A stretch of DNA of 64,000 bases from Halomonas sp. GT. Lineage in GTDB: Bacteria > Pseudomonadota > Gammaproteobacteria > Pseudomonadales > Halomonadaceae. Below, one piece after another: positions 1 through 64,000 of the stretch; the first letter of the stretch is position 1; every line of letters begins with the position of its first letter. The stretch covers positions 682,001 through 746,000 of the forward strand of contig NZ_CP020562.1 in NCBI RefSeq assembly GCF_002082565.1, read 5' to 3'. Both the position numbers and the translations under genes were made by a program. A model generated the notes under the pieces. It ran no database searches. It had not been told where the DNA came from and was given only the letters and a program-made list of their open reading frames with translations.

Positions 1-509
1 AGGTGTTCAGGCACCATGGTGAAGGTGCCTGCTTCAAAGGAGATCAGGAACGGGCCGAAGGGCTCGGTTAAGGTAAATACAACGGTGTGATCATCTGTTG
101 CTTCGATGCTTTCCACATGTTGTAAAACGGCCCGCGCACTGGGGTTCAGCTCGCGGTGGAAAACATCGGCAGAAAACACCACGTCGTCAGCAGTGAAGGG
201 TTCGCCGTCGTGCCAGGTAACATCTTCTCGTAAGTGAAAGGTGTAGGTGCGGCCATCGTCACTGACTTCCCATGACTCAGCGAGCTGCGGCATGGGTTCC
301 AGATCCGTAGTGTAGCGCAGTAGCCCTTCATAGATATTGCCTGCCACGGTGCGCGTAGGTGCGTTTTGCACCATCCCCAGCACTAAGCCTGGTGGTTCTG
401 GTTGAATAATAGTGTTAACAGTGCCGCCCTGTTTCGGGTCGTCTGATAGAGCGGTCGACGAAAAAGCGAATGCTGCAGCGGAAATTGCCAAAGCCAAAGG
501 TGTTTTCAT
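1..509 (-). CDS. ABC transporter substrate-binding protein, family 5 (partial)
   Basis: This is the N-terminal 169 residues of a peptide/nickel-type (family 5) ABC transporter solute-binding protein; the rest lies beyond the window edge. It begins with a Lys and a hydrophobic Ala-rich signal peptide (MKTPLALAISAAAFAFSSTA), so the mature protein should be periplasmic. The family hallmarks are readable: GGTVNTIIQPEP near the start, then NIYEGLLRY, PQLAESWEVSDDGRTYTF and VTWHDGEPFTADDVVFS, matching the conserved block of OppA/DppA-type proteins. The start at 509 is preceded by a strong GAGGAG ribosome binding site. It is divergent from the GntR regulator at 765, which probably controls it. The substrate cannot be told from this fragment. 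Confidence 0.9.
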   Translation of the reverse strand, partial: MKTPLALAISAAAFAFSSTALSDDPKQGGTVNTIIQPEPPGLVLGMVQNAPTRTVAGNIYEGLLRYTTDLEPMPQLAESWEVSDDGRTYTFHLREDVTWHDGEPFTADDVVFSADVFHRELNPSARAVLQHVESIEATDDHTVVFTLTEPFGPFLISFEAGTFTMVPEH

Positions 510-679
510 TTTGTTTCTGCTCCTCGGTTACTAGGCCAAAGCCTGGCACGTAATGGATTTACGTTGTCGTTAGGCGAGCGAGGCGTGATACAAAAAAAGC
601 CCAGTTGTGATTGTTGTTATGGATTGTCGTTACAGAGCGTTATAAGAGGCCTTTTTGAACATAGCAGTGGTTTATAAAA

Positions 680-710
680 CTGTCGACAGTCGGCAATCGG
701 CCGTCGACAG
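680..710. promoter_or_regulatory. Paired GTCGAC palindromes, candidate GntR operator
   Basis: A perfect 10-bp palindrome CTGTCGACAG (680-689) is followed by a second near-palindromic copy CCGTCGACAG (701-710). The centres are 21 bp apart, about two helical turns, which would put them on the same DNA face. GT-N2-AC cores are typical of FadR-type GntR operators. The site lies between the divergent binding-protein gene and the regulator, so autoregulation and control of the transporter are inferred, not shown. Confidence 0.45.
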
Positions 711-764
711 AATACTTTTTTGCGTCATACTAAAAATACGTAACACTTAATAAGAGTAGACTCT

Positions 765-1439
765 ATGGTCTCTTCCTCAGTGGCTCCCGGCGGCTTTATT
801 CAACAGCAAAACCTTGTTGAACAGGTGGCCGACTATTTGACGCAAGCGATTATCCAGCAACACTTTTTGCCCGGTGAGCGGCTTTCAGAAGTGCAGCTGT
901 CTCGGGATTTAGGCGTCAGCCGTGCGCCGGTTCGCGAGGCCGCTCGCTTATTGGAAAGTCGTGGGTTGTTGGTCTCAAAACCGAGGCGTGGTTTTTTTGT
1001 CAGGGCGTTGAATGCCGTTGAATTAGAGGATGTCTTCGATCTGCGGCTATGCCTTGAACGCCATGCCATCCAACGCTTATCAGAGCGCTATAGCAGCGAC
1101 GCTGAGCGCGCGCTAAAACAGCAGGTAGAGGTTTTATGCGAAGCGACCGCCAGCAATGATGGAACACGCCGCATTGAAGAAGACCTGCAGTTTCACCGCT
1201 TAATAATTCATTACGCGGGCAACGAGCGGCTGCTGCGGGCATTTGATGGCTTAACCCATGAACTTCGTCTGTGCATTACGCTGATTACCAAAACCCACGA
1301 AGCCCCCGATACCATTGCCACCAGTCACTTTAAGCTGCTAGATGCCTTGGGTAGCGGCCGTTCAGAGGCTTGCCGCGAGGCCATTGACTACCATATAGGC
1401 GTTGCTAGGGATTTTGTGGTGAGCAGCGTGGGAGAGTGA
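765..1439 (+). CDS. GntR family transcriptional regulator (FadR/FCD type)
   Basis: A 224-residue GntR-family repressor/activator. The N-terminal winged helix-turn-helix covers about residues 20-85, with the characteristic LPGERLSEVQLSRDLGVSRAPVREAARLLE run split over the recognition helix, then the wing SKPRRGFFVR. The C-terminal all-helical FCD ligand-binding domain shows FDLRLCLERHAI, DLQFHRLIIHYAGNERL and SHFKLLDALGSG, including the Asp/His residues that usually bind a metal. The start at 765 has an AAGAG-type ribosome binding site. It is divergent from the ABC binding-protein gene, and the two GTCGAC palindromes between them are plausible operators. The effector is unknown; a substrate or intermediate of the transported compound is a reasonable guess. 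Confidence 0.88.
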   Translation: MVSSSVAPGGFIQQQNLVEQVADYLTQAIIQQHFLPGERLSEVQLSRDLGVSRAPVREAARLLESRGLLVSKPRRGFFVRALNAVELEDVFDLRLCLERHAIQRLSERYSSDAERALKQQVEVLCEATASNDGTRRIEEDLQFHRLIIHYAGNERLLRAFDGLTHELRLCITLITKTHEAPDTIATSHFKLLDALGSGRSEACREAIDYHIGVARDFVVSSVGE

Positions 1440-1505
1440 ATAAAAGAGTGCGTGAGAGCAGCTAACCCCTAATCTAAATGTGCATTGTCATTAGATAAAT
1501 CAATA

Positions 1506-1519
1506 GTTCACACCTGAAC
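1506..1519. promoter_or_regulatory. Short inverted repeat upstream of SMC operon
   Basis: GTTCA-CACC-TGAAC forms a perfect 5-bp inverted repeat about 70 bp before the first gene of the four-gene SMC operon. It could be an operator or promoter element; no convincing -35/-10 pair was found beside it. Evidence is limited to symmetry and position. Confidence 0.2.
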
Positions 1520-1585
1520 AGATGTCGCCTTGCTCTAGGTCTGGCAAGATAGCGTTTTCGGACGTTTGACGATCAAGGACACGGC

Positions 1586-4500
1586 ATGGCGCATTTGCTA
1601 CGCATCGTTATGATTCACGGCCACTTGTCAGGGGTGGTTGAACTCAATGTGGATGGCCACACCAATATTTGCGGCACCAACGCGTCAGGCAAAACCACGC
1701 TTCAGCGGTTAGTGCCGGTGTTTTACGGCGAGCTGCCCAATAAGGTGGTGCCGAAAACCCGCATGAAGTTTGATGCCTTCTATTTGCCCACTCGTCAAAG
1801 CTATCTCGTTTACGAATATCGCCGCGAAGCAGGTAATGTTTGCCAAGTCGTGCTGACGCGCAAGCAAGAAGGTGGCGTGGAGTATCGTTTTGTCGGTGCC
1901 CCTTATCGGCCAGAAGACTATCTGATCGAAACTGAGAAAGGCCCCTTGGCACTGGAGTACCCACAGTGGTCTAGCGGATTGCGCCGCAGCGGGATTCCTG
2001 TCTCTTCCAAGCTGGGGGCTACCTCCGAGTTTCGCTCTGTGATCCAAAACGACTTTACCCAGCTGCACGGTAATAGTCGCGATGGCCTAAAGCTGCGCCA
2101 AATCGCGGCGCAGTTTAGTCTGGTTAACCCTGAACGGCGTATTCGTCATATCGAAAAATTGGTCTCTGCTGTGCATGCGAAAGAGGGCAAGATGGATACC
2201 CTCAAAACCATGCTGGCGGCAATTTTCGAAGAGGATGGCGTCGAGCTGCCGGTCACCCGCATTCGCAGTGCCAAAGCGCGGGAGTGGATTGCCCAGATGC
2301 GCCAGTCCATGCGCCTGGAGCCGCTGCAGGCCGCGCTGACTAAACTTGGTGGCATCGACCGCGAATTGGCCCAGTTAGAGACCACGCTGTGGCAGTTGAA
2401 ACCCCAGCTAAGCGCCGACCATCAGCAGGCAGAGCAGCGCATTGCGGAGCTGGATGGCGAGTTAAACCGCCACCAGCGCGAATTCCAGCAGCGTGAAAAT
2501 GCCTACACTCAGCAGCGCGATGAGCTGAACGACCGCCACAGTGAAGTTGCGAGCGACTTACAGCACACTCAGCGTCGCTTGAATGACCTGCAAACCCAGT
2601 TTGAGCACTACGCCGATGCCGACATGACCGGCCTGGAGCGAGACATCAACGCCTTGCCACAGTGGCGTGAGCAGCGTGATCAGCTTCAGAAGCACCTGCA
2701 AGTTATGCAAGAGGCGGTAAAAGAGAGCCAGGCGCGTTTAGATGGCCGGTTACGCGAGCTTTCCGAAGCACTTGCCCGGCAAACTCAAGAAAATCAGGAG
2801 TTGATAGATGCCCTGGTCGAGGAAAAAGCCCAACGCCGAGAGCAGCAGTGGCAAGCCGAACAGCAGCATAACGAGCGCTATCAGCAAGAGCGCCAACGGC
2901 TAGAGGGTGAGTATCAAGCGCAGTTAGAACTGGGTGTTGAGCAACTAGCCGAATTAAAAGCGCAGCTGGCGATGCCCACCCAAACCGCTGAAGAGGCTCA
3001 AGAAGCCGAGCTTGCCCAGGCGCGTTTAGACCAAACACAGCAGGAACGCAGCGCTGCCGCCGCCACGTTGGAAGCGCTGCGCCGCGAGCTTGAAGGCCAC
3101 AAACGTGAGCGCGACGCCGCTGAGCAGCAGCTGGTGCAGTGTCGCCAGCAGCGTGAGCGGGCCGAACAACACTGCTATGCGCTCTATCAACAGCGCGACC
3201 CCGAACAAGGCAGCCTGCGCCACTTTTTGCGTTACCACCGCCCCGGTTGGGAGCAGCAGCTTGGTAAGGTTATTGCGCCAGAGCTACTTGAGCGCCGAGA
3301 CCTCGCCCCGCAGCTTGCTGAAGGCGCTAGCGACGACCTGTTCGGGCTAGCGCTGGACCTAAGCGCCATTGCACTGCCGGATTACGCCCAAGACGAAGCC
3401 AGTTTGCTGGCGGCGATTGAAGAGGCGGATGGCGCTAAACAGCGCGCCCAAGCCGAGTGTGCCGCTGCCGAAAAAGCCTTAAAGCAGTACAACGAACGGG
3501 TGCAACAGGCCGACGAGGCCCAAGATCAGGCGCGTATGGGGTATCAGCGTGCCGAACAGGAAGTGGAGTATGCCCTTGAGGCTCGCCGCCAGCAGCAAGA
3601 GCGCCATACCAAGCGCCAGCAGGCACGTCGAGCGGAGCACCAAGCGGCGTTGGCTCGCCAGGAGCAGGCCCAGACCGAACTGCGTGAAGAGAAACGCCAG
3701 TCGCTTGCCGAGCTGGCCGAGACCCATCAGGGCCAACTGCTGGAGTTAAAAGCCGATGCGCAAAACCAGCTGGATAGCCTGGATGCGCAGCTACGCCAGT
3801 ACAAGCAGCAGCTTAACGATGCCAACGCGGAACATCAGCGCCAGCGCAATGAGCTGGAAGCCGCCTTCAGCCAGGAACTTGCCGAGCAGGGCGTGGACCC
3901 CGCGCAGCTTCAGGAAACGAAAAAACGCATAGAGCAACAGAATGAGCGCATTCGTAAAATCGCCGCTCGCCAGGAAGAACTCACCGAGTACCAACGCTTT
4001 ATGCGCGTGGAGTGGAGCCAGCACAAGCCCCAGCTGGTGGCGCAGGAAGCGGAGCTTGTTCAGCTTGACCAGCAGTTGAAACGTGAAAAAGCGCGCCTCA
4101 AAAACGACTTCCAGGCCGCACGTGAAGCGCATCAATCAGCGGTTAATGAGCTAAAAATTCAGCGCGCAAATGCCCACGGCAGTGTAGAAGCCCTTAAGCC
4201 GCTGCTGGCCCAGTTGGAAAGTTTGGACATCGTTTCAGAGGGGGCGCCCTTAGCGGATGCCGTAGGTGACATGGAGGAGCGCATTGAGCGTGCGCGCCAA
4301 GCGTTAACCAGCCGCCATCAGCAGCTTGAACAGCTGCGCCGGGGCTGTCTGGAGGTAGAAAGCCAGCTGATTAAAGATGCCAGCAGCGGCTTTGCCGATG
4401 CACTGCAAAGCGAACGCGAGAAGCTGCCGAACGACAGCCCGCGACTAGTGTTGCCGCTGCTGCGCGACATGTTAAAACTGTTAGAAGATCAACAGCAGCA

Positions 4501-5251
4501 ACTGATTCAGGAAGGGCGCAATTTAAGCGATGACCTGGATAAATTCTTTATTGTGTTCCGCGACTTAAACCGCCGTATCAGTGCGCAAAGCCGTCGGCTT
4601 TCCGACGAAGTAGCGGATGACCTGCGCTTAGAAGGCATCAGCAAAGCGGAAGTGCGCATTCAATCGACGATCGATGAGCTGGGTTTCTGGGAGCCTTTAA
4701 AGTTGTTTGCCCAGCGCTACAAAGCGTGGCGGGAATCTGGCCAGATGTTGCCCAGCGACGATTACCTTAATGCGCTGGCCGATGTGGTCGATTTGCTGCG
4801 CAGCGACCAGCAGTACAGCTTCGAAAGCCTGCTGCGCCTTGAACTGCACCTAAACGAGGGCGGCACTGACCTGGTGATCAAAAACGACCGCCAGTTGTTA
4901 GAGTCTTCAAGCCATGGCATGGCCTACCTGATTTTGTGTAAGTTCCTGCTGGCGTTTACGCGGCTGCTACGGGGGGATGCGCAAATTGCTATCCATTGGC
5001 CGATTGATGAAATCGGCACGCTGGCCTACCACAATGTCGAAAAGTTGTTCGACGCTTGTGACAGCAACCGCATTCATATTGTGGGGGCTTTCCCTAACCC
5101 GGAATCGGATGTGCTGCTGCTGTTTGCTAATCGCTACCTGATTGAGCGGGACCCTAACCAGCCCAACCAGCGCCTGCTAAAACGTATTGAACCGCGCCTT
5201 AGCCCGCTTGCGCAGCGGATCAAGGAGCGTCAGCAAGAGGTGACCGCATGA
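1586..5251 (+). CDS. MukB/JetC-like SMC ATPase of a Wadjet-type complex
   Basis: A 1221-residue SMC-like ATPase. The N-terminal head has a Walker A motif GTNASGKT (residues 30-37). About residues 240-530 and 620-1000 are Gln/Glu/Arg-rich coiled coil. A short globular stretch around residues 535-612 interrupts the coil where an SMC hinge would be. The C-terminal head carries a signature-like segment SSSHGMAYLIL near residue 1108 and a Walker B with catalytic Glu in IHWPIDEIGTL near 1140. This build resembles MukB/MksB/JetC, the motor that extrudes plasmid DNA in Wadjet systems. The gene overlaps the next by ATGA and has an AAGGA ribosome binding site. Assignment to Wadjet rests on the gene company; an RNA or DNA repair SMC is the main alternative. 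Confidence 0.75.
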   Translation: MAHLLRIVMIHGHLSGVVELNVDGHTNICGTNASGKTTLQRLVPVFYGELPNKVVPKTRMKFDAFYLPTRQSYLVYEYRREAGNVCQVVLTRKQEGGVEYRFVGAPYRPEDYLIETEKGPLALEYPQWSSGLRRSGIPVSSKLGATSEFRSVIQNDFTQLHGNSRDGLKLRQIAAQFSLVNPERRIRHIEKLVSAVHAKEGKMDTLKTMLAAIFEEDGVELPVTRIRSAKAREWIAQMRQSMRLEPLQAALTKLGGIDRELAQLETTLWQLKPQLSADHQQAEQRIAELDGELNRHQREFQQRENAYTQQRDELNDRHSEVASDLQHTQRRLNDLQTQFEHYADADMTGLERDINALPQWREQRDQLQKHLQVMQEAVKESQARLDGRLRELSEALARQTQENQELIDALVEEKAQRREQQWQAEQQHNERYQQERQRLEGEYQAQLELGVEQLAELKAQLAMPTQTAEEAQEAELAQARLDQTQQERSAAAATLEALRRELEGHKRERDAAEQQLVQCRQQRERAEQHCYALYQQRDPEQGSLRHFLRYHRPGWEQQLGKVIAPELLERRDLAPQLAEGASDDLFGLALDLSAIALPDYAQDEASLLAAIEEADGAKQRAQAECAAAEKALKQYNERVQQADEAQDQARMGYQRAEQEVEYALEARRQQQERHTKRQQARRAEHQAALARQEQAQTELREEKRQSLAELAETHQGQLLELKADAQNQLDSLDAQLRQYKQQLNDANAEHQRQRNELEAAFSQELAEQGVDPAQLQETKKRIEQQNERIRKIAARQEELTEYQRFMRVEWSQHKPQLVAQEAELVQLDQQLKREKARLKNDFQAAREAHQSAVNELKIQRANAHGSVEALKPLLAQLESLDIVSEGAPLADAVGDMEERIERARQALTSRHQQLEQLRRGCLEVESQLIKDASSGFADALQSEREKLPNDSPRLVLPLLRDMLKLLEDQQQQLIQEGRNLSDDLDKFFIVFRDLNRRISAQSRRLSDEVADDLRLEGISKAEVRIQSTIDELGFWEPLKLFAQRYKAWRESGQMLPSDDYLNALADVVDLLRSDQQYSFESLLRLELHLNEGGTDLVIKNDRQLLESSSHGMAYLILCKFLLAFTRLLRGDAQIAIHWPIDEIGTLAYHNVEKLFDACDSNRIHIVGAFPNPESDVLLLFANRYLIERDPNQPNQRLLKRIEPRLSPLAQRIKERQQEVTA

Positions 5252-5877
5252 TCGAACACGGCCCGCTACTGGAACGCTTGCTGGCTGGCGAGTTTGTCTG
5301 CGCCGTCAGTGATGACAACGCCTTCCGCCACCTAGCCAACGAAGAGACCCGCGACGCGATTGATGACTACCTGCGCCCGCTCAACCGCAGGCTGGCGAGC
5401 AATGATGAAGGCAGTGTCTACTTTTTAGCTTGGCGACAGCTGAACGAAGCCGCTCGGGAGCAGCTATCGCGCCAGCTGAGTGACACGGTCAACAGCCTGT
5501 TGCCGCTGCTGGAATGGCTGCAACTGGTTCAAGAGGCGCTAGGCCGCGACACCTTGGCGGCCCCTGGTGATGTGCTTAAGCCCGCTGAGTTCAGCGCTAA
5601 GTGCGAAGACAACCAAAGCCTGCGTGAGCGTTTGGAACGGCTAGCCACAGACAGCTTCTTTGGTTCCCAGAGCGACCAGTTGGATGCCCAAGTAAAGCAG
5701 TTATTTAAACGCTTGAAAGAGCATGGTTACTTGCTTCAGCCCCACACTGAGCGTCAGGTGTTTGTGGTCACCGGTAAAATTGATTACCTGATCGAGGTGG
5801 TGCGCTTTATCCGCGATGAGGAAAACTTGCCCATCGATGCGGAGCAGGAAGAGGGTGCCCAGGAGGCGCTGCTGTGA
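5248..5877 (+). CDS. MukE/MksE/JetB-like subunit
   Basis: A 209-residue, mostly helical protein whose opening (LLERLLAGEFVCAVSDDNAF, then a DYLRPLNRRLA stretch) and C-terminal RQVFVVTGKIDYLIEVVRFI look like the winged-helix MukE/MksE family that bridges the kleisin and the SMC heads. Its size fits JetB/MksE (about 200-250 residues). The start overlaps the SMC stop (ATGA), and its own stop overlaps the next gene (GTGA), so translation is probably coupled and the three products made in fixed proportion. No enzymatic motif is visible. The family call is from overall pattern and operon position, so it is moderate. Confidence 0.6.
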   Translation: MIEHGPLLERLLAGEFVCAVSDDNAFRHLANEETRDAIDDYLRPLNRRLASNDEGSVYFLAWRQLNEAAREQLSRQLSDTVNSLLPLLEWLQLVQEALGRDTLAAPGDVLKPAEFSAKCEDNQSLRERLERLATDSFFGSQSDQLDAQVKQLFKRLKEHGYLLQPHTERQVFVVTGKIDYLIEVVRFIRDEENLPIDAEQEEGAQEALL

Positions 5878-7103
5878 GTGAACTGGAAAGCCGCCTGCTA
5901 AAAACCGGCGCTGAACGGCTGGCGCTATTGGGCAAACATGCCGAACGACTGATGCAGGGCTACACTCGTGATGACGTGCCGTTAGATGGACTCAACGACA
6001 GTGCGCTGCGCAAACTGTTGGCTGCTCGAGTGTTATGGCGGCCCGATGAGCAGAGCGGCGTAAAGCTCGCTCCTAAAGTGCGCGAGCTGATCGCTGAAAT
6101 GCTGGCCGACGAAACCCGCCGCCATGTAAATGCCGATGTTGCGGAAACCCTTGAGCTAGTGCGTTCGTTGGTGCACAGCTACCGTGAAGCCCGCAGCCGA
6201 GGTGAACATTGGCGACAGGAGCAGCAACTGCTGCGCCTGCGTCAGGAAGTTGACGATCTAAACGGCCGCTTTGCCGATGCTATTGATAGCCTTTGGCAGC
6301 GGCTCAATAGCGATTTCGGCTTTGTTAGCCAGTTGAGCGATAAGATTCGCGAAAACGACCGCGCCCAAAAACAGATAGTTAGGTTGTTGGATGGTCTGGC
6401 ACTGATCGACTTCGACGAACTGATTGCGTTAGTAGGCAGCGATGGCAGCCTGCGCAAGCTACTGATCAGCCAGCTACAGCAGCGCTTAAGCCACCATTAC
6501 ACCAGCCTGCGGGAAGTGCAACGGCGGTTAATTGAGCTAATGGCACGCTTTCGCAAACAGCAGGCACGCAGCCGCCTGATCAGCGGCATGGTCGCGTTTA
6601 TGCGCGAACATCCAGGCTTTGTGCCGAGTAATTACGCCAAACGCAGTGATGTTCCTGCGTTATTCAACCATGCTGCGCCGTTAAATGCCGCCGCTGCGCC
6701 AGCGCTAGATCGCGCGCTGGAAAGTCGCGTGCTGGCAGAACTGCTGCATGAGTTGCCAACCCCACGCCATGCCACGCAAACCGTTGAGTCGGCAGTGCCT
6801 GCGCTCACGCCGGAAGATAACCTTGCCGCTGCACGCCAGCAGGCGCTTAAACAAGATGTCGAACGCTTTTATCTTGCGGTGTTAGATCAGCCCCCCGCCG
6901 AGCCAATCAGCGCCCTCGCTTATCTGTATGACAGCCACCTCGAATGGCCCGATGAAATTTGGCTGTTTCAGGTTATCTCCGAATACCAGGGCTTGCCACG
7001 TAGCGAGCAGCAAGCGTTTCGCCTACACCAAGATGAATCACCGGCCAGCCCATTTAACGATCTGCGCCTGATTCATGACGTCGTACTGGCGGTGGCAGTA
7101 TGA
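5874..7103 (+). CDS. Probable kleisin (MukF/JetA-like) subunit
   Basis: A 409-residue protein starting at GTG within the GTGA overlap with the upstream gene. It is almost entirely helical: an N-terminal winged-helix-like part (SALRKLLAARVLWRPDE, KLAPKVRELI), a central amphipathic helical region (about residues 110-240, LRQEVDDLNGRFADAIDSLW and following) and a C-terminal domain (about 310-409). This layout is what a MukF/JetA kleisin would show, and it is the only candidate kleisin in the operon. No catalytic motif is seen. I did not recognise a precise family; the call follows from size, predicted fold and position between JetB-like and JetD-like genes. Confidence 0.5.
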   Translation: MSELESRLLKTGAERLALLGKHAERLMQGYTRDDVPLDGLNDSALRKLLAARVLWRPDEQSGVKLAPKVRELIAEMLADETRRHVNADVAETLELVRSLVHSYREARSRGEHWRQEQQLLRLRQEVDDLNGRFADAIDSLWQRLNSDFGFVSQLSDKIRENDRAQKQIVRLLDGLALIDFDELIALVGSDGSLRKLLISQLQQRLSHHYTSLREVQRRLIELMARFRKQQARSRLISGMVAFMREHPGFVPSNYAKRSDVPALFNHAAPLNAAAAPALDRALESRVLAELLHELPTPRHATQTVESAVPALTPEDNLAAARQQALKQDVERFYLAVLDQPPAEPISALAYLYDSHLEWPDEIWLFQVISEYQGLPRSEQQAFRLHQDESPASPFNDLRLIHDVVLAVAV

Positions 7104-7966
7104 CATTATCAGGCCGCGCCCGTGCCGGGCTTAACAGTGTTGTTCGAGAGCTTAACCGCCAGCCCGTGGTAGAAAAATCCCGTGGCAAGTGGGTCGAAGA
7201 TGTAGTGGCATGGTGCCATCAGCAAGATATTGATCTAACCATGCGGATTTCCAACCAAGCGCTGCGCTTTGACGCCACGCTCATGGCGCAAATCAACAGC
7301 ATGTTGGAGAGTGACCGTTTGGCACCGCTAGGGCGCTCGTTAAGTGGCTTAAGCAGTGCCGCCCAAGCAGCTGAAGGCGTTGAGGAGGATAAAAGCCGCC
7401 GCGAAGGCCCACGCGCAAAACGCGTGCTGATCAACTTGCCGCCGCAGCCCTCTGCATGGCTTGCGCCAGAGCCGCGCAGCATACGTGATGTTGATGTGAG
7501 CGGCCTGAAGCTGCCGGTGTTTGGCGCGCTCGTTCAGGTGGAAAACCTGGATAGCTTCTACGCGTTTTCGCCAGAGATAGCAGCGCTTAGCGGCTACGCT
7601 AACCCGCTGGTCGTTTACCGTGGCGACAGCCATTACGGCGGCGGCTTTGCCGAACTGACAAAAGCATGGCGCAAAACCAATCGGCCACACCTCTACGCCG
7701 GTGACTTCGACGCCAAAGGAGTGACCCTAGCCCTAGACAGCGGCGCCACGCATCTACTACTACCGGACATCGAATGGCTCACCCAGCACGTCACGCCACT
7801 GCACCAACCCGCTGAACAGCTGCCGTTCCAACGCCGCCTACGCCAACTGCATCTCACGTTGCCCAACCACCAACCCCTACGCCCGTACTTAGCCCTGCTG
7901 GAAAAACAGCGCGGGCTAAAACAGCAGTGGTTTGGAGGGGATATGGTGTGTGTATCGCTCAGTTAA
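7100..7966 (+). CDS. JetD/MksG-like Toprim nuclease subunit (short form)
   Basis: A 288-residue protein with the acidic residues of a Toprim/topoisomerase VI-A-like catalytic domain. A glutamate at residue 148 lies in VQVENLDSFYAF, and a DxD pair at 202/204 lies in LYAGDFDAKGV, resembling the (I/V)EN...F and GDxDxxG motifs of JetD (DUF2220-like). JetD is the subunit that cleaves captured circular DNA in Wadjet systems. The protein is shorter than the roughly 390-residue JetD of described systems and has only about 130 residues before the Toprim part, so the N-terminal arm looks reduced. It overlaps the upstream gene by ATGA and is the last gene of the operon. Confidence in a Toprim-type nuclease is fair; function is by analogy. 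Confidence 0.65.
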   Translation: MTLSGRARAGLNSVVRELNRQPVVEKSRGKWVEDVVAWCHQQDIDLTMRISNQALRFDATLMAQINSMLESDRLAPLGRSLSGLSSAAQAAEGVEEDKSRREGPRAKRVLINLPPQPSAWLAPEPRSIRDVDVSGLKLPVFGALVQVENLDSFYAFSPEIAALSGYANPLVVYRGDSHYGGGFAELTKAWRKTNRPHLYAGDFDAKGVTLALDSGATHLLLPDIEWLTQHVTPLHQPAEQLPFQRRLRQLHLTLPNHQPLRPYLALLEKQRGLKQQWFGGDMVCVSLS

Positions 7967-8211
7967 AAACTGCCTTAGGGCTGTCACTCAACCCCGCTAT
8001 TTTACGCTTTCCCTTACTTGGCCGTTAACGAGTTCGCAAATACGCGACGTTTTGATAGTTTGCCAACATTGGCTTTTCCCTAAAGGGAATTAGTGGGGTA
8101 GATTCAGGTGAGGGCGACAACAACCATTTTTAAGAAAAGCGTATCGCGTTGGCGAGCTTTTTTATAAATTTCAATGTATGGCAGGTAGATGGTTTGGCTG
8201 CTGGGTGTTAG

Positions 8212-8570
8212 GAAAATACGCATGTCAGGACTATTCTTTCCGGCGTTCTTTTTGAGGTGCGTGAGCTTCACCAAGTTGTAGCAATGGCCATCAATTACGA
8301 AGGTGAAGAGTACCGATTCCCTGATGGTTTAGACAAAATAGAGCAGGAGTTGGCGCGGTATGCGGCAGTTATCCCTGGCAGGCTAAAGTGGCTGAGCGAT
8401 GATAGCCCGATGAACCGGTAAAGCTTGAGGAGTATCGGTCTCATGCCCTAGAGCTAGAATCTCGAATGACGAAGGTCCGGCCTATGAGTCAGGAATTAAA
8501 AGTTGAAGTCATACCGGGCAAGTCGTCTAACAAATCGCTCAATTCGTCGCCGCAAAACGGCGCGAATTAG
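8212..8570 (+). pseudogene. Decayed ORF of unknown family
   Basis: Two adjacent open stretches in different frames read like one protein. The first (8212-8421) gives a run containing INYEGEEYRFPDGLDKIEQ and IPGRLKWLSDDSP; the second (about 8407-8570) continues with DEPVKLEEYRSHALELES and ends at TAG. A frameshift around 8400-8410 would join them. The first stretch starts directly after an in-frame TAG with no proper start codon. Protein-like composition suggests a gene remnant. I do not recognise the family. Confidence 0.35.
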
Positions 8571-8605
8571 CGCAGCGTTAAGTTTTTTGCTCCACCCTCG
8601 CAGAC

Positions 8606-8611
8606 TATAAT
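8606..8611 (+). promoter_or_regulatory. -10 box for ParD/ParE-type module
   Basis: A perfect TATAAT lies 38 bp before the chosen antitoxin start. The T-rich tract 8583-8588 sits about 17 bp upstream as a weak -35. Because the box overlaps an in-frame upstream ATG (8610), that ATG cannot be the start of the antitoxin. Confidence 0.5.
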
Positions 8612-8648
8612 GTCATACGCTGTAGTCGCTAAATATGAGGGTATTGTT

Positions 8649-8921
8649 ATGAGCGTCACCACAATCCGCCTTCAAGCAGACGTTGAACAGCACCTGGAAG
8701 CAATCGCCAACAGGTTACACCGGAGTAAAGGCTGGGTGATCAACCAGGTATTGTCGGAATACATAGAAAAGCAGCCGCTTGAGCAAAAGCGGTTGAAACA
8801 AACGTTAGAGGCAATGGAGTCTGCTGCCCAAGGCAAGGTTGTTGATGCCAGCGAGGTTCACCACTGGCTTAATAGCTGGGGAACCGAAAACGAGCAGGAT
8901 GCGCCAGGGTCAGGTAAGTGA
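8649..8921 (+). CDS. Ribbon-helix-helix antitoxin (CopG/ParD-like)
   Basis: A 90-residue antitoxin. The N-terminal 45 residues have the ribbon-helix-helix pattern: a beta strand VTTIRLQADVEQHLEAIA followed by RSKGWVINQVLSEYIEK, with the conserved Gly-Trp turn. The C-terminal half is charged and would wrap the toxin. I chose ATG 8649 because GAGGGT precedes it by a suitable distance, whereas the in-frame ATG at 8610 overlaps the -10 box. Its stop overlaps the GTG start of the toxin gene (GTGA), the usual coupled arrangement. It likely represses its own promoter, alone or with the toxin. Confidence 0.85.
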   Translation: MSVTTIRLQADVEQHLEAIANRLHRSKGWVINQVLSEYIEKQPLEQKRLKQTLEAMESAAQGKVVDASEVHHWLNSWGTENEQDAPGSGK

Positions 8922-9199
8922 AACTGGTTTACACGGCCGAAACCATTGACGATTTGAAACGCCTCCGAGAGTTCATTGCGGATCACAACCCGTCTGCGGC
9001 GGCCAGGATTGCCGCCGAGCTTGTTGGCAAAATCGAATTACTTCCAGGCTTGCCCAATGTGGGCGCACCGGTTGAAATGGCACCGGTGCCTGACTCTGTT
9101 CGAGATATGGTTTTCGGAAAATACGTCGTTCGATATTCAGTCCATGCCACTGCCATCATTGCTCTCCGGGTATGGCATGGTCTTAAAGGTGAACGGTAG
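8918..9199 (+). CDS. ParE/RelE-superfamily toxin
   Basis: A 93-residue toxin of the ParE branch of the RelE superfamily. It opens with VYTAETIDDLKRLREFI, has the PSAAARIAAELVGKIELL helix, LPNVGAPV, then the strands FGKYVVRYSV and AIIALRVWHGLKGER typical of ParE ends. The start is a GTG overlapping the antitoxin stop. ParE toxins usually act on DNA gyrase, but some relatives cleave mRNA; the sequence alone does not decide this. The module follows the SMC operon and may stabilise this accessory region. Confidence 0.85.
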   Translation: MKLVYTAETIDDLKRLREFIADHNPSAAARIAAELVGKIELLPGLPNVGAPVEMAPVPDSVRDMVFGKYVVRYSVHATAIIALRVWHGLKGER

Positions 9200-9251
9200 T
9201 CATTAAACCAGGCGCGGCACTCGGATGCCTTTGTATCTGCTTTGCTGCGTA

Positions 9252-9380
9252 AAAACCATCGGCGCTCTGCGCTCACCGGCGAATGCTGAGCATTTGAATC
9301 GCTCAACTGAACAATTCAAAGCAGGTAAGGTAACCCGCAGAGACTTGATGGATGAGTCGTCGATTACTGTCATGGACTGA
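9252..9380 (+). pseudogene. yefM-like antitoxin remnant
   Basis: The frame ending at TGA 9378-9380 reads LRSPANAEHLNRSTEQFKAG and continues KVTRRDLMDES, which closely follows the C-terminal third of YefM antitoxins (LLRSPANARRL... then a Gly-Lys and an acidic end). No start codon or N-terminal domain is present upstream, so only the toxin-binding tail survives. It is followed in overlapping register by the YoeB remnant, preserving the original operon order. Confidence 0.6.
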
Positions 9381-9535
9381 CGAATCCTGGAGCGATTCCC
9401 TTCACTGGCAAACCAGCGCCATTAAAGGAAAACTTAGCTGGTTTTTGGTCGCGACGTATAGATGATACGAATCGATTCGTCTACGCAGTTGATGATAATG
9501 CGATTACGATTATTTTGTGTCGTTATCACTATTAG
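9364..9535 (+). pseudogene. yoeB-like toxin remnant with internal deletion
   Basis: Two pieces of a YoeB toxin are joined in different frames. The first (9364-about 9414) reads LLSWTDESWSDSLHWQTS, the YoeB N-terminus. The second (9419-9535) reads PLKENLAGFWSRRIDDTNRF and ends AITIILCRYHY, the YoeB C-terminus with the active-site His-Tyr. About 25-30 central codons, including the region before the catalytic Glu, are missing and the frame is shifted. It cannot make active toxin. Confidence 0.75.
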
Positions 9536-9581
9536 ATTCGGGCCTTCCACAGACTATCTCAGAGACCATTCAGAATAAGCG

Positions 9582-10543
9582 ATGAACCTACTCTTCCTCG
9601 GCACCTCCGCGGGTGTGCCCACCAAACAAAGAAATGTCTCTGGGATTGCTTTGCGTGAAAGCAAAGGGAAGGGGTGGTACCTGATTGATTGTGGTGAAGG
9701 TACCCAGCATCAGGTCTTGCATACCAAGCTGTCGTTTCATTCACTAAAAGCCATCTTTATTACCCATGTGCATGGCGACCACTGCTACGGGCTGCCGGGC
9801 ATTCTGGCGAGTGCCGCCATGGGGGGCCGGAAAGCGCCACTGACCATTGTTGCGCCCGCAGGTATCAAAGCTTGGTTGGAGGCCACCTGTGAGGTGACGC
9901 AGCTATGCTTACCTTTCGCCTTAGAGTTTATCGCCTCAGACGACTTGCCAAGCGTTGAGTTTGAGAACATCGCGGTTGAGACATTCAGCCTTTCACATCG
10001 GGTGGCGTCTTATGCCTATACATTTACGGAACGAAAGGTTGATGCTGCCCTGGACGTGGATAAGCTAGCGCAAAAGGGGATTCCAAGAGGGCCGTTGTGG
10101 GGCAGTTGAAGCAAGGGGTTGATATTGAGTTTGCAGGTGAGCAGTTAAAAAGCCATGACTACCTAATCTTCAAGAACACGCCTAGGAAAGTGGTGATCGC
10201 TGGGGATAATGACCAGCCTGACTTATTGAGCGAGGCGTGTGCAGAGGCGCAGGTGTTGGTACATGAGGCCACCTATACCGAAGAGATGGCCCAGAAGGCC
10301 GGTGATGTGGGGCATAGCTACGCCAAGCTTGTTGCTGCTTTTGCCGAATCGATAAAGCTACCTAGTTTGGTGCTGACACACTTCAGCCCTCGTTATCAGT
10401 TTAGCCCCCATGCGTCGCCGTCCATTGAGGACATCCGCAAAGAAGCTGAGTGCGTCTACTCGGGCTCTCTTTTCTTGGCGCGGGATTTTGGCGAATACAC
10501 CTTGGAAAAAACGGGCCACTTTTCTGAGGTGGTGGGCGAGTAG
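9582..10543 (+). pseudogene. rnz: Ribonuclease Z, single-base frameshift
   Basis: The gene encodes a metallo-beta-lactamase fold tRNA 3'-processing endonuclease (RNase Z/RNase BN). The first part (9582-about 10098) has the N-terminal NLLFLGTSAGVP and the zinc motif ITHVHGDHCYG. The second part continues in another frame with IFKNTPRKVVIAGDN, LVHEATY, GHSYAK and LTHFSPRY, all expected family motifs. They meet inside the conserved GPLWGQLKQG sequence: at 10099-10102 there are four G, and five would restore WGQLKQG exactly. So one G is missing, either a real inactivating mutation or an assembly/sequencing error in a homopolymer. If corrected, the protein is about 320 residues, the normal length. 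It lies between two toxin-antitoxin modules. Confidence 0.85.
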
Positions 10544-10558
10544 TTTTCCGCGCGTTTG

Positions 10559-10813
10559 TCAGTAGTGATACCGAAGCTGGGCGATCAGCAGCGCATCGTC
10601 AGTCACCTTGTAAATCATCCGGTGCTCTTCGTTGATGCGTCGAGACCAGTAACCGGCCAAGCCGTGTTTAAGAGGCTCTGGTTTACCAACGCCGCCAAAG
10701 GGTTCTCGTTGGGTTTCTTTGATTAGCTTATTGATACGGCCAAGCACTTTTTTGTCCGTTTTTTGCCAGTATAAATAATCTTCCCATGCATGCTCAGCGA
10801 AGATGAGTTTCAT
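10559..10813 (-). CDS. yoeB: YoeB family mRNA interferase toxin
   Basis: An 84-residue toxin, exactly the length of E. coli YoeB and very similar to it (AWEDYLYWQKTDKK, KPEPLKHGLAGYWSRRI, ending RYHY). The catalytic residues map one to one: Glu46 in KPEPLK, Arg65 after NEEH, and the terminal His83-Tyr84. YoeB binds the ribosomal A site and cleaves translated mRNA. Its start codon overlaps the stop of the yefM-type antitoxin gene, so translation is coupled. All active residues are present and it should be functional. Confidence 0.95.
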   Translation of the reverse strand: MKLIFAEHAWEDYLYWQKTDKKVLGRINKLIKETQREPFGGVGKPEPLKHGLAGYWSRRINEEHRMIYKVTDDALLIAQLRYHY

Positions 10814-11061
10814 TCCAAGAGTTCCCGCTCTTGGCCGCCACCTTGCTCTAGCTCGGCAATTGACTCAAGCAAGCGTTGAGCATTCTTGGGGGCGCGCAGC
10901 AGGTAGGCGGTCTCTTGCAGTGCCTCATAATCCTCTAAAGAGACCATGACCACAGACTGCGCTTTGTTACGGGTAATGATCATGGGCGCGTGATCTTCGC
11001 AGACCTGTTGCATTGTTTTCGCTAGATTGGTTCTAGCTGCTGTGTAGCTAATGGCATCCAT
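10810..11061 (-). CDS. yefM: YefM family antitoxin
   Basis: An 83-residue Phd/YefM antitoxin. The N-terminal DNA-binding half shows ISYTAARTNLAKTMQQVCED, APMIITRNKAQSVVMVSLED and YEALQETAYLLRAPKNAQRL; the acidic C-terminal tail would mask YoeB. It precedes and overlaps yoeB. The start has a CAGGAA ribosome binding site. Just upstream lies a pair of TGTACA-type palindromes with the geometry known for YefM operators, so autoregulation is likely. Confidence 0.95.
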   Translation of the reverse strand: MDAISYTAARTNLAKTMQQVCEDHAPMIITRNKAQSVVMVSLEDYEALQETAYLLRAPKNAQRLLESIAELEQGGGQERELLE

Positions 11062-11089
11062 AGGTAATTCCTGTTCACGATATTGTTCA

Positions 11090-11107
11090 TGTACAGAATA
11101 ATGTACG
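11090..11107. promoter_or_regulatory. YefM-YoeB operator (paired TGTACA hexamers)
   Basis: TGTACA (11090-11095) and TGTACG (11102-11107) lie 29-46 bp upstream of the yefM start, 12 bp centre to centre. Paired TGTACA-core palindromes spaced by 12 bp are the established binding site of the E. coli YefM-YoeB complex. The match in motif and spacing makes autorepression here very plausible. Confidence 0.7.
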
Positions 11108-11173
11108 TTTTTGGTTTTGGCAATCGGCTGCGTTTTGAAGATGCCACTTATTTGACGTTGAAGCCGCTTAGTA

Positions 11174-11199
11174 GCACTGGCTTCCGGAGAAGCCAGTGC
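11174..11199. terminator. Hairpin between yefM-yoeB promoter region and hydrolase gene
   Basis: A perfect 11-bp stem, GCACTGGCTTC pairing with GAAGCCAGTGC, around a CGGA loop. It lies 26 bp past the end of the leftward hydrolase gene. On the plus strand it is followed by a T-rich run, on the minus strand by a weak one, so its strength as a terminator for the hydrolase gene is uncertain. Confidence 0.5.
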
Positions 11200-11224
11200 T
11201 TACTTCTTTATTTCAAAACAAAAG

Positions 11225-12421
11225 TTATTTCAAAAACGCTCGCAGCGTTTCGCTGGCTTGGTCGATAGCGACAACGCCATCTAAATGGCCGCGGTTGCCT
11301 TCTAAGGTTTCAAGCGTTACTTCGGTGCCGTCGGCTTCTATCAGCTCGGCAGTGCGGCGCACGCCTTCGGGGGCGAAGACGAGGTCGTTTTCGCTATAGA
11401 GCATCAGCGTTGGGGCGTCGATGGCGGCCAGTCCTTCTTCTAGTGAATCACCGTGGCCCGCCATAAAGAGTTGGTTGGCGCGAACCAAATACAGCAGATG
11501 GTTGGCATCGGAAAGTTCGGCGCGGGCGGCGGCGACGTCATCCAGCGTTTTCTCAATAGCGTAGCGGGCGTTGATATCTTGAGCGGGGTCGCGTTCGTCA
11601 TCGGCCCAGTCGCGGTTGAACGTTTCGTTGGCCCACTGCCAGTGATTGGCATTGAGGGTGACGAGCTTGAGCGCTTCTTTTAGGCCATCGGTGGGTGGCT
11701 CGCCATCGTAATAGTTGCCTTCATTCCAGTTGGCGTCTAAGCGAATGGGCGCTGCCCAGGCGCTAAGCGTTGCCAGTAACCAGGGGTCGGCAACGCCGCC
11801 GCCAATAACAGGAATCAGCCTGTCCACTTTGTCAGGGTACGCGCTGGCCCATTCAAATGCTTGAAGCGCCCCCATCGAGGCACCCATGACCGCGTGTAGC
11901 GATTCAACGCCTTGGCTCTCTAGTAATGCGCGCTGTACCTCGACAAAGTCACGAATCGTCACTACAGGAAAGTCCATTCCCCACGGTTCGCCGGTGTCTG
12001 GGTTAATAGAAGCGGGGCCAGTGGTAGTGACATTGGGGTCGTGGGCGTTGAGGTTCACCAGCGTATCGGACGCAATAATGTAGTACTCGTCGGTATCCAG
12101 TGGTTTGCCGGGGCCAATGATGGCATCCCAGTAGCCGGTTGGCTCGCCATCCGGGTCATAACGACCTGCAGCGTTGCTGGTGCCAGAGAAAAAATGGGTA
12201 ATTAAAATGGCATTGTCACGGGCGTCGTTTAATTCACCGTAGGCTTCCCAACCCACCGCAAGTTCGGGGATCGTTTCGCCGCCTTGAGTGGTAAAGTCTT
12301 GCATCTCGAAGGTTTGTTTTTCGACGACGCCATCCCAGGCCAGTAGCGGTGATGCTGCCAGTAATCCGAGGCTGGTAACTGTCACCACGGTCAATAAAGA
12401 GTGTCGTTGCTTGAGGGGCAT
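11225..12421 (-). CDS. Exported MetX-like alpha/beta hydrolase
   Basis: A 398-residue alpha/beta hydrolase of the homoserine O-acetyltransferase (MetX) family. The nucleophile elbow is GASMGALQAFEWA, and the acid and base are seen in LYSENDLVFAPEG and NRGHLDGV near the C-terminus. The family start motif (YGELNDARDNAILITHFFSG) and the GPGKPLDTDEYYIIASD run are also present. Unlike cytoplasmic MetX, it opens with a clear signal peptide (SLLTVVTVTSLGLLAASPLLA), so it should act in the periplasm, where acetyl-CoA is not available. A role in methionine synthesis is therefore unlikely; esterase or acyl hydrolase activity is more probable. No operon partner. Confidence 0.85.
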   Translation of the reverse strand: MPLKQRHSLLTVVTVTSLGLLAASPLLAWDGVVEKQTFEMQDFTTQGGETIPELAVGWEAYGELNDARDNAILITHFFSGTSNAAGRYDPDGEPTGYWDAIIGPGKPLDTDEYYIIASDTLVNLNAHDPNVTTTGPASINPDTGEPWGMDFPVVTIRDFVEVQRALLESQGVESLHAVMGASMGALQAFEWASAYPDKVDRLIPVIGGGVADPWLLATLSAWAAPIRLDANWNEGNYYDGEPPTDGLKEALKLVTLNANHWQWANETFNRDWADDERDPAQDINARYAIEKTLDDVAAARAELSDANHLLYLVRANQLFMAGHGDSLEEGLAAIDAPTLMLYSENDLVFAPEGVRRTAELIEADGTEVTLETLEGNRGHLDGVVAIDQASETLRAFLK

Positions 12422-12498
12422 ACGCCTTCCTTAAATGAGGGATTGTTATGATTATTGTTGGCAACGGCTGCGTTGCCACCCTCTTAGCGTAGACGGCT

Positions 12499-13671
12499 TT
12501 AGCGCATTTTAAATGGGTTTAGCCCGTTAGCTTGTTGCATCATCATGCGTTTGGCGAGCGGTACGCGTTCGGCAAGGTGCAGGCTGAGGTCACCCAGCTG
12601 GCGTAGCGGTTTTGCGCCGGTGAACAGGTGATGGAAACTGTCGGTGGCGGCAATCATGGCTTGGTTAGCCAAACGGCGGTGGCATTCGAAGCGGTGCAGG
12701 CTGATAGCGTCACCGGGGTCGCGGCCTTTGATAATCAGCTCTGCCAGGGTGTCGGCATCGTGCAGACCAATATTTAGCCCTTGCCCTGCCAGCGGATGCA
12801 CCACGTGGGCGGCATCGCCAATCAGTGCTAAGCGCTTGCCGATATAGCGTTTGGCGTGCTGGCGTCTAATTGGAAAACTCGCCTTTGCGACCACACGGGT
12901 TAGCTTGCCTAGCCGCTTGGGAAAGGCTGTTTCAATGGCCGTTTTTAGGGCGTCGCTGGAGAGCTGTTCACGGGCTTTGGTGGCTTCGTCGCTGTCATAC
13001 CACACCAGCGATGCACGATGGCCTGGTAAGGGAAGCATGGCAATCGGGCCGGTGGGGGTGAAACACTGCCAACTGATATCTTGTTGGGGTAGCTCGGTTT
13101 CTACATTAATAATCATCGCCCGCTGATGGTAGTCGTAGCTACTAACGGTAATGCCAGCAAGTTCTCGTAGCGTCGAATGTGCGCCATCTGCGCCAACAAT
13201 CAAGCGGGCGCTTAAGGTTTTGCCGTTATCTAGCTCCAGCATGCGGCCGGTGCTAGCCGCCATGGTGCTGAGCGGTGCGCACTGGGTATAGCAGGTCACG
13301 CTGGGAAGATTCTCTAAGCGCTGCCACAACGCATATTGCAGGGTGCGGTTTTCGATAAAAATACCGAAGTCATCCATGCCACTGTCCTGGGCAGAAAACA
13401 GTGAGTGGCCGGAGCCATCCTGATTAGCGACATCAATATGGCGAAACGGGCAGCAGCGCTCTTCGGGAAGCGCGGTGCCGCTCGCTTTTACAAACGCCAG
13501 CGAACGGGCATTAAGTGAGGAGATACGCAGGTCATAATCGCCGCTGAGCGGGGTGGGGGCGCTGCCACGTTCTACCAGCCCAACCGACATGCCGGTATGG
13601 CCTAACCGGGCTGCTAGCGCGGCACCCACCATGCCACCGCCGACAATGATAATCTCGTGATCCCATTGCAT
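12499..13671 (-). CDS. UbiH/UbiF/UbiI-family FAD monooxygenase
   Basis: A 390-residue flavoprotein hydroxylase of the family that hydroxylates the ubiquinone ring. The N-terminal dinucleotide motif is VGGGMVGAALAARL. The middle VGADGAHSTLRELAGI and the C-terminal GKRLALIGDAAHVVHPLAGQ plus NIGLHDADTLAELI are the other FAD-binding signatures. I set the start at 13671 because AAGGAG lies seven bases upstream of that ATG; the frame extends 13 codons further upstream without such a site. Which position of the quinone ring it hydroxylates cannot be decided from sequence; UbiF- or UbiH-type is likely. It is divergent from the sirtuin gene. Confidence 0.87.
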   Translation of the reverse strand: MQWDHEIIIVGGGMVGAALAARLGHTGMSVGLVERGSAPTPLSGDYDLRISSLNARSLAFVKASGTALPEERCCPFRHIDVANQDGSGHSLFSAQDSGMDDFGIFIENRTLQYALWQRLENLPSVTCYTQCAPLSTMAASTGRMLELDNGKTLSARLIVGADGAHSTLRELAGITVSSYDYHQRAMIINVETELPQQDISWQCFTPTGPIAMLPLPGHRASLVWYDSDEATKAREQLSSDALKTAIETAFPKRLGKLTRVVAKASFPIRRQHAKRYIGKRLALIGDAAHVVHPLAGQGLNIGLHDADTLAELIIKGRDPGDAISLHRFECHRRLANQAMIAATDSFHHLFTGAKPLRQLGDLSLHLAERVPLAKRMMMQQANGLNPFKMR

Positions 13672-13768
13672 GAGACACTCCTTACGTTGAATAACGAGGG
13701 CATATTGCATACCCCTTTATTGTCATACAGTATCGGTTACTTGTCGCAGTGTTGCATAGGGTGATCCA

Positions 13769-14626
13769 TTGACGCAGGCCGTGGAAATGACAAATAGCAT
13801 CGCACAGACGGGGGAAGCGCTGGCGGGTTTTATTGAGCGCCACCCTAAACTGTGGGTGATTACTGGCGCAGGAGTAAGCACTGACAGCGGCATTCCTGAT
13901 TACCGCGATGCGGACGGGCAGTGGAAGCGCCCGCCGCCGGTACAGCATGGCGATTTTATGACCTCACTTGCTGTGCGCCAGCGTTATTGGGCGCGGGCGC
14001 TGATCGGTTTCAAAGCTATGCGTGAAGCCCAAGTGAGTGGTGCACATCGTGCACTAGCGGCGCTGGAAACCATGGGCTACGTGGAACTGCTGGTGACACA
14101 GAACGTAGACCGTCTGCATCAGCGGGCAGGTTCTAGCAAGGTGATTGATTTACACGGGCGAGCAGACATGGTGGCGTGCATGACCTGCGGTTACCAACTC
14201 ATGCGCCACGCCATGCACAGCGAAATGGCCAGGATGAACCCGCGTTTTGCAGCACTGGATGCCCGCCATGCGCCCGACGGCGATGCGGATTTAGAAACCG
14301 ATTTTTCGACGTTTCAGGTGCTGGATTGCCCGCGCTGCCAAGGCATCCTAAAGCCCCAAGTTGTCTATTACGGAGATGTGGTGCCGCCAGCGCGGCGCTT
14401 GGCTGCTCAAGCAGGGCTGCAAAACGCCGATGCCGTGTTGGCTGTGGGCACTTCGTTGATGGTGTATTCAGGCTACCGCTTCTGCCGCGATGCCCACGCC
14501 ATGGGTTTGCCGGTTGCCTCGCTGTCGTTGGGCGTTACTCGCGCCGATGCGCTCTTAACCCATCAGTGGCGCGCACCGTTGACGCCCGTGCTAGAGCACG
14601 CGGTGGCGTGTTTGAAGCGTGACTAA
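13769..14626 (+). CDS. SIR2 family NAD-dependent protein deacylase
   Basis: A 285-residue sirtuin that would remove acyl groups from lysines using NAD. It shows the NAD-binding ITGAGVSTDSGIPDYRDADG, the TQNVDRLHQRAG motif, catalytic His in VIDLHGRAD, two CxxC zinc pairs (CMTCG and CPRCQG) and the late VGTSLMVYSGYRF. A helical insertion (about residues 150-185) lies between the zinc pairs. The start is probably TTG 13769, preceded at good distance by AGGGTGA; an in-frame ATG at 13787 has a weaker site. Its end overlaps the convergent glycosylase gene by four bases. The chosen family class resembles eukaryotic SIRT4-like bacterial proteins more than CobB, but this is an impression. Confidence 0.9.
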   Translation: MTQAVEMTNSIAQTGEALAGFIERHPKLWVITGAGVSTDSGIPDYRDADGQWKRPPPVQHGDFMTSLAVRQRYWARALIGFKAMREAQVSGAHRALAALETMGYVELLVTQNVDRLHQRAGSSKVIDLHGRADMVACMTCGYQLMRHAMHSEMARMNPRFAALDARHAPDGDADLETDFSTFQVLDCPRCQGILKPQVVYYGDVVPPARRLAAQAGLQNADAVLAVGTSLMVYSGYRFCRDAHAMGLPVASLSLGVTRADALLTHQWRAPLTPVLEHAVACLKRD

Positions 14627-15264
14627 CGCGCTTTCGAGACCCAGGGATTGCCGTCACTCCACAGCCGCCAAGGGGCGTCGCGGTCGGCGGGCTGGGCATA
14701 ATCGATACCCACGCGAGGGCCAGAGGCAACGGCATCGGGAGGAGTGCCCGCTGTTATCCATAGCACGTCAGACTGGGTCATATCATGACCATATAGCGTT
14801 TTATCAATACGCAGCGCGCGGGTTAGCTTACCGGGGCCATTGGTGAGATTGCGGCCCTTTACATCACGTAGCGCGCGCATGGCCACTTCACCTGACACTG
14901 GCTCCACCGCGCGAATAAGCACCGCGCACGGGTTGCCTTCTGGCTGTGTCACTACGTTCAGCAGCCAGTGCATGCCATACACCAGGTACACGTAGGCGTG
15001 CCCTGGAGGCCCAAACATGGCCTCCGTTCTCGGCGTTTTGCGCCGATGCGCATGGCAGGCCGAATCTTCAGACCCCCGATAGGCCTCTGTTTCGACGATC
15101 TCCGCGACCATCAGCTCGCCTTCGTAGTAACGAACCAGTCGACAACCCAGTAGGTCTCGAGCGACGGCGAGGGTGTCACGGCGATAAAAGTCGCGCGGAA
15201 GAGGGGGTAGCGCCACTGTGTTAGCGAGTCGCTTAACGTCAATTAATGGGTCAGTATGCGCCAT
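14623..15264 (-). CDS. Alkyladenine DNA glycosylase (AAG/MPG family)
   Basis: A 213-residue base-excision repair enzyme that removes 3-methyladenine and other alkylated purines. Family motifs are RDTLAVARDLLGCRLVRYY, the catalytic glutamate in AEIVETEAYRGSEDSACHA, GHAYVYLVYGMHWLLNVV and NGPGKLTRALRI followed by a GPRVGIDYA end. It belongs to the AAG (human MPG-like) fold, not the AlkA or Tag helix-hairpin-helix type. It is convergent with the sirtuin and overlaps it by four bases. No strong ribosome binding site precedes the ATG. Confidence 0.92.
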   Translation of the reverse strand: MAHTDPLIDVKRLANTVALPPLPRDFYRRDTLAVARDLLGCRLVRYYEGELMVAEIVETEAYRGSEDSACHAHRRKTPRTEAMFGPPGHAYVYLVYGMHWLLNVVTQPEGNPCAVLIRAVEPVSGEVAMRALRDVKGRNLTNGPGKLTRALRIDKTLYGHDMTQSDVLWITAGTPPDAVASGPRVGIDYAQPADRDAPWRLWSDGNPWVSKAR

Positions 15265-15334
15265 GATATCGCCAATTACTTGAGTAAGCTGCTAGGGTAT
15301 TCGTTAGCCCTTTCTTTTAAAAGCGGAGTCGCCC

Positions 15335-16810
15335 GTGCTGTCATTTGAACACCAGTTTGCAACGCTTCCCGAGCCACTGTGGATGGCCTGTCAGCCCACG
15401 CCAGTGAGCCAGCCCGCGCTGATTGTATTTAATGAGCGCCTGGCAGAAACGCTGGGAGTTAAGACAGGGCTGAAGAGTAAGCCCGATGATGCCACTCTTA
15501 CCCAGTGGTTTAGTGGAAATCAGCTGCCTCCGGGCGCAGAACCACGGGCGCTGGGCTACGCTGGGCATCAGTTTGGTAACTTTGTACCGCAGTTGGGTGA
15601 TGGCCGCGCATTATTGTTGGGAGAGGTCGTCGACCAGAACGGGATACGGCGCGATGTTCAGCTCAAGGGCAGCGGCCGCACGCCATTTTCCCGTGGTGGT
15701 GATGGTCGTTCGCCGCTGGGTCCGGTGCTACGGGAGTATCTGGTCAGTGAATTTATGGCTGCAATGGGCGTACCCACCACCCGTGCGTTAGCCGCCGTTT
15801 CTACCGGCGAGCGAGTCGTGCGCCAATTACCTGAGCCCGGCGCAGTATTTACCCGCGTCGCAAGCAGTCATATTCGTGTGGGCACCTTTCAATTTGCTGC
15901 GGTACGTAGAGATGAAGCTGCCCTGAAAGCGCTGGCCGACCATGTGATTGAGCGCCACTATCCGGAAGCCGCTAGTGCAGACGATCCTTATTTAGCCTTG
16001 TTAGAGGCGGTGGTTGCTCGCCAAGCGGTGCTAGTGGCGCGGTGGATGAGCCTTGGATTTATTCATGGTGTTATGAATACCGACAACTGCAGCATTGCCG
16101 GAGAAACTATTGATTACGGCCCCTGTGCCTTTATGGAGCAGTTTGACCCGCAAAAAGTCTTCAGCTCAATTGATCAAGGCAAGCGCTATGCCTTTGATAA
16201 CCAACCCGCCATTGCTCAATGGAACCTAGCCCGCTTTGCAGAAACGTTACTGCCGCTGATGCGCGAAGAGGGCGATACCGTCGTCGAGCAGGCCACCGAT
16301 ATCATCCGCCGCTTTGAGCGACTGTTTGATGCCGAGCAGCGCCGCTTGCACGCGGATAAGCTTGGCCTTGAAGCAGACAGCGACCAAGCGGTACCGCTAA
16401 TGGAAGCGCTGGAAAGCCAGATGCACCAGGGGCGAATGGATATGACCGCCACCTTTGATGCGCTAACACACTTTGCCAGCACCTCAAGTGAAACGCATAA
16501 AGAAGCACTGCTGGCGCTAACTACCCAGCCCGATGAACTGGCGGCATGGTTAGATAAATGGCAAGCCGCACAGGTTGCCAGCCAAGGCAGCGAGCGCTTA
16601 GCCGCCATGCGGCGTGCTAATCCAGTTGTTATTCCCCGTAACCACCGAATTCAGGAAGTTATCGATGCGGCTTACGAGGGCGACTTTGCGCCGTTTCACA
16701 GCTTACTTGCTGTGGTCACCCAGCCCTTTGATGAATCCGCAGAAGCCCGCCGCCTTGCAGCTCCCGCAACGGAAAACGAGCAGGTACTAAGAACGTTTTG
16801 CGGTACGTAA
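15335..16810 (+). CDS. selO: SelO protein AMPylase (YdiU family)
   Basis: A 491-residue pseudokinase of the SelO family, which transfers AMP from ATP to hydroxyl side chains of target proteins. The family signatures are clear: GYAGHQFGNFVPQLGDGRA, VQLKGSGRTPFSRGGDGR followed by SPLGPVLREYLVSE, and LGFIHGVMNTDNCSIAGE with DYGPCAFM, which hold the ATP- and metal-binding residues. Like other bacterial members it has no selenocysteine. The end (RIQEVIDAAYEGDFAPF) is complete. The start is a GTG with GCGGAG upstream. It ends just before the LexA-controlled dinB, but is probably a separate unit. Confidence 0.93.
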   Translation: MLSFEHQFATLPEPLWMACQPTPVSQPALIVFNERLAETLGVKTGLKSKPDDATLTQWFSGNQLPPGAEPRALGYAGHQFGNFVPQLGDGRALLLGEVVDQNGIRRDVQLKGSGRTPFSRGGDGRSPLGPVLREYLVSEFMAAMGVPTTRALAAVSTGERVVRQLPEPGAVFTRVASSHIRVGTFQFAAVRRDEAALKALADHVIERHYPEAASADDPYLALLEAVVARQAVLVARWMSLGFIHGVMNTDNCSIAGETIDYGPCAFMEQFDPQKVFSSIDQGKRYAFDNQPAIAQWNLARFAETLLPLMREEGDTVVEQATDIIRRFERLFDAEQRRLHADKLGLEADSDQAVPLMEALESQMHQGRMDMTATFDALTHFASTSSETHKEALLALTTQPDELAAWLDKWQAAQVASQGSERLAAMRRANPVVIPRNHRIQEVIDAAYEGDFAPFHSLLAVVTQPFDESAEARRLAAPATENEQVLRTFCGT

Positions 16811-16832
16811 CCTCGGCTTTTCCTGTGGTAAA

Positions 16833-16848
16833 CTGTGATTATTTACAG
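16833..16848 (+). promoter_or_regulatory. LexA (SOS) box upstream of dinB
   Basis: CTGT-GATTATTT-ACAG matches the gammaproteobacterial LexA consensus CTGT-N8-ACAG in all eight fixed bases. It ends 25 bp before the dinB start codon. This predicts LexA repression and induction of dinB on DNA damage. Confidence 0.85.
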
Positions 16849-16873
16849 GTAAGGGCGGAGGCAAGGGCAACCT

Positions 16874-17920
16874 GTGCGCAAAATTATTCATTGCGACTGT
16901 GACTGCTTCTACGCAGCGGTTGAAATGCGCGACAACCCAGCGCTTAACGATGTGCCTATTGCGATAGGCGGCAGCGTTGAGCAGCGCGGGGTTGTCGCTA
17001 CCTGTAACTACCCCGCCCGCGAATTTGGCATCCACTCGGCCATGCCTATGGCGCAGGCACTCAAACGCTGCCCACATTTGACCGTTATCCGCGGTGATAT
17101 GGCCAAATACAAAGCGGTGGCGCGTCAAGTATTTGCGATTTATCGCGATGTGACTGAACTGATTGAACCGCTCTCGCTAGATGAAGCCTTTTTAGACGTT
17201 ACTGATATTTCCCTGTGCAACGGCAGTGCTACCCGCATGGCCGAAGCGATTCGCCAACGGGTTAAACAAGAAGTAGGCATTACCGTCTCGGCAGGTGTCG
17301 CACCCAATAAGTTTCTTGCCAAAATTGCCAGTGACTGGCGTAAGCCCGATGGTCTGTTTGTGATCACGCCGAACGATATCGATGGCTTTGTGCAGCAACT
17401 GCCGGTCAAGAAAATCCACGGCGTGGGGCCGCGCACGGCTGAAAAATTGGCGGGGTTGGGTATTCAAACCTGTACGGATTTGCGGGCTCGTCCGCTCACT
17501 GAGCTGGTCGAACAGTTTGGCCGCTTCGGTCATCGACTGTTTGAGCTTAGCTTTGGGCGCGACGAGCGGCCAGTGAAAACCCACCGTGAGCGGAAATCGA
17601 TCAGCACTGAGCAAACCTACTCCCAGGACTTACCCACTCTAGAAACTTGTCGCCAACAATTACCTGATCTTCTCAACGACCTAGAGCAGCGCTACGCCAG
17701 ACTAGACCCCGCGCCCGCCGTGCGCGGGCTAATGGTAAAGGTAAAATTCAACGACTTTACCCAAACCACCGTGGAGCACGCCGATCCCGCGCCTAACCTG
17801 GATCAATTCGAATCCCTGTTAACTATTGGCTGGTTACGAGGGGAGAGACCGGTTCGGCTATTAGGCGTGGGCTACCGCTTGGCAGAAGAAACCACCGTTC
17901 AGCAACTCTCGCTGTTTTAA
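16874..17920 (+). CDS. dinB: DNA polymerase IV
   Basis: A 348-residue Y-family translesion polymerase. Catalytic carboxylates lie in IIHCDCDCFYAAVEMRDNP and in PLSLDEAFLDVTD. The palm/finger motif RGVVATCNYPAREFGI, the thumb helix-hairpin-helix (KIHGVGPRTAEKLAGLGI) and the little-finger region follow, and the protein ends with QLSLF, the beta-clamp-binding motif usual for Pol IV. The start is GTG with a purine-rich leader. A perfect LexA box directly upstream places it in the SOS regulon, together with recA in this window. Confidence 0.96.
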   Translation: MRKIIHCDCDCFYAAVEMRDNPALNDVPIAIGGSVEQRGVVATCNYPAREFGIHSAMPMAQALKRCPHLTVIRGDMAKYKAVARQVFAIYRDVTELIEPLSLDEAFLDVTDISLCNGSATRMAEAIRQRVKQEVGITVSAGVAPNKFLAKIASDWRKPDGLFVITPNDIDGFVQQLPVKKIHGVGPRTAEKLAGLGIQTCTDLRARPLTELVEQFGRFGHRLFELSFGRDERPVKTHRERKSISTEQTYSQDLPTLETCRQQLPDLLNDLEQRYARLDPAPAVRGLMVKVKFNDFTQTTVEHADPAPNLDQFESLLTIGWLRGERPVRLLGVGYRLAEETTVQQLSLF

Positions 17921-18063
17921 TTAGCCTGTTAATACTTATGTCGATTGACGCTCATTCCAAGGCGCGTTAAAACAGACGTATGATAGTTTGTCTACTTGCT
18001 AGCTAGTTAGCGTGGTTGTTGCTGCCACGATGCTTTCCTGTCTTCTTACCCTGCGAGCTAACC

Positions 18064-18885
18064 ATGTCTGCCCATGCCACCCAACGCCCTCGTTTAGTGT
18101 TCGCCCATGCGAATGGCTTTCCTGGCTTAAGCTATCGCACGCTGCTGGAACCGCTGGCAGAGTCGTTTGACCTCCATCCGCTTGATCGATTGGGCCATCA
18201 CCCGGATTACCCGGTGAACCATAACTGGGGCAATTTAGTCGATGAACTGTTGAGCTACTTGCCGGTTACAGATGCACCGTTATTGGGTGTTGGTCACTCG
18301 TTAGGCGGTACGCTGATGGCGATGGCGGCAGATAAACAGCCAGAACGCTTCTGCGGCGTCATTATGCTCGACCCGCCGCTGATGCTGGGGCCGGATGCCT
18401 GGGTGATGAAAGCGGCGAAGCGGTTTGGCTTTATGGATCGCATCACGCCTGCTGGTAAAACCCAGGGGCGGCGTAGTGTGTGGCCTAGCCGAGAAGCAAT
18501 GGCTAACTCGCTGCGCCGTCGTGGGTTATTTCGCCGCTTTACCCCAGAGGCGTTGAACGACTACATTGAAGCAGGAACGCGCTTGCTAGATGACGGTAGC
18601 GCTGAGCTAACTTTCGACCCAGGGGTTGAGGTAGAGATATTTCGCCATCTGCCGGATCACCTATCGGGATTGCCACGCCGAGTCGGTGTGCCGATCCACT
18701 TGGTAGCAGGGCAGGAGTCGCACTTACTCACCCCTACACGGGTCAAGCGGCTTCAGCGTCGTGGGTTAGCTATTAGCGAGGTTCCCGGTACTCATATGTT
18801 CCCTATGGAGTATCCTGATGAAACGCGAGCGGCCATATTGGCGGCGTGGCAGCGTTTTGAGCTGGGAGTCAGTAAGCGCGCATAA
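18064..18885 (+). CDS. Alpha/beta hydrolase
   Basis: A 273-residue cytoplasmic alpha/beta hydrolase. The N-terminal strand is LVFAHANGFPGLSYRTLLEP with the oxyanion HANG; the nucleophile elbow is GVGHSLGGTLMAMAAD; a late VAGQESHLLTP and PGTHMFPMEYPDET supply the acid and the catalytic His. I chose ATG 18064; the frame continues upstream only to a TTG with no ribosome binding site. The substrate is not predictable. The next gene starts 18 bases downstream with its own AAGGAGG site, so the two form a likely operon. Confidence 0.82.
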   Translation: MSAHATQRPRLVFAHANGFPGLSYRTLLEPLAESFDLHPLDRLGHHPDYPVNHNWGNLVDELLSYLPVTDAPLLGVGHSLGGTLMAMAADKQPERFCGVIMLDPPLMLGPDAWVMKAAKRFGFMDRITPAGKTQGRRSVWPSREAMANSLRRRGLFRRFTPEALNDYIEAGTRLLDDGSAELTFDPGVEVEIFRHLPDHLSGLPRRVGVPIHLVAGQESHLLTPTRVKRLQRRGLAISEVPGTHMFPMEYPDETRAAILAAWQRFELGVSKRA

Positions 18886-18903
18886 AGCGTATAAGGAGGC
18901 AGG

Positions 18904-19152
18904 ATGTATCTTTCCGTACAGCTAAGCTATTACCCGCTGGCCGATGATTTTAAGCCAGTAGTGAAAGACGTAGTAAAACGTTTGGAAGCGACAGGATTAG
19001 AAGTACACCCTAATCGAATGAGCACCCAGGTGTTCGGGGAATTCGATGCGGTGATGGCCGCTTTAAGCGACGTCATGAAGTGGTCGTTTGAGACTCATGG
19101 AAAAGCGGTTTTTACAGCTAATTTCCTCGAAGGCGATCGGCGTCCACGTTAA
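18904..19152 (+). CDS. Thiamine/HMP-binding-like small protein (YkoF/MTH1187 fold)
   Basis: An 82-residue ferredoxin-like-fold protein: strand YLSVQLSYYPLADDF, helix KPVVKDVVKRLEATGLEVH, strands NRMSTQVFGEFDAVMAALSD and GKAVFTANFLEGD. This strand-helix-strand-strand-helix-strand pattern and length suit the thiamine-binding MTH1187/YkoF family. A ribosome binding site AAGGAGG precedes the start. It may bind thiamine or its pyrimidine, but in this context no transporter lies next to it. The family call is moderately confident, function only suggested. Confidence 0.6.
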   Translation: MYLSVQLSYYPLADDFKPVVKDVVKRLEATGLEVHPNRMSTQVFGEFDAVMAALSDVMKWSFETHGKAVFTANFLEGDRRPR

Positions 19153-19156
19153 AGAA

Positions 19157-19179
19157 ACGCCGCCCGATTTGGGCGGCGT
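19157..19179. terminator. Convergent hairpin terminator
   Basis: ACGCCGCCC pairs with GGGCGGCGT (9 bp) around a GATTT loop, four bases after the small thiamine-binding-like gene and about 20 bp from the end of the leftward aminotransferase gene. The T tract is poor on both strands, but position between convergent genes supports a two-way terminator. Confidence 0.6.
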
Positions 19180-19200
19180 ATATGTTGGCGCTAATAACGG

Positions 19201-20475
19201 CTAAACCAGCGATTCCAGGCAGGATTCAATAATATCCAGCCCTTCGTTGAGGACGCTGTCTTCAATTGTGACAGGCATCAAAAAGCGAATCGTATTGCCG
19301 TACATGCCGCAGGAGAGCAGGATTAATCCCTCTTCACGGGCTTTCTTACACAGCGCTGCAGCAAGTTCAGCATTGGGCGTGCGATCCGTTTTGTTCGAGA
19401 CCAGCTCAAATGCCGCCATCGCGCCCATGTTGCGCACATTATCGATGCAGTCGAACTTGGTCTGCCACTCGCCAAAACGAGCCGCTAGCTTTTCACCCAG
19501 CGTTCGGCTTTTCTCAAGAATATTTTCCTCTTCGAACACTTCCATTACGGCCAGTGCCGCGGCGCAGGCGGTGGGGCTGCCGGTATAGGTGCCGCCCAAA
19601 GAGTTGGGCCCAGAGGCATCCATAACCTTGTCGGTGCCAACAATCGCAGAGATTGGCATGCCGTCGGCCATACTCTTCGCCATGGTCATCATGTCCGGTT
19701 CAACGCCGCTGTGCTCAATGGCGAACATTTTGCCGGTTCGGCCAAAGCCAGACTGCACTTCATCGATGATCATCAGCATGCCATGCTCATCGCAAATTTC
19801 GCGGATTTTCTCCAGGAAACTTTTAGATGCAGGATAGAAACCACCTTCGCCAAGCACCGGCTCCAAGACAATCGCGGCGGTATCTTTTGGGTTAGCGTCG
19901 GTTTTCAGGGTCATTTTCAGACCACGAATGGCTTCGTCTTCGCTGACGCCGTGGTAGGGCACCGGATAAGGCGCGCGGAATACCGTGCCTGGCATCGGGC
20001 CAAAATCGGTTTGATACGGGGCAACTTTGCCGTTCATGGCCATGGTGTAGAACGTTCGACCGTGATAACCACCGTCAAAACAAATGACGTTAGAGCGTCC
20101 GGTAGCAGCGCGGGCAATTTTAACGGCATTTTCCAACGCTTCTGCACCGGAGTTAGCCAGCATAACTTTGGCGTGGCCACGAACAGGTACGAGGTGACTA
20201 AGTTTTTCAGCCACTTTCACATAGCCTTCATAAGGCATGACCGTTTGACAGGTATGCATCACCTTATCCAGTTGGGCTTTCACTGCAGCAACCACCTTGG
20301 GGTGACGGTGGCCTACGTTCAAAACGCCAATACCGCCTGCGAAGTCGATAAAGCGATTGCCGTCGGCATCCCAAATCTCAGCATTTTCAGCGCGATCTGC
20401 AAAAGCAGTGGCGGGGCTGGCGGCGCCCGCTGCGACATACTTCTGCTTTAGTTCGTTTAGCTCGGCGTTGCTCAT
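19201..20475 (-). CDS. gabT: 4-aminobutyrate/5-aminovalerate aminotransferase
   Basis: A 424-residue class III PLP aminotransferase closely resembling GabT/DavT. It has the PLP-phosphate loop (MLANSGAEALENAVKIARAA), the FDGGYHGRTFYTMAMNGK block, cofactor Asp in MLMIIDEVQSGFGRTGKMF and the Schiff-base lysine at residue 267 in DMMTMAKSMADGMP. It transfers the amino group of GABA (or 5-aminovalerate) to 2-oxoglutarate. The neighbouring glutaryl-CoA dehydrogenase and CoA-transferase make a DavT role in lysine degradation via 5-aminovalerate and glutarate plausible. No succinate- or glutarate-semialdehyde dehydrogenase lies beside it. An AAGGAG site precedes the start. Confidence 0.92.
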   Translation of the reverse strand: MSNAELNELKQKYVAAGAASPATAFADRAENAEIWDADGNRFIDFAGGIGVLNVGHRHPKVVAAVKAQLDKVMHTCQTVMPYEGYVKVAEKLSHLVPVRGHAKVMLANSGAEALENAVKIARAATGRSNVICFDGGYHGRTFYTMAMNGKVAPYQTDFGPMPGTVFRAPYPVPYHGVSEDEAIRGLKMTLKTDANPKDTAAIVLEPVLGEGGFYPASKSFLEKIREICDEHGMLMIIDEVQSGFGRTGKMFAIEHSGVEPDMMTMAKSMADGMPISAIVGTDKVMDASGPNSLGGTYTGSPTACAAALAVMEVFEEENILEKSRTLGEKLAARFGEWQTKFDCIDNVRNMGAMAAFELVSNKTDRTPNAELAAALCKKAREEGLILLSCGMYGNTIRFLMPVTIEDSVLNEGLDIIESCLESLV

Positions 20476-20522
20476 GGCTCAACTCCTTTGGGTGTTGGAT
20501 GTTGCCTGTGAGAAATATGCAG

Positions 20523-20541
20523 TGTCACAGCTAATATGACA
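20523..20541. promoter_or_regulatory. Inverted repeat upstream of gabT
   Basis: TGTCA-N9-TGACA lies about 50 bp upstream of the gabT start. It could be an operator or part of the promoter; nothing else in the 170-bp gap between gabT and the EAL gene stands out. Confidence 0.25.
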
Positions 20542-20646
20542 GGTTCGGCCTTCATTGTTTCAGATTCGTTATGTAGGCGATAAAACGGGTGTAGTGGGTA
20601 GTCGTTAAAAGACAATCGGTAATAGGCAGTCTGTAATGGGTTTGCA

Positions 20647-21450
20647 TCAGTAGCTTGATGCTTCTAAGCCTACACATACCTCTTCTCTTAAGTCTAATAA
20701 TCGAGAAGTTAAGTCTGGGCCTAAGGAATTAATAGCCGGTTTTGCGTAGAAAAAACCCTGTTGGCGAGCAATGCCCGCCCGCGCTAGCCATAGTGCTTCC
20801 TCGCGTGTTTCTACCCCTTCAGCAATGAGTATCATGTTCAATTCGTTAGCTAGTAAAATGATAGAGTTGAGCAGCGCTTGACGACGCGTATCATGGTCGC
20901 AGTTCATTACCAGCTCGCGGTCGATTTTGAGCTTGTCCGGCGTTAGATCAGTCAACAGATCCAGGTTGGCATAGCCATTGCCAAAGTCATCAAGGGCCGT
21001 TTTAAAACCCATTTCGCGATAGGCTTCGATGATATTGCGAAGGTGCTGGCGGTCACGTACGCGTTCGGTTTCAGTGATTTCAAAAATTAGCCGATCCATT
21101 GGCCATCCAACGCGTCGAGAAACATCAAGCGTTGCTTGTATGCAGGCTTCAGGTTCGTAGACAGCATTGGGTAAAAAATTGATTGATAACGCCGTTGACA
21201 TATTCAGAGCGCTTGCCATCTCAATCGCTTTAACGCGACAAGCTTGATCAAATCGGTACAGTAGGTCATCAGTCACCTGAGAAATAACGCTCCAGGCAGA
21301 TTCGCCATTAACCCCTCGTACAAGCGCCTCATGTGTCACTACGCGAGCAAGTGACACGTCCACAATGGGTTGAAAGGCCATTGTGAAATCAAAAGGAAGA
21401 TCCCCCTCGCATCGTTTACAGCTACCGTCTACCCGTGCGCAGTGACCCAT
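20647..21450 (-). CDS. EAL domain cyclic-di-GMP phosphodiesterase
   Basis: A 267-residue protein made of little more than one EAL domain, which hydrolyses cyclic di-GMP. The expected active-site residues are present: Glu in HEALVRG (residue 41), Asn in LSINFLPNAVY, Glu in IFEITETERV, the Asp pair in TALDDFGNGYANLDLL, Lys in DKLKIDRELV and Glu in LIAEGVETREEAL. There is no transmembrane segment and no GGDEF domain. The N-terminus carries cysteines at 4, 11 and 14 (GHC...CKRC), which could bind metal or sense redox; this is inference. The start has an AGGGGGA site. It stands alone between gabT and the glutarate genes. Confidence 0.93.
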   Translation of the reverse strand: MGHCARVDGSCKRCEGDLPFDFTMAFQPIVDVSLARVVTHEALVRGVNGESAWSVISQVTDDLLYRFDQACRVKAIEMASALNMSTALSINFLPNAVYEPEACIQATLDVSRRVGWPMDRLIFEITETERVRDRQHLRNIIEAYREMGFKTALDDFGNGYANLDLLTDLTPDKLKIDRELVMNCDHDTRRQALLNSIILLANELNMILIAEGVETREEALWLARAGIARQQGFFYAKPAINSLGPDLTSRLLDLREEVCVGLEASSY

Positions 21451-21621
21451 GAAATCCCCCTGTAGCAGTGCGCCAAATTACCCGCTGGCCGATTTACGTT
21501 AGCCATTGCCGATTAATTTAAAATTTTTTTTAACTATTTAATCATAGACGAAAACAGTTTAGTCGCTTGTTAACTTTTCGTATAGGTTTTGTATAGAAAT
21601 TATTGAGTGCGCTGAGCCGAC

Positions 21622-21644
21622 AAAAAAGCGCCCAAGCGGGCGCT
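21622..21644 (-). terminator. Rho-independent terminator of the glutarate operon
   Basis: Read on the minus strand, AGCGCCC-GCTT-GGGCGCT is followed directly by a run of T (the A tract 21622-21627 on the plus strand). It lies 46 bp past the end of the CoA-transferase gene and should end that transcript before the EAL gene. Confidence 0.85.
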
Positions 21645-21689
21645 AAGATGAATCGTTAGCAGATATGAAGAGAGAAAGGATAAAGAGCG

Positions 21690-22904
21690 TTAAATAATGC
21701 CTGCTTGTTGCAGAGCGTGGCGCTGTTCGCTGGTAATGCCAAGCTCGTCAAGCACCTGTTGGGTGTGCTCACCCAGAGAGGGAGGGGGAGTCTGGGCACT
21801 GATGGACTCGCCGTTGATACGGATAGGATTCGCGACTAAGTCGACGTGACCGGCTTGGCTGTGGGGAAGCCTTTGCTTCAAGCCACGTGCCTTAACATGG
21901 GGGTCGTCAAAAACGCGATCCAACGTATTGATTGGCCCGCTAGGCACACCGGCAGCTTCAAAGACAGCCAGCCATTCATCGGTTTTCTGCGTCAGTAACA
22001 CGGCTTCTAATAGAGGAGCCAATACATTGCGGTACTGTACTCGTGCGCCGTTGGTGGCGAACCTTGGATCCAGCGGCAGCGTTGGCTGATCGATCACTTG
22101 GCAGAAACGCTTAAACTGCTCGTCATTCCCAACGGCAACAATCATATGGCCATCAGCAGTGGCAAACGCTTGGTAGGGAACGATATTGGGATGTGCATTC
22201 CCCAGCCGTTGAGGTACTTGACCGGAGGTCAAGTAGTTGAGCGCTTGGTTCGCCAGTACGCCCACCTGAACGTCCATCAACGCCATATCAATATGACATC
22301 CAACGTTGCTATCGCGGCGCTGGTAAAGCGCTGCTAGGACTGCATTGGCGGCATATAGGCCGGTGAAAATGTCGGTAAAGGCAACGCCGATTTTGACGGG
22401 ACCACCGCCGAGTTCATGGTCAGGCTTGCCGGTTAGGCTCATAATACCGCCCATTGCCTGAATCATGAAGTCGTAACCAGCGCGGTGTGCGTAAGGACTT
22501 TCCTGGCCAAAGCCGGTGATTGAACAGTAGATAAGCCGAGGATTCAGTGTCTTGAGGCTCTCATAGTCCAGACCGTACTTCTTTAAACCGCCAACTTTGA
22601 AGTTTTCAAGTAACACATCGGAGGTGGCGACGAGCTGCTTAATCAACGCCTGACCTTCAGGCTTGGCCATATCGACGGTGACCGAGCGCTTGCCTCGATT
22701 GGCGCAGAGATAGTAGGCCGACTCTGAACTGCCAGAGAGCCATGGAGGGCCCCAGTGGCGAGTGTCATCTCCGCTGATGGGGCGCTCTACCTTGATCACA
22801 TCAGCCCCCATGTCTGCGAGCATTTGCCCGCACCACGGGCCAGCCAGTACACGTGAAATATCGAGTACTTTGATGCCTGCTAGTGGCTTGGCTGCTGTGC
22901 TCAT
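21690..22904 (-). CDS. CaiB/BaiF family CoA-transferase (probable glutarate CoA-transferase)
   Basis: A 404-residue family III CoA-transferase. It opens LAGIKVLDISRVLAGPWCGQ, followed by LADMGADVIKVERP, NRGKRSVTVDMAKPEGQ and GFGQESPYAHRAGYDFMIQA, and has the catalytic Asp segment in HIDMALMDVQ. It ends SLGEHTQQVLDELG. These enzymes move CoA between two carboxylic acids. Directly upstream lies glutaryl-CoA dehydrogenase, so activation of glutarate with succinyl-CoA is the likely reaction. I chose ATG 22904, preceded by GTGAGG; an in-frame GTG at 22916 is an alternative. The operon gcdH-CoA-transferase ends at the strong terminator downstream. Confidence 0.88.
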   Translation of the reverse strand: MSTAAKPLAGIKVLDISRVLAGPWCGQMLADMGADVIKVERPISGDDTRHWGPPWLSGSSESAYYLCANRGKRSVTVDMAKPEGQALIKQLVATSDVLLENFKVGGLKKYGLDYESLKTLNPRLIYCSITGFGQESPYAHRAGYDFMIQAMGGIMSLTGKPDHELGGGPVKIGVAFTDIFTGLYAANAVLAALYQRRDSNVGCHIDMALMDVQVGVLANQALNYLTSGQVPQRLGNAHPNIVPYQAFATADGHMIVAVGNDEQFKRFCQVIDQPTLPLDPRFATNGARVQYRNVLAPLLEAVLLTQKTDEWLAVFEAAGVPSGPINTLDRVFDDPHVKARGLKQRLPHSQAGHVDLVANPIRINGESISAQTPPPSLGEHTQQVLDELGITSEQRHALQQAGII

Positions 22905-22930
22905 TAGGTGCCTCACTTGTCGCTCGCCGT

Positions 22931-24109
22931 TTAGAAAAATGCCTGAATACCGGTCTGGGCACGGCCCAAGATTAAGGCGTGTACATCGTGAGTGCCTTCG
23001 TAGGTGTTTACCGATTCCAAGTTCACCATATGGCGAATAACGCCGTACTCATCGGAAACGCCGTTGCCGCCGTGCATGTCACGAGACTGGCGAGCGATAT
23101 CCAGCGCTTTACCGCAGTTATTGCGCTTGATTAGTGAGACCATCTCCGGTGCCCAATTGCCGCTATCCATCAGTCGTCCTACCTGAAGCGCTGCCTGTAA
23201 GCCCAGGGTAATCTCGGTTTGCATGTCTGCGAGCTTTTTCTGGATTAGCTGATTCGCAGCCAGTGGGCGGCCAAACTGTTTGCGGTCTAAGGTATATTGG
23301 CGTGCGGCATGCCAGCAGAACTCAGCGGTACCCATGACGCCCCAGGCAATGCCATAACGAGCTTTATTCAAGCAGCCAAAGGGGCCTTTTAAACCGCTCA
23401 CGTTAGGCAAGAGGTTTTCTTCAGGTACAAAGGCATTGTCGAGTACGATTTCACCGGTAATGGAGGCGCGAAGTGACACCTTGCCTTCAATTTTGGGTGT
23501 GCTGAAGCCTTCGGTGCCGCGCTCAACAATAAAGCCTTTGATTTGATTATCGTGGGCGGCGGACTTTGCCCAAACCACCGCAATATCGGCAATCGGGCTG
23601 TTGGTAATCCACATTTTGGCACCGGTTAAACGGTAGCCACCGTCAACTTTTTCTGCCCGAGTGATCATTGAACCAGGGTCTGAGCCATGATCAGGTTCGG
23701 TTAAACCAAAACAGCCGACCATTTCACCGCTGGCGAGTTTAGGTAAATATTTATGCTTCTGCTCTTCAGAGCCATAGGCTTCAATCGGGTACATCACCAG
23801 TGATGACTGCACGCTCATGGCTGAGCGGTAGCCTGAATCAACGCGCTCTACTTCTCGGGCAATGAGTCCGTAGGCCACATGATTCACACCTGAACCGCCA
23901 TATTCTGGGGCGACGGTTGCACCTAGCAGGCCAAGCTCACCCATCTCGCTCATGATCTCACGGTCAAAGCGCTCTTCACGAAAAGCACTTAGCACGCGTG
24001 GCTGCAGGTTTTCCTGACAGTAGTCATGGGCTGCATCACGAATTTGGCGCTCTTCATCAGTGAGTTGGTGTTCGAGCAGCAGCGGGTCGTCCCAGTTGAA
24101 GCGGGTCAT
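22931..24109 (-). CDS. gcdH: Glutaryl-CoA dehydrogenase
   Basis: A 392-residue acyl-CoA dehydrogenase of the glutaryl-CoA branch, which oxidises and decarboxylates glutaryl-CoA to crotonyl-CoA and passes electrons to ETF. It starts [21 protein letters not shown] and substrate motifs follow ([79 protein letters not shown]). The catalytic glutamate is residue 371 in [20 protein letters not shown], as in human GCDH. An AGGAGT site precedes the ATG. It is cotranscribed with the CoA-transferase 26 bp downstream, and a CsiR-like regulator lies just upstream in the same direction. Confidence 0.93.
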
Positions 24110-24162
24110 GGCGTGAACTCCTACATAGTCATTTCGATATGATTCAATGTATCGTCGTTTTG

Positions 24163-24182
24163 TTAAAATATCTACATTTTAA
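24163..24182. promoter_or_regulatory. AT-rich inverted repeat upstream of gcdH, candidate CsiR operator
   Basis: TTAAAAT-ATCTAC-ATTTTAA is a perfect 7-bp inverted repeat in the 83-bp gap between the regulator and gcdH. On the minus strand it includes ATGT-N5-TTTT, which as I recall resembles half-sites reported for E. coli CsiR. A related element lies at 24943-24957. Binding is inferred. Confidence 0.45.
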
Positions 24183-24192
24183 AATAAAGAAT

Positions 24193-24882
24193 TTAATTGA
24201 TCCCACGTTCCTTGAGAACACGGGTAATAATCGGGACAGGCGTCATTAAGTGATCACGCATGAGGTTGGCGGCCTGCTCTGTGTCACGAGCCAGGATGAC
24301 ATCCACCAGCGCGGCATGCTCTTGTCTTTTTATTTCAAGTGCTTGGGGTGACATGACTGTTTCCTGCAGCCACAAGTGGCGATAGCGTTCTACCTGATCA
24401 AACAACGTGTCGCGCATTTGTAACAGGTGCGGCGAGTTGCAGCCGCTAGCAATGGCGGTATGAAATGCCTTATGGCGTAGATCCCATCCATCAAGCAGCT
24501 CATCTGGGGAACTTACCTCTGTCACTTTAGCTAGCCGATGAGCGGTGGCGAGGACGTTGGCTTCCCAGTCGTCGTCGCCGCGCTCAATGGCTAAGCGCAA
24601 AATCAGGCCTTCTAGCTGAGCACGTGCGTCGTAAATATCGTTCAGCTCGGCCAGCGACATGGGGGCAACACGATAGCCACGCTGGCTAATCGCAATCACC
24701 AAGCGGTCGGCAACTAATTGGGAAAGTGCTTCGCGTAATGGGCCGGTGCTAGCGCCGTAATACTCCTTGAGGCGGCTCATTAACAGCTTCTCTTCAGGCG
24801 CATAACGGCCGCGAATGATGTCGTGCTTCAGGGCGCGGTAGGCACTGATGGCTAGGTTCGGGCGCGGCGCATCGAGCTCCAT
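24193..24882 (-). CDS. csiR: CsiR-like GntR family regulator
   Basis: A 229-residue GntR/FCD regulator. The winged helix (AYRALKHDIIRGRYAPEEKL, GPLREALSQLVADRLV, QRGYRVAPMSLAELNDI) and the FCD domain (DARAQLEGLILRLAIERGDD, WDLRHKAFHTAIASGCNSPH, LLQMRDTLFDQVERYRHLW, MTPVPII) are strikingly like E. coli CsiR, the glutarate-responsive repressor of glutarate and GABA utilisation. The neighbours gcdH and a glutarate-type CoA-transferase support the same effector. AAGGAGATATC precedes the ATG. It lies between, and probably controls, the leftward glutarate operon and the rightward TAXI-TRAP transporter. Confidence 0.85.
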   Translation of the reverse strand: MELDAPRPNLAISAYRALKHDIIRGRYAPEEKLLMSRLKEYYGASTGPLREALSQLVADRLVIAISQRGYRVAPMSLAELNDIYDARAQLEGLILRLAIERGDDDWEANVLATAHRLAKVTEVSSPDELLDGWDLRHKAFHTAIASGCNSPHLLQMRDTLFDQVERYRHLWLQETVMSPQALEIKRQEHAALVDVILARDTEQAANLMRDHLMTPVPIITRVLKERGIN

Positions 24883-24942
24883 GATATCTCCTTAGGCCAA
24901 CGTTGGACGTGGGGGCTGCATTCACTAATCGCTATTATCAAT

Positions 24943-24957
24943 AAATTTTAGACATTT
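24943..24957. promoter_or_regulatory. Second AT-rich element in csiR/transporter intergenic region
   Basis: Read on the minus strand this is AAATGTCTAAAATTT, which shares AAATGT and an ATTT block with the element upstream of gcdH. It lies 61 bp before csiR and about 190 bp before the TAXI receptor gene, in the 261-bp divergent region. A shared CsiR site is a hypothesis; the rest of the gap shows no other clear signal. Confidence 0.3.
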
Positions 24958-25143
24958 GGCACAGGTAACGACATTTATACGGGGGGCACCGGCGAATAGC
25001 GTTGTATTAGCATCTCACGCTAAAGCCGTGCTAACTTCATTGCACCGCGTTTGCTTGCCGTTTACGGTAACCAGAGGCTGGGACTTCACACCTCCTTATC
25101 GTCAACCATACTTATAAGTCCAAACAGGACGGAGGAACCGCTC

Positions 25144-26103
25144 ATGCGAACTCTAAAATATACAGTGGCAGCATCTATGTTGGCTGTTGCACTGCCAGCT
25201 AGTGCGCAACAGCTATCAATTGCGACCGGCGGTACCGGCGGGGTTTATTACCCGATCGGCGGTGGCTTCGCTGAAATGATTAATAACCATATTGAAGGCG
25301 CTCAGGCGACTGCAGAGGTGACCGGTGCCTCAGTCGAAAATATGGGGCTGATCATGCGTGGCGACGCTGATTTGGCGCTAGCGCTGGCTGACACGGTCTA
25401 TCAGGCTTATAACGGCAGCGGCGATTTTGAAGGTCGTCAGATTGAAAATACCCGTGCACTGGCCTCTGTTTACCCGAATGCGGTGCAGTTAGTAACGCTG
25501 GCTGAGTCGGACATCGAGACCATCGCAGACTTAGCCGGGAAGCGTGTGTCTGTCGGTGCACCAGGCAGTGGCACCGAACTAAATGCGCGGGCCGTTTTGG
25601 AAGCCAACGGCATTAGCTATGACGATTTTACCCCTCAGCGACTCAACTTTAACGAAACCGCAGATGCCATTCGTGATGGTGATATCGACGCCGGTTTCTG
25701 GAGCGTTGGCCCCCCCACCAGTTCTATTCTTAACCTAGCTGCTACCCGTGATATCCGCTTAATCGGCCTCTCCGATGAAGAAGTTGCCAACGCACAGGAA
25801 GCAGAAGCGGTGTTCGCGCCCTACGAGCTGGCAGCGGGCATGTATGACGGTATGGACGAGTCTGTTCAGACCATCGGTATTCCCAACGTACTAGTGGTGA
25901 ATTCTGATATGGACGAAGAGCTCGCTTACCAGCTGACTCAACTACTGTTTGAAAATACCGACGAGTTGATTGCTGTTCATCCTGCCGCCAACGACACTAC
26001 CATTGAGTTCACTATGAACTCTACGCCTGTGCCGCTACATCCGGGTGCGATTCGCTACTTTGAAGAAGTAGGAGCGGATATTCCTGATCGTCTGCGCCCT
26101 TAA
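25144..26103 (+). CDS. TAXI family TRAP transporter solute receptor
   Basis: A 319-residue periplasmic solute receptor of the TAXI type. The signal peptide is MRTLKYTVAASMLAVALPAS with likely cleavage after ASA. The mature start LSIATGGTGGVYYPIGGGFA is the family hallmark; AEVTGASVENMGLIMRGDAD, GKRVSVGAPGSGTELNA and IDAGFWSVGPPTSSI follow. I chose ATG 25144 because GGACGGAGGAA lies just upstream; an open frame extends leftward without a good start. It would bind the substrate for the fused permease two genes downstream. Beside the CsiR-like regulator and gcdH, glutarate or another dicarboxylate is a candidate ligand. Confidence 0.93.
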   Translation: MRTLKYTVAASMLAVALPASAQQLSIATGGTGGVYYPIGGGFAEMINNHIEGAQATAEVTGASVENMGLIMRGDADLALALADTVYQAYNGSGDFEGRQIENTRALASVYPNAVQLVTLAESDIETIADLAGKRVSVGAPGSGTELNARAVLEANGISYDDFTPQRLNFNETADAIRDGDIDAGFWSVGPPTSSILNLAATRDIRLIGLSDEEVANAQEAEAVFAPYELAAGMYDGMDESVQTIGIPNVLVVNSDMDEELAYQLTQLLFENTDELIAVHPAANDTTIEFTMNSTPVPLHPGAIRYFEEVGADIPDRLRP

Positions 26104-26148
26104 CGGTTATAGGGTCTTGCCATAAGACATTGCCATAAGGATATTGCC

Positions 26149-26661
26149 ATGCAGTGGCAACAACGACTGATGGCGCTACTTTTTGCATGTCTACCGCTCG
26201 CCGAAGTGGGGGCTTCCCCCGCTTCGGCGAATGCGTCTATGCGTTTAGCTGTGGTGACTGAGCAAGGGAATATTCTCGTGGATGAGCCGATGCCTTCAGA
26301 AGGGCGCTGGTGCATCCAGTGGCAACACTCAGTTGAGCACTTTACGGTATTGGATTGCTATCGCAATGCGGCAGGCGTTATGCAACTTGAACGTAGTCAT
26401 CAACCAGACTTTGCTGCAGGCCTTGGTCACATCTTTGGCCGTGGGGAGCAGGTTTCAGACGGTGACGGCGGATATTGGATTAATGCTATTAATGAGCCTG
26501 TTGCGAATAACCGTTATGTATTAAGAGTCGGTTCTTCTACCGTCAATCACCAAGTGGTGTGGCCAAACGGTGAGCATTCACCGGTGAGTTTAAGTGAGTA
26601 CGCAGCCGGGCAACGTGTGATTATCCAATTATTATCACCTAGCACCGCTCCGCGTGAATAA
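26149..26661 (+). CDS. DUF1850 protein of TAXI-TRAP operon
   Basis: A 170-residue exported protein with an N-terminal signal segment (RLMALLFACLPLAEVGASPA). The mature part has the DUF1850 pattern: a WCIQWQHSVEHFTVLDCYRN core, GLGHIFGRGEQ, then a YVLRVGSSTVNHQVVWPNGE end. DUF1850 genes commonly sit between TAXI receptor and fused TRAP permease genes, as here, and are thought to be an accessory transporter part; the molecular role is unknown. A strong hairpin-forming sequence spans codons 17-27. Confidence 0.82.
   Translation: MQWQQRLMALLFACLPLAEVGASPASANASMRLAVVTEQGNILVDEPMPSEGRWCIQWQHSVEHFTVLDCYRNAAGVMQLERSHQPDFAAGLGHIFGRGEQVSDGDGGYWINAINEPVANNRYVLRVGSSTVNHQVVWPNGEHSPVSLSEYAAGQRVIIQLLSPSTAPRE
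26199..26229 (+). other. Strong RNA hairpin inside the DUF1850 coding start
   Basis: A 14-bp stem with a single G-U pair (CGCCGAAGTGGGGG against CCCCCGCTTCGGCG) closes a CTT loop about 50 bases into the gene. No T run follows, so it is not a usual terminator. It could protect or attenuate the transcript between the receptor and the downstream membrane components. Confidence 0.45.
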
Positions 26662-26694
26662 AAACGATAGTAGTTAACGCTTCCGAGGACGTTC

Positions 26695-28707
26695 ATGAAC
26701 GAATCCACTCCACCGCCGGTTGTGATGCCCGGCGCGAATGCGATGCAGCCCCGCATGGTTCTGTGGTGTATCACCGTGGTTGCGGTGGGGCTTTCACTCT
26801 TCCAGCTCTATTCTGCCGGCATCCAGCCCCTAGGGCTTTTTTACCAGCGTAGCATTCACTTAGCACTGATTATGTTGCTGGCGTTTTTGATGTTTCCTGT
26901 GTTTGGGCCAACGCGCAAACGTGGAGTGCTGGGGTGGGGCATTGATCTAATTTTCTTTGCTGGGGCTTTGACCACCGGTGGCTACCTAGTGCTCTTTTTA
27001 GATGAGATTATCAATCGAGCCGGCTTCTGGAGTGACACCGATATTTTAGTGGCCTGTATTGCGACGGTTACCGTGTTGGAAGCAAGTCGTCGAGCCGTTG
27101 GGTTTGGCATGACGGTGATCGGCCTGCTTGCCATTATCTACGCATTTGCCGGGCCTAGGGGCGAACTGCCATGGCTAGGCGAATGGATGCCGGGTATTTT
27201 GGAACATCGAGGCTACACCTTGGAGCGCGTCGCAGGGCAGCTCTATTTAGGACAAGAAGGCATCTTTGGTTTGCCCTTGGGGGTTGCGGCGACCTACATC
27301 TTTATATTCGTACTCTTTGGTGCCTTTTTGGAAAGCACTGGCGCAGGTAGGTTTTTTATTGATATGGCCTATGCTGCTACTGGTCGCCAGCGGGGCGGCC
27401 CCGCGAAAGCTGCCGTGCTGGCTTCAGCGGGTATGGGGTCTATTTCGGGTAGTGCGATTGCCAATGTGGTGACCACTGGGGCATTTACCATTCCGCTGAT
27501 GAAAAAGCTCGGTTATCAGCCAAAGCAGGCGGGAGGAATAGAAGCGGCCGCCTCTACCGGTGGGCAAATTATGCCGCCTTTAATGGGGGCGGGAGCGTTT
27601 TTAATTGCTGAATATACCAACACGCCCTATTTAGAAATCGTTAAAATCAGCATTCTGCCGGCGATTATGTACTTTGCAACGGTGTATCTATTTGTCCATA
27701 TCATTGCATTGAAGCAGGGTATGCAGGGGTTGCCGAAAAACGAGCTGCCGCAAATGCGCCAAGTTATGAAAGATGGCTGGCACTTCCTTCTTCCTCTAGC
27801 GGTGCTGGTGTGGCTGCTTGCGATGAGTATGTCGCCGATGCGCGTGGGATATTACGCCGTGGTCACCATCATCGCTGTGGCGGTTCTTCGCTATGCGCTT
27901 TGGTACTTCTTCATTGCTCCCAAGCAAGGTCAGCCGGTCACCATTAGCCGCACCAAAGGCGTGGTGTGGGCGGGGTTAGTTAAGCTGGTTCAGGGATTGG
28001 AGCTTGGTGCACGAAATGCCGTCGCGGTTTCTATGGCTTGTGCCGTGGCGGGGATCATTGTCGGCGTTGTGGGTCTGACAGGGCTAGGGTTGAAGTTTTC
28101 CTCAATGATGCTGGCTTTCTCTGGCGGCAACCTAGTGTTGGCGTTGGTGATGGTGCTGCTGGCAAGTTTGATTTTGGGGATGGGACTGCCGGTTACCGCC
28201 AGCTATATTGTCTTGATTGTGCTGGTGGGCCCAGCACTGACCGCTGAGTTTGGAGTACCGCTACTAATCGCTCACTTAGTGGTGTTCTGGTACTCCCAGG
28301 ATTCTAATGTGACACCGCCTATCGCTCTGGCCGGTTTTGCTGGGGCGGCAATCGCAGGTAGTAAACCGATGGAGACTGGCTTCCAAGCCTGGAAATTTGC
28401 CAAAGGTCTCTATTTGATCCCGCTATTTATGGTGTTTAATCCAGAAATCATTGTCGGTGGCCCGGTTCATGTAGTGATTTGGAATGCACTGATTGCTATT
28501 CTGGCGCTGTGTGCTTTTGCTGCTGCGCTTGAAGGCTACCTGTTTACCAGAATGTCTTGGTTACCGCGTTTGGCGATTGGCGGCGCTATCGTTGGGGTAT
28601 TTTATCCGAATCTGCTAACTGAAATGGCTGGGGTGGTAGTGATGATGGCCGCGATTGGTGCCAACTGGTTTGCCAGCAGGCGGGAGCCCCAACCGATGAG
28701 CGGTTAA
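26695..28707 (+). CDS. TRAP transporter fused permease (4TM/12TM)
   Basis: A 670-residue membrane protein in which the small (DctQ-like) and large (DctM-like) TRAP subunits are fused, as is usual for TAXI systems. The first part has several hydrophobic segments (VVAVGLSLFQLYSAG, HLALIMLLAFLMFPVFG). The large part has ESTGAGRFFIDMAYAATGRQ, GGPAKAAVLASAGMGSISGS, the repeated helix-breaking GQIMPPLMGAGAFLIAEYT and GMGLPVTASYIVLIVLVGP motifs and DSNVTPPIALAGFAGAAIAG. It uses a Na+ or H+ gradient to import substrate delivered by the TAXI receptor. A GAGGA site precedes the start; a strong two-way terminator follows. Confidence 0.94.
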   Translation: MNESTPPPVVMPGANAMQPRMVLWCITVVAVGLSLFQLYSAGIQPLGLFYQRSIHLALIMLLAFLMFPVFGPTRKRGVLGWGIDLIFFAGALTTGGYLVLFLDEIINRAGFWSDTDILVACIATVTVLEASRRAVGFGMTVIGLLAIIYAFAGPRGELPWLGEWMPGILEHRGYTLERVAGQLYLGQEGIFGLPLGVAATYIFIFVLFGAFLESTGAGRFFIDMAYAATGRQRGGPAKAAVLASAGMGSISGSAIANVVTTGAFTIPLMKKLGYQPKQAGGIEAAASTGGQIMPPLMGAGAFLIAEYTNTPYLEIVKISILPAIMYFATVYLFVHIIALKQGMQGLPKNELPQMRQVMKDGWHFLLPLAVLVWLLAMSMSPMRVGYYAVVTIIAVAVLRYALWYFFIAPKQGQPVTISRTKGVVWAGLVKLVQGLELGARNAVAVSMACAVAGIIVGVVGLTGLGLKFSSMMLAFSGGNLVLALVMVLLASLILGMGLPVTASYIVLIVLVGPALTAEFGVPLLIAHLVVFWYSQDSNVTPPIALAGFAGAAIAGSKPMETGFQAWKFAKGLYLIPLFMVFNPEIIVGGPVHVVIWNALIAILALCAFAAALEGYLFTRMSWLPRLAIGGAIVGVFYPNLLTEMAGVVVMMAAIGANWFASRREPQPMSG

Positions 28708-28735
28708 CCGCAGCACTTAATTCGTATCATTAAAA

Positions 28736-28765
28736 AAGCCCGGAGACCGTAAGGTCTCCGGGCTT
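28736..28765. terminator. Two-way rho-independent terminator
   Basis: AAGCCCGGAGACC pairs perfectly with GGTCTCCGGGCTT around a GTAA loop. On the minus strand it ends in a run of six T; on the plus strand in TTTCT. It lies between the convergent TRAP permease and penicillin-binding protein genes and serves both. Confidence 0.92.
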
Positions 28766-28786
28766 TCTCATTGCACAGGTAATGCT

Positions 28787-31315
28787 TTAGAAAATGGACT
28801 CTGCGGTACCAGAGCCCTGCGAGCCGCTAGCTTCTTCCAGTTCACGACTAATGCGACGTTGCTGGTAGCCGGGAAGATGATCGCGGTGGAAAAGCTCAGA
28901 AATGCCCCCTGACTGGCCATCTGCCAAGCGGTGTCCAGTGCTGGGATCTATCCGTGCGGTGACAATAGTATCGGGGCGTTCGGGTAGCGCTGAGGGGGTG
29001 CCTTCTAGTGCATCACCCATAAAATCAATCCAGATAGGTAGTGCTGCATTAGCGCCATATTCAGCGATGGTCTCGTTGCTGTCTTTACCTACCCACACCG
29101 TCGTTACCAAGTTGCTGTTAAAGCCTGCGAACCATGCATCACGCTGGCTATTGGTGGTGCCTGTTTTGCCGACGATATCATCGCGGTTCAGACTAAGAGC
29201 GCCACGGCCTGTACCAGACGTGATGACGTCGCGAAGCATGTCGCGCAGAATATAGACAGCAGCAGGATCAGCTACGCGAGGAGCAACAGGGTACTCTTTA
29301 CCGTCGATTTCAACCGTTTCCTGCCCATCAGCACAGCTAGGGCAGGCAACCTGAGGTGTTGCCTCATCCACTAGCTCTTCATCATCGTTACGCGTGACGC
29401 GTTCGATGAACCAGGGCGCGACCTGGAAGCCGCCGTTGGCAATAACGGAATACGCGTTGGTCATTTCCATCGGCGTTAAACTAGCGCTGCCCAAGGCGAG
29501 AGATAGCCCGCGTGGTAGACGGGTGGGGGAAAAGCCAAACCCTTCTAAATAGCGAATGGTATGGTCTAGCCCCATGGTTTGAAGCACACGAATAGTGACC
29601 AAGTTACGCGAACGAGCTAGCGCTGGGCGCAAGCGCATTGGGCCTTGGAAGTCACGGCTTGAGTTGACGGGACGCCACAATGAATTACTGCCGTCATCCA
29701 GTACAACGGGAGCGTCATTGACTACGCTCGCTGCGTTCATGTCACCGTCTTCTAAGGCGGCAAGATAGATGAACGGTTTAAAGATAGAGCCTGATTGGCG
29801 TTGAGCCTGGACGGCGCGGTTGAATTTGCTGGCATTGAAATCAAACCCGCCTTGTAGGGCCAAAATAGCGCCAGTGCGCGGGTCTTGGGCAACCAAAGAG
29901 CCTTCGGCGTCCGGGCGCTGTGATAGGCGTAGGGAGCCGTCTTCGTTTTCAACCACGCGGACTAGATCGCCGCGAACAGCAATTTGCTCTGCACTGCTAG
30001 GCTCGGCACCGCGACTGCGTGGGCTCAAATAGGGGCGTGCCCAGCTTAGACCGCTCCAGGGAATCGTTTGCAGCTCGCCACCGCGGGTAAGTACCTGCAT
30101 TTCACGGCCACTGCTCTCAACCACAATCGCCGGCAGAAGCAGGCCGTAGTTGGGCGTGCGCTCTAATACCTGCAACCAGTTGCTGACGTCGCCATCGACA
30201 CCTTCAACTTGTGTCTGGCTACGCTCTGCTGCCTGGCGGGCGGTTTGACGAATTTCGGGTGACTCTGAAAGCTCTTCTTCAAGGCCTTGAGTAGCGGTTT
30301 GCTCTTGCGCTTCTACCAAGCTAGCTGCGATATCTTGCTGTTCTGAACCACGCCAGCCATGGCGAAGATCGTAAGCCAGCAGGCCATTTGCCAATGCTTG
30401 GTGAGCATGAGGCTGCATTTCGCTATCAATCGTGGTGTAAATTCGGTAGCCACCGGTATAAGCCCGATCTCCAAACCGCTCAACGGCATATTGGCGAGCC
30501 ATCTCTGAAACATAAGCTGCGTCTACTTCAGTTTGGGTGTAGTGTCGGCGAGCCGTCACCGGCTCCTGCACGGCCGCTAGATAAGCATCATTATCAATAT
30601 GCCCTAGCTCGCGCATGCGGAACAGAATCCAGTTGCGGCGAATAAGCGAGCGCTCTGAATTAGCCAGCGGATTAAAGGCCGAAGGTGCTTTAGGCAGCCC
30701 TGCGATCATTGCTGTTTGAGCTAGAGTCAATTCAGCCAATGGTTTGTCGTAGTAAGTTTCTGATGCGGCAGCAATACCATAGGCACGATGGCCGAGGAAT
30801 ATTTTGTTGACGTAGAGCTCGAAAATTTCATCTTTATCAAGAATTTGCTCCATTTGTAGGGCAAGCAAAATCTCACGAATTTTTCGAGTAAATGTCTGAT
30901 CGAGCGTCAACATATAGTTACGCGCAACCTGCATGGTGATGGTCGAGCCGCCTGATTGAATGGCACCGCCACTCTGAGCTAGTTCAACCGCCGCCCTAGC
31001 GATACCACGGGGATCAACGCCCGCGTGCTCAAAGTAACTGGCATCTTCCGCTGCGATCAGCGCGTTGATCATATCCTGCGGGATGTCAGCAAAGTCAACG
31101 GGCATACGCCGCTCTTCGCCAAATTCACCAATGAGTTTGCCGTCATTGGTGAAGATGCGAAGCGGAGTATGGAGCTCGAAATCTTGCAACTGGCGTACAT
31201 CAGGTAGGCCAGGAGAAAAATAGATAGCGGCACCCACCACTGCCAACACGGTGGCGCCAATGAGCGCAACGATTAGCGAGAAAAGTGACAGGATGAGGGT
31301 TCGAAAAAACGTCAT
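28787..31315 (-). CDS. mrcA: Penicillin-binding protein 1A
   Basis: An 842-residue bifunctional murein synthase. A single N-terminal membrane anchor (ILSLFSLIVALIGATVLAVV) is followed by the glycosyltransferase domain (AAEDASYFEHAGVDPRGIAR, QSGGSTITMQVARNYML, ILLALQMEQILDKDEIFELY), an inserted OB-like region, and the transpeptidase with SGSIFKPF (SxxK), ARSRNLV (SxN) and DIVGKTGTTNSQRDAWFAG (KTG). I placed the start at 31315, just before the anchor; an open frame continues 24 codons further, and neither start has a strong ribosome binding site. Position next to divergent pilM is the common gammaproteobacterial arrangement. It acts on peptidoglycan at the inner membrane. Confidence 0.95.
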   Translation of the reverse strand: MTFFRTLILSLFSLIVALIGATVLAVVGAAIYFSPGLPDVRQLQDFELHTPLRIFTNDGKLIGEFGEERRMPVDFADIPQDMINALIAAEDASYFEHAGVDPRGIARAAVELAQSGGAIQSGGSTITMQVARNYMLTLDQTFTRKIREILLALQMEQILDKDEIFELYVNKIFLGHRAYGIAAASETYYDKPLAELTLAQTAMIAGLPKAPSAFNPLANSERSLIRRNWILFRMRELGHIDNDAYLAAVQEPVTARRHYTQTEVDAAYVSEMARQYAVERFGDRAYTGGYRIYTTIDSEMQPHAHQALANGLLAYDLRHGWRGSEQQDIAASLVEAQEQTATQGLEEELSESPEIRQTARQAAERSQTQVEGVDGDVSNWLQVLERTPNYGLLLPAIVVESSGREMQVLTRGGELQTIPWSGLSWARPYLSPRSRGAEPSSAEQIAVRGDLVRVVENEDGSLRLSQRPDAEGSLVAQDPRTGAILALQGGFDFNASKFNRAVQAQRQSGSIFKPFIYLAALEDGDMNAASVVNDAPVVLDDGSNSLWRPVNSSRDFQGPMRLRPALARSRNLVTIRVLQTMGLDHTIRYLEGFGFSPTRLPRGLSLALGSASLTPMEMTNAYSVIANGGFQVAPWFIERVTRNDDEELVDEATPQVACPSCADGQETVEIDGKEYPVAPRVADPAAVYILRDMLRDVITSGTGRGALSLNRDDIVGKTGTTNSQRDAWFAGFNSNLVTTVWVGKDSNETIAEYGANAALPIWIDFMGDALEGTPSALPERPDTIVTARIDPSTGHRLADGQSGGISELFHRDHLPGYQQRRISRELEEASGSQGSGTAESIF

Positions 31316-31508
31316 GAACAGAGTACACCCGTGGAAAGGAGAATAGACACGGTATCTAAACGACCGTATCACGCAATTGGCTGCCATTATAGGAAGGCGA
31401 GGCAGCGGTCACCAGTGTTGATATGCCGTAATGCCATTCGCGTGTGACTTCACTGAAAATCATGTAACCTCGAAACTCGCACTATAGGCAGGCGGAGCCG
31501 AACTCAGG

Positions 31509-32570
31509 ATGCGTTTACTCAAACCCGGTAAAGGGTTGATTGGAGTCGATATTACATCGGCGACCGTCAAGCTGTTAGAGCTCAAACAGTACAACGATAA
31601 CTATCAAGTAGAGAGCTATGCTGTTCGGCCGCTGCGAGAGGGTGCGGTGGTTGAGAGGCGCATCCGCGACATACATGATGTGGCCAGTGTGCTCCGCCGT
31701 GCTGTTGAGCATGCAAAGCCCTCTACTCGTAAAGCAGCAGTGGCCGTTCCAGCGAGCGCTGCTATTACTAAAACGCTTACTTTTCCTGCTTCGTTAAGCG
31801 AAGAGGAAATCGAAGAGCGAATAATCGCCGAATCAGACCGCCATATTCCCTTTCCGTTCAGTGAGGTGGCATTTGATTTTCAGTGCCTGGGCCCAGCTCC
31901 TTTCGATGAGGACCAGCAAGAAGTTATTTTAGTGGCGTGTCGTCAGCAAGATGTGACCCAGCTTACTGAAACGCTAGAGCTTGCAGGGCTTGAGCCTGCC
32001 GCTGTAGATGTAGAAACATTCGCGATGGAACGTGCGCTGGCTGAGCTGCGTCGGCAGCTAAACGTAGAAAACGATCCAACGGCTTGCGTGGGGTTAGTTG
32101 ATATCGGGGCCAATATGAACGCCTTCCATGTTGTGCGTGGGGGGCACATTGTTTATAGCCGCGATACAGTGTTTGGTGGGCGTCAGCTAACAGATACGAT
32201 CCGCGAGTATTACCACATGAGTATAGAAGAGGCTGGATTTGCTAAAAAGCGCGGGGGCCTTCCAGACGATTACCAGGAAAAGGTGCTCACGCCTTTTCTA
32301 GAAACGGTGGTGCAACAGGTAGGGCGCTCGCTGCAGCTTTATTACACCGCTGGTCGTCAGCATGAGGTGCAACACATAGTGCTGGCGGGTGGTTCTAGTG
32401 TCATTCCTGGCCTTGCAGAGCGAATTGCTGATGATAGCGGTATGTCGGTGACCATCGCCAACCCGTTTCAACGTATGCGCATTAACAAACGGCTTAATAA
32501 GGAAGCGTTAAGCAACGATGCCCCAGCGATGCTAACGGCGGGTGGATTGGCGATGCGAGTTAGCCAATGA
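31509..32570 (+). CDS. pilM: Type IV pilus assembly protein PilM
   Basis: A 353-residue actin-like cytoplasmic protein of the pilus alignment complex. It opens LIGVDITSATVKLLELKQYN, with nucleotide-binding loops in GLVDIGANMNAFHVVRGGHI and IVLAGGSSVIPGLAERI, and the typical ESDRHIPFPFSEVAFDFQCL. PilM binds the N-terminal tail of PilN and ATP. First gene of pilMNOPQ; its stop overlaps the pilN start (ATGA). It is divergent from the penicillin-binding protein 1A gene. Confidence 0.96.
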   Translation: MRLLKPGKGLIGVDITSATVKLLELKQYNDNYQVESYAVRPLREGAVVERRIRDIHDVASVLRRAVEHAKPSTRKAAVAVPASAAITKTLTFPASLSEEEIEERIIAESDRHIPFPFSEVAFDFQCLGPAPFDEDQQEVILVACRQQDVTQLTETLELAGLEPAAVDVETFAMERALAELRRQLNVENDPTACVGLVDIGANMNAFHVVRGGHIVYSRDTVFGGRQLTDTIREYYHMSIEEAGFAKKRGGLPDDYQEKVLTPFLETVVQQVGRSLQLYYTAGRQHEVQHIVLAGGSSVIPGLAERIADDSGMSVTIANPFQRMRINKRLNKEALSNDAPAMLTAGGLAMRVSQ

Positions 32571-33136
32571 GCATTAATATCAATCTTTTGCCCTGGCGTG
32601 AGGCACGGCGAGAGAGGCGGACACGGCAATTCTACGGCGTAATAGTGTTTATGTTGCTGGCGGGCATGGCGTGTGGCTTTGCGGTATTGCACGTACATCA
32701 ACAACAGTTAGCTGCCCAGCAACTGCGCAATGCCCATATCTCCGCTCATATAGAGCAGCTAGACAATGAAATCGCTGATGTGCAGCGCTATCGGGGTGAT
32801 ACCGAGCGATTGGGAGAGCAATTAGCACTCTTTCACACGCTGAATGCCGAGCGCATGAGTACAGTAAGGTTGTTTAACGATATCGCTGCTAGCGTCGCTG
32901 ATGGTGTTGTCTATCAGCGCCTATCTCGCAGCGGACAACGAGTTAGTCTTTCAGCGGTCGCTAGCAGTGAACGTCAGATTTCTGAGCAGCTGCGCCAAAT
33001 TGCAACTATGCCAGGGTTAGGTGTGCCTCTGTTTTCCGAGGTGGCCAGTGGTCAGGATGAGAGTCGGCGTGTTTTTCAGTTTGAAGTAATGCAACTGTCT
33101 CCTGAGGAAGCGGTTTCCATGGAGACAACACCATGA
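32567..33136 (+). CDS. pilN: Type IV pilus assembly protein PilN
   Basis: A 189-residue bitopic inner-membrane protein. The short cytoplasmic tail INLLPWREARRERR is the conserved PilM-binding motif. One membrane segment follows (FYGVIVFMLLAGMACGFAVL), then a periplasmic coiled coil (about residues 50-90) and a ferredoxin-like domain. It pairs with PilO. Start and stop overlap pilM and pilO by four bases each. Confidence 0.95.
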   Translation: MSININLLPWREARRERRTRQFYGVIVFMLLAGMACGFAVLHVHQQQLAAQQLRNAHISAHIEQLDNEIADVQRYRGDTERLGEQLALFHTLNAERMSTVRLFNDIAASVADGVVYQRLSRSGQRVSLSAVASSERQISEQLRQIATMPGLGVPLFSEVASGQDESRRVFQFEVMQLSPEEAVSMETTP

Positions 33137-33780
33137 CATCTATTCGTCAACGCGTTAAAAATGACTGGCAGCGCCTGAGAAACGTTGAATGGCAATCGTT
33201 GGATATCAAAGAAGCAGGTGAGTGGCCTTGGCTGCTTAAAGCGCTGCTAGGGCTATTTGTTTTTTTACTTGCTTTTATAGGTATCAACTGGTGGCTGGTG
33301 GGTGAGGCTCGCGATTCGCTGGCGACAGAGCAGCGCCAAGAAGAGCGTTTGTTGATCGAGTATCGACGCAAGGCGTCTGAGGCTGCATTTCTGCCGGATA
33401 TTCGCCGCCAGTTGACCATTCTTGAAGACCAGATGGTGCAGATGCAGGCGATGCTGCCAACCAGTGCAGAAATTCCTTCTTTATTAGATAGCATTAGTGA
33501 CGCTGCTATCGAAAATCGGCTAACCATTGAAACTATCCGTTTGCGGCCTACGGTGAGTAACACGCACTATATTGAGCACCCTTTAGATATACAGGTGCGC
33601 GGTGATTACCATGCTTTGGCGCAATTTGTTTCGGATATCAGCGATTTGGCGCGAATTATAACCCAGCATGATTTTACTCTAGTGCCTGTTGATCAGAATG
33701 GCGACATGTTGCGAATGTCGCTGCTTGCACGCACTTATAGCTACAAGGCAGCATCGCAAGAGGGGAGTAGCACGCCATGA
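33133..33780 (+). CDS. pilO: Type IV pilus assembly protein PilO
   Basis: A 215-residue inner-membrane protein with an N-terminal cytoplasmic stretch, one membrane segment (ALLGLFVFLLAFIGINWWLV), a coiled coil (EERLLIEYRRKASEAAFLPD) and a periplasmic domain with MLPTSAEIPSLLDSISDAA and IEHPLDIQVRGDYHALAQFV. It forms heterodimers with PilN that connect PilM to PilP. Overlaps pilN and pilP by four bases. Confidence 0.95.
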   Translation: MTSIRQRVKNDWQRLRNVEWQSLDIKEAGEWPWLLKALLGLFVFLLAFIGINWWLVGEARDSLATEQRQEERLLIEYRRKASEAAFLPDIRRQLTILEDQMVQMQAMLPTSAEIPSLLDSISDAAIENRLTIETIRLRPTVSNTHYIEHPLDIQVRGDYHALAQFVSDISDLARIITQHDFTLVPVDQNGDMLRMSLLARTYSYKAASQEGSSTP

Positions 33781-34298
33781 AGCGTTTGTTAAGCGTGCTG
33801 TCTCTAGCTGGTTTGGCTGGCTGCAGCGACCCTCAGCTAGGGCAGTTAGATCAAACCCTTGCAGAAATACGCCGTGCTCCTGGTGGGAAAGCGCCTGAGA
33901 TAGTGGAGGCACTGCCAGAGTATCAGTCGCTAGATTATCGCTTTAGCGATGCGCGGAGCCCCTTTCTAGCGCCGGAAGGGATTCGCGAAAACGTATTGCA
34001 AGTAGAGCAGACAATGAGCGAGCTTGCTCCCGATCAGCAGCGCACCCAAGAACCTTTAGAACGCTTCCAGCTCCAGACGTTACGCTTAGTGGGTACGCTT
34101 CGTATGAGAGGTCAGAACGTCGCATTGATTGCACCTCCCGAAGGAGAGATTGTTAGTGTTCGGGTAGGCAATTATTTAGGCGCCAACCATGGGCTTATTA
34201 ACCAGATTGGGCCGCGAGAAATCACTATTGTTGAACGTATTTTCAGCCCTCAGCAAGGGTGGCAAGAGCGTCAAGCAACGCTCACCCTTGAGGAGTAG
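33777..34298 (+). CDS. pilP: Type IV pilus lipoprotein PilP
   Basis: A 173-residue lipoprotein. The lipobox LAGC places the lipidated Cys at residue 16, after SVLSLAG. The mature protein has a flexible stretch, DARSPFLAPEG, LERFQLQTLRLVGTLRMRG and a C-terminal beta domain with VRVGNYLGANHGLINQIGPR, the HR domain that contacts PilQ. It links the inner-membrane PilNO complex to the secretin. Confidence 0.95.
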   Translation: MKRLLSVLSLAGLAGCSDPQLGQLDQTLAEIRRAPGGKAPEIVEALPEYQSLDYRFSDARSPFLAPEGIRENVLQVEQTMSELAPDQQRTQEPLERFQLQTLRLVGTLRMRGQNVALIAPPEGEIVSVRVGNYLGANHGLINQIGPREITIVERIFSPQQGWQERQATLTLEE

Positions 34299-34327
34299 CC
34301 TTTTTACTTGTTACCGGATATCACCCT

Positions 34328-36349
34328 ATGGTTGTCACATTTCGCCGAATTTTGCTGTTGTTGATAGCCTTGGTGCCGTCGCTCAGCATGGCATCAGTGC
34401 TCACCGATTTAGATGTGCGCCAAACCAATAGCGGTGACGTGGAGCTAGTGCTGCAATTTAGTGGCGGCGTTGCCCAGCTAAGAGGCTATCGATTAGACGC
34501 ACCTCCTCGTCTAGCGCTTGATTTAGCCGATACACAAAGTGCGATTGCCCAACGCCGTATTGCCGTTAGCCGGGGTGGTGTAGAGCAAGTGACGGTGCTG
34601 GAAGGCAGTGGGCGGACGCGTCTCGTGGTTGATTTGAAAGAATCTCTTGATTACACCTCACGCGTGGTCGGTGACCAGTTAAAAATCACGCTAGCATCAA
34701 GTAGCTCTGTGCCAGCGCCCCAGCCTTCCCAGGCTATCCAGGAGCCGCGGATTGAGAATATTGATTTTCGGCGTGGAGAAGATGGTGCCGGGCGTTTAGT
34801 GGTGACGTTTGATCGTGCGAGCGTGGTCACTAACGTGCGTGAAGGTAGTGAAGGCAGCGTCATAGCGGAGCTGCGTGATGTAACGCTACCTGATGCGCTT
34901 AACCAAGTTTACGATGTCACTGATTTTGCGACGCCGGTAACCCGTATTACCCCTCGTCTTAGGCAGCGTGATGTGCGGCTGGAGCTGCAAACCAATGGCC
35001 CCTTCGCGATGGTCTCATCGCAAAGCGGGCGTACGTTGACGATTGAAGCGCAGCCCGTTAGCCAAGCGACGCAGCAGGATCGAGAGCAGCAGGGGGAGTC
35101 TTTTACCGGAGAGCGGTTAAGTCTAAATTTTCAAGATATTGAAGTGCGTGCAGTGCTTGCCACGTTGGCGGAATTTACCGGCCTGAATCTAGTAGCCAGT
35201 GATAGCGTTTCTGGGCGCATTACGCTTAACTTAAACGATGTTCCCTGGGATCAAGCACTAGCGTTGATCTTGCAAAGCCAAGGCCTGGCAAGCCGAGAAC
35301 AGGGTAATGTGATCGTGGTGGCGCCTGCCAGCGAGCTAGCAGATCTCGAACGCCAAGAGATAGAGACACGCAACCAGCGCCAAACGCTGGCACCGTTAGT
35401 CACAGAGTTTATCGAAGTAAAGTACGCGCGTGCCGAAGATCTTGCCCAACTGTTGCGTGGTGGCGACGGCTTTGGGCTGTTAACCGACCGAGGGCGAGTT
35501 AGTATTGATCAGCGCACAAACACGTTACTGGTGCAAGATACTGCAGAGCAGGTGCGCGATATTATCCGCACTTTAGACCGCTTGGATGTCGCCGTCCGAC
35601 AGGTGCAAATTGAGGCAAGAATTGTCATAGCCCGAGATACGGCATCCCGGGAGCTAGGGATTAACTGGGGTGTGTCGAGTACCCGCGGCTTTTTAGAAAA
35701 CGATGATGGCACATTTTCTCGGCGCGACATCAACCCTAACAGCATCAACCGTGCCCAAGGTGGTCTCGCAGTAGATTTAGGCTCAGCGGCGGCTGCCAAC
35801 ACGGGTTTTAGTTTTGGTTATTTATCAGGGGACGTTCTGCTAGATCTTGAGTTGCGGGCGCTGGAAAGTGAGGGCAAAAGCCAGACGATTTCTCAGCCCC
35901 GAGTGATCACAGCTAACCAACGAACCGCTATTATTCGTCAAGGTGAAGAGCGTGCTTTTCAAAGCGTAGACGCACAAGGAAATCCAGATACGGAGTTCAA
36001 GGAGGCTGAGCTTTCCTTGGAGGTAACGCCACAAATTACCCCGGATAACCGCATCATCATGGACTTGGTGATTAAAAACGATAGCTTCCGGGAAAGTGAG
36101 TTTGGTGGTGAGCCGCCGATTGATACCAACCAGATAGAGACGCAGGTGCTGGTCGATAATGGGCAAACGGTAGTGTTAGGCGGAATTTTGACAACTGAGC
36201 AGTTGAGTCAAATAGCGAAAACACCGCTGCTAGGAGATATTCCTTGGCTTGGGCGGCTGTTTCGCTATACCGAAGAGAGCAATGAAAAGGTAGAGTTATT
36301 GGTCTTTATTACTCCACGACTACTTGATGATGGTTTGGCGGTTCGCTGA
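34328..36349 (+). CDS. pilQ: Type IV pilus secretin PilQ
   Basis: A 673-residue outer-membrane secretin through which the pilus exits. After a signal peptide ([16 protein letters not shown]) come two AMIN domains (about residues 25-110 and 145-235), the N0/STN domain ([20 protein letters not shown]), an N1 domain ([20 protein letters not shown]) and the secretin barrel with [40 protein letters not shown] and the closing [15 protein letters not shown]...[17 protein letters not shown] motifs. Its stop overlaps the start of aroK, tying pilus and shikimate genes into one transcript as in other gammaproteobacteria. Confidence 0.97.
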
Positions 36350-36915
36350 TGCAAGAGTTACCCAATATTTTTTTAATTGGCCCTATGGGGGCTGGCAAGA
36401 GCACGATAGGCCGCCTGCTTGCGGCTGAGTTATCGCGCTCGTTCTTTGACAGCGATCACGCCATACAAGACCGCTGCGGTGCGGATATCCCCTGGATTTT
36501 TGACGTTGAGGGAGAGCCCGGCTTTCGTCAGCGCGAAAGTCAAATGATTGACGAGCTCACACAGTTGTCCGGCGTGGTAGTGGCTACCGGCGGTGGCGCA
36601 GTGCTACGTGAAGAAAATCGGCGTGCTCTGCGTGAACGAGGAACGGTGGTTTACTTGCTGACCACCGTCGATCAGCAACTGAAACGCACCGCCAAAGATC
36701 GGAATCGACCGCTATTGCAGTGTGATAATCGCGAACAAGTGTTGAACGATATGTTTGCTACACGGGATCCACTGTATCGAGCGACGTCCGACATTACGGT
36801 GCGAACGGATCGGCGCAGCCCACGTGCGGTGGTCAACGAAATTCTGCGTCGTGTCCATCGCATGGTGGATCCTTTGGAAATTGCGCGGGCTCAAAGTAAA
36901 AAGGTATCACAATGA
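36349..36915 (+). CDS. aroK: Shikimate kinase
   Basis: A 188-residue kinase that phosphorylates shikimate for aromatic amino acid synthesis. It has the P-loop [15 protein letters not shown], the shikimate-binding [20 protein letters not shown] and [16 protein letters not shown], and lid arginines in KDRNRPLLQ. The start overlaps the pilQ stop and the end overlaps aroB. Confidence 0.96.
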
Positions 36916-38018
36916 CTGAAATGACAAGTGCCCAGCGTACGCTAACCGTCGCATTGGATGAGCGTAGCTACCCGATACATATTGGTGTTGGGCTTCTAAG
37001 GCGCGCCAATATGCTGGAGCCTTATCTCGCTGGTCAGCAGGTGATGGTAGTAACCAATGAGACTATCGCACCGCTTTATTTAGACGCGCTTTGCGCTGGT
37101 CTGCCTGATCATTTAGACATTCGCACGGTAGTGCTGCCTGACGGGGAGCAGTATAAAACCATCGAGCAGGTAAGCCGGATTTGGGATGCGCTGTTAGAGG
37201 CAGGTTTCAATCGTCGCTGTACGCTGATTGCCTTAGGTGGCGGTGTGGTTGGCGATATGGTTGGTTATGCAGCGGCAGCTTATCAACGTGGCGTTGCCTT
37301 TATTCAGGTGCCTACTACGCTATTATCCCAGGTAGACTCTTCGGTGGGTGGGAAAACCGGTGTTAATCACCCGCTGGGTAAAAACATGATTGGTGCTTTT
37401 TGGCAGCCAAAAGCCGTCATCGTGGATATCGACACCTTGACTACGCTGCCCAGCCGCGAGCTTTCTGCAGGCTTGGCAGAAGTGATCAAGTACGGGTTAA
37501 TCCGCGATGAGCGTTTCCTAGGCTGGTTAGAAGAGAATATGCAGGCGCTACGTAGTGTTGAGCCTGCGGTGATTGCGGAAGCGATTGCCCAAAGTTGCCA
37601 GATTAAAGCCGACATTGTGGCGGAAGACGAAACTGAGCAGGGCGTTCGCGCGTTGCTGAACCTGGGTCACACGTTCGGTCATGCCATTGAAGCTCATAAA
37701 GGTTATGGCAACTGGTTGCACGGTGAGGCCGTGGGTGCAGGCATGGCGATAGCAGCAACGCTCTCTCATCAGCTTGGCTGGATTGATAGCAACGCCCTCG
37801 CGCGTGCTAAGGCGGTTGTTGAAAGCGCTGGACTACCGCTAGCCGCGCCTGCCGGAATGTCTGTAGATGACTTTTTAGCCCGCATGAAGTTGGATAAAAA
37901 GAATATTGATACTCGTTTGCGTTTGGTGCTGCTCAATGCCTTGGGAGACGCCTGTGTAAGTGATGCCACGCCGCCTGATATGCTGCGTGAGCTACTTCAT
38001 CACTATCCACGCGATTAA
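36912..38018 (+). CDS. aroB: 3-dehydroquinate synthase
   Basis: A 368-residue NAD- and metal-dependent enzyme converting DAHP to 3-dehydroquinate. Signatures: [71 protein letters not shown] and the metal ligands in [20 protein letters not shown] followed by HGEAVGAGM. Last gene of the pilM-aroB operon. A tandem repeat and then a terminator lie downstream. Confidence 0.97.
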
Positions 38019-38060
38019 ATGCCTAGGCGTATTGGCTATACAATCAAAAGCCAGTATGGG

Positions 38061-38177
38061 TAAGCAGTATTGATAAACGGTGCTTATAAACAGTACTTAC
38101 AAACAGTACTTACAAACAGTATTTATAAACAGTACTTATTAATAGTATGAATAGACCGTATTGCTAAACAGTTTTAA
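38061..38177. repeat. Tandem array of 13-bp units (about nine copies)
   Basis: Nine consecutive 13-bp units follow aroB. The best copies read TAAACAGTACTTA (38087-38099, 38126-38138) and CAAACAGTACTTA (38100-38112); outer units drift (TAAGCAGTATTGA, TTAATAGTATGAA, TAGACCGTATTGC, TAAACAGTTTTAA). The central AGTACT is itself palindromic. The array has no spacers of distinct sequence, so it is not CRISPR. It would be transcribed in the aroB 3' end, upstream of the terminator. Confidence 0.85.
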
Positions 38178-38194
38178 CAAACAAGGCTGCACAG

Positions 38195-38221
38195 AAAACC
38201 CACCATCGCGTGGGTTTTTTT
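38195..38221 (+). terminator. Rho-independent terminator after aroB
   Basis: AAAACCCAC pairs with GTGGGTTTT around a six-base loop and is followed by a run of seven T. It ends the pilMNOPQ-aroK-aroB transcript about 180 bp after aroB, just past the tandem repeats. Confidence 0.88.
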
Positions 38222-38617
38222 GTTGTCTGGCCGTTAAGTGATGATCGTTCTGTATGTAATCCGTATGACTTATGCGCTATCGGCATGGGGGTTTTGGGGC
38301 AATTAATACTAAAGTCTAGTTATGCGTTTTTATCGTTTAAAAAACGTTTAGCCACTTTGCAAGTGGTTGAAGTTAATATGTTTTTTTATTAACTGAGAAT
38401 GCAAATGCAAGATTTGACAAGGTTTTTTAAGGATTGGCGGGTTCTGGGTGATTGCGCTACACGCAGGCAAATCGCTATGCTGAGCGACCTTTTCTTGAAG
38501 CAGTGGAAGCGGGAAATGCCCTGTTTTTAATGGGTAGCAACAAGTAAAAAATTAGAAAAACCCGTTACGATAACATGAAAACACTGCTAAATAAATACGC
38601 TGACTAGAGGCACGCCC
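38222..38617. other. AT-rich intergenic region before gltB
   Basis: About 400 bp, richer in A and T than its flanks. It contains TTGACA at 38414-38419 without a matching -10 box, and a short frame (38452-38547) reading RYTQANRYAERPFLEAVEAG before its stop, which looks protein-like but has no good start and is not recognised. The gltB promoter must lie here; I could not place it with confidence. Confidence 0.4.
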
Positions 38618-41600
38618 ATGAATAGAGGTCTTCACCAGCCTGGCGAGTTTCGCGATAACTGTGGCTTTGGCCTTATTGCCCATATGGAAGGGCAGGCCAG
38701 CCACGACTTGCTGAAAACTGCTATTGAATCACTTACCTGCATGACCCATCGCGGCGGTATTGCGGCAGACGGCAAAACCGGTGACGGTTGTGGCTTGCTG
38801 CTGAAAATGCCGGTGCAATTCATGCGCGCTGCCGCGAAGCAAGCGCTTGATACGGAGCTTGGTGAGCGGTTTGCTGTAGGCGTCATCTTTTTGCCAGATG
38901 ACGATGCACGTGCCGCTCATGCTAAAGAAACCCTTGAGCGCGAGCTAAGCAGCCGAGGCTTAGAGGTACTGGGCTGGCGCGAAGTGCCCACCGACTCTAG
39001 CGTATGCGGCCCGATGGCGCTGGACTGTCTACCGCGAATTGAGCAGCTGTTTGTCCAGCCAGGTAGTCGTGGAACAGGTAGTAGTGGGAATTTAAGCAGT
39101 GATCGCTTTGATGTCGATCTGTTTATGGCACGCCGTTATGCAGAGCAAGCGCTACGTAGCGATGAAGACTTTTATGTTGCTTCACTCTCATCAGAAGTTG
39201 TTTCCTATAAAGGCTTAGTCATGCCGGAAGATTTGCCGGCGTTCTACAAAGATCTAAATGATCCGAGCCTGGAAACCGCCATTTGCGTGTTCCACCAGCG
39301 TTTCTCTACTAACACTGCACCACGCTGGCCGCTGGCCCAGCCATTCCGCCTATTGGCTCATAATGGCGAGATCAATACGATTGAAGCCAACCGCGGCTGG
39401 GCAAACTCCCGTAAAGCCAATTTTGTTAATGAGCGTCTGCCTGATATTGCTGAGCTTGACGAAATCGTCAATACCACTGGGTCAGATTCCTCAAGCATGG
39501 ATAACATGCTGGAAGTGCTGCTGACTGGCGGTATGGAGCTGCATCGCGCGGTGCGCATGATGGTGCCGCCTGCTTGGCAAAACGTTGAGACCATGGACGC
39601 CGAGTTACGCGCGTTCTATGAATACAACTCCATGCACATGGAGCCTTGGGATGGTCCGGCCGGTGTGGTAATGACCGACGGTCGTCAAGCTGTTTGTATG
39701 CTGGATCGCAACGGCCTTCGCCCAGCGCGCTGGGTGATTACCAAGAATGGCTACATTACGTTAGCGTCTGAGATTGGCACTTATGGTTATCGCCCTGAGG
39801 ATGTCGTCGCTAAGGGTCGCGTTGGCCCAGGCCAAATGCTGGCGGTAGACACTCAGACTGGCGAAGTGCTCCACACCCAGGATATTGATAACCGCCTGAA
39901 GTCAGCTTATCCGTATAAGCGCTGGCTCAAGCAGGAAGCCAATTACCTAGAGTCAGCGCTGACTGAGCTTGCGCGTTTCCAGACCATGGACACTGACGCG
40001 CTAAATGTTCAGCAGAAAATGTTCCAGGTGAGCTTTGAAGAGCGTGATCAGGTACTGCGCCCGCTGGCAGAAAGTGGCCAGGAGGCGGTTGGCTCGATGG
40101 GTGATGATACCCCCATGGCGGTGTTGTCTAGCCGTCCGCGTCTGCTAACTGATTTCTTCCGTCAAAAGTTTGCCCAGGTGACCAATCCGCCGATCGACCC
40201 CCTTCGTGAAGCGATTGTTATGTCGCTGGAGACCTGCTGTGGTGCGGAGCTGAACGTCTTTAAGGCAACGCCTGAGCATGCCCACCGTTTGATTTTGACC
40301 ACACCAGTGCTGTCACCGCGTAAATTTACTGCGCTGGTTAGCCAGGATGATCCTGCCTTTGCTAGTCACACGCTGTCACTCGGATACGATCCGGAGCACA
40401 CCAGTTTGCAGCGGGCAGTCACTTTACTTTGCCAGGAAGCTGAAGCGCAGGTCAAAGCGGGCAAGGTGATTCTGGTGTTGACCGATGCTGACCTTCCAAA
40501 AGGGCAGTTGCCCATCCAGGCGGCTTTAGCGGTGGGGGCTGTTCACTCTCATCTTGGTCGTTTGGCGCTGCGCCCCAATGCCAACATTGTGGTGGAAACC
40601 GGCTATGCAAGGGATGCCCACCAAATGGCAGTGCTGTTTGGCGTGGGCGCTACGGCAGTGTATCCATGGCTTGCTTATCAGGTCATGGCCGATATGCATC
40701 GCACTGGTGAGCTAACAGGCAACCCTGCCGATGCTCGTGAGAATTACCGCAAAGGTCTGCAGAAAGGGTTGTTCAAAATTCTTTCGAAGATGGGTATCTC
40801 AACGTTAGCTTCATACCGCGGCTCTATGTTGTTTGAAGCAGTGGGGCTATCCGATGAGATCATGGATACCTGCTTTGTCGGCATGGCATCACGCATTCAA
40901 GGGGCTGGCTTTGCTGAGCTGCAAATGCAGCAAGAGCTGCTGGCGAAAGATGCCTGGATTGCCCGCAAAGGTATTTCTCAAGGCGGTATGCTGAAGTATG
41001 TTCATGGCTACGAATATCACGCCTACAACCCCGATGTCGTGAAGTCGCTTCAGGCGGCGGTGCAAGAAGGCAGCTACGCAAAGTGGAAAAAGTTTGCCCA
41101 GCTGGTCAATGAACGTCCGGTTGCCACTATTCGTGACTTGCTTAAGCTAAAGCCTGCTGAAACGCCCATTCCGTTAGAGGATGTTGAGCCGGTTGAGGCG
41201 CTGATACCGCGCTTTGATAGCGCCGGCATGTCACTAGGTGCGCTTTCTCCAGAAGCCCATGAAGCGTTGGCCCAAGCAATGAATGAAGCGGGCGGGCGCT
41301 CCAACTCCGGAGAGGGGGGAGAAGACCCTGCTCGCTACGGCACCATCCGTAGTTCGAAAATCAAGCAGATCGCTTCTGGCCGCTTTGGTGTTACTCCGGC
41401 CTATTTGGTCAATGCAGAAGTATTGCAGATCAAAGTTGCTCAGGGTGCTAAACCCGGTGAAGGTGGTCAGCTGCCAGGCGGTAAAGTGAACCAGTTGATT
41501 GCCCGGCTGCGTTACGCGGTGCCTGGTGTAACGCTGATTTCACCGCCTCCACACCACGATATCTACTCGATTGAAGATTTGGCGCAGCTGATTTTCGACC

Positions 41601-43090
41601 TCAAGCAAGTCAATCCAGATGCCCAGGTTTCCGTGAAGTTGGTCTCTGAGCCAGGTATTGGCACTATTGCTACCGGTGTGGCGAAAGCCTATGCGGATCT
41701 GATCACCGTTTCTGGTTACGACGGTGGTACTGCAGCAAGTCCATTGACCTCTATTAAGCACGCGGGCTCCCCTTGGGAGCTTGGGTTGCCTGAGGTGCAC
41801 CAAGCACTGCGTATTAATGGCCTGCGCGACAAGATTCGCCTGCAGACCGATGGCGGTCTCAAAACGGGTCTTGATGTCGTTAAGGCGGCGATTCTGGGGG
41901 CTGAAAGTTTTGGCTTCGGTACTGCGCCTATGGTGGCATTGGGCTGTAAGTACCTGCGTATTTGTCACTTGAACAACTGTGCAACCGGCGTAGCGACGCA
42001 AGATGACTTCCTGCGTGGCGAGCATTTCCGCGGCACTGTCGACATGGTGAAAAACTACTTCCGCTTTATTGCTGAAGAAGTGCGTGAACTGATGGCGATG
42101 CTAGGGGTGTGTCAGTTGACTGACCTGATTGGTCGCACCGATCTGCTTGACGTGTTGGAAGGCAATACGCCCGCTCAGCGTAAATTGGATCTAACTCCGT
42201 TGCTTTCGAATGATTTTGTACCTGCAGGTGCACCGCAGTTCTGTAAGGTGAGCCGAAATGTGCCCCACGATCCAGGCGCTAAGAACCAAGAAGTGCTGGC
42301 TGCGCTGAAAGAGGCCATTGAAAGCCAGTCTGGGGGTGAGTTTGACTTCACCATTACCAACTGCGACCGCAGCGTAGGTGCATTGAGCTCTGGCGCGATT
42401 GCAAAGCGCTACGGTGAGGACGGCTTGGAATCAGCCCCGGTCACTGCGCGTTTTACCGGGGTGGCTGGCCAAAGCTTCGGGGTGTGGAACGCCCGTGGCT
42501 TAAACCTCTATCTCGAAGGCGATGCCAACGACTACGTGGGCAAAGGCATGAACGGTGGCAGCATTGTGATTGTGCCGCCCAGGGTTAGCCAGTTTGAAAG
42601 CCACAAAACCGCCATTATCGGTAACACCTGCCTTTATGGTGCGACAGGCGGCACGCTGTTTGCCGCGGGTACTGCGGGTGAGCGCTTTGCAGTGCGTAAC
42701 TCTGGGGCTACTGCGGTGATTGAAGGTGCAGGTGACCACTGTTGTGAATACATGACTGGAGGCTTGGTCTGCGTATTGGGTGAAACTGGCGTTAACTTTG
42801 GCGCGGGTATGACCGGAGGTTTTGCTTACGTCTTGGATGAAGACCGTACCTTTGTGGACAAGTACAACCACGAGCTGGTCGAGATTCATCGGGTCAATAC
42901 CGAAGCGATGGAAGCGTATCGTCGTCATTTGCGTGAAATGATTGAAGCCTACGTTGCAGCGACAGGCTCTGCTCGAGGCGCGGCGATTCTGGAAGACTTC
43001 GGCGACTACGCGCGCCACTTCTGGCTAGTGAAGCCAAAAGCGGCAAGCTTGGGTAGTTTGCTGAATCAATCTCGGCGTCAGCCGGAATAA
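38618..43090 (+). CDS. gltB: Glutamate synthase (NADPH) large subunit
   Basis: A 1490-residue GltB, which moves the amide nitrogen of glutamine to 2-oxoglutarate. A 14-residue propeptide precedes the N-terminal nucleophile Cys15 in [19 protein letters not shown]. The glutaminase domain continues with [18 protein letters not shown] and [15 protein letters not shown]. After the central domain, the FMN-binding synthase part has [40 protein letters not shown] and [20 protein letters not shown]. The 3Fe-4S cluster cysteines are C1110, C1116 and C1121 ([12 protein letters not shown]). A beta-helix end with repeated Gly motifs closes the protein. It is cotranscribed with gltD 33 bp downstream. Confidence 0.98.
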
Positions 43091-44542
<1,452 letters not shown>

Positions 44543-44552
44543 TTTTGGGAGT

Positions 44553-44572
44553 GAGGGGCGTCTTCGCCCCTC
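44553..44572 (+). terminator. Hairpin after gltD
   Basis: GAGGGGCG pairs with CGCCCCTC around a TCTT loop ten bases past gltD. No T tract follows, so it may stabilise the mRNA end or act as a weak terminator. Confidence 0.5.
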
Positions 44573-44590
44573 TGCCACCTGCAGTTCAAA

Positions 44591-44619
44591 TTGAGCCTTT
44601 AGGCGTACTCTGCTATTCT
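44591..44619 (+). promoter_or_regulatory. Probable pyrG promoter
   Basis: TTGAGC (44591-44596) and TATTCT (44614-44619) are separated by exactly 17 bp, a good sigma-70 arrangement, about 60 bp before the pyrG start. Confidence 0.5.
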
Positions 44620-44659
44620 GTCATCCCATCCTGGTGTGGCTTTCTGTTACGCCTTTTGA

Positions 44660-47223
<2,564 letters not shown>

Positions 47224-47275
47224 CCACGACGGCAAATATGGTATACATTGGACCCACAATCATCCATTAGACTGA

Positions 47276-48583
<1,308 letters not shown>

Positions 48584-48602
48584 TCAAAAATAGGTGCTGG
48601 CA

Positions 48603-48642
48603 TGTAAGAGATATCTCAAAATTTTGTAAGAGATATCTTACA
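48603..48642 (+). promoter_or_regulatory. GacA upstream activating sequence (one perfect, one degenerate box)
   Basis: TGTAAG-AGATAT-CTTACA (48625-48642) exactly fits TGTAAG-N6-CTTACA, the established binding site of the response regulator GacA. A second copy (48603-48620) keeps TGTAAG and the same six spacer bases but ends CTCAAA. The perfect box is centred about 160 bp before the estimated start of the GGA-rich RNA, a distance like that in Pseudomonas rsmZ promoters. Confidence 0.9.
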
Positions 48643-48712
48643 AATGCCGGTATTAATTGCTCAGATGATTTTTTTGTTTGATCTTATGTTTTTGATTTTG
48701 TTTGTTTTTTAA

Positions 48713-48745
48713 ACAACAGGCGAGCCGCTGCGGCTCGCCTGTTGT
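48713..48745 (+). terminator. Terminator of eno
   Basis: A perfect 15-bp stem (ACAACAGGCGAGCCG with its complement) around a CTG loop, followed by CGTTTT. It ends eno transcription. It lies between the GacA box and the sRNA promoter, after an AT-rich T-run region (48669-48712) that could bend the DNA. Confidence 0.85.
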
Positions 48746-48763
48746 CGTTTTAGCCTGCTTGAG

Positions 48764-48791
48764 TTGTGATCACTTTCTGCCACAATACATT
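48764..48791 (+). promoter_or_regulatory. Candidate promoter of the GGA-rich sRNA
   Basis: TTGTGA (48764-48769) and TACATT (48786-48791) are 16 bp apart. A weak -10 box fits a promoter needing an activator. It would start RNA near 48797. Confidence 0.45.
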
Positions 48792-48796
48792 CAGGA

Positions 48797-48961
48797 CAGG
48801 GGAGGCAAGGATGCTTCAGGCAGGATGCAACGGGATGCAGGTCAGATACGCCGGGTGACACAATGATGTGGGCCCTGGCAGGGATGGTATCTGAGGAGTT
48901 TGACACAGGGAGTGGTCAGAGGAAGTGCTTGGAGCGGGCGGCCTACGGGCCGCCTTTTTTT
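48797..48961 (+). ncRNA. rsmZ: RsmZ/CsrB-like CsrA-sequestering small RNA
   Basis: An RNA of roughly 165 nt is inferred. Between 48794 and 48933 there are ten GGA triplets (AAGGATGC, CAGGATGC, CGGGATGC, CAGGGATGG, TGAGGAG, CAGGGAG, AGAGGAAG and others), the loops bound by CsrA/RsmA. It ends in a clear rho-independent terminator: GGCGGCC and GGCCGCC (48937-48954) plus seven T. No reading frame of note covers it. An exact GacA box lies upstream, and the position next to fdxA-mutS is where Pseudomonas carries rsmZ. It should bind and titrate CsrA/RsmA under GacS/GacA control. The exact 5' end is an estimate. Confidence 0.85.
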
Positions 48962-48983
48962 GTGCGCCATGGGCGGGGCGCAC

Positions 48984-49007
48984 AAAAAAACCAGCGCGAA
49001 CGCTGGT
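48984..49007 (-). terminator. Terminator of fdxA
   Basis: On the minus strand ACCAGCG-TTCG-CGCTGGT is followed by seven T (48984-48990 on the plus strand). It lies 24 bp beyond fdxA. A further inverted repeat (GTGCGCC against GGCGCAC) connects it with the T run of the sRNA terminator. Confidence 0.88.
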
Positions 49008-49030
49008 CTGAAAAGGCGTGACTTATAGGA

Positions 49031-49354
49031 TTAGCGTTCGAGCTTTTCCAGTTTTCCTGTTTTGCCATCCCACTCTTCTGCATCGGGCAGCGGGTCTTTT
49101 TTCTCAGCAATATTCGGCCATACATCGGCTAATTCAGCATTAATTTCTATAAACTGTTCTTGGCCATCCGGCAACTCATCTTCTGAGAAGATAGCTTCTG
49201 CGGGGCACTCCGGTTCACACAGGGCGCAGTCAATACACTCGTCTGGGTGAATGACCAGGAAGTTGGGGCCTTCGTAGAAGCAGTCGACCGGGCAGACTTC
49301 CACACAGTCGGTGTATTTGCACTGGATGCAGTTCTCGGTAACGACAAACGTCAT
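49031..49354 (-). CDS. fdxA: Seven-iron ferredoxin
   Basis: A 107-residue 3Fe-4S/4Fe-4S ferredoxin. Cluster cysteines are seen in [20 protein letters not shown] and in [18 protein letters not shown]; the pattern is that of Azotobacter-type FdxA. The acidic C-terminal extension is typical for the family. It carries electrons in the cytoplasm; the partner is unknown. It lies downstream of mutS in the same direction but with a 155-bp gap and its own leader hairpin. Confidence 0.95.
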
Positions 49355-49373
49355 CTTGCTATCCCTCTTGCGG

Positions 49374-49392
49374 GACCGGGAGCTTCCCGGTC
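49374..49392 (-). other. Leader hairpin upstream of fdxA
   Basis: GACCGGGA pairs with TCCCGGTC around a three-base loop, 20 bp upstream of the fdxA start. It could be a weak mutS terminator or a structured 5' leader. No T run follows. Confidence 0.4.
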
Positions 49393-49509
49393 GTGGTCAA
49401 TAGTTAATGGTTATAAATCGGACGTTTTTTATAAGATAAAACAGTATGGGCGACATTCTAGTGGTGCCCTTACGCGGCGGCAAGCGCTCATAGCTTTCCT
49501 TTCATACCA

Positions 49510-52077
49510 TTACAGTAGCTCTCGCCACTGATAGAGCAGCGCTAGCGCTTCGCGAGGTGTTAAATCGTCCACATCGGCTTTTCCCAGTGCTTCCACGACG
49601 GGGTGCGGCGCGCTGGCAAACAAGTCGTTTTGTTGCGGTGCTGTGGAAATTCCAATCGGGCGCTGCAGCTCATCCACGTCGCGCTGCTCCAGAGCCATCA
49701 GTTTTTCACGGGCTCTGCGTATCACATGGCTAGGAACACCTGCCAACTGGGCTACCTGTAAGCCATAGCTCTGGCTCGCAGGGCCAGATTCAATGCGGTG
49801 CATGAACACGATGCTATCGCCGTGCTCGGTGGCGGTCAGGTGAATGTTTGCCACACCCTCAGCCTGCTCGGGCAGCGCGGTCATTTCAAAATAGTGCGTG
49901 GCAAACAGAGTGAGCGCCTTCGCTTTGGCTAGGTATTCAGCACTTGCCCAGGCCAGCGAAAGGCCATCGAAAGTGCTGGTGCCACGACCAATCTCGTCCA
50001 TTAATACCAAGCTATGTTCGCTAGCATTGTGCAAAATATTAGCGGTTTCAGTCATTTCGACCATGAAGGTAGAGCGACCACCTGCTAGGTCATCTGACGA
50101 ACCAATACGAGTGAAAATACGATCTATAGGGCCTATTTCAGCGCTATCGGCAGGTACGAAGCTGCCACTATGAGCCAGTAGCGCGATGAGCGCGGTCTGG
50201 CGCATGTAGGTCGATTTACCACCCATGTTGGGGCCGGTGATAATCAGCATATGCTGATCAGGTGTTAGCGTGACATCGTTGGGTACAAACGGTGTATCGC
50301 TGACGTGTTCGACGACAGGATGCCGTCCAGCGGTAATCCTGAGGCCTGTGTGATCACTTAGCTGGGGCCTTATCCAATTGAGTGCTTCCGCACGCTCGGC
50401 AAAGGCGCAGAGTACGTCAAGTTCAGCCAATGCCCTCGATGTGTTTTGCAACGCATGAAGCGCCGCGTTGAGCTCTCCCATTAGGCGCTCGTAAAGCCAC
50501 TTTTCACGTGTGAGCGCTCTGGACTTGGCCGAGAGTGCTTTGTCTTCGAACTCTTTAAGTTCTGGAATAATAAAGCGTTCAGCATTTTTTAGCGTTTGAC
50601 GACGGATGTAGTCGGCGGGTGCCTGCTGGGCTTGAGAACGAGGGAGTTCAATAAAGTAGCCATGAACTCGGTTATAGCCGACTTTTAAATTGGCTAGGCC
50701 AGTGCGCTCGCGCTCACGCAATTCCAGCTGCACTAAATAGTCACCGGCATTTTCAGCCATGCCACGGTGTTCATCTAGTTCGGCGTCAAAGCCGTTTGCA
50801 ATCACGCCGCCATCGCGAATCACCACGGGCGGATTCTCAACTAACGCGCGAGTTAGCGTATCCGCTATTTCTGGATAGGGGCGAATGTGAGGTTTGAGGC
50901 CGTCTATGGCGCTACCACTATCAATTTCGCTCAGCAGTTGCTCAAGCGTGGGTAGCGTTACCAGGGCGTCTCGTAGGCGCGCCAGGTCTCGTGGTCGGGC
51001 GCTATACAGCGCGACGCGTGCCAGGATGCGCTCTACGTCGCCTACATCACTTAATGTATCCCGTAATGGCAGGTAGGCCGCTTCAATAGAGAGCAGCGCC
51101 ACGCCTGCGTGCCGGTCTTCTACGATGTCACGCTGGCGCAGCGGGCGGTTAAGCCAACGCTTTAATAATCGCGACCCCATCGCGGTGGTACAGGTGTCTA
51201 GCACACTGGCCAGCGTGTTATCGCTGTTGCCACCGAGATTAATATCAATTTCTAAATTGCGCCGACTGGCCGCGTCAATCACTACGGCTTCATCACGGTT
51301 TTCGACGCTAATGGCCGTTACGTGGGGCAGTCGTGAACGTTGGGTGTCTCGGGCGTAATCGATAAGCACACCTGCCGCGATGAGCGCGGTAGTTAGATGC
51401 GCACAACCAAAGCCACGTAAATCCTGGACTTCAAACTGATCGCACAAGCTGCGTGTGGCGCTGTCCAAGTCGAACAGCCATTCGCCTTGGCGTCGTAGGC
51501 TGCGCTTTTGGGACCATGCGTCGGGCAGGGTCAAACTTTCGGGTACTAACAATTCGGCAGGCGACAGGCGGGTGAGCTCTGCCTGCATCTCGGCTTCACT
51601 TTCTACTTCCAAGATATTGAAGCGACCACTGGAAAGTTCCAACCACGCAAGGCCCCAGCTCTCTTTGCCGGGCGCAACGGCGACCAGCACATTATCGCGG
51701 CGGGCATCCAGCAGAGCTTCATCGTGAAGCGTTCCAGGGGTGACGATGCGAACCACTTGCCGGTCAACGGGCCCTTTGCTGGTGGCGGGATCGCCAACTT
51801 GTTCGCAGATAGCGACGGATTCACCGGCTGACACCAAACGGGCTAAATAGCCTTCAGCGCTATGGTAGGGCACGCCTGCCATAGGAATAGGCTTGCCGCC
51901 TGACTGGCCGCGCTGGGTGAGGGTGATATCCAACAGCTTTGCAGCGCGCTTGGCATCATCGAAAAACAGCTCGTAAAAATCTCCCATCCGGTAAAAAAGA
52001 AGTACCTCAGGGTGATCGCGTTTGATCTTAAGATATTGCGCCATCATTGGCGTGTGAGCGGGGCTGGCCTGTGACAT
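49510..52077 (-). CDS. mutS: DNA mismatch repair protein MutS
   Basis: An 855-residue mismatch-binding ATPase. The mismatch-probing Phe-x-Glu is in [15 protein letters not shown]. The connector and lever domains follow, then the ATPase with Walker [18 protein letters not shown], Walker [21 protein letters not shown] and [14 protein letters not shown] placed the start at 52077 with AGGA upstream; the frame stays open for another 50 codons through a 13-bp tandem repeat, which is unlikely to be translated. Divergent from cinA. Confidence 0.97.
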
Positions 52078-52131
52078 GGGCGTCCTGGTTGAGCGTTGCG
52101 CAAGCAGTCTCAGCTTGCGGCATGTTCTTTG

Positions 52132-52170
52132 GCAATTTCTTTGAGCAATTTCTTTGGGCAATTTCTTTGA
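52132..52170. repeat. Three perfect tandem copies of a 13-bp unit
   Basis: GCAATTTCTTTGR is repeated three times head to tail (52132-52144, 52145-52157, 52158-52170), with a partial fourth copy to the left. It fills most of the divergent mutS/cinA intergenic region. Copy number could vary by slippage and change the spacing of promoter elements. Confidence 0.9.
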
Positions 52171-52225
52171 GAAAGTTAAACACGGTATTCTACGCTGAAC
52201 TGAGGTCTCACATGAAGGAGTCACC

Positions 52226-52759
52226 ATGGCACCTAGCGTTTCAAGCCTGAAGAATCTTGACTTATCACTGCTTGCTCAGCGGTTGGGAAGGCTGTGCCAG
52301 CAGCTTGGGGTTGAAGTTTCTACGGCAGAGTCCTGCACAGGCGGCGGTATTGCCAGTGCAATTACTTCTGTCGCGGGTAGCTCCGCGTATTTTACAGCAG
52401 GCTACGTAACCTACTCCAATGCCGCTAAAACGCGTATGTTGAATGTGCCTGAAGCAGTTATCGAAGCCCATGGCGCGGTCAGCGAGCAGGTAGTTAATGC
52501 AATGGTTGAAGGTGCCTGCTTAGCCAGTGGGGCTGACTTAGCGGTTGCAGTCAGTGGGGTGGCAGGTCCTGATGGCGGCAGTCAAGAAAAACCTGTGGGA
52601 ACCGTATGGCTTTCCTGGGGCAGTACAGAAAGCCAGCAGGCGATGTGTTTCCACTTTCACGGCGACCGACAGGCGGTACGCGAACAAGCTGTACGCGAAG
52701 CGTTGGCAGGGTTAGTTGCGCGTTTGATGGCTCAGGCGAAAGGTAGTGAAAAGAAATAA
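52226..52759 (+). CDS. pncC: CinA-family nicotinamide-nucleotide amidohydrolase
   Basis: A 177-residue protein consisting of the CinA C-terminal domain, which deamidates NMN to nicotinate mononucleotide in pyridine nucleotide salvage. Motifs: [50 protein letters not shown] and [26 protein letters not shown] precedes the ATG. The position directly before recA is conserved in many gammaproteobacteria. Confidence 0.93.
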
Positions 52760-52811
52760 ACATTAAATATGGTGCTGAGGATTTGTTTAGACGCTAATCT
52801 TTGGCATACTA

Positions 52812-52827
52812 CTGGCTAATTATACAG
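52812..52827 (+). promoter_or_regulatory. LexA (SOS) box of recA
   Basis: CTGG-CTAATTAT-ACAG differs from CTGT-N8-ACAG at one base, with flanking TA and TT as in good LexA sites. It lies 21 bp before the recA start. LexA control of recA is universal enough to make this a confident call. Confidence 0.8.
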
Positions 52828-52848
52828 TTTGTAACGAGGAATTTCTGC

Positions 52849-53910
52849 ATGGCTCAGGATGACAACCGCACCAAAGCGCTAAATGCTGCACTTAGCCAGA
52901 TTGATCGCCAGTTTGGTAAAGGGACTGTTATGCGCCTTGGCGATGCTCCGCGCGTGATAATGCCGTCTGTCTCCACTGGTTCATTGGGGCTTGATATTGC
53001 GCTTGGTATCGGCGGGCTGCCGTTTGGACGCGTATGCGAAATTTATGGCCCAGAATCATCAGGTAAAACGACCCTGACCCTGTCAGTCATTGCGCAGGCG
53101 CAAAAACAGGGCAAGGTATGCGCGTTCGTCGATGCAGAGCACGCTTTGGACCCAAGCTATGCAGAAAAGCTAGGTGTTAATCTAGACGACTTGCTGGTTT
53201 CTCAGCCGGATACCGGCGAGCAAGCGCTGGAAATTACCGACATGTTGGTACGCTCCGGCGGTGTAGATGTGATCGTGATCGACTCCGTGGCTGCATTAAC
53301 GCCGCGTGCTGAAATCGAAGGCGAAATGGGCGATTCCCACGTTGGTCTTCAAGCACGTTTAATGTCTCAGGCACTGCGTAAAATTACCGGTAATATCAAA
53401 AACGCCAATTGTTTAGTGGTGTTTATCAACCAGATTCGCATGAAGATTGGCGTGATGTTCGGTTCGCCCGAAACCACGACCGGCGGTAACGCGCTTAAAT
53501 TTTACGCCAGCGTGCGTCTGGATATTCGACGTACAGGCTCCGTAAAATCGGGTGATGAAGTTACTGGTAACGAAACCCGTGTGAAGGTGGTTAAAAATAA
53601 GGTGGCGCCGCCATTCCGCCAGGCGGAGTTCCAAATTCTCTACGGCAAGGGTATCTACCATGCGGGGGAGGTTATTGATCTGGGCGTGCAGTGCAGCTTG
53701 GTAGACAAGGCGGGTGCATGGTACAGCTACAAAGGCAAAAAGATTGGTCAGGGTAAAGCTAATGCTGCGCAGTATTTAGAAGAGCATCCTGAGACCATGG
53801 AAGAGATTGAAGCGCAAATCCGAGCGCAGCTGCTGGCGCCACCGGATGCAAAAAAAGAAGAAGCCCCAGAGGCAGATGTTGCCGCTGAGAGCGATGATGA
53901 TTTGCTGTAA
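52849..53910 (+). CDS. recA: Recombinase A
   Basis: A 353-residue RecA. Walker A is [12 protein letters not shown], with [40 protein letters not shown], the loop L1/L2 regions ([40 protein letters not shown]) and an acidic C-terminal tail. I used ATG 52849 with ACGAGGA upstream; the frame extends 16 codons further but through the LexA box. In related genomes recX follows at once; here only a broken recX piece follows and the intact recX is 5.4 kb away. Confidence 0.98.
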
Positions 53911-53941
53911 GCCTCTTTATGATGCTGTTTTCTAAGCTGTT

Positions 53942-54057
53942 GAGTTAACGCCTCGTGAAGTGGTGATTCAAATACTGTCTCGGCGCGAGTACGCTCGCGC
54001 TGAGCTAGCGTGCAAGTTACAGCAAAAAACATTCAGCCTGATGAGATTGCTGCCTAG
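53942..54057 (+). pseudogene. recX 5'-end remnant
   Basis: About 116 bp directly after recA match the first third of the intact recX at 59373-59493, with roughly nine in ten bases identical (shared runs such as TCTCGGCGCGAGTAC and CAGCAAAAAACATT). It lacks a usable start, has a one-base deletion (CATTCAG for CATTTCAG) and a four-base deletion near the end, then stops matching. It marks the original recX position. Confidence 0.85.
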
Positions 54058-54111
54058 TAACTAGCAGCAAGCTAAAGCTGGCGGTAAGCCTGGCCTGTAT
54101 TTTCAGCATGA

Positions 54112-54143
54112 AAAAAGGGGTGCCTGAAAAGGCGCCCCTTTTT
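54112..54143 (+). terminator. Terminator after recA and the recX remnant
   Basis: AAAAAGGGGTGCC pairs with GGCGCCCCTTTTT (one G-U pair) around TGAAAA. It ends the recA transcript before the sugar island. Confidence 0.88.
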
Positions 54144-54461
54144 GCTTTTTGAATGAGAAAAATAGTACTGCAAACTAGATTTTTGATCAGCCCATGTGCT
54201 TGACAGAAAAAAACACGTCGCTTACTTTTTAAATGTAACTTTTGATGTTGTTAGGTTTCAGATTGTAATTTGCGGTCACCGTTGCTACTGCGCTGTTGCT
54301 ACTGCGGAGAGTCCGGTTGTTGTAGGTTGGGGGACTATTTATAGAATTATAAAAAAAGAGTGAAATAAAACTTTTCTTATAGTGGAAAGCCTGGTTGATT
54401 AAATTTAGAGGCTAGCTTCTATCGCGAAAAGAAAAAAGCTCATCTTTGGGGAAAGTGTGCT
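54144..54461. other. AT-rich left flank of the sugar island
   Basis: About 320 bp without a gene, much richer in A and T than the surrounding core genome. It holds a possible promoter (TTGACA 54200-54205, TTACTT 54222-54227, 16-bp spacing) and a doubled GTTGCTACTGCG near 54285-54312. It is the likely leader of the island operon. Confidence 0.45.
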
Positions 54462-55463
54462 ATGCATAAAGTATTCGCGGTAATCCTTACTTATAATCGA
54501 AAGGAACTACTGAAGCGATGTCTCGATGCAGTATATGCCCAGTGCCGCTCTTGCGACCGTGTCATCGTCATTGATAATGCAAGTAGTGATGGTACTCAGA
54601 AGATGCTGTCCGAAAGCCATTATTCGGGTCTCATGGTACATGTGCTGAAGGATAATATTGGCGCCTCTGGAGGGTTTAATGCAGGTATGCGTCTCGCCTA
54701 TCAAGAGGGCGCTGATTTTATTTGGACAATGGACGATGATGTCATACCTGAGCCGGATGCACTTCACTTCTTGTTATTGGCCGATGAGGCACTTAAGGAT
54801 AAAGGAAAAAAACCAGCTTTTCTTCTCTCCCAAGCTTTCACTGAAAATGGGCTAGTTACTAATACTCCCATTATAAGTCCTTTGAAAAATGTCATCGGTT
54901 ATCGAAACTGGCCCGAGTTGCTTGAACTGGGTGTAGTGGCAGTACATCGCGCTACTTTCGTATCAATACTGCTGCCGCGCACTACCTTGGCGCAACATGG
55001 CTTGCCAATTACCGCGATGTTTATCTGGGGAGAAGATAGTGAATTTACCTTAAGGGTCACTCAAGATAACCCTGGTTACGCTGTTGGTATGAGTAAAGTA
55101 CAACATTTACGCCAAGAAAATGGCCCTATCAGCATTCTTACTGAAAGAAATCCGGCGCGCTTGAAGTTATACCGACACTTTATTAGAAATAAAATTTATA
55201 TCGCTCGTAAATATCGTCATTTCCCACATTATCGCTACCTTATGATTTCAGAGGTTTATAGAGTTTCTCGACTATTTTTTATACTTGTATTTAGAGGTGA
55301 AGTTCGTAAAGCCAATATAGTCCTGCACGGAATGTTGGAAAGTTTATGGTTTTATCCTGAGCCTGAAGCTGCAGATACACCTATTGAAAAAATGAAAACT
55401 TCCACGTGGCTGTTAGATCAGCTATGTCCAGAGCAAGCAGACCTTAAGAAAAAGCCGGGATAA
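54462..55463 (+). CDS. Family 2 glycosyltransferase
   Basis: A 333-residue GT-A fold glycosyltransferase. It starts VFAVILTYNRKELLKRCLDA, has VIVIDNASSDGT, DNIGASGGFNAGMRLAYQEG, and the metal-binding WTMDDDVIPEP, then a later FIWGEDSEFTLRV acceptor motif. This pattern resembles GlfT/rhamnosyltransferase-type GT2 enzymes. It probably adds a sugar to a surface polysaccharide. Its base composition is more AT-rich than that of neighbouring core genes. First gene of the island. Confidence 0.88.
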   Translation: MHKVFAVILTYNRKELLKRCLDAVYAQCRSCDRVIVIDNASSDGTQKMLSESHYSGLMVHVLKDNIGASGGFNAGMRLAYQEGADFIWTMDDDVIPEPDALHFLLLADEALKDKGKKPAFLLSQAFTENGLVTNTPIISPLKNVIGYRNWPELLELGVVAVHRATFVSILLPRTTLAQHGLPITAMFIWGEDSEFTLRVTQDNPGYAVGMSKVQHLRQENGPISILTERNPARLKLYRHFIRNKIYIARKYRHFPHYRYLMISEVYRVSRLFFILVFRGEVRKANIVLHGMLESLWFYPEPEAADTPIEKMKTSTWLLDQLCPEQADLKKKPG

Positions 55464-55539
55464 AAAAGTCAACTTTAATACAGGGTCATAAGAATACTTG
55501 GTGTGCTGATACTCAGATGCTAAATGATGGGGTGATATT

Positions 55540-56658
55540 TTGAAAATATTGATCGTGGGCAATATGGGGTATGTCGGCTCCGTACTGGTAAGAGAATTAG
55601 CCGCACGATATCCATCTGCCATTCTTCATGGTTACGACAATGCCTATTTCGCGCACTGTCTCACGGGGGCCGAACTCCTTCCCGAGTGTTATCTCGCCCA
55701 ACAGTTTTTGGGCGACGTTAGGGAGATTCCAGCTGGTTTTTTTGAAGGTTATACGGCCGTGGTACAGCTGGCTGCTATCTCCAATGACCCTATGGGAGAC
55801 CGTTTCGCTGCCGTCACGGCTGAAGTCAATCACTACGCTACGGTAGACATGGCCAAAGCAGCGGCTCAAGCGGGAGTGGACAACTTCGTCTTTGCCTCAA
55901 GCTGCAGTATTTATGGCGTTGCCCTTGGTGCGCCGCGTTGCGAAGCAGACGCTGTGGCTCCGGTTACTGCTTATGCCTGTTCGAAAATTGCGGCAGAAGA
56001 AGCTTTGGCGGGCATCGAGGGGGACATGGTGATTACTAACTTACGCTTTGCGACTGCCTGTGGAATGTCGGAACGCCTCCGCCTGGATCTAGTGCTCAAC
56101 GATTTTGTCGCCTGCGCGCTTAGCCAGCAGCATATTACCGTGCTTAGCGATGGGTCACCCTGGCGACCCTTGATCGATGTCTCCGACATGGCAAGGGCTA
56201 TTAGTTGGGCGATACAGCGTAAGCCCGAAAATGGGGGGCGCATCCTCAATATCAATACCGGCTCTAACGAACGCAACCATCAGGTGCGTGATCTAGCCGC
56301 GGCAGTTGCCCAGGCGATTCCTGATACCACGCTGAGTATCAATACCCAAGCACCGGCGGACAGCCGTTCCTACCAAGTAGATTTCAGCCTGTTCGCTAGG
56401 TTAGCACCTGAGTATCAACCAAAAATGACACTTTTGGATTCGATAATGGGGATGGTTAACGGCCTAAAAGGCATGAAGTTTGCTGATGCTCAGTTTCGAG
56501 CCTCACGCTATGTGCGTCTGCATGCGCTACAAGCGCATATCGATGAAGGACGTCTGTCCGAGAATCTGAGTTGGCAAATTCGTAATGGAGTGACTCCCAC
56601 TACTTCGCCTGACTCTTCCCCAGTTACTTCAACGCCTGTAATGGAGGCTAAACCATGA
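55540..56658 (+). CDS. NAD-dependent sugar nucleotide epimerase/dehydratase (SDR)
   Basis: A 372-residue extended short-chain dehydrogenase. The NAD loop is ILIVGNMGYVGSVLVRELA (GxxGxxG), followed by VVQLAAISNDPMGDRFA, SSCSIYG and the catalytic YACSK (YxxxK). It continues with LRFATACGMSERLRLDLVLN and RPLIDVSDMARAISWAI, typical of nucleotide-sugar epimerases. The start is TTG preceded by GGGGTGA. The exact reaction (dehydration, epimerisation or reduction) is unknown. It overlaps rfbF by four bases. Confidence 0.85.
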   Translation: MKILIVGNMGYVGSVLVRELAARYPSAILHGYDNAYFAHCLTGAELLPECYLAQQFLGDVREIPAGFFEGYTAVVQLAAISNDPMGDRFAAVTAEVNHYATVDMAKAAAQAGVDNFVFASSCSIYGVALGAPRCEADAVAPVTAYACSKIAAEEALAGIEGDMVITNLRFATACGMSERLRLDLVLNDFVACALSQQHITVLSDGSPWRPLIDVSDMARAISWAIQRKPENGGRILNINTGSNERNHQVRDLAAAVAQAIPDTTLSINTQAPADSRSYQVDFSLFARLAPEYQPKMTLLDSIMGMVNGLKGMKFADAQFRASRYVRLHALQAHIDEGRLSENLSWQIRNGVTPTTSPDSSPVTSTPVMEAKP

Positions 56659-57431
56659 AGGTTGCAATTTTTGCGGGAGGGTTTGGCACGCGTTTGAGTG
56701 AAGAAACAGCGATTCGTCCAAAGCCTATGGTGGAGGTAGGAGGGCGACCGATTCTTTGGCATATCATGAAAATGTATGCCCATCACGGCTTGAAGGAATT
56801 CGTCGTGCTGGGTGGCTATAAGGTTGAGTATATTCGCGACTACTTTCTCAATTATCGCGGCAATCGAACCGACTACACGATCGACCTGAAAACAGGCAAG
56901 GTCGCCTGGCTTCAAAGTGTGGATGATGACTGGAAAGTCACCGTGTTGGACACCGGCGCCGATGCCATGACAGGTGGGCGGCTTAAGAAAGCCATGCATT
57001 TGCTGGGGGATGAACCTTTTTGCTTGACCTATGGTGATGGGCTGAGCGACTTGAATATTACTGCATTGATCGATGCTCATCTGGCCTCAAAAAATTGGTG
57101 CACTCTGACGGCAGTCACGCAGCCAGGACGCTATGGTGCGCTGCGCTTGCAAGAAGGGAACAATCAGGTGGAAGGCTTTCGCGAAAAGGGAGAAATAGAT
57201 GGAGGCCTTATCAACGGGGGCTTTTTCGTCTGTGATCCGGAGGTCTTTGAGACGATCGACGACAGTCAGACCGTCTGGGAAAACGAACCCATGCAGCGAA
57301 TGATTGAAATGGGCAGGTTGGGCTACTTTCATCACAACGGATACTGGCAAAGCATGGATACTCTGAGGGACCGAATGGTGCTTGAGGCCGCTTGGGCGGA
57401 AGGTGCTCCCTGGAAGCTTTGGAAGGAATGA
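56655..57431 (+). CDS. rfbF: Glucose-1-phosphate cytidylyltransferase
   Basis: A 258-residue nucleotidyltransferase making CDP-glucose from CTP and glucose-1-phosphate. The start KVAIFAGGFGTRLSEETAIR and PKPMVEVGGRPILWHIMKMY are the signature, followed by FVVLGGYKVEYIRDYF, CLTYGDGLSDLNI and MQRMIEMGRLGYFHHNGYWQ. It should supply CDP-glucose for the other enzymes of the island. No rfbG (CDP-glucose 4,6-dehydratase) of the normal kind is adjacent. Confidence 0.94.
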   Translation: MKVAIFAGGFGTRLSEETAIRPKPMVEVGGRPILWHIMKMYAHHGLKEFVVLGGYKVEYIRDYFLNYRGNRTDYTIDLKTGKVAWLQSVDDDWKVTVLDTGADAMTGGRLKKAMHLLGDEPFCLTYGDGLSDLNITALIDAHLASKNWCTLTAVTQPGRYGALRLQEGNNQVEGFREKGEIDGGLINGGFFVCDPEVFETIDDSQTVWENEPMQRMIEMGRLGYFHHNGYWQSMDTLRDRMVLEAAWAEGAPWKLWKE

Positions 57432-57438
57432 ATCACCG

Positions 57439-58785
57439 ATGATCATTGTTGATACAGCACTTGCCAAGCGAGAGGCACAAGGCAACCCCATTCGAGTAGG
57501 AATGATAGGAGCGGGGTTTCAAGCGAGGGGGGTCGGCCTGCAGATTATGACTGCAACGGCAGGTATGCGTCTTTGCGCTATTGCTAATCGTCACCTTGAT
57601 GCAGCGGTCAAGGTCTATCAACAAGCCGAGATCGAACCAATCACCTGTGACACTCAGCAGGAACTTGAAATGGCGATTGCTGCGGGGCGAGCGGCAGTCA
57701 CTGAGAATGCCGTGGCTCTGGCTCGCGCCGAAGGGTTGGATGCGATCATCGAGGTAACCGGCTCGTTGGAGTTCGCGGCACATGTTGTGCTGGCGGCACT
57801 AGAAAGTGGTAAAGGCATCATCCAAATGAATGCGGAACTCGACGGTACAATCGGCCCTATTTTAAAAGTGAAGGCTGATGCTGCAGGCGTTATCTATAGT
57901 TTTGCCGATGGCGACCAGCCAGGCGTACAGATGAATCTCTATCGCTTCGTCGCCGGTCTGGGCGTCAAGCCTGTGCTATGTGGCAACATCAAAGGGTTGC
58001 ATGATCCTTATCGCAATCCGGCTACCCAAGAAGGTTTTGCTAAACGCTGGGGACAGAAGGCGGCGATGGTGGCGTCTTTTGCTGATGGCACCAAGATTTC
58101 GTTTGAACAGGCGATCGTCGCCAATGGAACCGGCATGCGAGTCGCTCAACGCGGCATGCTTGGTCCTGATTTTTCCGGTGGTGTGCCTGGTGGACCCTTA
58201 GTACCTATCGAGGAGACGATGTCGGCGTTTGAGCCCTATCTTGATCCGGCAGGGCCGGGGCTGGTGGATTACGTTGTGGGAGCACGGCCTGGGCCAGGTG
58301 TGTTCGTGCTGGGTACCATCGATAATCCCCGTCAGCGACATTATCTCGAGCTCTATAAAATGGGAGAAGGGCCGTATTACTGCTTTTCAACGCCTTATCA
58401 TCTTTGTCATTTTGAAGTGCCTACGTCCGTTGCGCGAGCAGTATTGTTCCGTGATCCGGTTTTATCTCCTTTAGGCGGCCCAAAGGTAGGGGTGATCGCT
58501 ATGGCCAAAAAAACCTTGCATGACGGCGATAAAATTGAGGAGCTCGGAGGCTTCGAAGTCTACGGCATGGCTGAAAATATAGAAGTGATAAGGCGTGAAC
58601 GGCTACTACCTATCGGTCTAGCACTAGGGTGTCAGGTGGCAGGTCGTGTGGAAAAGGACAAGGCACTGACCTTCGATGATGTGGTTATTCCACCCTTGCG
58701 CTTGATCGATCGTCTGTATGCCGAACAAGAAGCCATGTTTGCCTTGGAACCCCTATCTGGCACCGCCGCTACTTCTGTGGAGTAA
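57439..58785 (+). CDS. NAD(P)-binding oxidoreductase, homoserine dehydrogenase-like with SAF-type end
   Basis: A 448-residue protein. The N-terminal Rossmann fold has VGMIGAGFQARGVGLQIMTA and LDAIIEVTGSLEFAAHVVLA; the middle resembles predicted homoserine dehydrogenases (GDQPGVQMNLYRFVAGLGVK, GNIKGLHDPYRNPATQEGFA). The C-terminus (VGVIAMAKKTLHDGDKIEEL and GFEVYGMAENI) looks like a SAF domain. Such COG4091-like proteins occur in polysaccharide clusters, but their substrate is not settled. I chose ATG 57439, eight bases after rfbF; the frame extends upstream inside rfbF. A role in modifying a CDP-sugar is inferred from the neighbours. Confidence 0.78.
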   Translation: MIIVDTALAKREAQGNPIRVGMIGAGFQARGVGLQIMTATAGMRLCAIANRHLDAAVKVYQQAEIEPITCDTQQELEMAIAAGRAAVTENAVALARAEGLDAIIEVTGSLEFAAHVVLAALESGKGIIQMNAELDGTIGPILKVKADAAGVIYSFADGDQPGVQMNLYRFVAGLGVKPVLCGNIKGLHDPYRNPATQEGFAKRWGQKAAMVASFADGTKISFEQAIVANGTGMRVAQRGMLGPDFSGGVPGGPLVPIEETMSAFEPYLDPAGPGLVDYVVGARPGPGVFVLGTIDNPRQRHYLELYKMGEGPYYCFSTPYHLCHFEVPTSVARAVLFRDPVLSPLGGPKVGVIAMAKKTLHDGDKIEELGGFEVYGMAENIEVIRRERLLPIGLALGCQVAGRVEKDKALTFDDVVIPPLRLIDRLYAEQEAMFALEPLSGTAATSVE

Positions 58786-58788
58786 GCC

Positions 58789-59337
58789 ATGCTATTTCAT
58801 CAAACGAAACTCAAGGATGCTACGCTGATAGAGCTTGAAACGCATGGTGATGAACGGGGTTTTTTTGCCCGTACAATGTGCCGCGTGGAGTTTGAGCGCC
58901 ATGGTTTGCTGGGCGATTTTGTACAGCAGAATACCTCGTTCTCAGCTCATAGAGGAACCTTGAGGGGGCTGCATTACCAGCGTGAACCGCACGCTGAAGC
59001 CAAGTTGGTGCGCTGCCTCCGGGGGGGCATTATTGACGTCATTGTGGATATTCGTGAAGATTCAGAAACCTACCTGCACCATCAGCTGTTCGAGCTGACC
59101 GAAGCCAATCGGTATCAGCTTTATGTGCCGCCAGGCTTTGCGCACTCCTTTCAGACGCTGACCGACGATGTTGAAGTCAGTTATCTGGTTTCGGCTGCTT
59201 ATCATCCCGAGGCTGAAAACGGTTTGCGCTATAATGATGAGCGTCTCGCGATCGAGTGGCCTATTCCGCCCACAATAGTGTCCGAAAAGGACGCCAATTG
59301 GCCATTGATCAGTGAGCGACGTGACGCGCTCTTCTAA
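58789..59337 (+). CDS. dTDP-4-dehydrorhamnose 3,5-epimerase family protein
   Basis: A 182-residue cupin epimerase like RfbC. Motifs: GDERGFFARTMCRVEFERHG, QQNTSFSAHRGTLRGLHYQR with the catalytic His, KLVRCLRGGIIDVIVDIRED and LYVPPGFAHSFQTLTDDVEV. In this cassette it follows a CDP-glucose synthase, so the substrate may be a CDP-4-keto sugar rather than a dTDP sugar. The end GLRYNDERLAIEWPIP is complete. Last gene of the island, 17 bp before recX. Confidence 0.87.
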   Translation: MLFHQTKLKDATLIELETHGDERGFFARTMCRVEFERHGLLGDFVQQNTSFSAHRGTLRGLHYQREPHAEAKLVRCLRGGIIDVIVDIREDSETYLHHQLFELTEANRYQLYVPPGFAHSFQTLTDDVEVSYLVSAAYHPEAENGLRYNDERLAIEWPIPPTIVSEKDANWPLISERRDALF

Positions 59338-59354
59338 ACCGTTGAGAGAACATT

Positions 59355-59816
59355 ATGTTTTCCCCCAGTAGTGAGTTAACGCCACGCGAAGTGGCAATTC
59401 AGTTGCTGTCTCGGCGCGAGTACTCTCGCGCCGAGCTAGCTCGCAAGATGCAGCAAAAAACATTTCAGCCTGATGAGATTGCTGACTGCCTAGACGCTCT
59501 GGAGGAACAAAATTTACAGTCCGATGAACGTTTTGCTGAAAGCTTTATACGTTCGCGGATTCTTCGTGGGCAAGGTGCTATTCGCATTAAAGGTGAACTG
59601 CGCCAGCGGGGTGTAGACCAGGAAACGTCAACGACGGCCTTTGCTAACGTAGAAGAGCAAGAGGCCGTGGACTGGTTTGAGCTAGCCCGTGATACCTTGG
59701 CGCGGCGCTTTTCCTCGCCAGGTGATACGCCCAAAGAGCGAGTAAAGCGTGAGCGTTTTCTCGCCACGCGCGGCTTTAATTTTGAGCAAATACGCTACGC
59801 GCTTTCGTGTTTGTAA
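59355..59816 (+). CDS. recX: RecA regulatory protein RecX
   Basis: A 153-residue RecX made of three-helix repeats; it caps RecA filaments. The pattern is VAIQLLSRREYSRAELARKM, RILRGQGAIRIKGELRQRGV and KRERFLATRGFNFEQIRYAL. It is complete. In most gammaproteobacteria recX follows recA directly; here the five-gene island separates them, and a broken copy of this gene's 5' end remains beside recA. Its expression may now depend on the island transcript. Confidence 0.93.
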   Translation: MFSPSSELTPREVAIQLLSRREYSRAELARKMQQKTFQPDEIADCLDALEEQNLQSDERFAESFIRSRILRGQGAIRIKGELRQRGVDQETSTTAFANVEEQEAVDWFELARDTLARRFSSPGDTPKERVKRERFLATRGFNFEQIRYALSCL

Positions 59817-59906
59817 TTTCCTCTTTATAAGCCTTTTCTAGTTGTTTTTTGACCCTCTGTTTTAGTTCTGCCACTAACTGCGGCTTTAGTCGTTTGACAA
59901 CTGCGT

Positions 59907-59912
59907 TATAAT
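59907..59912 (+). promoter_or_regulatory. -10 box for alaS
   Basis: A perfect TATAAT lies about 75 bp before the alaS start. A weak -35 (TTTAGT, 59885-59890) is 16 bp upstream. A nearby TTGACA (59894-59899) is only seven bp from the -10 and cannot pair with it. Confidence 0.5.
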
Positions 59913-59985
59913 GCTCCCTTTGCGACCCCAGCGGGTGGCGGCGACAGCGCCCTGGGGCATCATGCTTTCTTGTCACGGATACCCT

Positions 59986-62595
59986 ATGAAAAGCGCAGAG
60001 ATCAGACAGGCCTTTTTATCTTTTTTTGAAAAGCAGGGGCACACGATTGTGCCCACAAGCTCTCTAGTGCCGGGCAATGACCCGACGCTGCTCTTCACCA
60101 ATGCAGGCATGGTGCCCTTCAAAGACGTTTTTCTAGGCCGAGATCCGCGCCCGTATGTGCGCGCCACATCAGCCCAGCGTTGCGTACGTGCTGGGGGTAA
60201 GCACAATGATCTAGACAATGTCGGCTATACCGCGCGCCACCATACGTTCTTTGAGATGCTGGGTAACTTTAGTTTTGGCGACTATTTTAAGCGTGAGGCG
60301 ATTCGCTTTGCCTGGACGTTTCTGACGGAAACGCTGGGCCTGCCCAAAGAGAAACTCTGGGTTACCGTGCATATCAGTGACGACGAAGCGGAGCGCATCT
60401 GGAAAGATGATATCGGCATTGACCCTGAGCGTTTCTCAAAGCTTGATGAAGATAATTTCTGGCAAATGGGTGACACCGGCCCATGTGGTCCCAGCTCTGA
60501 AATCTTTTTTGATCATGGTCTGGAAGTATGGGGCGGTCCTCCTGGCAGCCCTGAAGAAGATGGCGATCGCTATATCGAAATCTGGAACCTTGTGTTCATG
60601 CAGTTCGACCGTGATGCCGCTGGAACATTGAATCCGCTGCCTAAGCCTTCCATTGATACAGGAATGGGCTTGGAGCGAGTGGCTGCCGTTATGCAGGGCG
60701 TTCACTCTAACTACGAGATCGATCTGTTCCAAAACCTGCTGAAAGCTGCTGCCGAGGCGACCGGTCATGGGGACACCACAACGCCGTCGTTACGCGTTAT
60801 TGCGGATCACATTCGCTCTTGTGCCTTCTTGATTGCAGACGGTGTTCTACCTTCCAACGAAGGGCGTGGCTATGTGCTGCGTCGTATTATTCGCCGGGCG
60901 ATTCGCCATGGGCATAAGCTGGGTGCTTCTGAGCCGTTTTTCCACAAGCTGGTAACCGCACTCGATACTGAGATGGGCGATGCCTACCCGGAGCTGCGAG
61001 ATGCCAGCGAGCAGATCGCCCGCGTGTTGCTTAAAGAAGAGGAGCAATTTGCGCGGACATTGGACCACGGCATGGGGCTATTGAATGCGGCGCTTGAAGA
61101 GCTGCAAGGTGACGTGCTGCCTGGAGAAACCGTCTTCAAGCTTTACGATACCTACGGTTTCCCCTTCGACCTGACGGCGGATGTCTGTCGTGAGCGCGAA
61201 GTCACATTGGATGAAGCCGGTTTTCAGCGCGAGTTAGAAGCGCAGCGTGAGCGTGCTCGGGCGGCCAGCCAATTTGGCGCAGATTACAGTGCTGCTATCG
61301 ATTTGGAGGGTGAAACCCAGTTCACAGGTTACGAACATCTAGCCGACCAAGCGACAGTTACTGCTATCGTGGATAGCGAAGGTAATGCGTTAGCGGCTCT
61401 GGAGGATGGCCAGAAAGGCACCGTTGTACTAGACCGCACGCCATTCTATGGTGAATCGGGTGGCCAGGTGGGTGACACCGGTTACTTATACATTGATGGC
61501 GGTCGCTTCCAGGTAACCGACACGCAGAAGCAGAGTGGCCACCACCTTCACCAAGGGGTTATGGTAGATGGCACGCTCAGCGTCGGCGCGAAGGTCCGCG
61601 GCGAGGTGGATGCCAGCTTGCGTGGTGCCACCATCCGTAATCACTCAGCGACTCACTTGCTTCACAAAGCACTGCGCATGGTGCTGGGTGACCACGTTCA
61701 GCAGAAAGGCTCGCTAGTTAATGCAGAGCGCCTGCGCTTTGACTTTAGCCACTTTGAGCCGATGACTGCAGAGCAATTAGCGGAAGTTGAGCGTCTGGTA
61801 AATGAGCAGATCTTAGCGAATGCACCGACCAAGACAGAGCAGATGAGCCTCGCAGAAGCAAAAGCCAAAGGGGCAGCCGCGCTGTTTGAAGCAAAGTATG
61901 CTGATAACGTGCGGGTACTGACCATTGGTGCTGACGACTTCTCTATCGAGCTGTGCGGTGGTACTCACGTGAACCGAAGCGGCGATATTGGTTGTTGCCA
62001 TGTGGTGAGCGAAGTAGGTATCGCTTCTGGCGTGCGTCGTATTGAGGCGATTACCGGTGAAAATGCGCTGGCTTATTTCCGTGAGCAGGAGGCGCGTGTT
62101 CAGCGGTTAGGTGAGCGACTGAAAACCAAACCCGAGCAAGTGGAAGCTCGGGTAGAATCACTGGTTGAGCGTAACCGCGCGCTGGAAAAAGAGCTTGAGC
62201 AACTGAAAGCGAAACTGGCAAGCGCTGCGGGCAGTGACATGCTTAGCCAGGTGCAAGAAATTAACGGTGTTAATTTACTGGTCACCCAGCTTGACGGTGT
62301 TTCCGGTAAAGAGTTACGTGGCGTACTTGATCAGTTGAAAAACAAGCTTGGTTCTGGCGTCATCTTGCTTGGGGTTGCGGATACTGCGGCAGGAAAAGTG
62401 AGCTTAATTGCTGGGGTTACCCAAGACTTAGTGGGTCGCGTTAAGGCAGGTGAACTAGTTAATCATGTCGCTTCGCAAGTGGGCGGTAAAGGTGGTGGCC
62501 GCCCAGATATGGCTCAAGCGGGTGGAAATTTACCTGATGCCTTGCCTGCGGCATTAAGCAGCGTACCGGCTTGGTTGGAAAATACGCTTAGCTAA
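59986..62595 (+). CDS. alaS: Alanyl-tRNA synthetase
   Basis: An 869-residue class II synthetase. It starts [20 protein letters not shown], followed by the aminoacylation motifs ([66 protein letters not shown]). The editing domain has zinc residues in [11 protein letters not shown] and [12 protein letters not shown], and the C-Ala oligomerisation domain ends [16 protein letters not shown] chose ATG 59986 at the conserved N-terminus; 25 further upstream codons are open but not conserved. Confidence 0.97.
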
Positions 62596-62600
62596 TTACA

Positions 62601-62633
62601 AAGGCCGGTGGCACTATTTGCTACCGGCTTTTT
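62601..62633 (+). terminator. Terminator after alaS
   Basis: GCCGGTGGC pairs with GCTACCGGC (one G-U pair) around ACTATTT and runs into TTTTT. It lies six bases past alaS. Confidence 0.85.
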
Positions 62634-62692
62634 GTTAAATAGTAATAACAACACTCACTCTCCATTCCCGAACCTATAGGAAAAAACGGCAT

Positions 62693-63943
62693 ATGGCATT
62701 ATACGTACAGAAGTTCGGCGGCACCTCGGTGGGCTCTGTCGACCGTATCAAGGCCGTGGCGGAAAAGGTTAAAGGCTTTCGCGACCAAGGCCACCAAGTT
62801 GTAGTGGTGGTGTCCGCGATGAGCGGAGAGACCAATCGCCTGACCGATATGGCAAACGCAATCAATGAAGACCCAGCACCACGCGAAATGGATATGCTGC
62901 TCTCGACCGGTGAGCAGGTAACTATTTCGCTACTGGCAATGGCGCTTCAACAAATTGGTGTTTCTGCCACTTCCCATACGGGTGCCCAAGTCGGCATTCA
63001 TACCGATAGCGCCTACACCAAAGCGCGTATTCAGCGCATTGAAACTGATGACCTGAAATCTGACCTTGATGACGGGAAAGTGGTTGTGGTGGCTGGTTTC
63101 CAGGGCGTTGATGAAGACGGCAACATTACGACGCTTGGACGTGGTGGTTCAGATACCACGGGTGTTGCGCTTGCTGCAGCGCTTGGTGCTGATGAGTGCC
63201 AGATATACACCGATGTTGATGGTGTTTACACCACTGACCCTCGCGTGTGTTCCAAGGCTCAGCGCCTTGAGAGCATTACCGTCGAAGAAATGCTTGAACT
63301 CGCAAGCCTAGGCTCCAAAGTTCTACAGATTCGCGCCGTCGAATTTGCTGGTAAGTACAACGTACCACTTCGCGTGCTGTCGAGCTTTGAAGATGGCCCC
63401 GGCACCCTAATTGTTGCAGACGCAGACCAAGACGAGGACGCTATGGAAGAACCGCTAATCTCCGGTATCGCTTTTACTAAAAATGAAGCTAAATTAACCC
63501 TGTTGAATACGCCTGATGTGCCAGGTGTAGCGTCGCGTATTCTTGGTCCTATCGCCGATGCCAATATCGAAGTCGATATGATTGTGCAAAACGTAGCACC
63601 TGCTGGTGATTACACTGACTTCACCTTTACGGTAGCCAAAGGCGATTACAAAGCAACGAAGAAATTGCTTGAAGAAACAGTAATTCCTGACTTGGGCGGC
63701 GGCGAGCTACGTGGCGATGACAACATTGCCAAAGTATCGCTTGTAGGGGTTGGTATGCGTTCTCATGCCGGTGTTGCTTCTAAAATGTTCCGTGTTTTGG
63801 CAGACGAGAACGTCAATATCCGTATGGTTTCAACGTCGGAAATTAAAATTTCCGTTGTCATTGATGAAAAGCATATGGAGCTTGCGGTTAACGCCTTACA
63901 CAAAGCATTCGGTTTAGATAAGTCTGATATCGAATCTGAATAA
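62693..63943 (+). CDS. lysC: Aspartate kinase
   Basis: A 416-residue monofunctional aspartokinase, first step to lysine, threonine and methionine (and, in halophiles, ectoine). Kinase motifs: YVQKFGGTSVGSVDRIKAVA, TTLGRGGSDTTGVALAAALG and CQIYTDVDGVYTTDPRV. The C-terminus carries two ACT domains (EAKLTLLNTPDVPGVASRIL, AKVSLVGVGMRSHAGVASKM), which sense amino acids for feedback. The alaS-lysC pair is commonly followed by csrA, which would start just outside this window. Complete. Confidence 0.96.
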   Translation: MALYVQKFGGTSVGSVDRIKAVAEKVKGFRDQGHQVVVVVSAMSGETNRLTDMANAINEDPAPREMDMLLSTGEQVTISLLAMALQQIGVSATSHTGAQVGIHTDSAYTKARIQRIETDDLKSDLDDGKVVVVAGFQGVDEDGNITTLGRGGSDTTGVALAAALGADECQIYTDVDGVYTTDPRVCSKAQRLESITVEEMLELASLGSKVLQIRAVEFAGKYNVPLRVLSSFEDGPGTLIVADADQDEDAMEEPLISGIAFTKNEAKLTLLNTPDVPGVASRILGPIADANIEVDMIVQNVAPAGDYTDFTFTVAKGDYKATKKLLEETVIPDLGGGELRGDDNIAKVSLVGVGMRSHAGVASKMFRVLADENVNIRMVSTSEIKISVVIDEKHMELAVNALHKAFGLDKSDIESE

Positions 63944-64000
63944 CAATTATGCGCTAAACCTTCTACGCTGAAGGGTACTTGCTGCCGTGTGGTGGTGAGC
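63944..64000. other. Window end after lysC
   Basis: The last 57 bases contain no start codon with a ribosome binding site. By conserved order csrA is expected next, but it cannot be confirmed here. Confidence 0.3.

Follow-up and report, generated by a model that had tools for sequence, protein, structure and literature searches.

In type I Wadjet systems (JetABCD, MksBEFG or EptABCD), a single operon encodes an SMC ATPase, a KITE subunit, a kleisin and the Toprim protein JetD. As described in the available text of PMC10586767 and PMC12287153, the dimeric SMC complex of Wadjet extrudes a small circle of DNA until it stalls, and JetD then cuts. The genes of type I stand in the order A-B-C-D, and the order mksFEBG is stated as conserved in the available part of PMC10123090. 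Among the type I control loci, PADLOC shows A-B-C-D in L245 and A, then C, then D in L246, and loci found through JetA carry a JetA ORF before a JetC-like ORF in a scan for these two. MukBEF and Pseudomonas MksBEF have three subunits without a nuclease (in the order F-E-B for MukBEF of E. coli), and loss of the nuclease has been proposed for Pseudomonas MksBEF in the portion of PMC10586767 that treats this system.

The 64,000-nucleotide stretch of the genome of the halophilic Halomonas sp. GT analysed here (the window) contains an operon with counterparts of all four, the kleisin being a probable one, in the order C-B-A-D (Table 1). The four overlapping genes of the initial annotation (1586-7966) were found as open reading frames on the forward strand, with four-base overlaps (ATGA, GTGA and ATGA) at all three junctions, and the leading position of the SMC gene and third position of the kleisin candidate are borne out both by ORF order and by homologous loci. 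The operon is likely to encode an SMC-kleisin-KITE loop extruder of the DUF3584 branch, together with a JetD/TopoVI-A-like Toprim nuclease that would cut small circular invaders. It is present in a single copy in the source genome, which also encodes Smc (1055 bits) and ScpA; the operon is therefore an extra SMC complex. ScpA is present in 28 of 31 genomes tested. Directly upstream stands a gene for a GntR-type regulator, with a homologue in the upstream flank of 24 among the 80 named loci; it is probably a marker of a shared chromosomal site, outside the operon.

Table 1. Features of the SMC operon and its upstream neighbour (positions in the window).
Feature	Position	Strand	Basis
GntR-type regulator directly upstream of the operon	765..1439	+	NCBIfam, all matches below curated cut-offs
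SMC ATPase, DUF3584 branch (JetC/MksB/MukB-like), 1221 aa	1586..5251	+	Pfam PF12128, head tree
Walker A GTNASGKT, SMC residues 30-37	1673..1696	+	Alignment of 12 SMCs
Non-canonical ABC signature region SSSHG, SMC residues 1107-1111	4904..4918	+	Alignment
Walker B region HWPIDE, SMC residues 1137-1142	4994..5011	+	D1141, E1142 invariant
KITE subunit, MksE/MukE/JetB-like, 209 aa	5248..5877	+	Pfam PF21980, hhalign
Probable kleisin, MukF/JetA-like, 409 aa, GTG start	5874..7103	+	AlphaFold2 model, PDB matches
Toprim protein, probable nuclease, JetD/MksG/TopoVI-A-like, 288 aa	7100..7966	+	Pfam, fold, acidic residues
Toprim acidic residue E148 (ENLDSF)	7541..7543	+	Invariant in 23 sequences
Toprim DxD motif, D202 and D204	7703..7711	+	Invariant in 23 sequences

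The SMC ATPase matches the Pfam family DUF3584 (PF12128) at 767 bits over residues 8-1187 (cut-off 31). It shares 99% identity with its counterpart in Vreelandella zhaodongensis, which makes the source genome very likely a Vreelandella (Halomonadaceae). The two motifs on which its initial annotation as MukB-like was founded, Walker A GTNASGKT and the Walker B-like IHWPIDEIG, were both located: the pattern GxNxxGK[ST] is found in all 97 SMCs compared, and D1141 and E1142 are invariant across 12 aligned SMCs. Of the 97 SMCs, one has a canonical LSGG sequence in its last 260 residues; by eye, S-S-x-G occupies the signature position in 17 of 20 aligned rows of this SMC family. In a tree of SMC heads with 36 rows, in which the Wadjet rows are all of type I, 20 SMCs of the window family and the MksB of Parabacteroides form one clade (support 100/100), which agrees with the separate branch first suggested as a possibility. 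This clade stands apart from Smc, RecN and SbcC, and eight type I JetC proteins form a separate clade (100/99), a difference accompanied by the near-universal lack of a canonical LSGG in the window family. MukB joins the type I JetC proteins and not the window branch (94/85), a placement flagged as a meeting of long branches. The window clade survives the addition of four JetC proteins (support 99.6 by a quick tree method). Pfam DUF3584 matches the MksB of Parabacteroides at 199 bits and has no match in four JetC proteins or in MukB at E 0.01. The PADLOC text calls its JetC models 'DUF3584 domain', a loose use of the name.

Several candidate rows for the other Wadjet types were rejected. A search of 200 genomes with DUF2397, as a route to the missing types, yielded a single match, which was below the cut-off. 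The JetC3 profile, tried as a source of type III rows, gave matches of at most 31 bits, mostly in the coiled-coil part of the profile. Of three loci with low-scoring JetD_C matches, L243 and L245, tried as type II/III rows, proved to be of type I, and L244 contains no large SMC-like ORF.

The 209-residue protein, initially annotated as MukE-like, passes the Pfam MksE family (PF21980) in hmmscan at 33.3 bits (cut-off 27), although a genome-wide search with PF21980 missed it in its genome (0 of 1), and hhalign relates it to the MksE of Parabacteroides (probability 97) but gives no useful match to the MukE of E. coli (probability 1.7). An IFDR motif near the N-terminus of JetB is named for type I Wadjet in the available text of PMC10586767; this pattern occurs in none of 100 KITE proteins, but also in none of three JetB-position controls, and is uninformative. 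The Parabacteroides MksFEB-like locus (L197, Bacteroidota) shares with the window a related KITE subunit as well as a DUF3584 SMC of the same clade, but its order is 398-residue protein - KITE - SMC, it lacks a Toprim gene, and its 398-residue protein has no detectable sequence relation to the kleisin candidate.

The 409-residue protein is a probable kleisin, judged from its predicted structure. The AlphaFold2 model (pLDDT 77) has seven top PDB matches that are all MukF, MukEF or MukBEF chains, with E values of 0.008-0.068 (none below 0.001) and an rmsd near 18 over the full span. Helical rows that are unrelated lie within about 1 Z, and the MukF-like fold is suggestive and not significant. 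The protein has no Pfam match over the cut-off, and Pfam gave no kleisin match on 12 diverse members of its family; a PDB profile search gave no kleisin, and hhalign found no link to JetA1, MukF or the Bacteroidota kleisin. The helical kleisin of the initial annotation thus stands in so far as a MukF-like fold ranks first, but without a sequence-profile link to described kleisins.

The 288-residue Toprim protein passes DUF7281 (PF23947) at 41 bits (cut-off 27) and has a TopoVI-A-like fold in a fold search that hardly probed its N-terminal part. Its E148, D202 and D204 are also invariant, by eye, in 23 rows of a wider Toprim alignment. These features, which uphold its first description as a Toprim protein, make it a probable JetD/TopoVI-A-like nuclease, although the JetD of Wadjet is longer by roughly 100 residues.

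The C-B-A-D order noticed in the window is widespread. Profiles were scanned in all six frames over 80 named loci, taken as the best among 388 relatives: 65 contain the complete set SMC-KITE-kleisin-Toprim, 12 contain SMC-KITE-kleisin only (four of them ending at or very near a contig end), three have broken frames in unchanged order, and none has any other order. L134, scored here as a four-gene locus, has only a short Toprim frame and counts as nuclease-lost in the SMC tree discussed below. Twenty further loci comprise 16 with all four genes in order, two without a Toprim gene, one with a split kleisin gene and one with only a piece of the SMC gene. Nine loci were also reached through the Toprim family. 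Six of these have the full C-B-A-D order; the three with weak Toprim matches have no KITE or kleisin match in the profile scan. One of these, L170, has a Toprim-like frame after a 938-residue ORF unmatched by the SMC profile, and in L171 and L172 a Toprim-like gene precedes an SMC-like ORF (59 and 252 bits, respectively), so parts related to those of the operon occur in other arrangements too.

DUF3584 matches over the cut-off are present in 127 of 250 sampled genomes of the family and in 66 of 75 genomes of the same genus (four of them in pieces or partial), but in only 10 of 369 genomes of a class-wide sample. Such near-core status within a genus is odd for a defence system. The locus is also found on mobile elements. 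Forty-five plasmid records match the SMC and four match the kleisin candidate; of eight plasmid loci opened, six have the order C-B-A-D, on plasmids of Enterobacter (IncC), Azospira (IncP), Marinobacter, Aromatoleum, Vibrio (a 939-kb record) and Acinetobacter, and the other two are a locus with only a piece of the SMC gene and that of Parabacteroides. The KITE position of the Azospira plasmid is occupied by an annotated gene that the KITE profile scan did not list. Dolichospermum phage Dfl-JY45, a cyanophage record, carries all four genes in the order C-B-A-D (842, 190, 268 and 98 bits), and none of 23 pattern matches on viral contigs is a relative. Because these four genes recur in this arrangement across distant taxa, chance is ruled out as the origin of the operon.

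On the Enterobacter IncC plasmid, the operon lies in a Tn7-like island beside a CBASS-type cassette, preceded by a tnsD-type gene and followed by a nucleotidyltransferase-ThiF-Mov34-SAVED set, and its SMC gene is split by an insertion sequence. On chromosomes of Vreelandella and close kin (17 loci), the DNA directly downstream of the Toprim gene varies between genomes. When the larger genes of nine of these loci were examined (two with Pfam only), defence-type genes were found downstream of the operon in six: DRT4/6 (L080), a type IIG restriction-modification system (L081), a Ppl-like ATPase (L084), DSR2 (L085), the Lamassu protein LmuB (L086) and SIR2 (L102). No defence genes were recognised downstream in L070, L075 and L088. 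Such a neighbourhood is guilt by association, not proof.

The nuclease gene appears to have a different history from the other three. A tree of 92 SMCs was made after removal of loci at contig ends (L083, L120, L131 and L133), a piece (L058) and broken frames (L065, L141, L142 and L143). A full Toprim gene is absent in 11 of the 92 rows, and the loss label requires eight changes on this tree, seven of them being forced by starred branches. Toprim stubs of about 40 residues remain in Onishia (L093 and L094) and of 20 residues in Chromohalobacter (L104). Downstream DNA aligns across the gap, and the junctions differ between L098 with L100, L140, L104, L093 with L094, L147, and L107; these six distinct junctions imply at least six deletion events, if one junction equals one event. 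The nuclease gene has apparently been deleted at least six separate times, with the other three frames open and conserved. Two loci of Alteromonas type, named by their nearest kleisins, contain neither nuclease nor stub; this lineage either lost the nuclease or never had it. The 80 named loci were found through SMC matches, and loss of the SMC gene is therefore under-counted relative to loss of the nuclease. The window operon has MukE-like and probable MukF-like partners in common with MukBEF and Pseudomonas MksBEF and differs from them in its additional Toprim gene, and its nuclease-free relatives resemble their three-gene composition.

In six pairs of loci both lacking the nuclease (the Alteromonas pair being saturated), the SMC has a dN/dS of 0.043-0.071, the KITE subunit one of 0.018-0.045 and the kleisin candidate one of 0.029-0.069. 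In seven pairs of which one locus has the nuclease and the other has lost it, dN/dS of the SMC is 0.046-0.130; the pair L105-L107 is clearly higher than the others (SMC 0.130, kleisin 0.138). Among 22 disjoint four-gene pairs, drawn from 64 loci of L070-L149 plus the window with loci dropped from the tree, L088 and short Toprim frames excluded, median dN/dS is 0.068 for the SMC, 0.036 for the KITE subunit, 0.049 for the kleisin candidate and 0.184 for the Toprim protein, which has the highest value of the four genes in all 22 pairs. Since L098 and L100 share a deletion junction, as do L093 and L094, the divergence within each pair would postdate the loss. However, neither pair is placed as sisters in the SMC tree, where the nuclease-bearing L110 and L096 lie among them (supports 84-96), so the deletion may possibly have spread by recombination. 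The low dN/dS values support, but do not prove, selection after the loss. Repeated loss of the nuclease suggests an additional role for the core beyond it, and the combination of a fast-evolving nuclease with a retained core suggests that the nuclease is under conflict or weaker constraint and that the core has a use of its own.

A mechanism can be proposed from these parts. A pair of SMC motors, with the kleisin as their bridge and the KITE subunit as regulator, would be loaded onto DNA and carry out ATP-driven loop extrusion. On small circular DNA, if the published work on type I Wadjet applies, the motors would exhaust the DNA, stall and expose a bent segment. The E...DxD residues and the fold of the Toprim subunit predict that it would cleave the stalled circle, with loss of plasmids and other small circular elements. 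After deletion of the nuclease, the selection data suggest that the core may retain a role that benefits the cell, as proposed for Pseudomonas MksBEF.

The best reading is that the operon would work like Wadjet but fits no catalogued profile. That it is a catalogued Wadjet of types I-III with rearranged genes is very unlikely: the operon has the same four kinds of parts (the kleisin being probable), a weak JetC1 match lies in the P-loop region of the window SMC (20.4 bits) and a plasmid KITE protein matches PADLOC JetB1 at 19.2 bits, but the JetC1 model gives 890-1832 bits for seven type I JetC proteins and 57 for MukB, and the head tree splits this branch from JetC1 with full support. PADLOC Jet models, through which alone types II and III were compared, reach no more than 20.4 bits on the four window proteins (11.4 bits for JetD3 on the Toprim protein) and have no match to the KITE subunit or the kleisin candidate; the operon is missed, and its order does not prove to be that of a known Wadjet type. 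Lamassu (LmuAB) likewise has an SMC-like ATPase, but PADLOC LmuB matches of the window SMC are at most 18 bits and cover the coiled coil only, and none of the four window proteins matches LmuA. Identity of this branch with the unidentified condensin of PMC10197239, as far as the available part of that source describes it, was considered but is not claimed, the Bacteroides ihuae control being below the cut-off for PF12128 and having no MksE match. In the accessible open literature, no description of the C-B-A-D order or of this branch was found; preprints were outside this scope, and an earlier description is possible. It is highly improbable that the 409-residue protein is an unrelated helical partner and the complex a different kind of SMC machine, as might be argued from the weakness of each fold match on its own and from sequence profiles that do not tie this protein to JetA, MukF or the Bacteroidota kleisin.

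A greater challenge to a primarily defensive role comes from the idea that the operon is mainly an accessory chromosome condensin resembling MksBEF, with plasmid cutting secondary or the Toprim protein active in decatenation or repair. Its near-core status and shared site in many Vreelandella, the six or more deletion junctions beside a core still under purifying selection, the lack of a nuclease in both Alteromonas-type loci examined and the TopoVI-A-like Toprim fold all accord with this idea, which is nevertheless unlikely, given that the operon also occurs on plasmids, within a Tn7-like island and in a phage record, that defence genes adjoin it in relatives, that the nuclease evolves faster than the core, and that the genome already encodes Smc and ScpA. 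A nuclease-armed loop extruder directed against small circular DNA remains the preferred reading of the window operon. It is quite possible, and proposed here tentatively, that such operons make up a fourth branch of SMC systems armed with a nuclease, absent from the catalogues and with a dual-use condensin core, from which several lineages have deleted the nuclease while keeping the core.

Halomonads are industrial hosts, in which knowledge of a plasmid barrier would be practically useful. The catalogue of Jet profiles (PADLOC-DB 2.0.0) misses this branch, and SMC-based plasmid defence may consequently be undercounted in halophiles and on plasmids. If the dual-use proposal is true, the losses described here would be repeated and recent cases of the step from defence to condensin by which MksBEF has been proposed to originate, and near relatives with and without the nuclease, such as those in Onishia and Chromohalobacter, would allow that step to be tested directly.

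Defence-type genes that differ by genome were found immediately 3' of the operon in six of the nine loci tested. The window itself has this variable spot occupied by a RelB-like antitoxin gene, scoring 26 bits, under the NCBIfam cut-off, and by a 93-amino-acid ORF 3' of and overlapping it, for which the NCBIfam search gave no match. Further downstream, one coding region, which we take from its motifs to encode an RNase Z-like protein of the metallo-beta-lactamase type, appears as two overlapping ORFs, as though a frameshift had broken it.

Features near the operon and in related loci
Feature	Location	Detail
Downstream defence-type genes	L080, L081, L084, L085, L086, L102 (relatives' operon loci)	DRT, type IIG RM, Ppl-like, DSR2, Lamassu, SIR2
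RelB-like antitoxin gene and overlapping small ORF	window 8610-9199	NCBIfam search
Coding region appearing as two overlapping ORFs	window 9582-10109 and 10097-10543	
Complete operon	L248 (PP438435.1) 6968-13323	Dolichospermum phage Dfl-JY45
Toprim-like and SMC-like genes	L171 1508-5406	59 bits to SMC profile
Toprim-like and SMC-like genes	L172 10234-14002	252 bits to SMC profile

All four operon genes are present in C-B-A-D order on a phage record. An Enterobacter hormaechei plasmid (L190) carries the operon with an IS256-like element inserted in its SMC gene. Public databases give the name 'phosphoenolpyruvate carboxylase' to kleisin homologues from Alteromonas relatives (P0124, P0139, P0155 and others), which appears to be an annotation error.

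Related parts also occur in other arrangements. At L171 and L172, opened through the Toprim family, the Toprim-like gene lies immediately 5' of the SMC-like gene, neither locus gave KITE or kleisin matches, and the pair possibly constitutes a different two-gene system. A Parabacteroides locus on a plasmid record (L197) encodes a DUF3584 SMC protein with an MksE-type KITE protein in reversed gene order. This SMC branch may be relevant in Bacteroidota, because two species of that phylum are described in PMC10197239 as having no recognised condensins.
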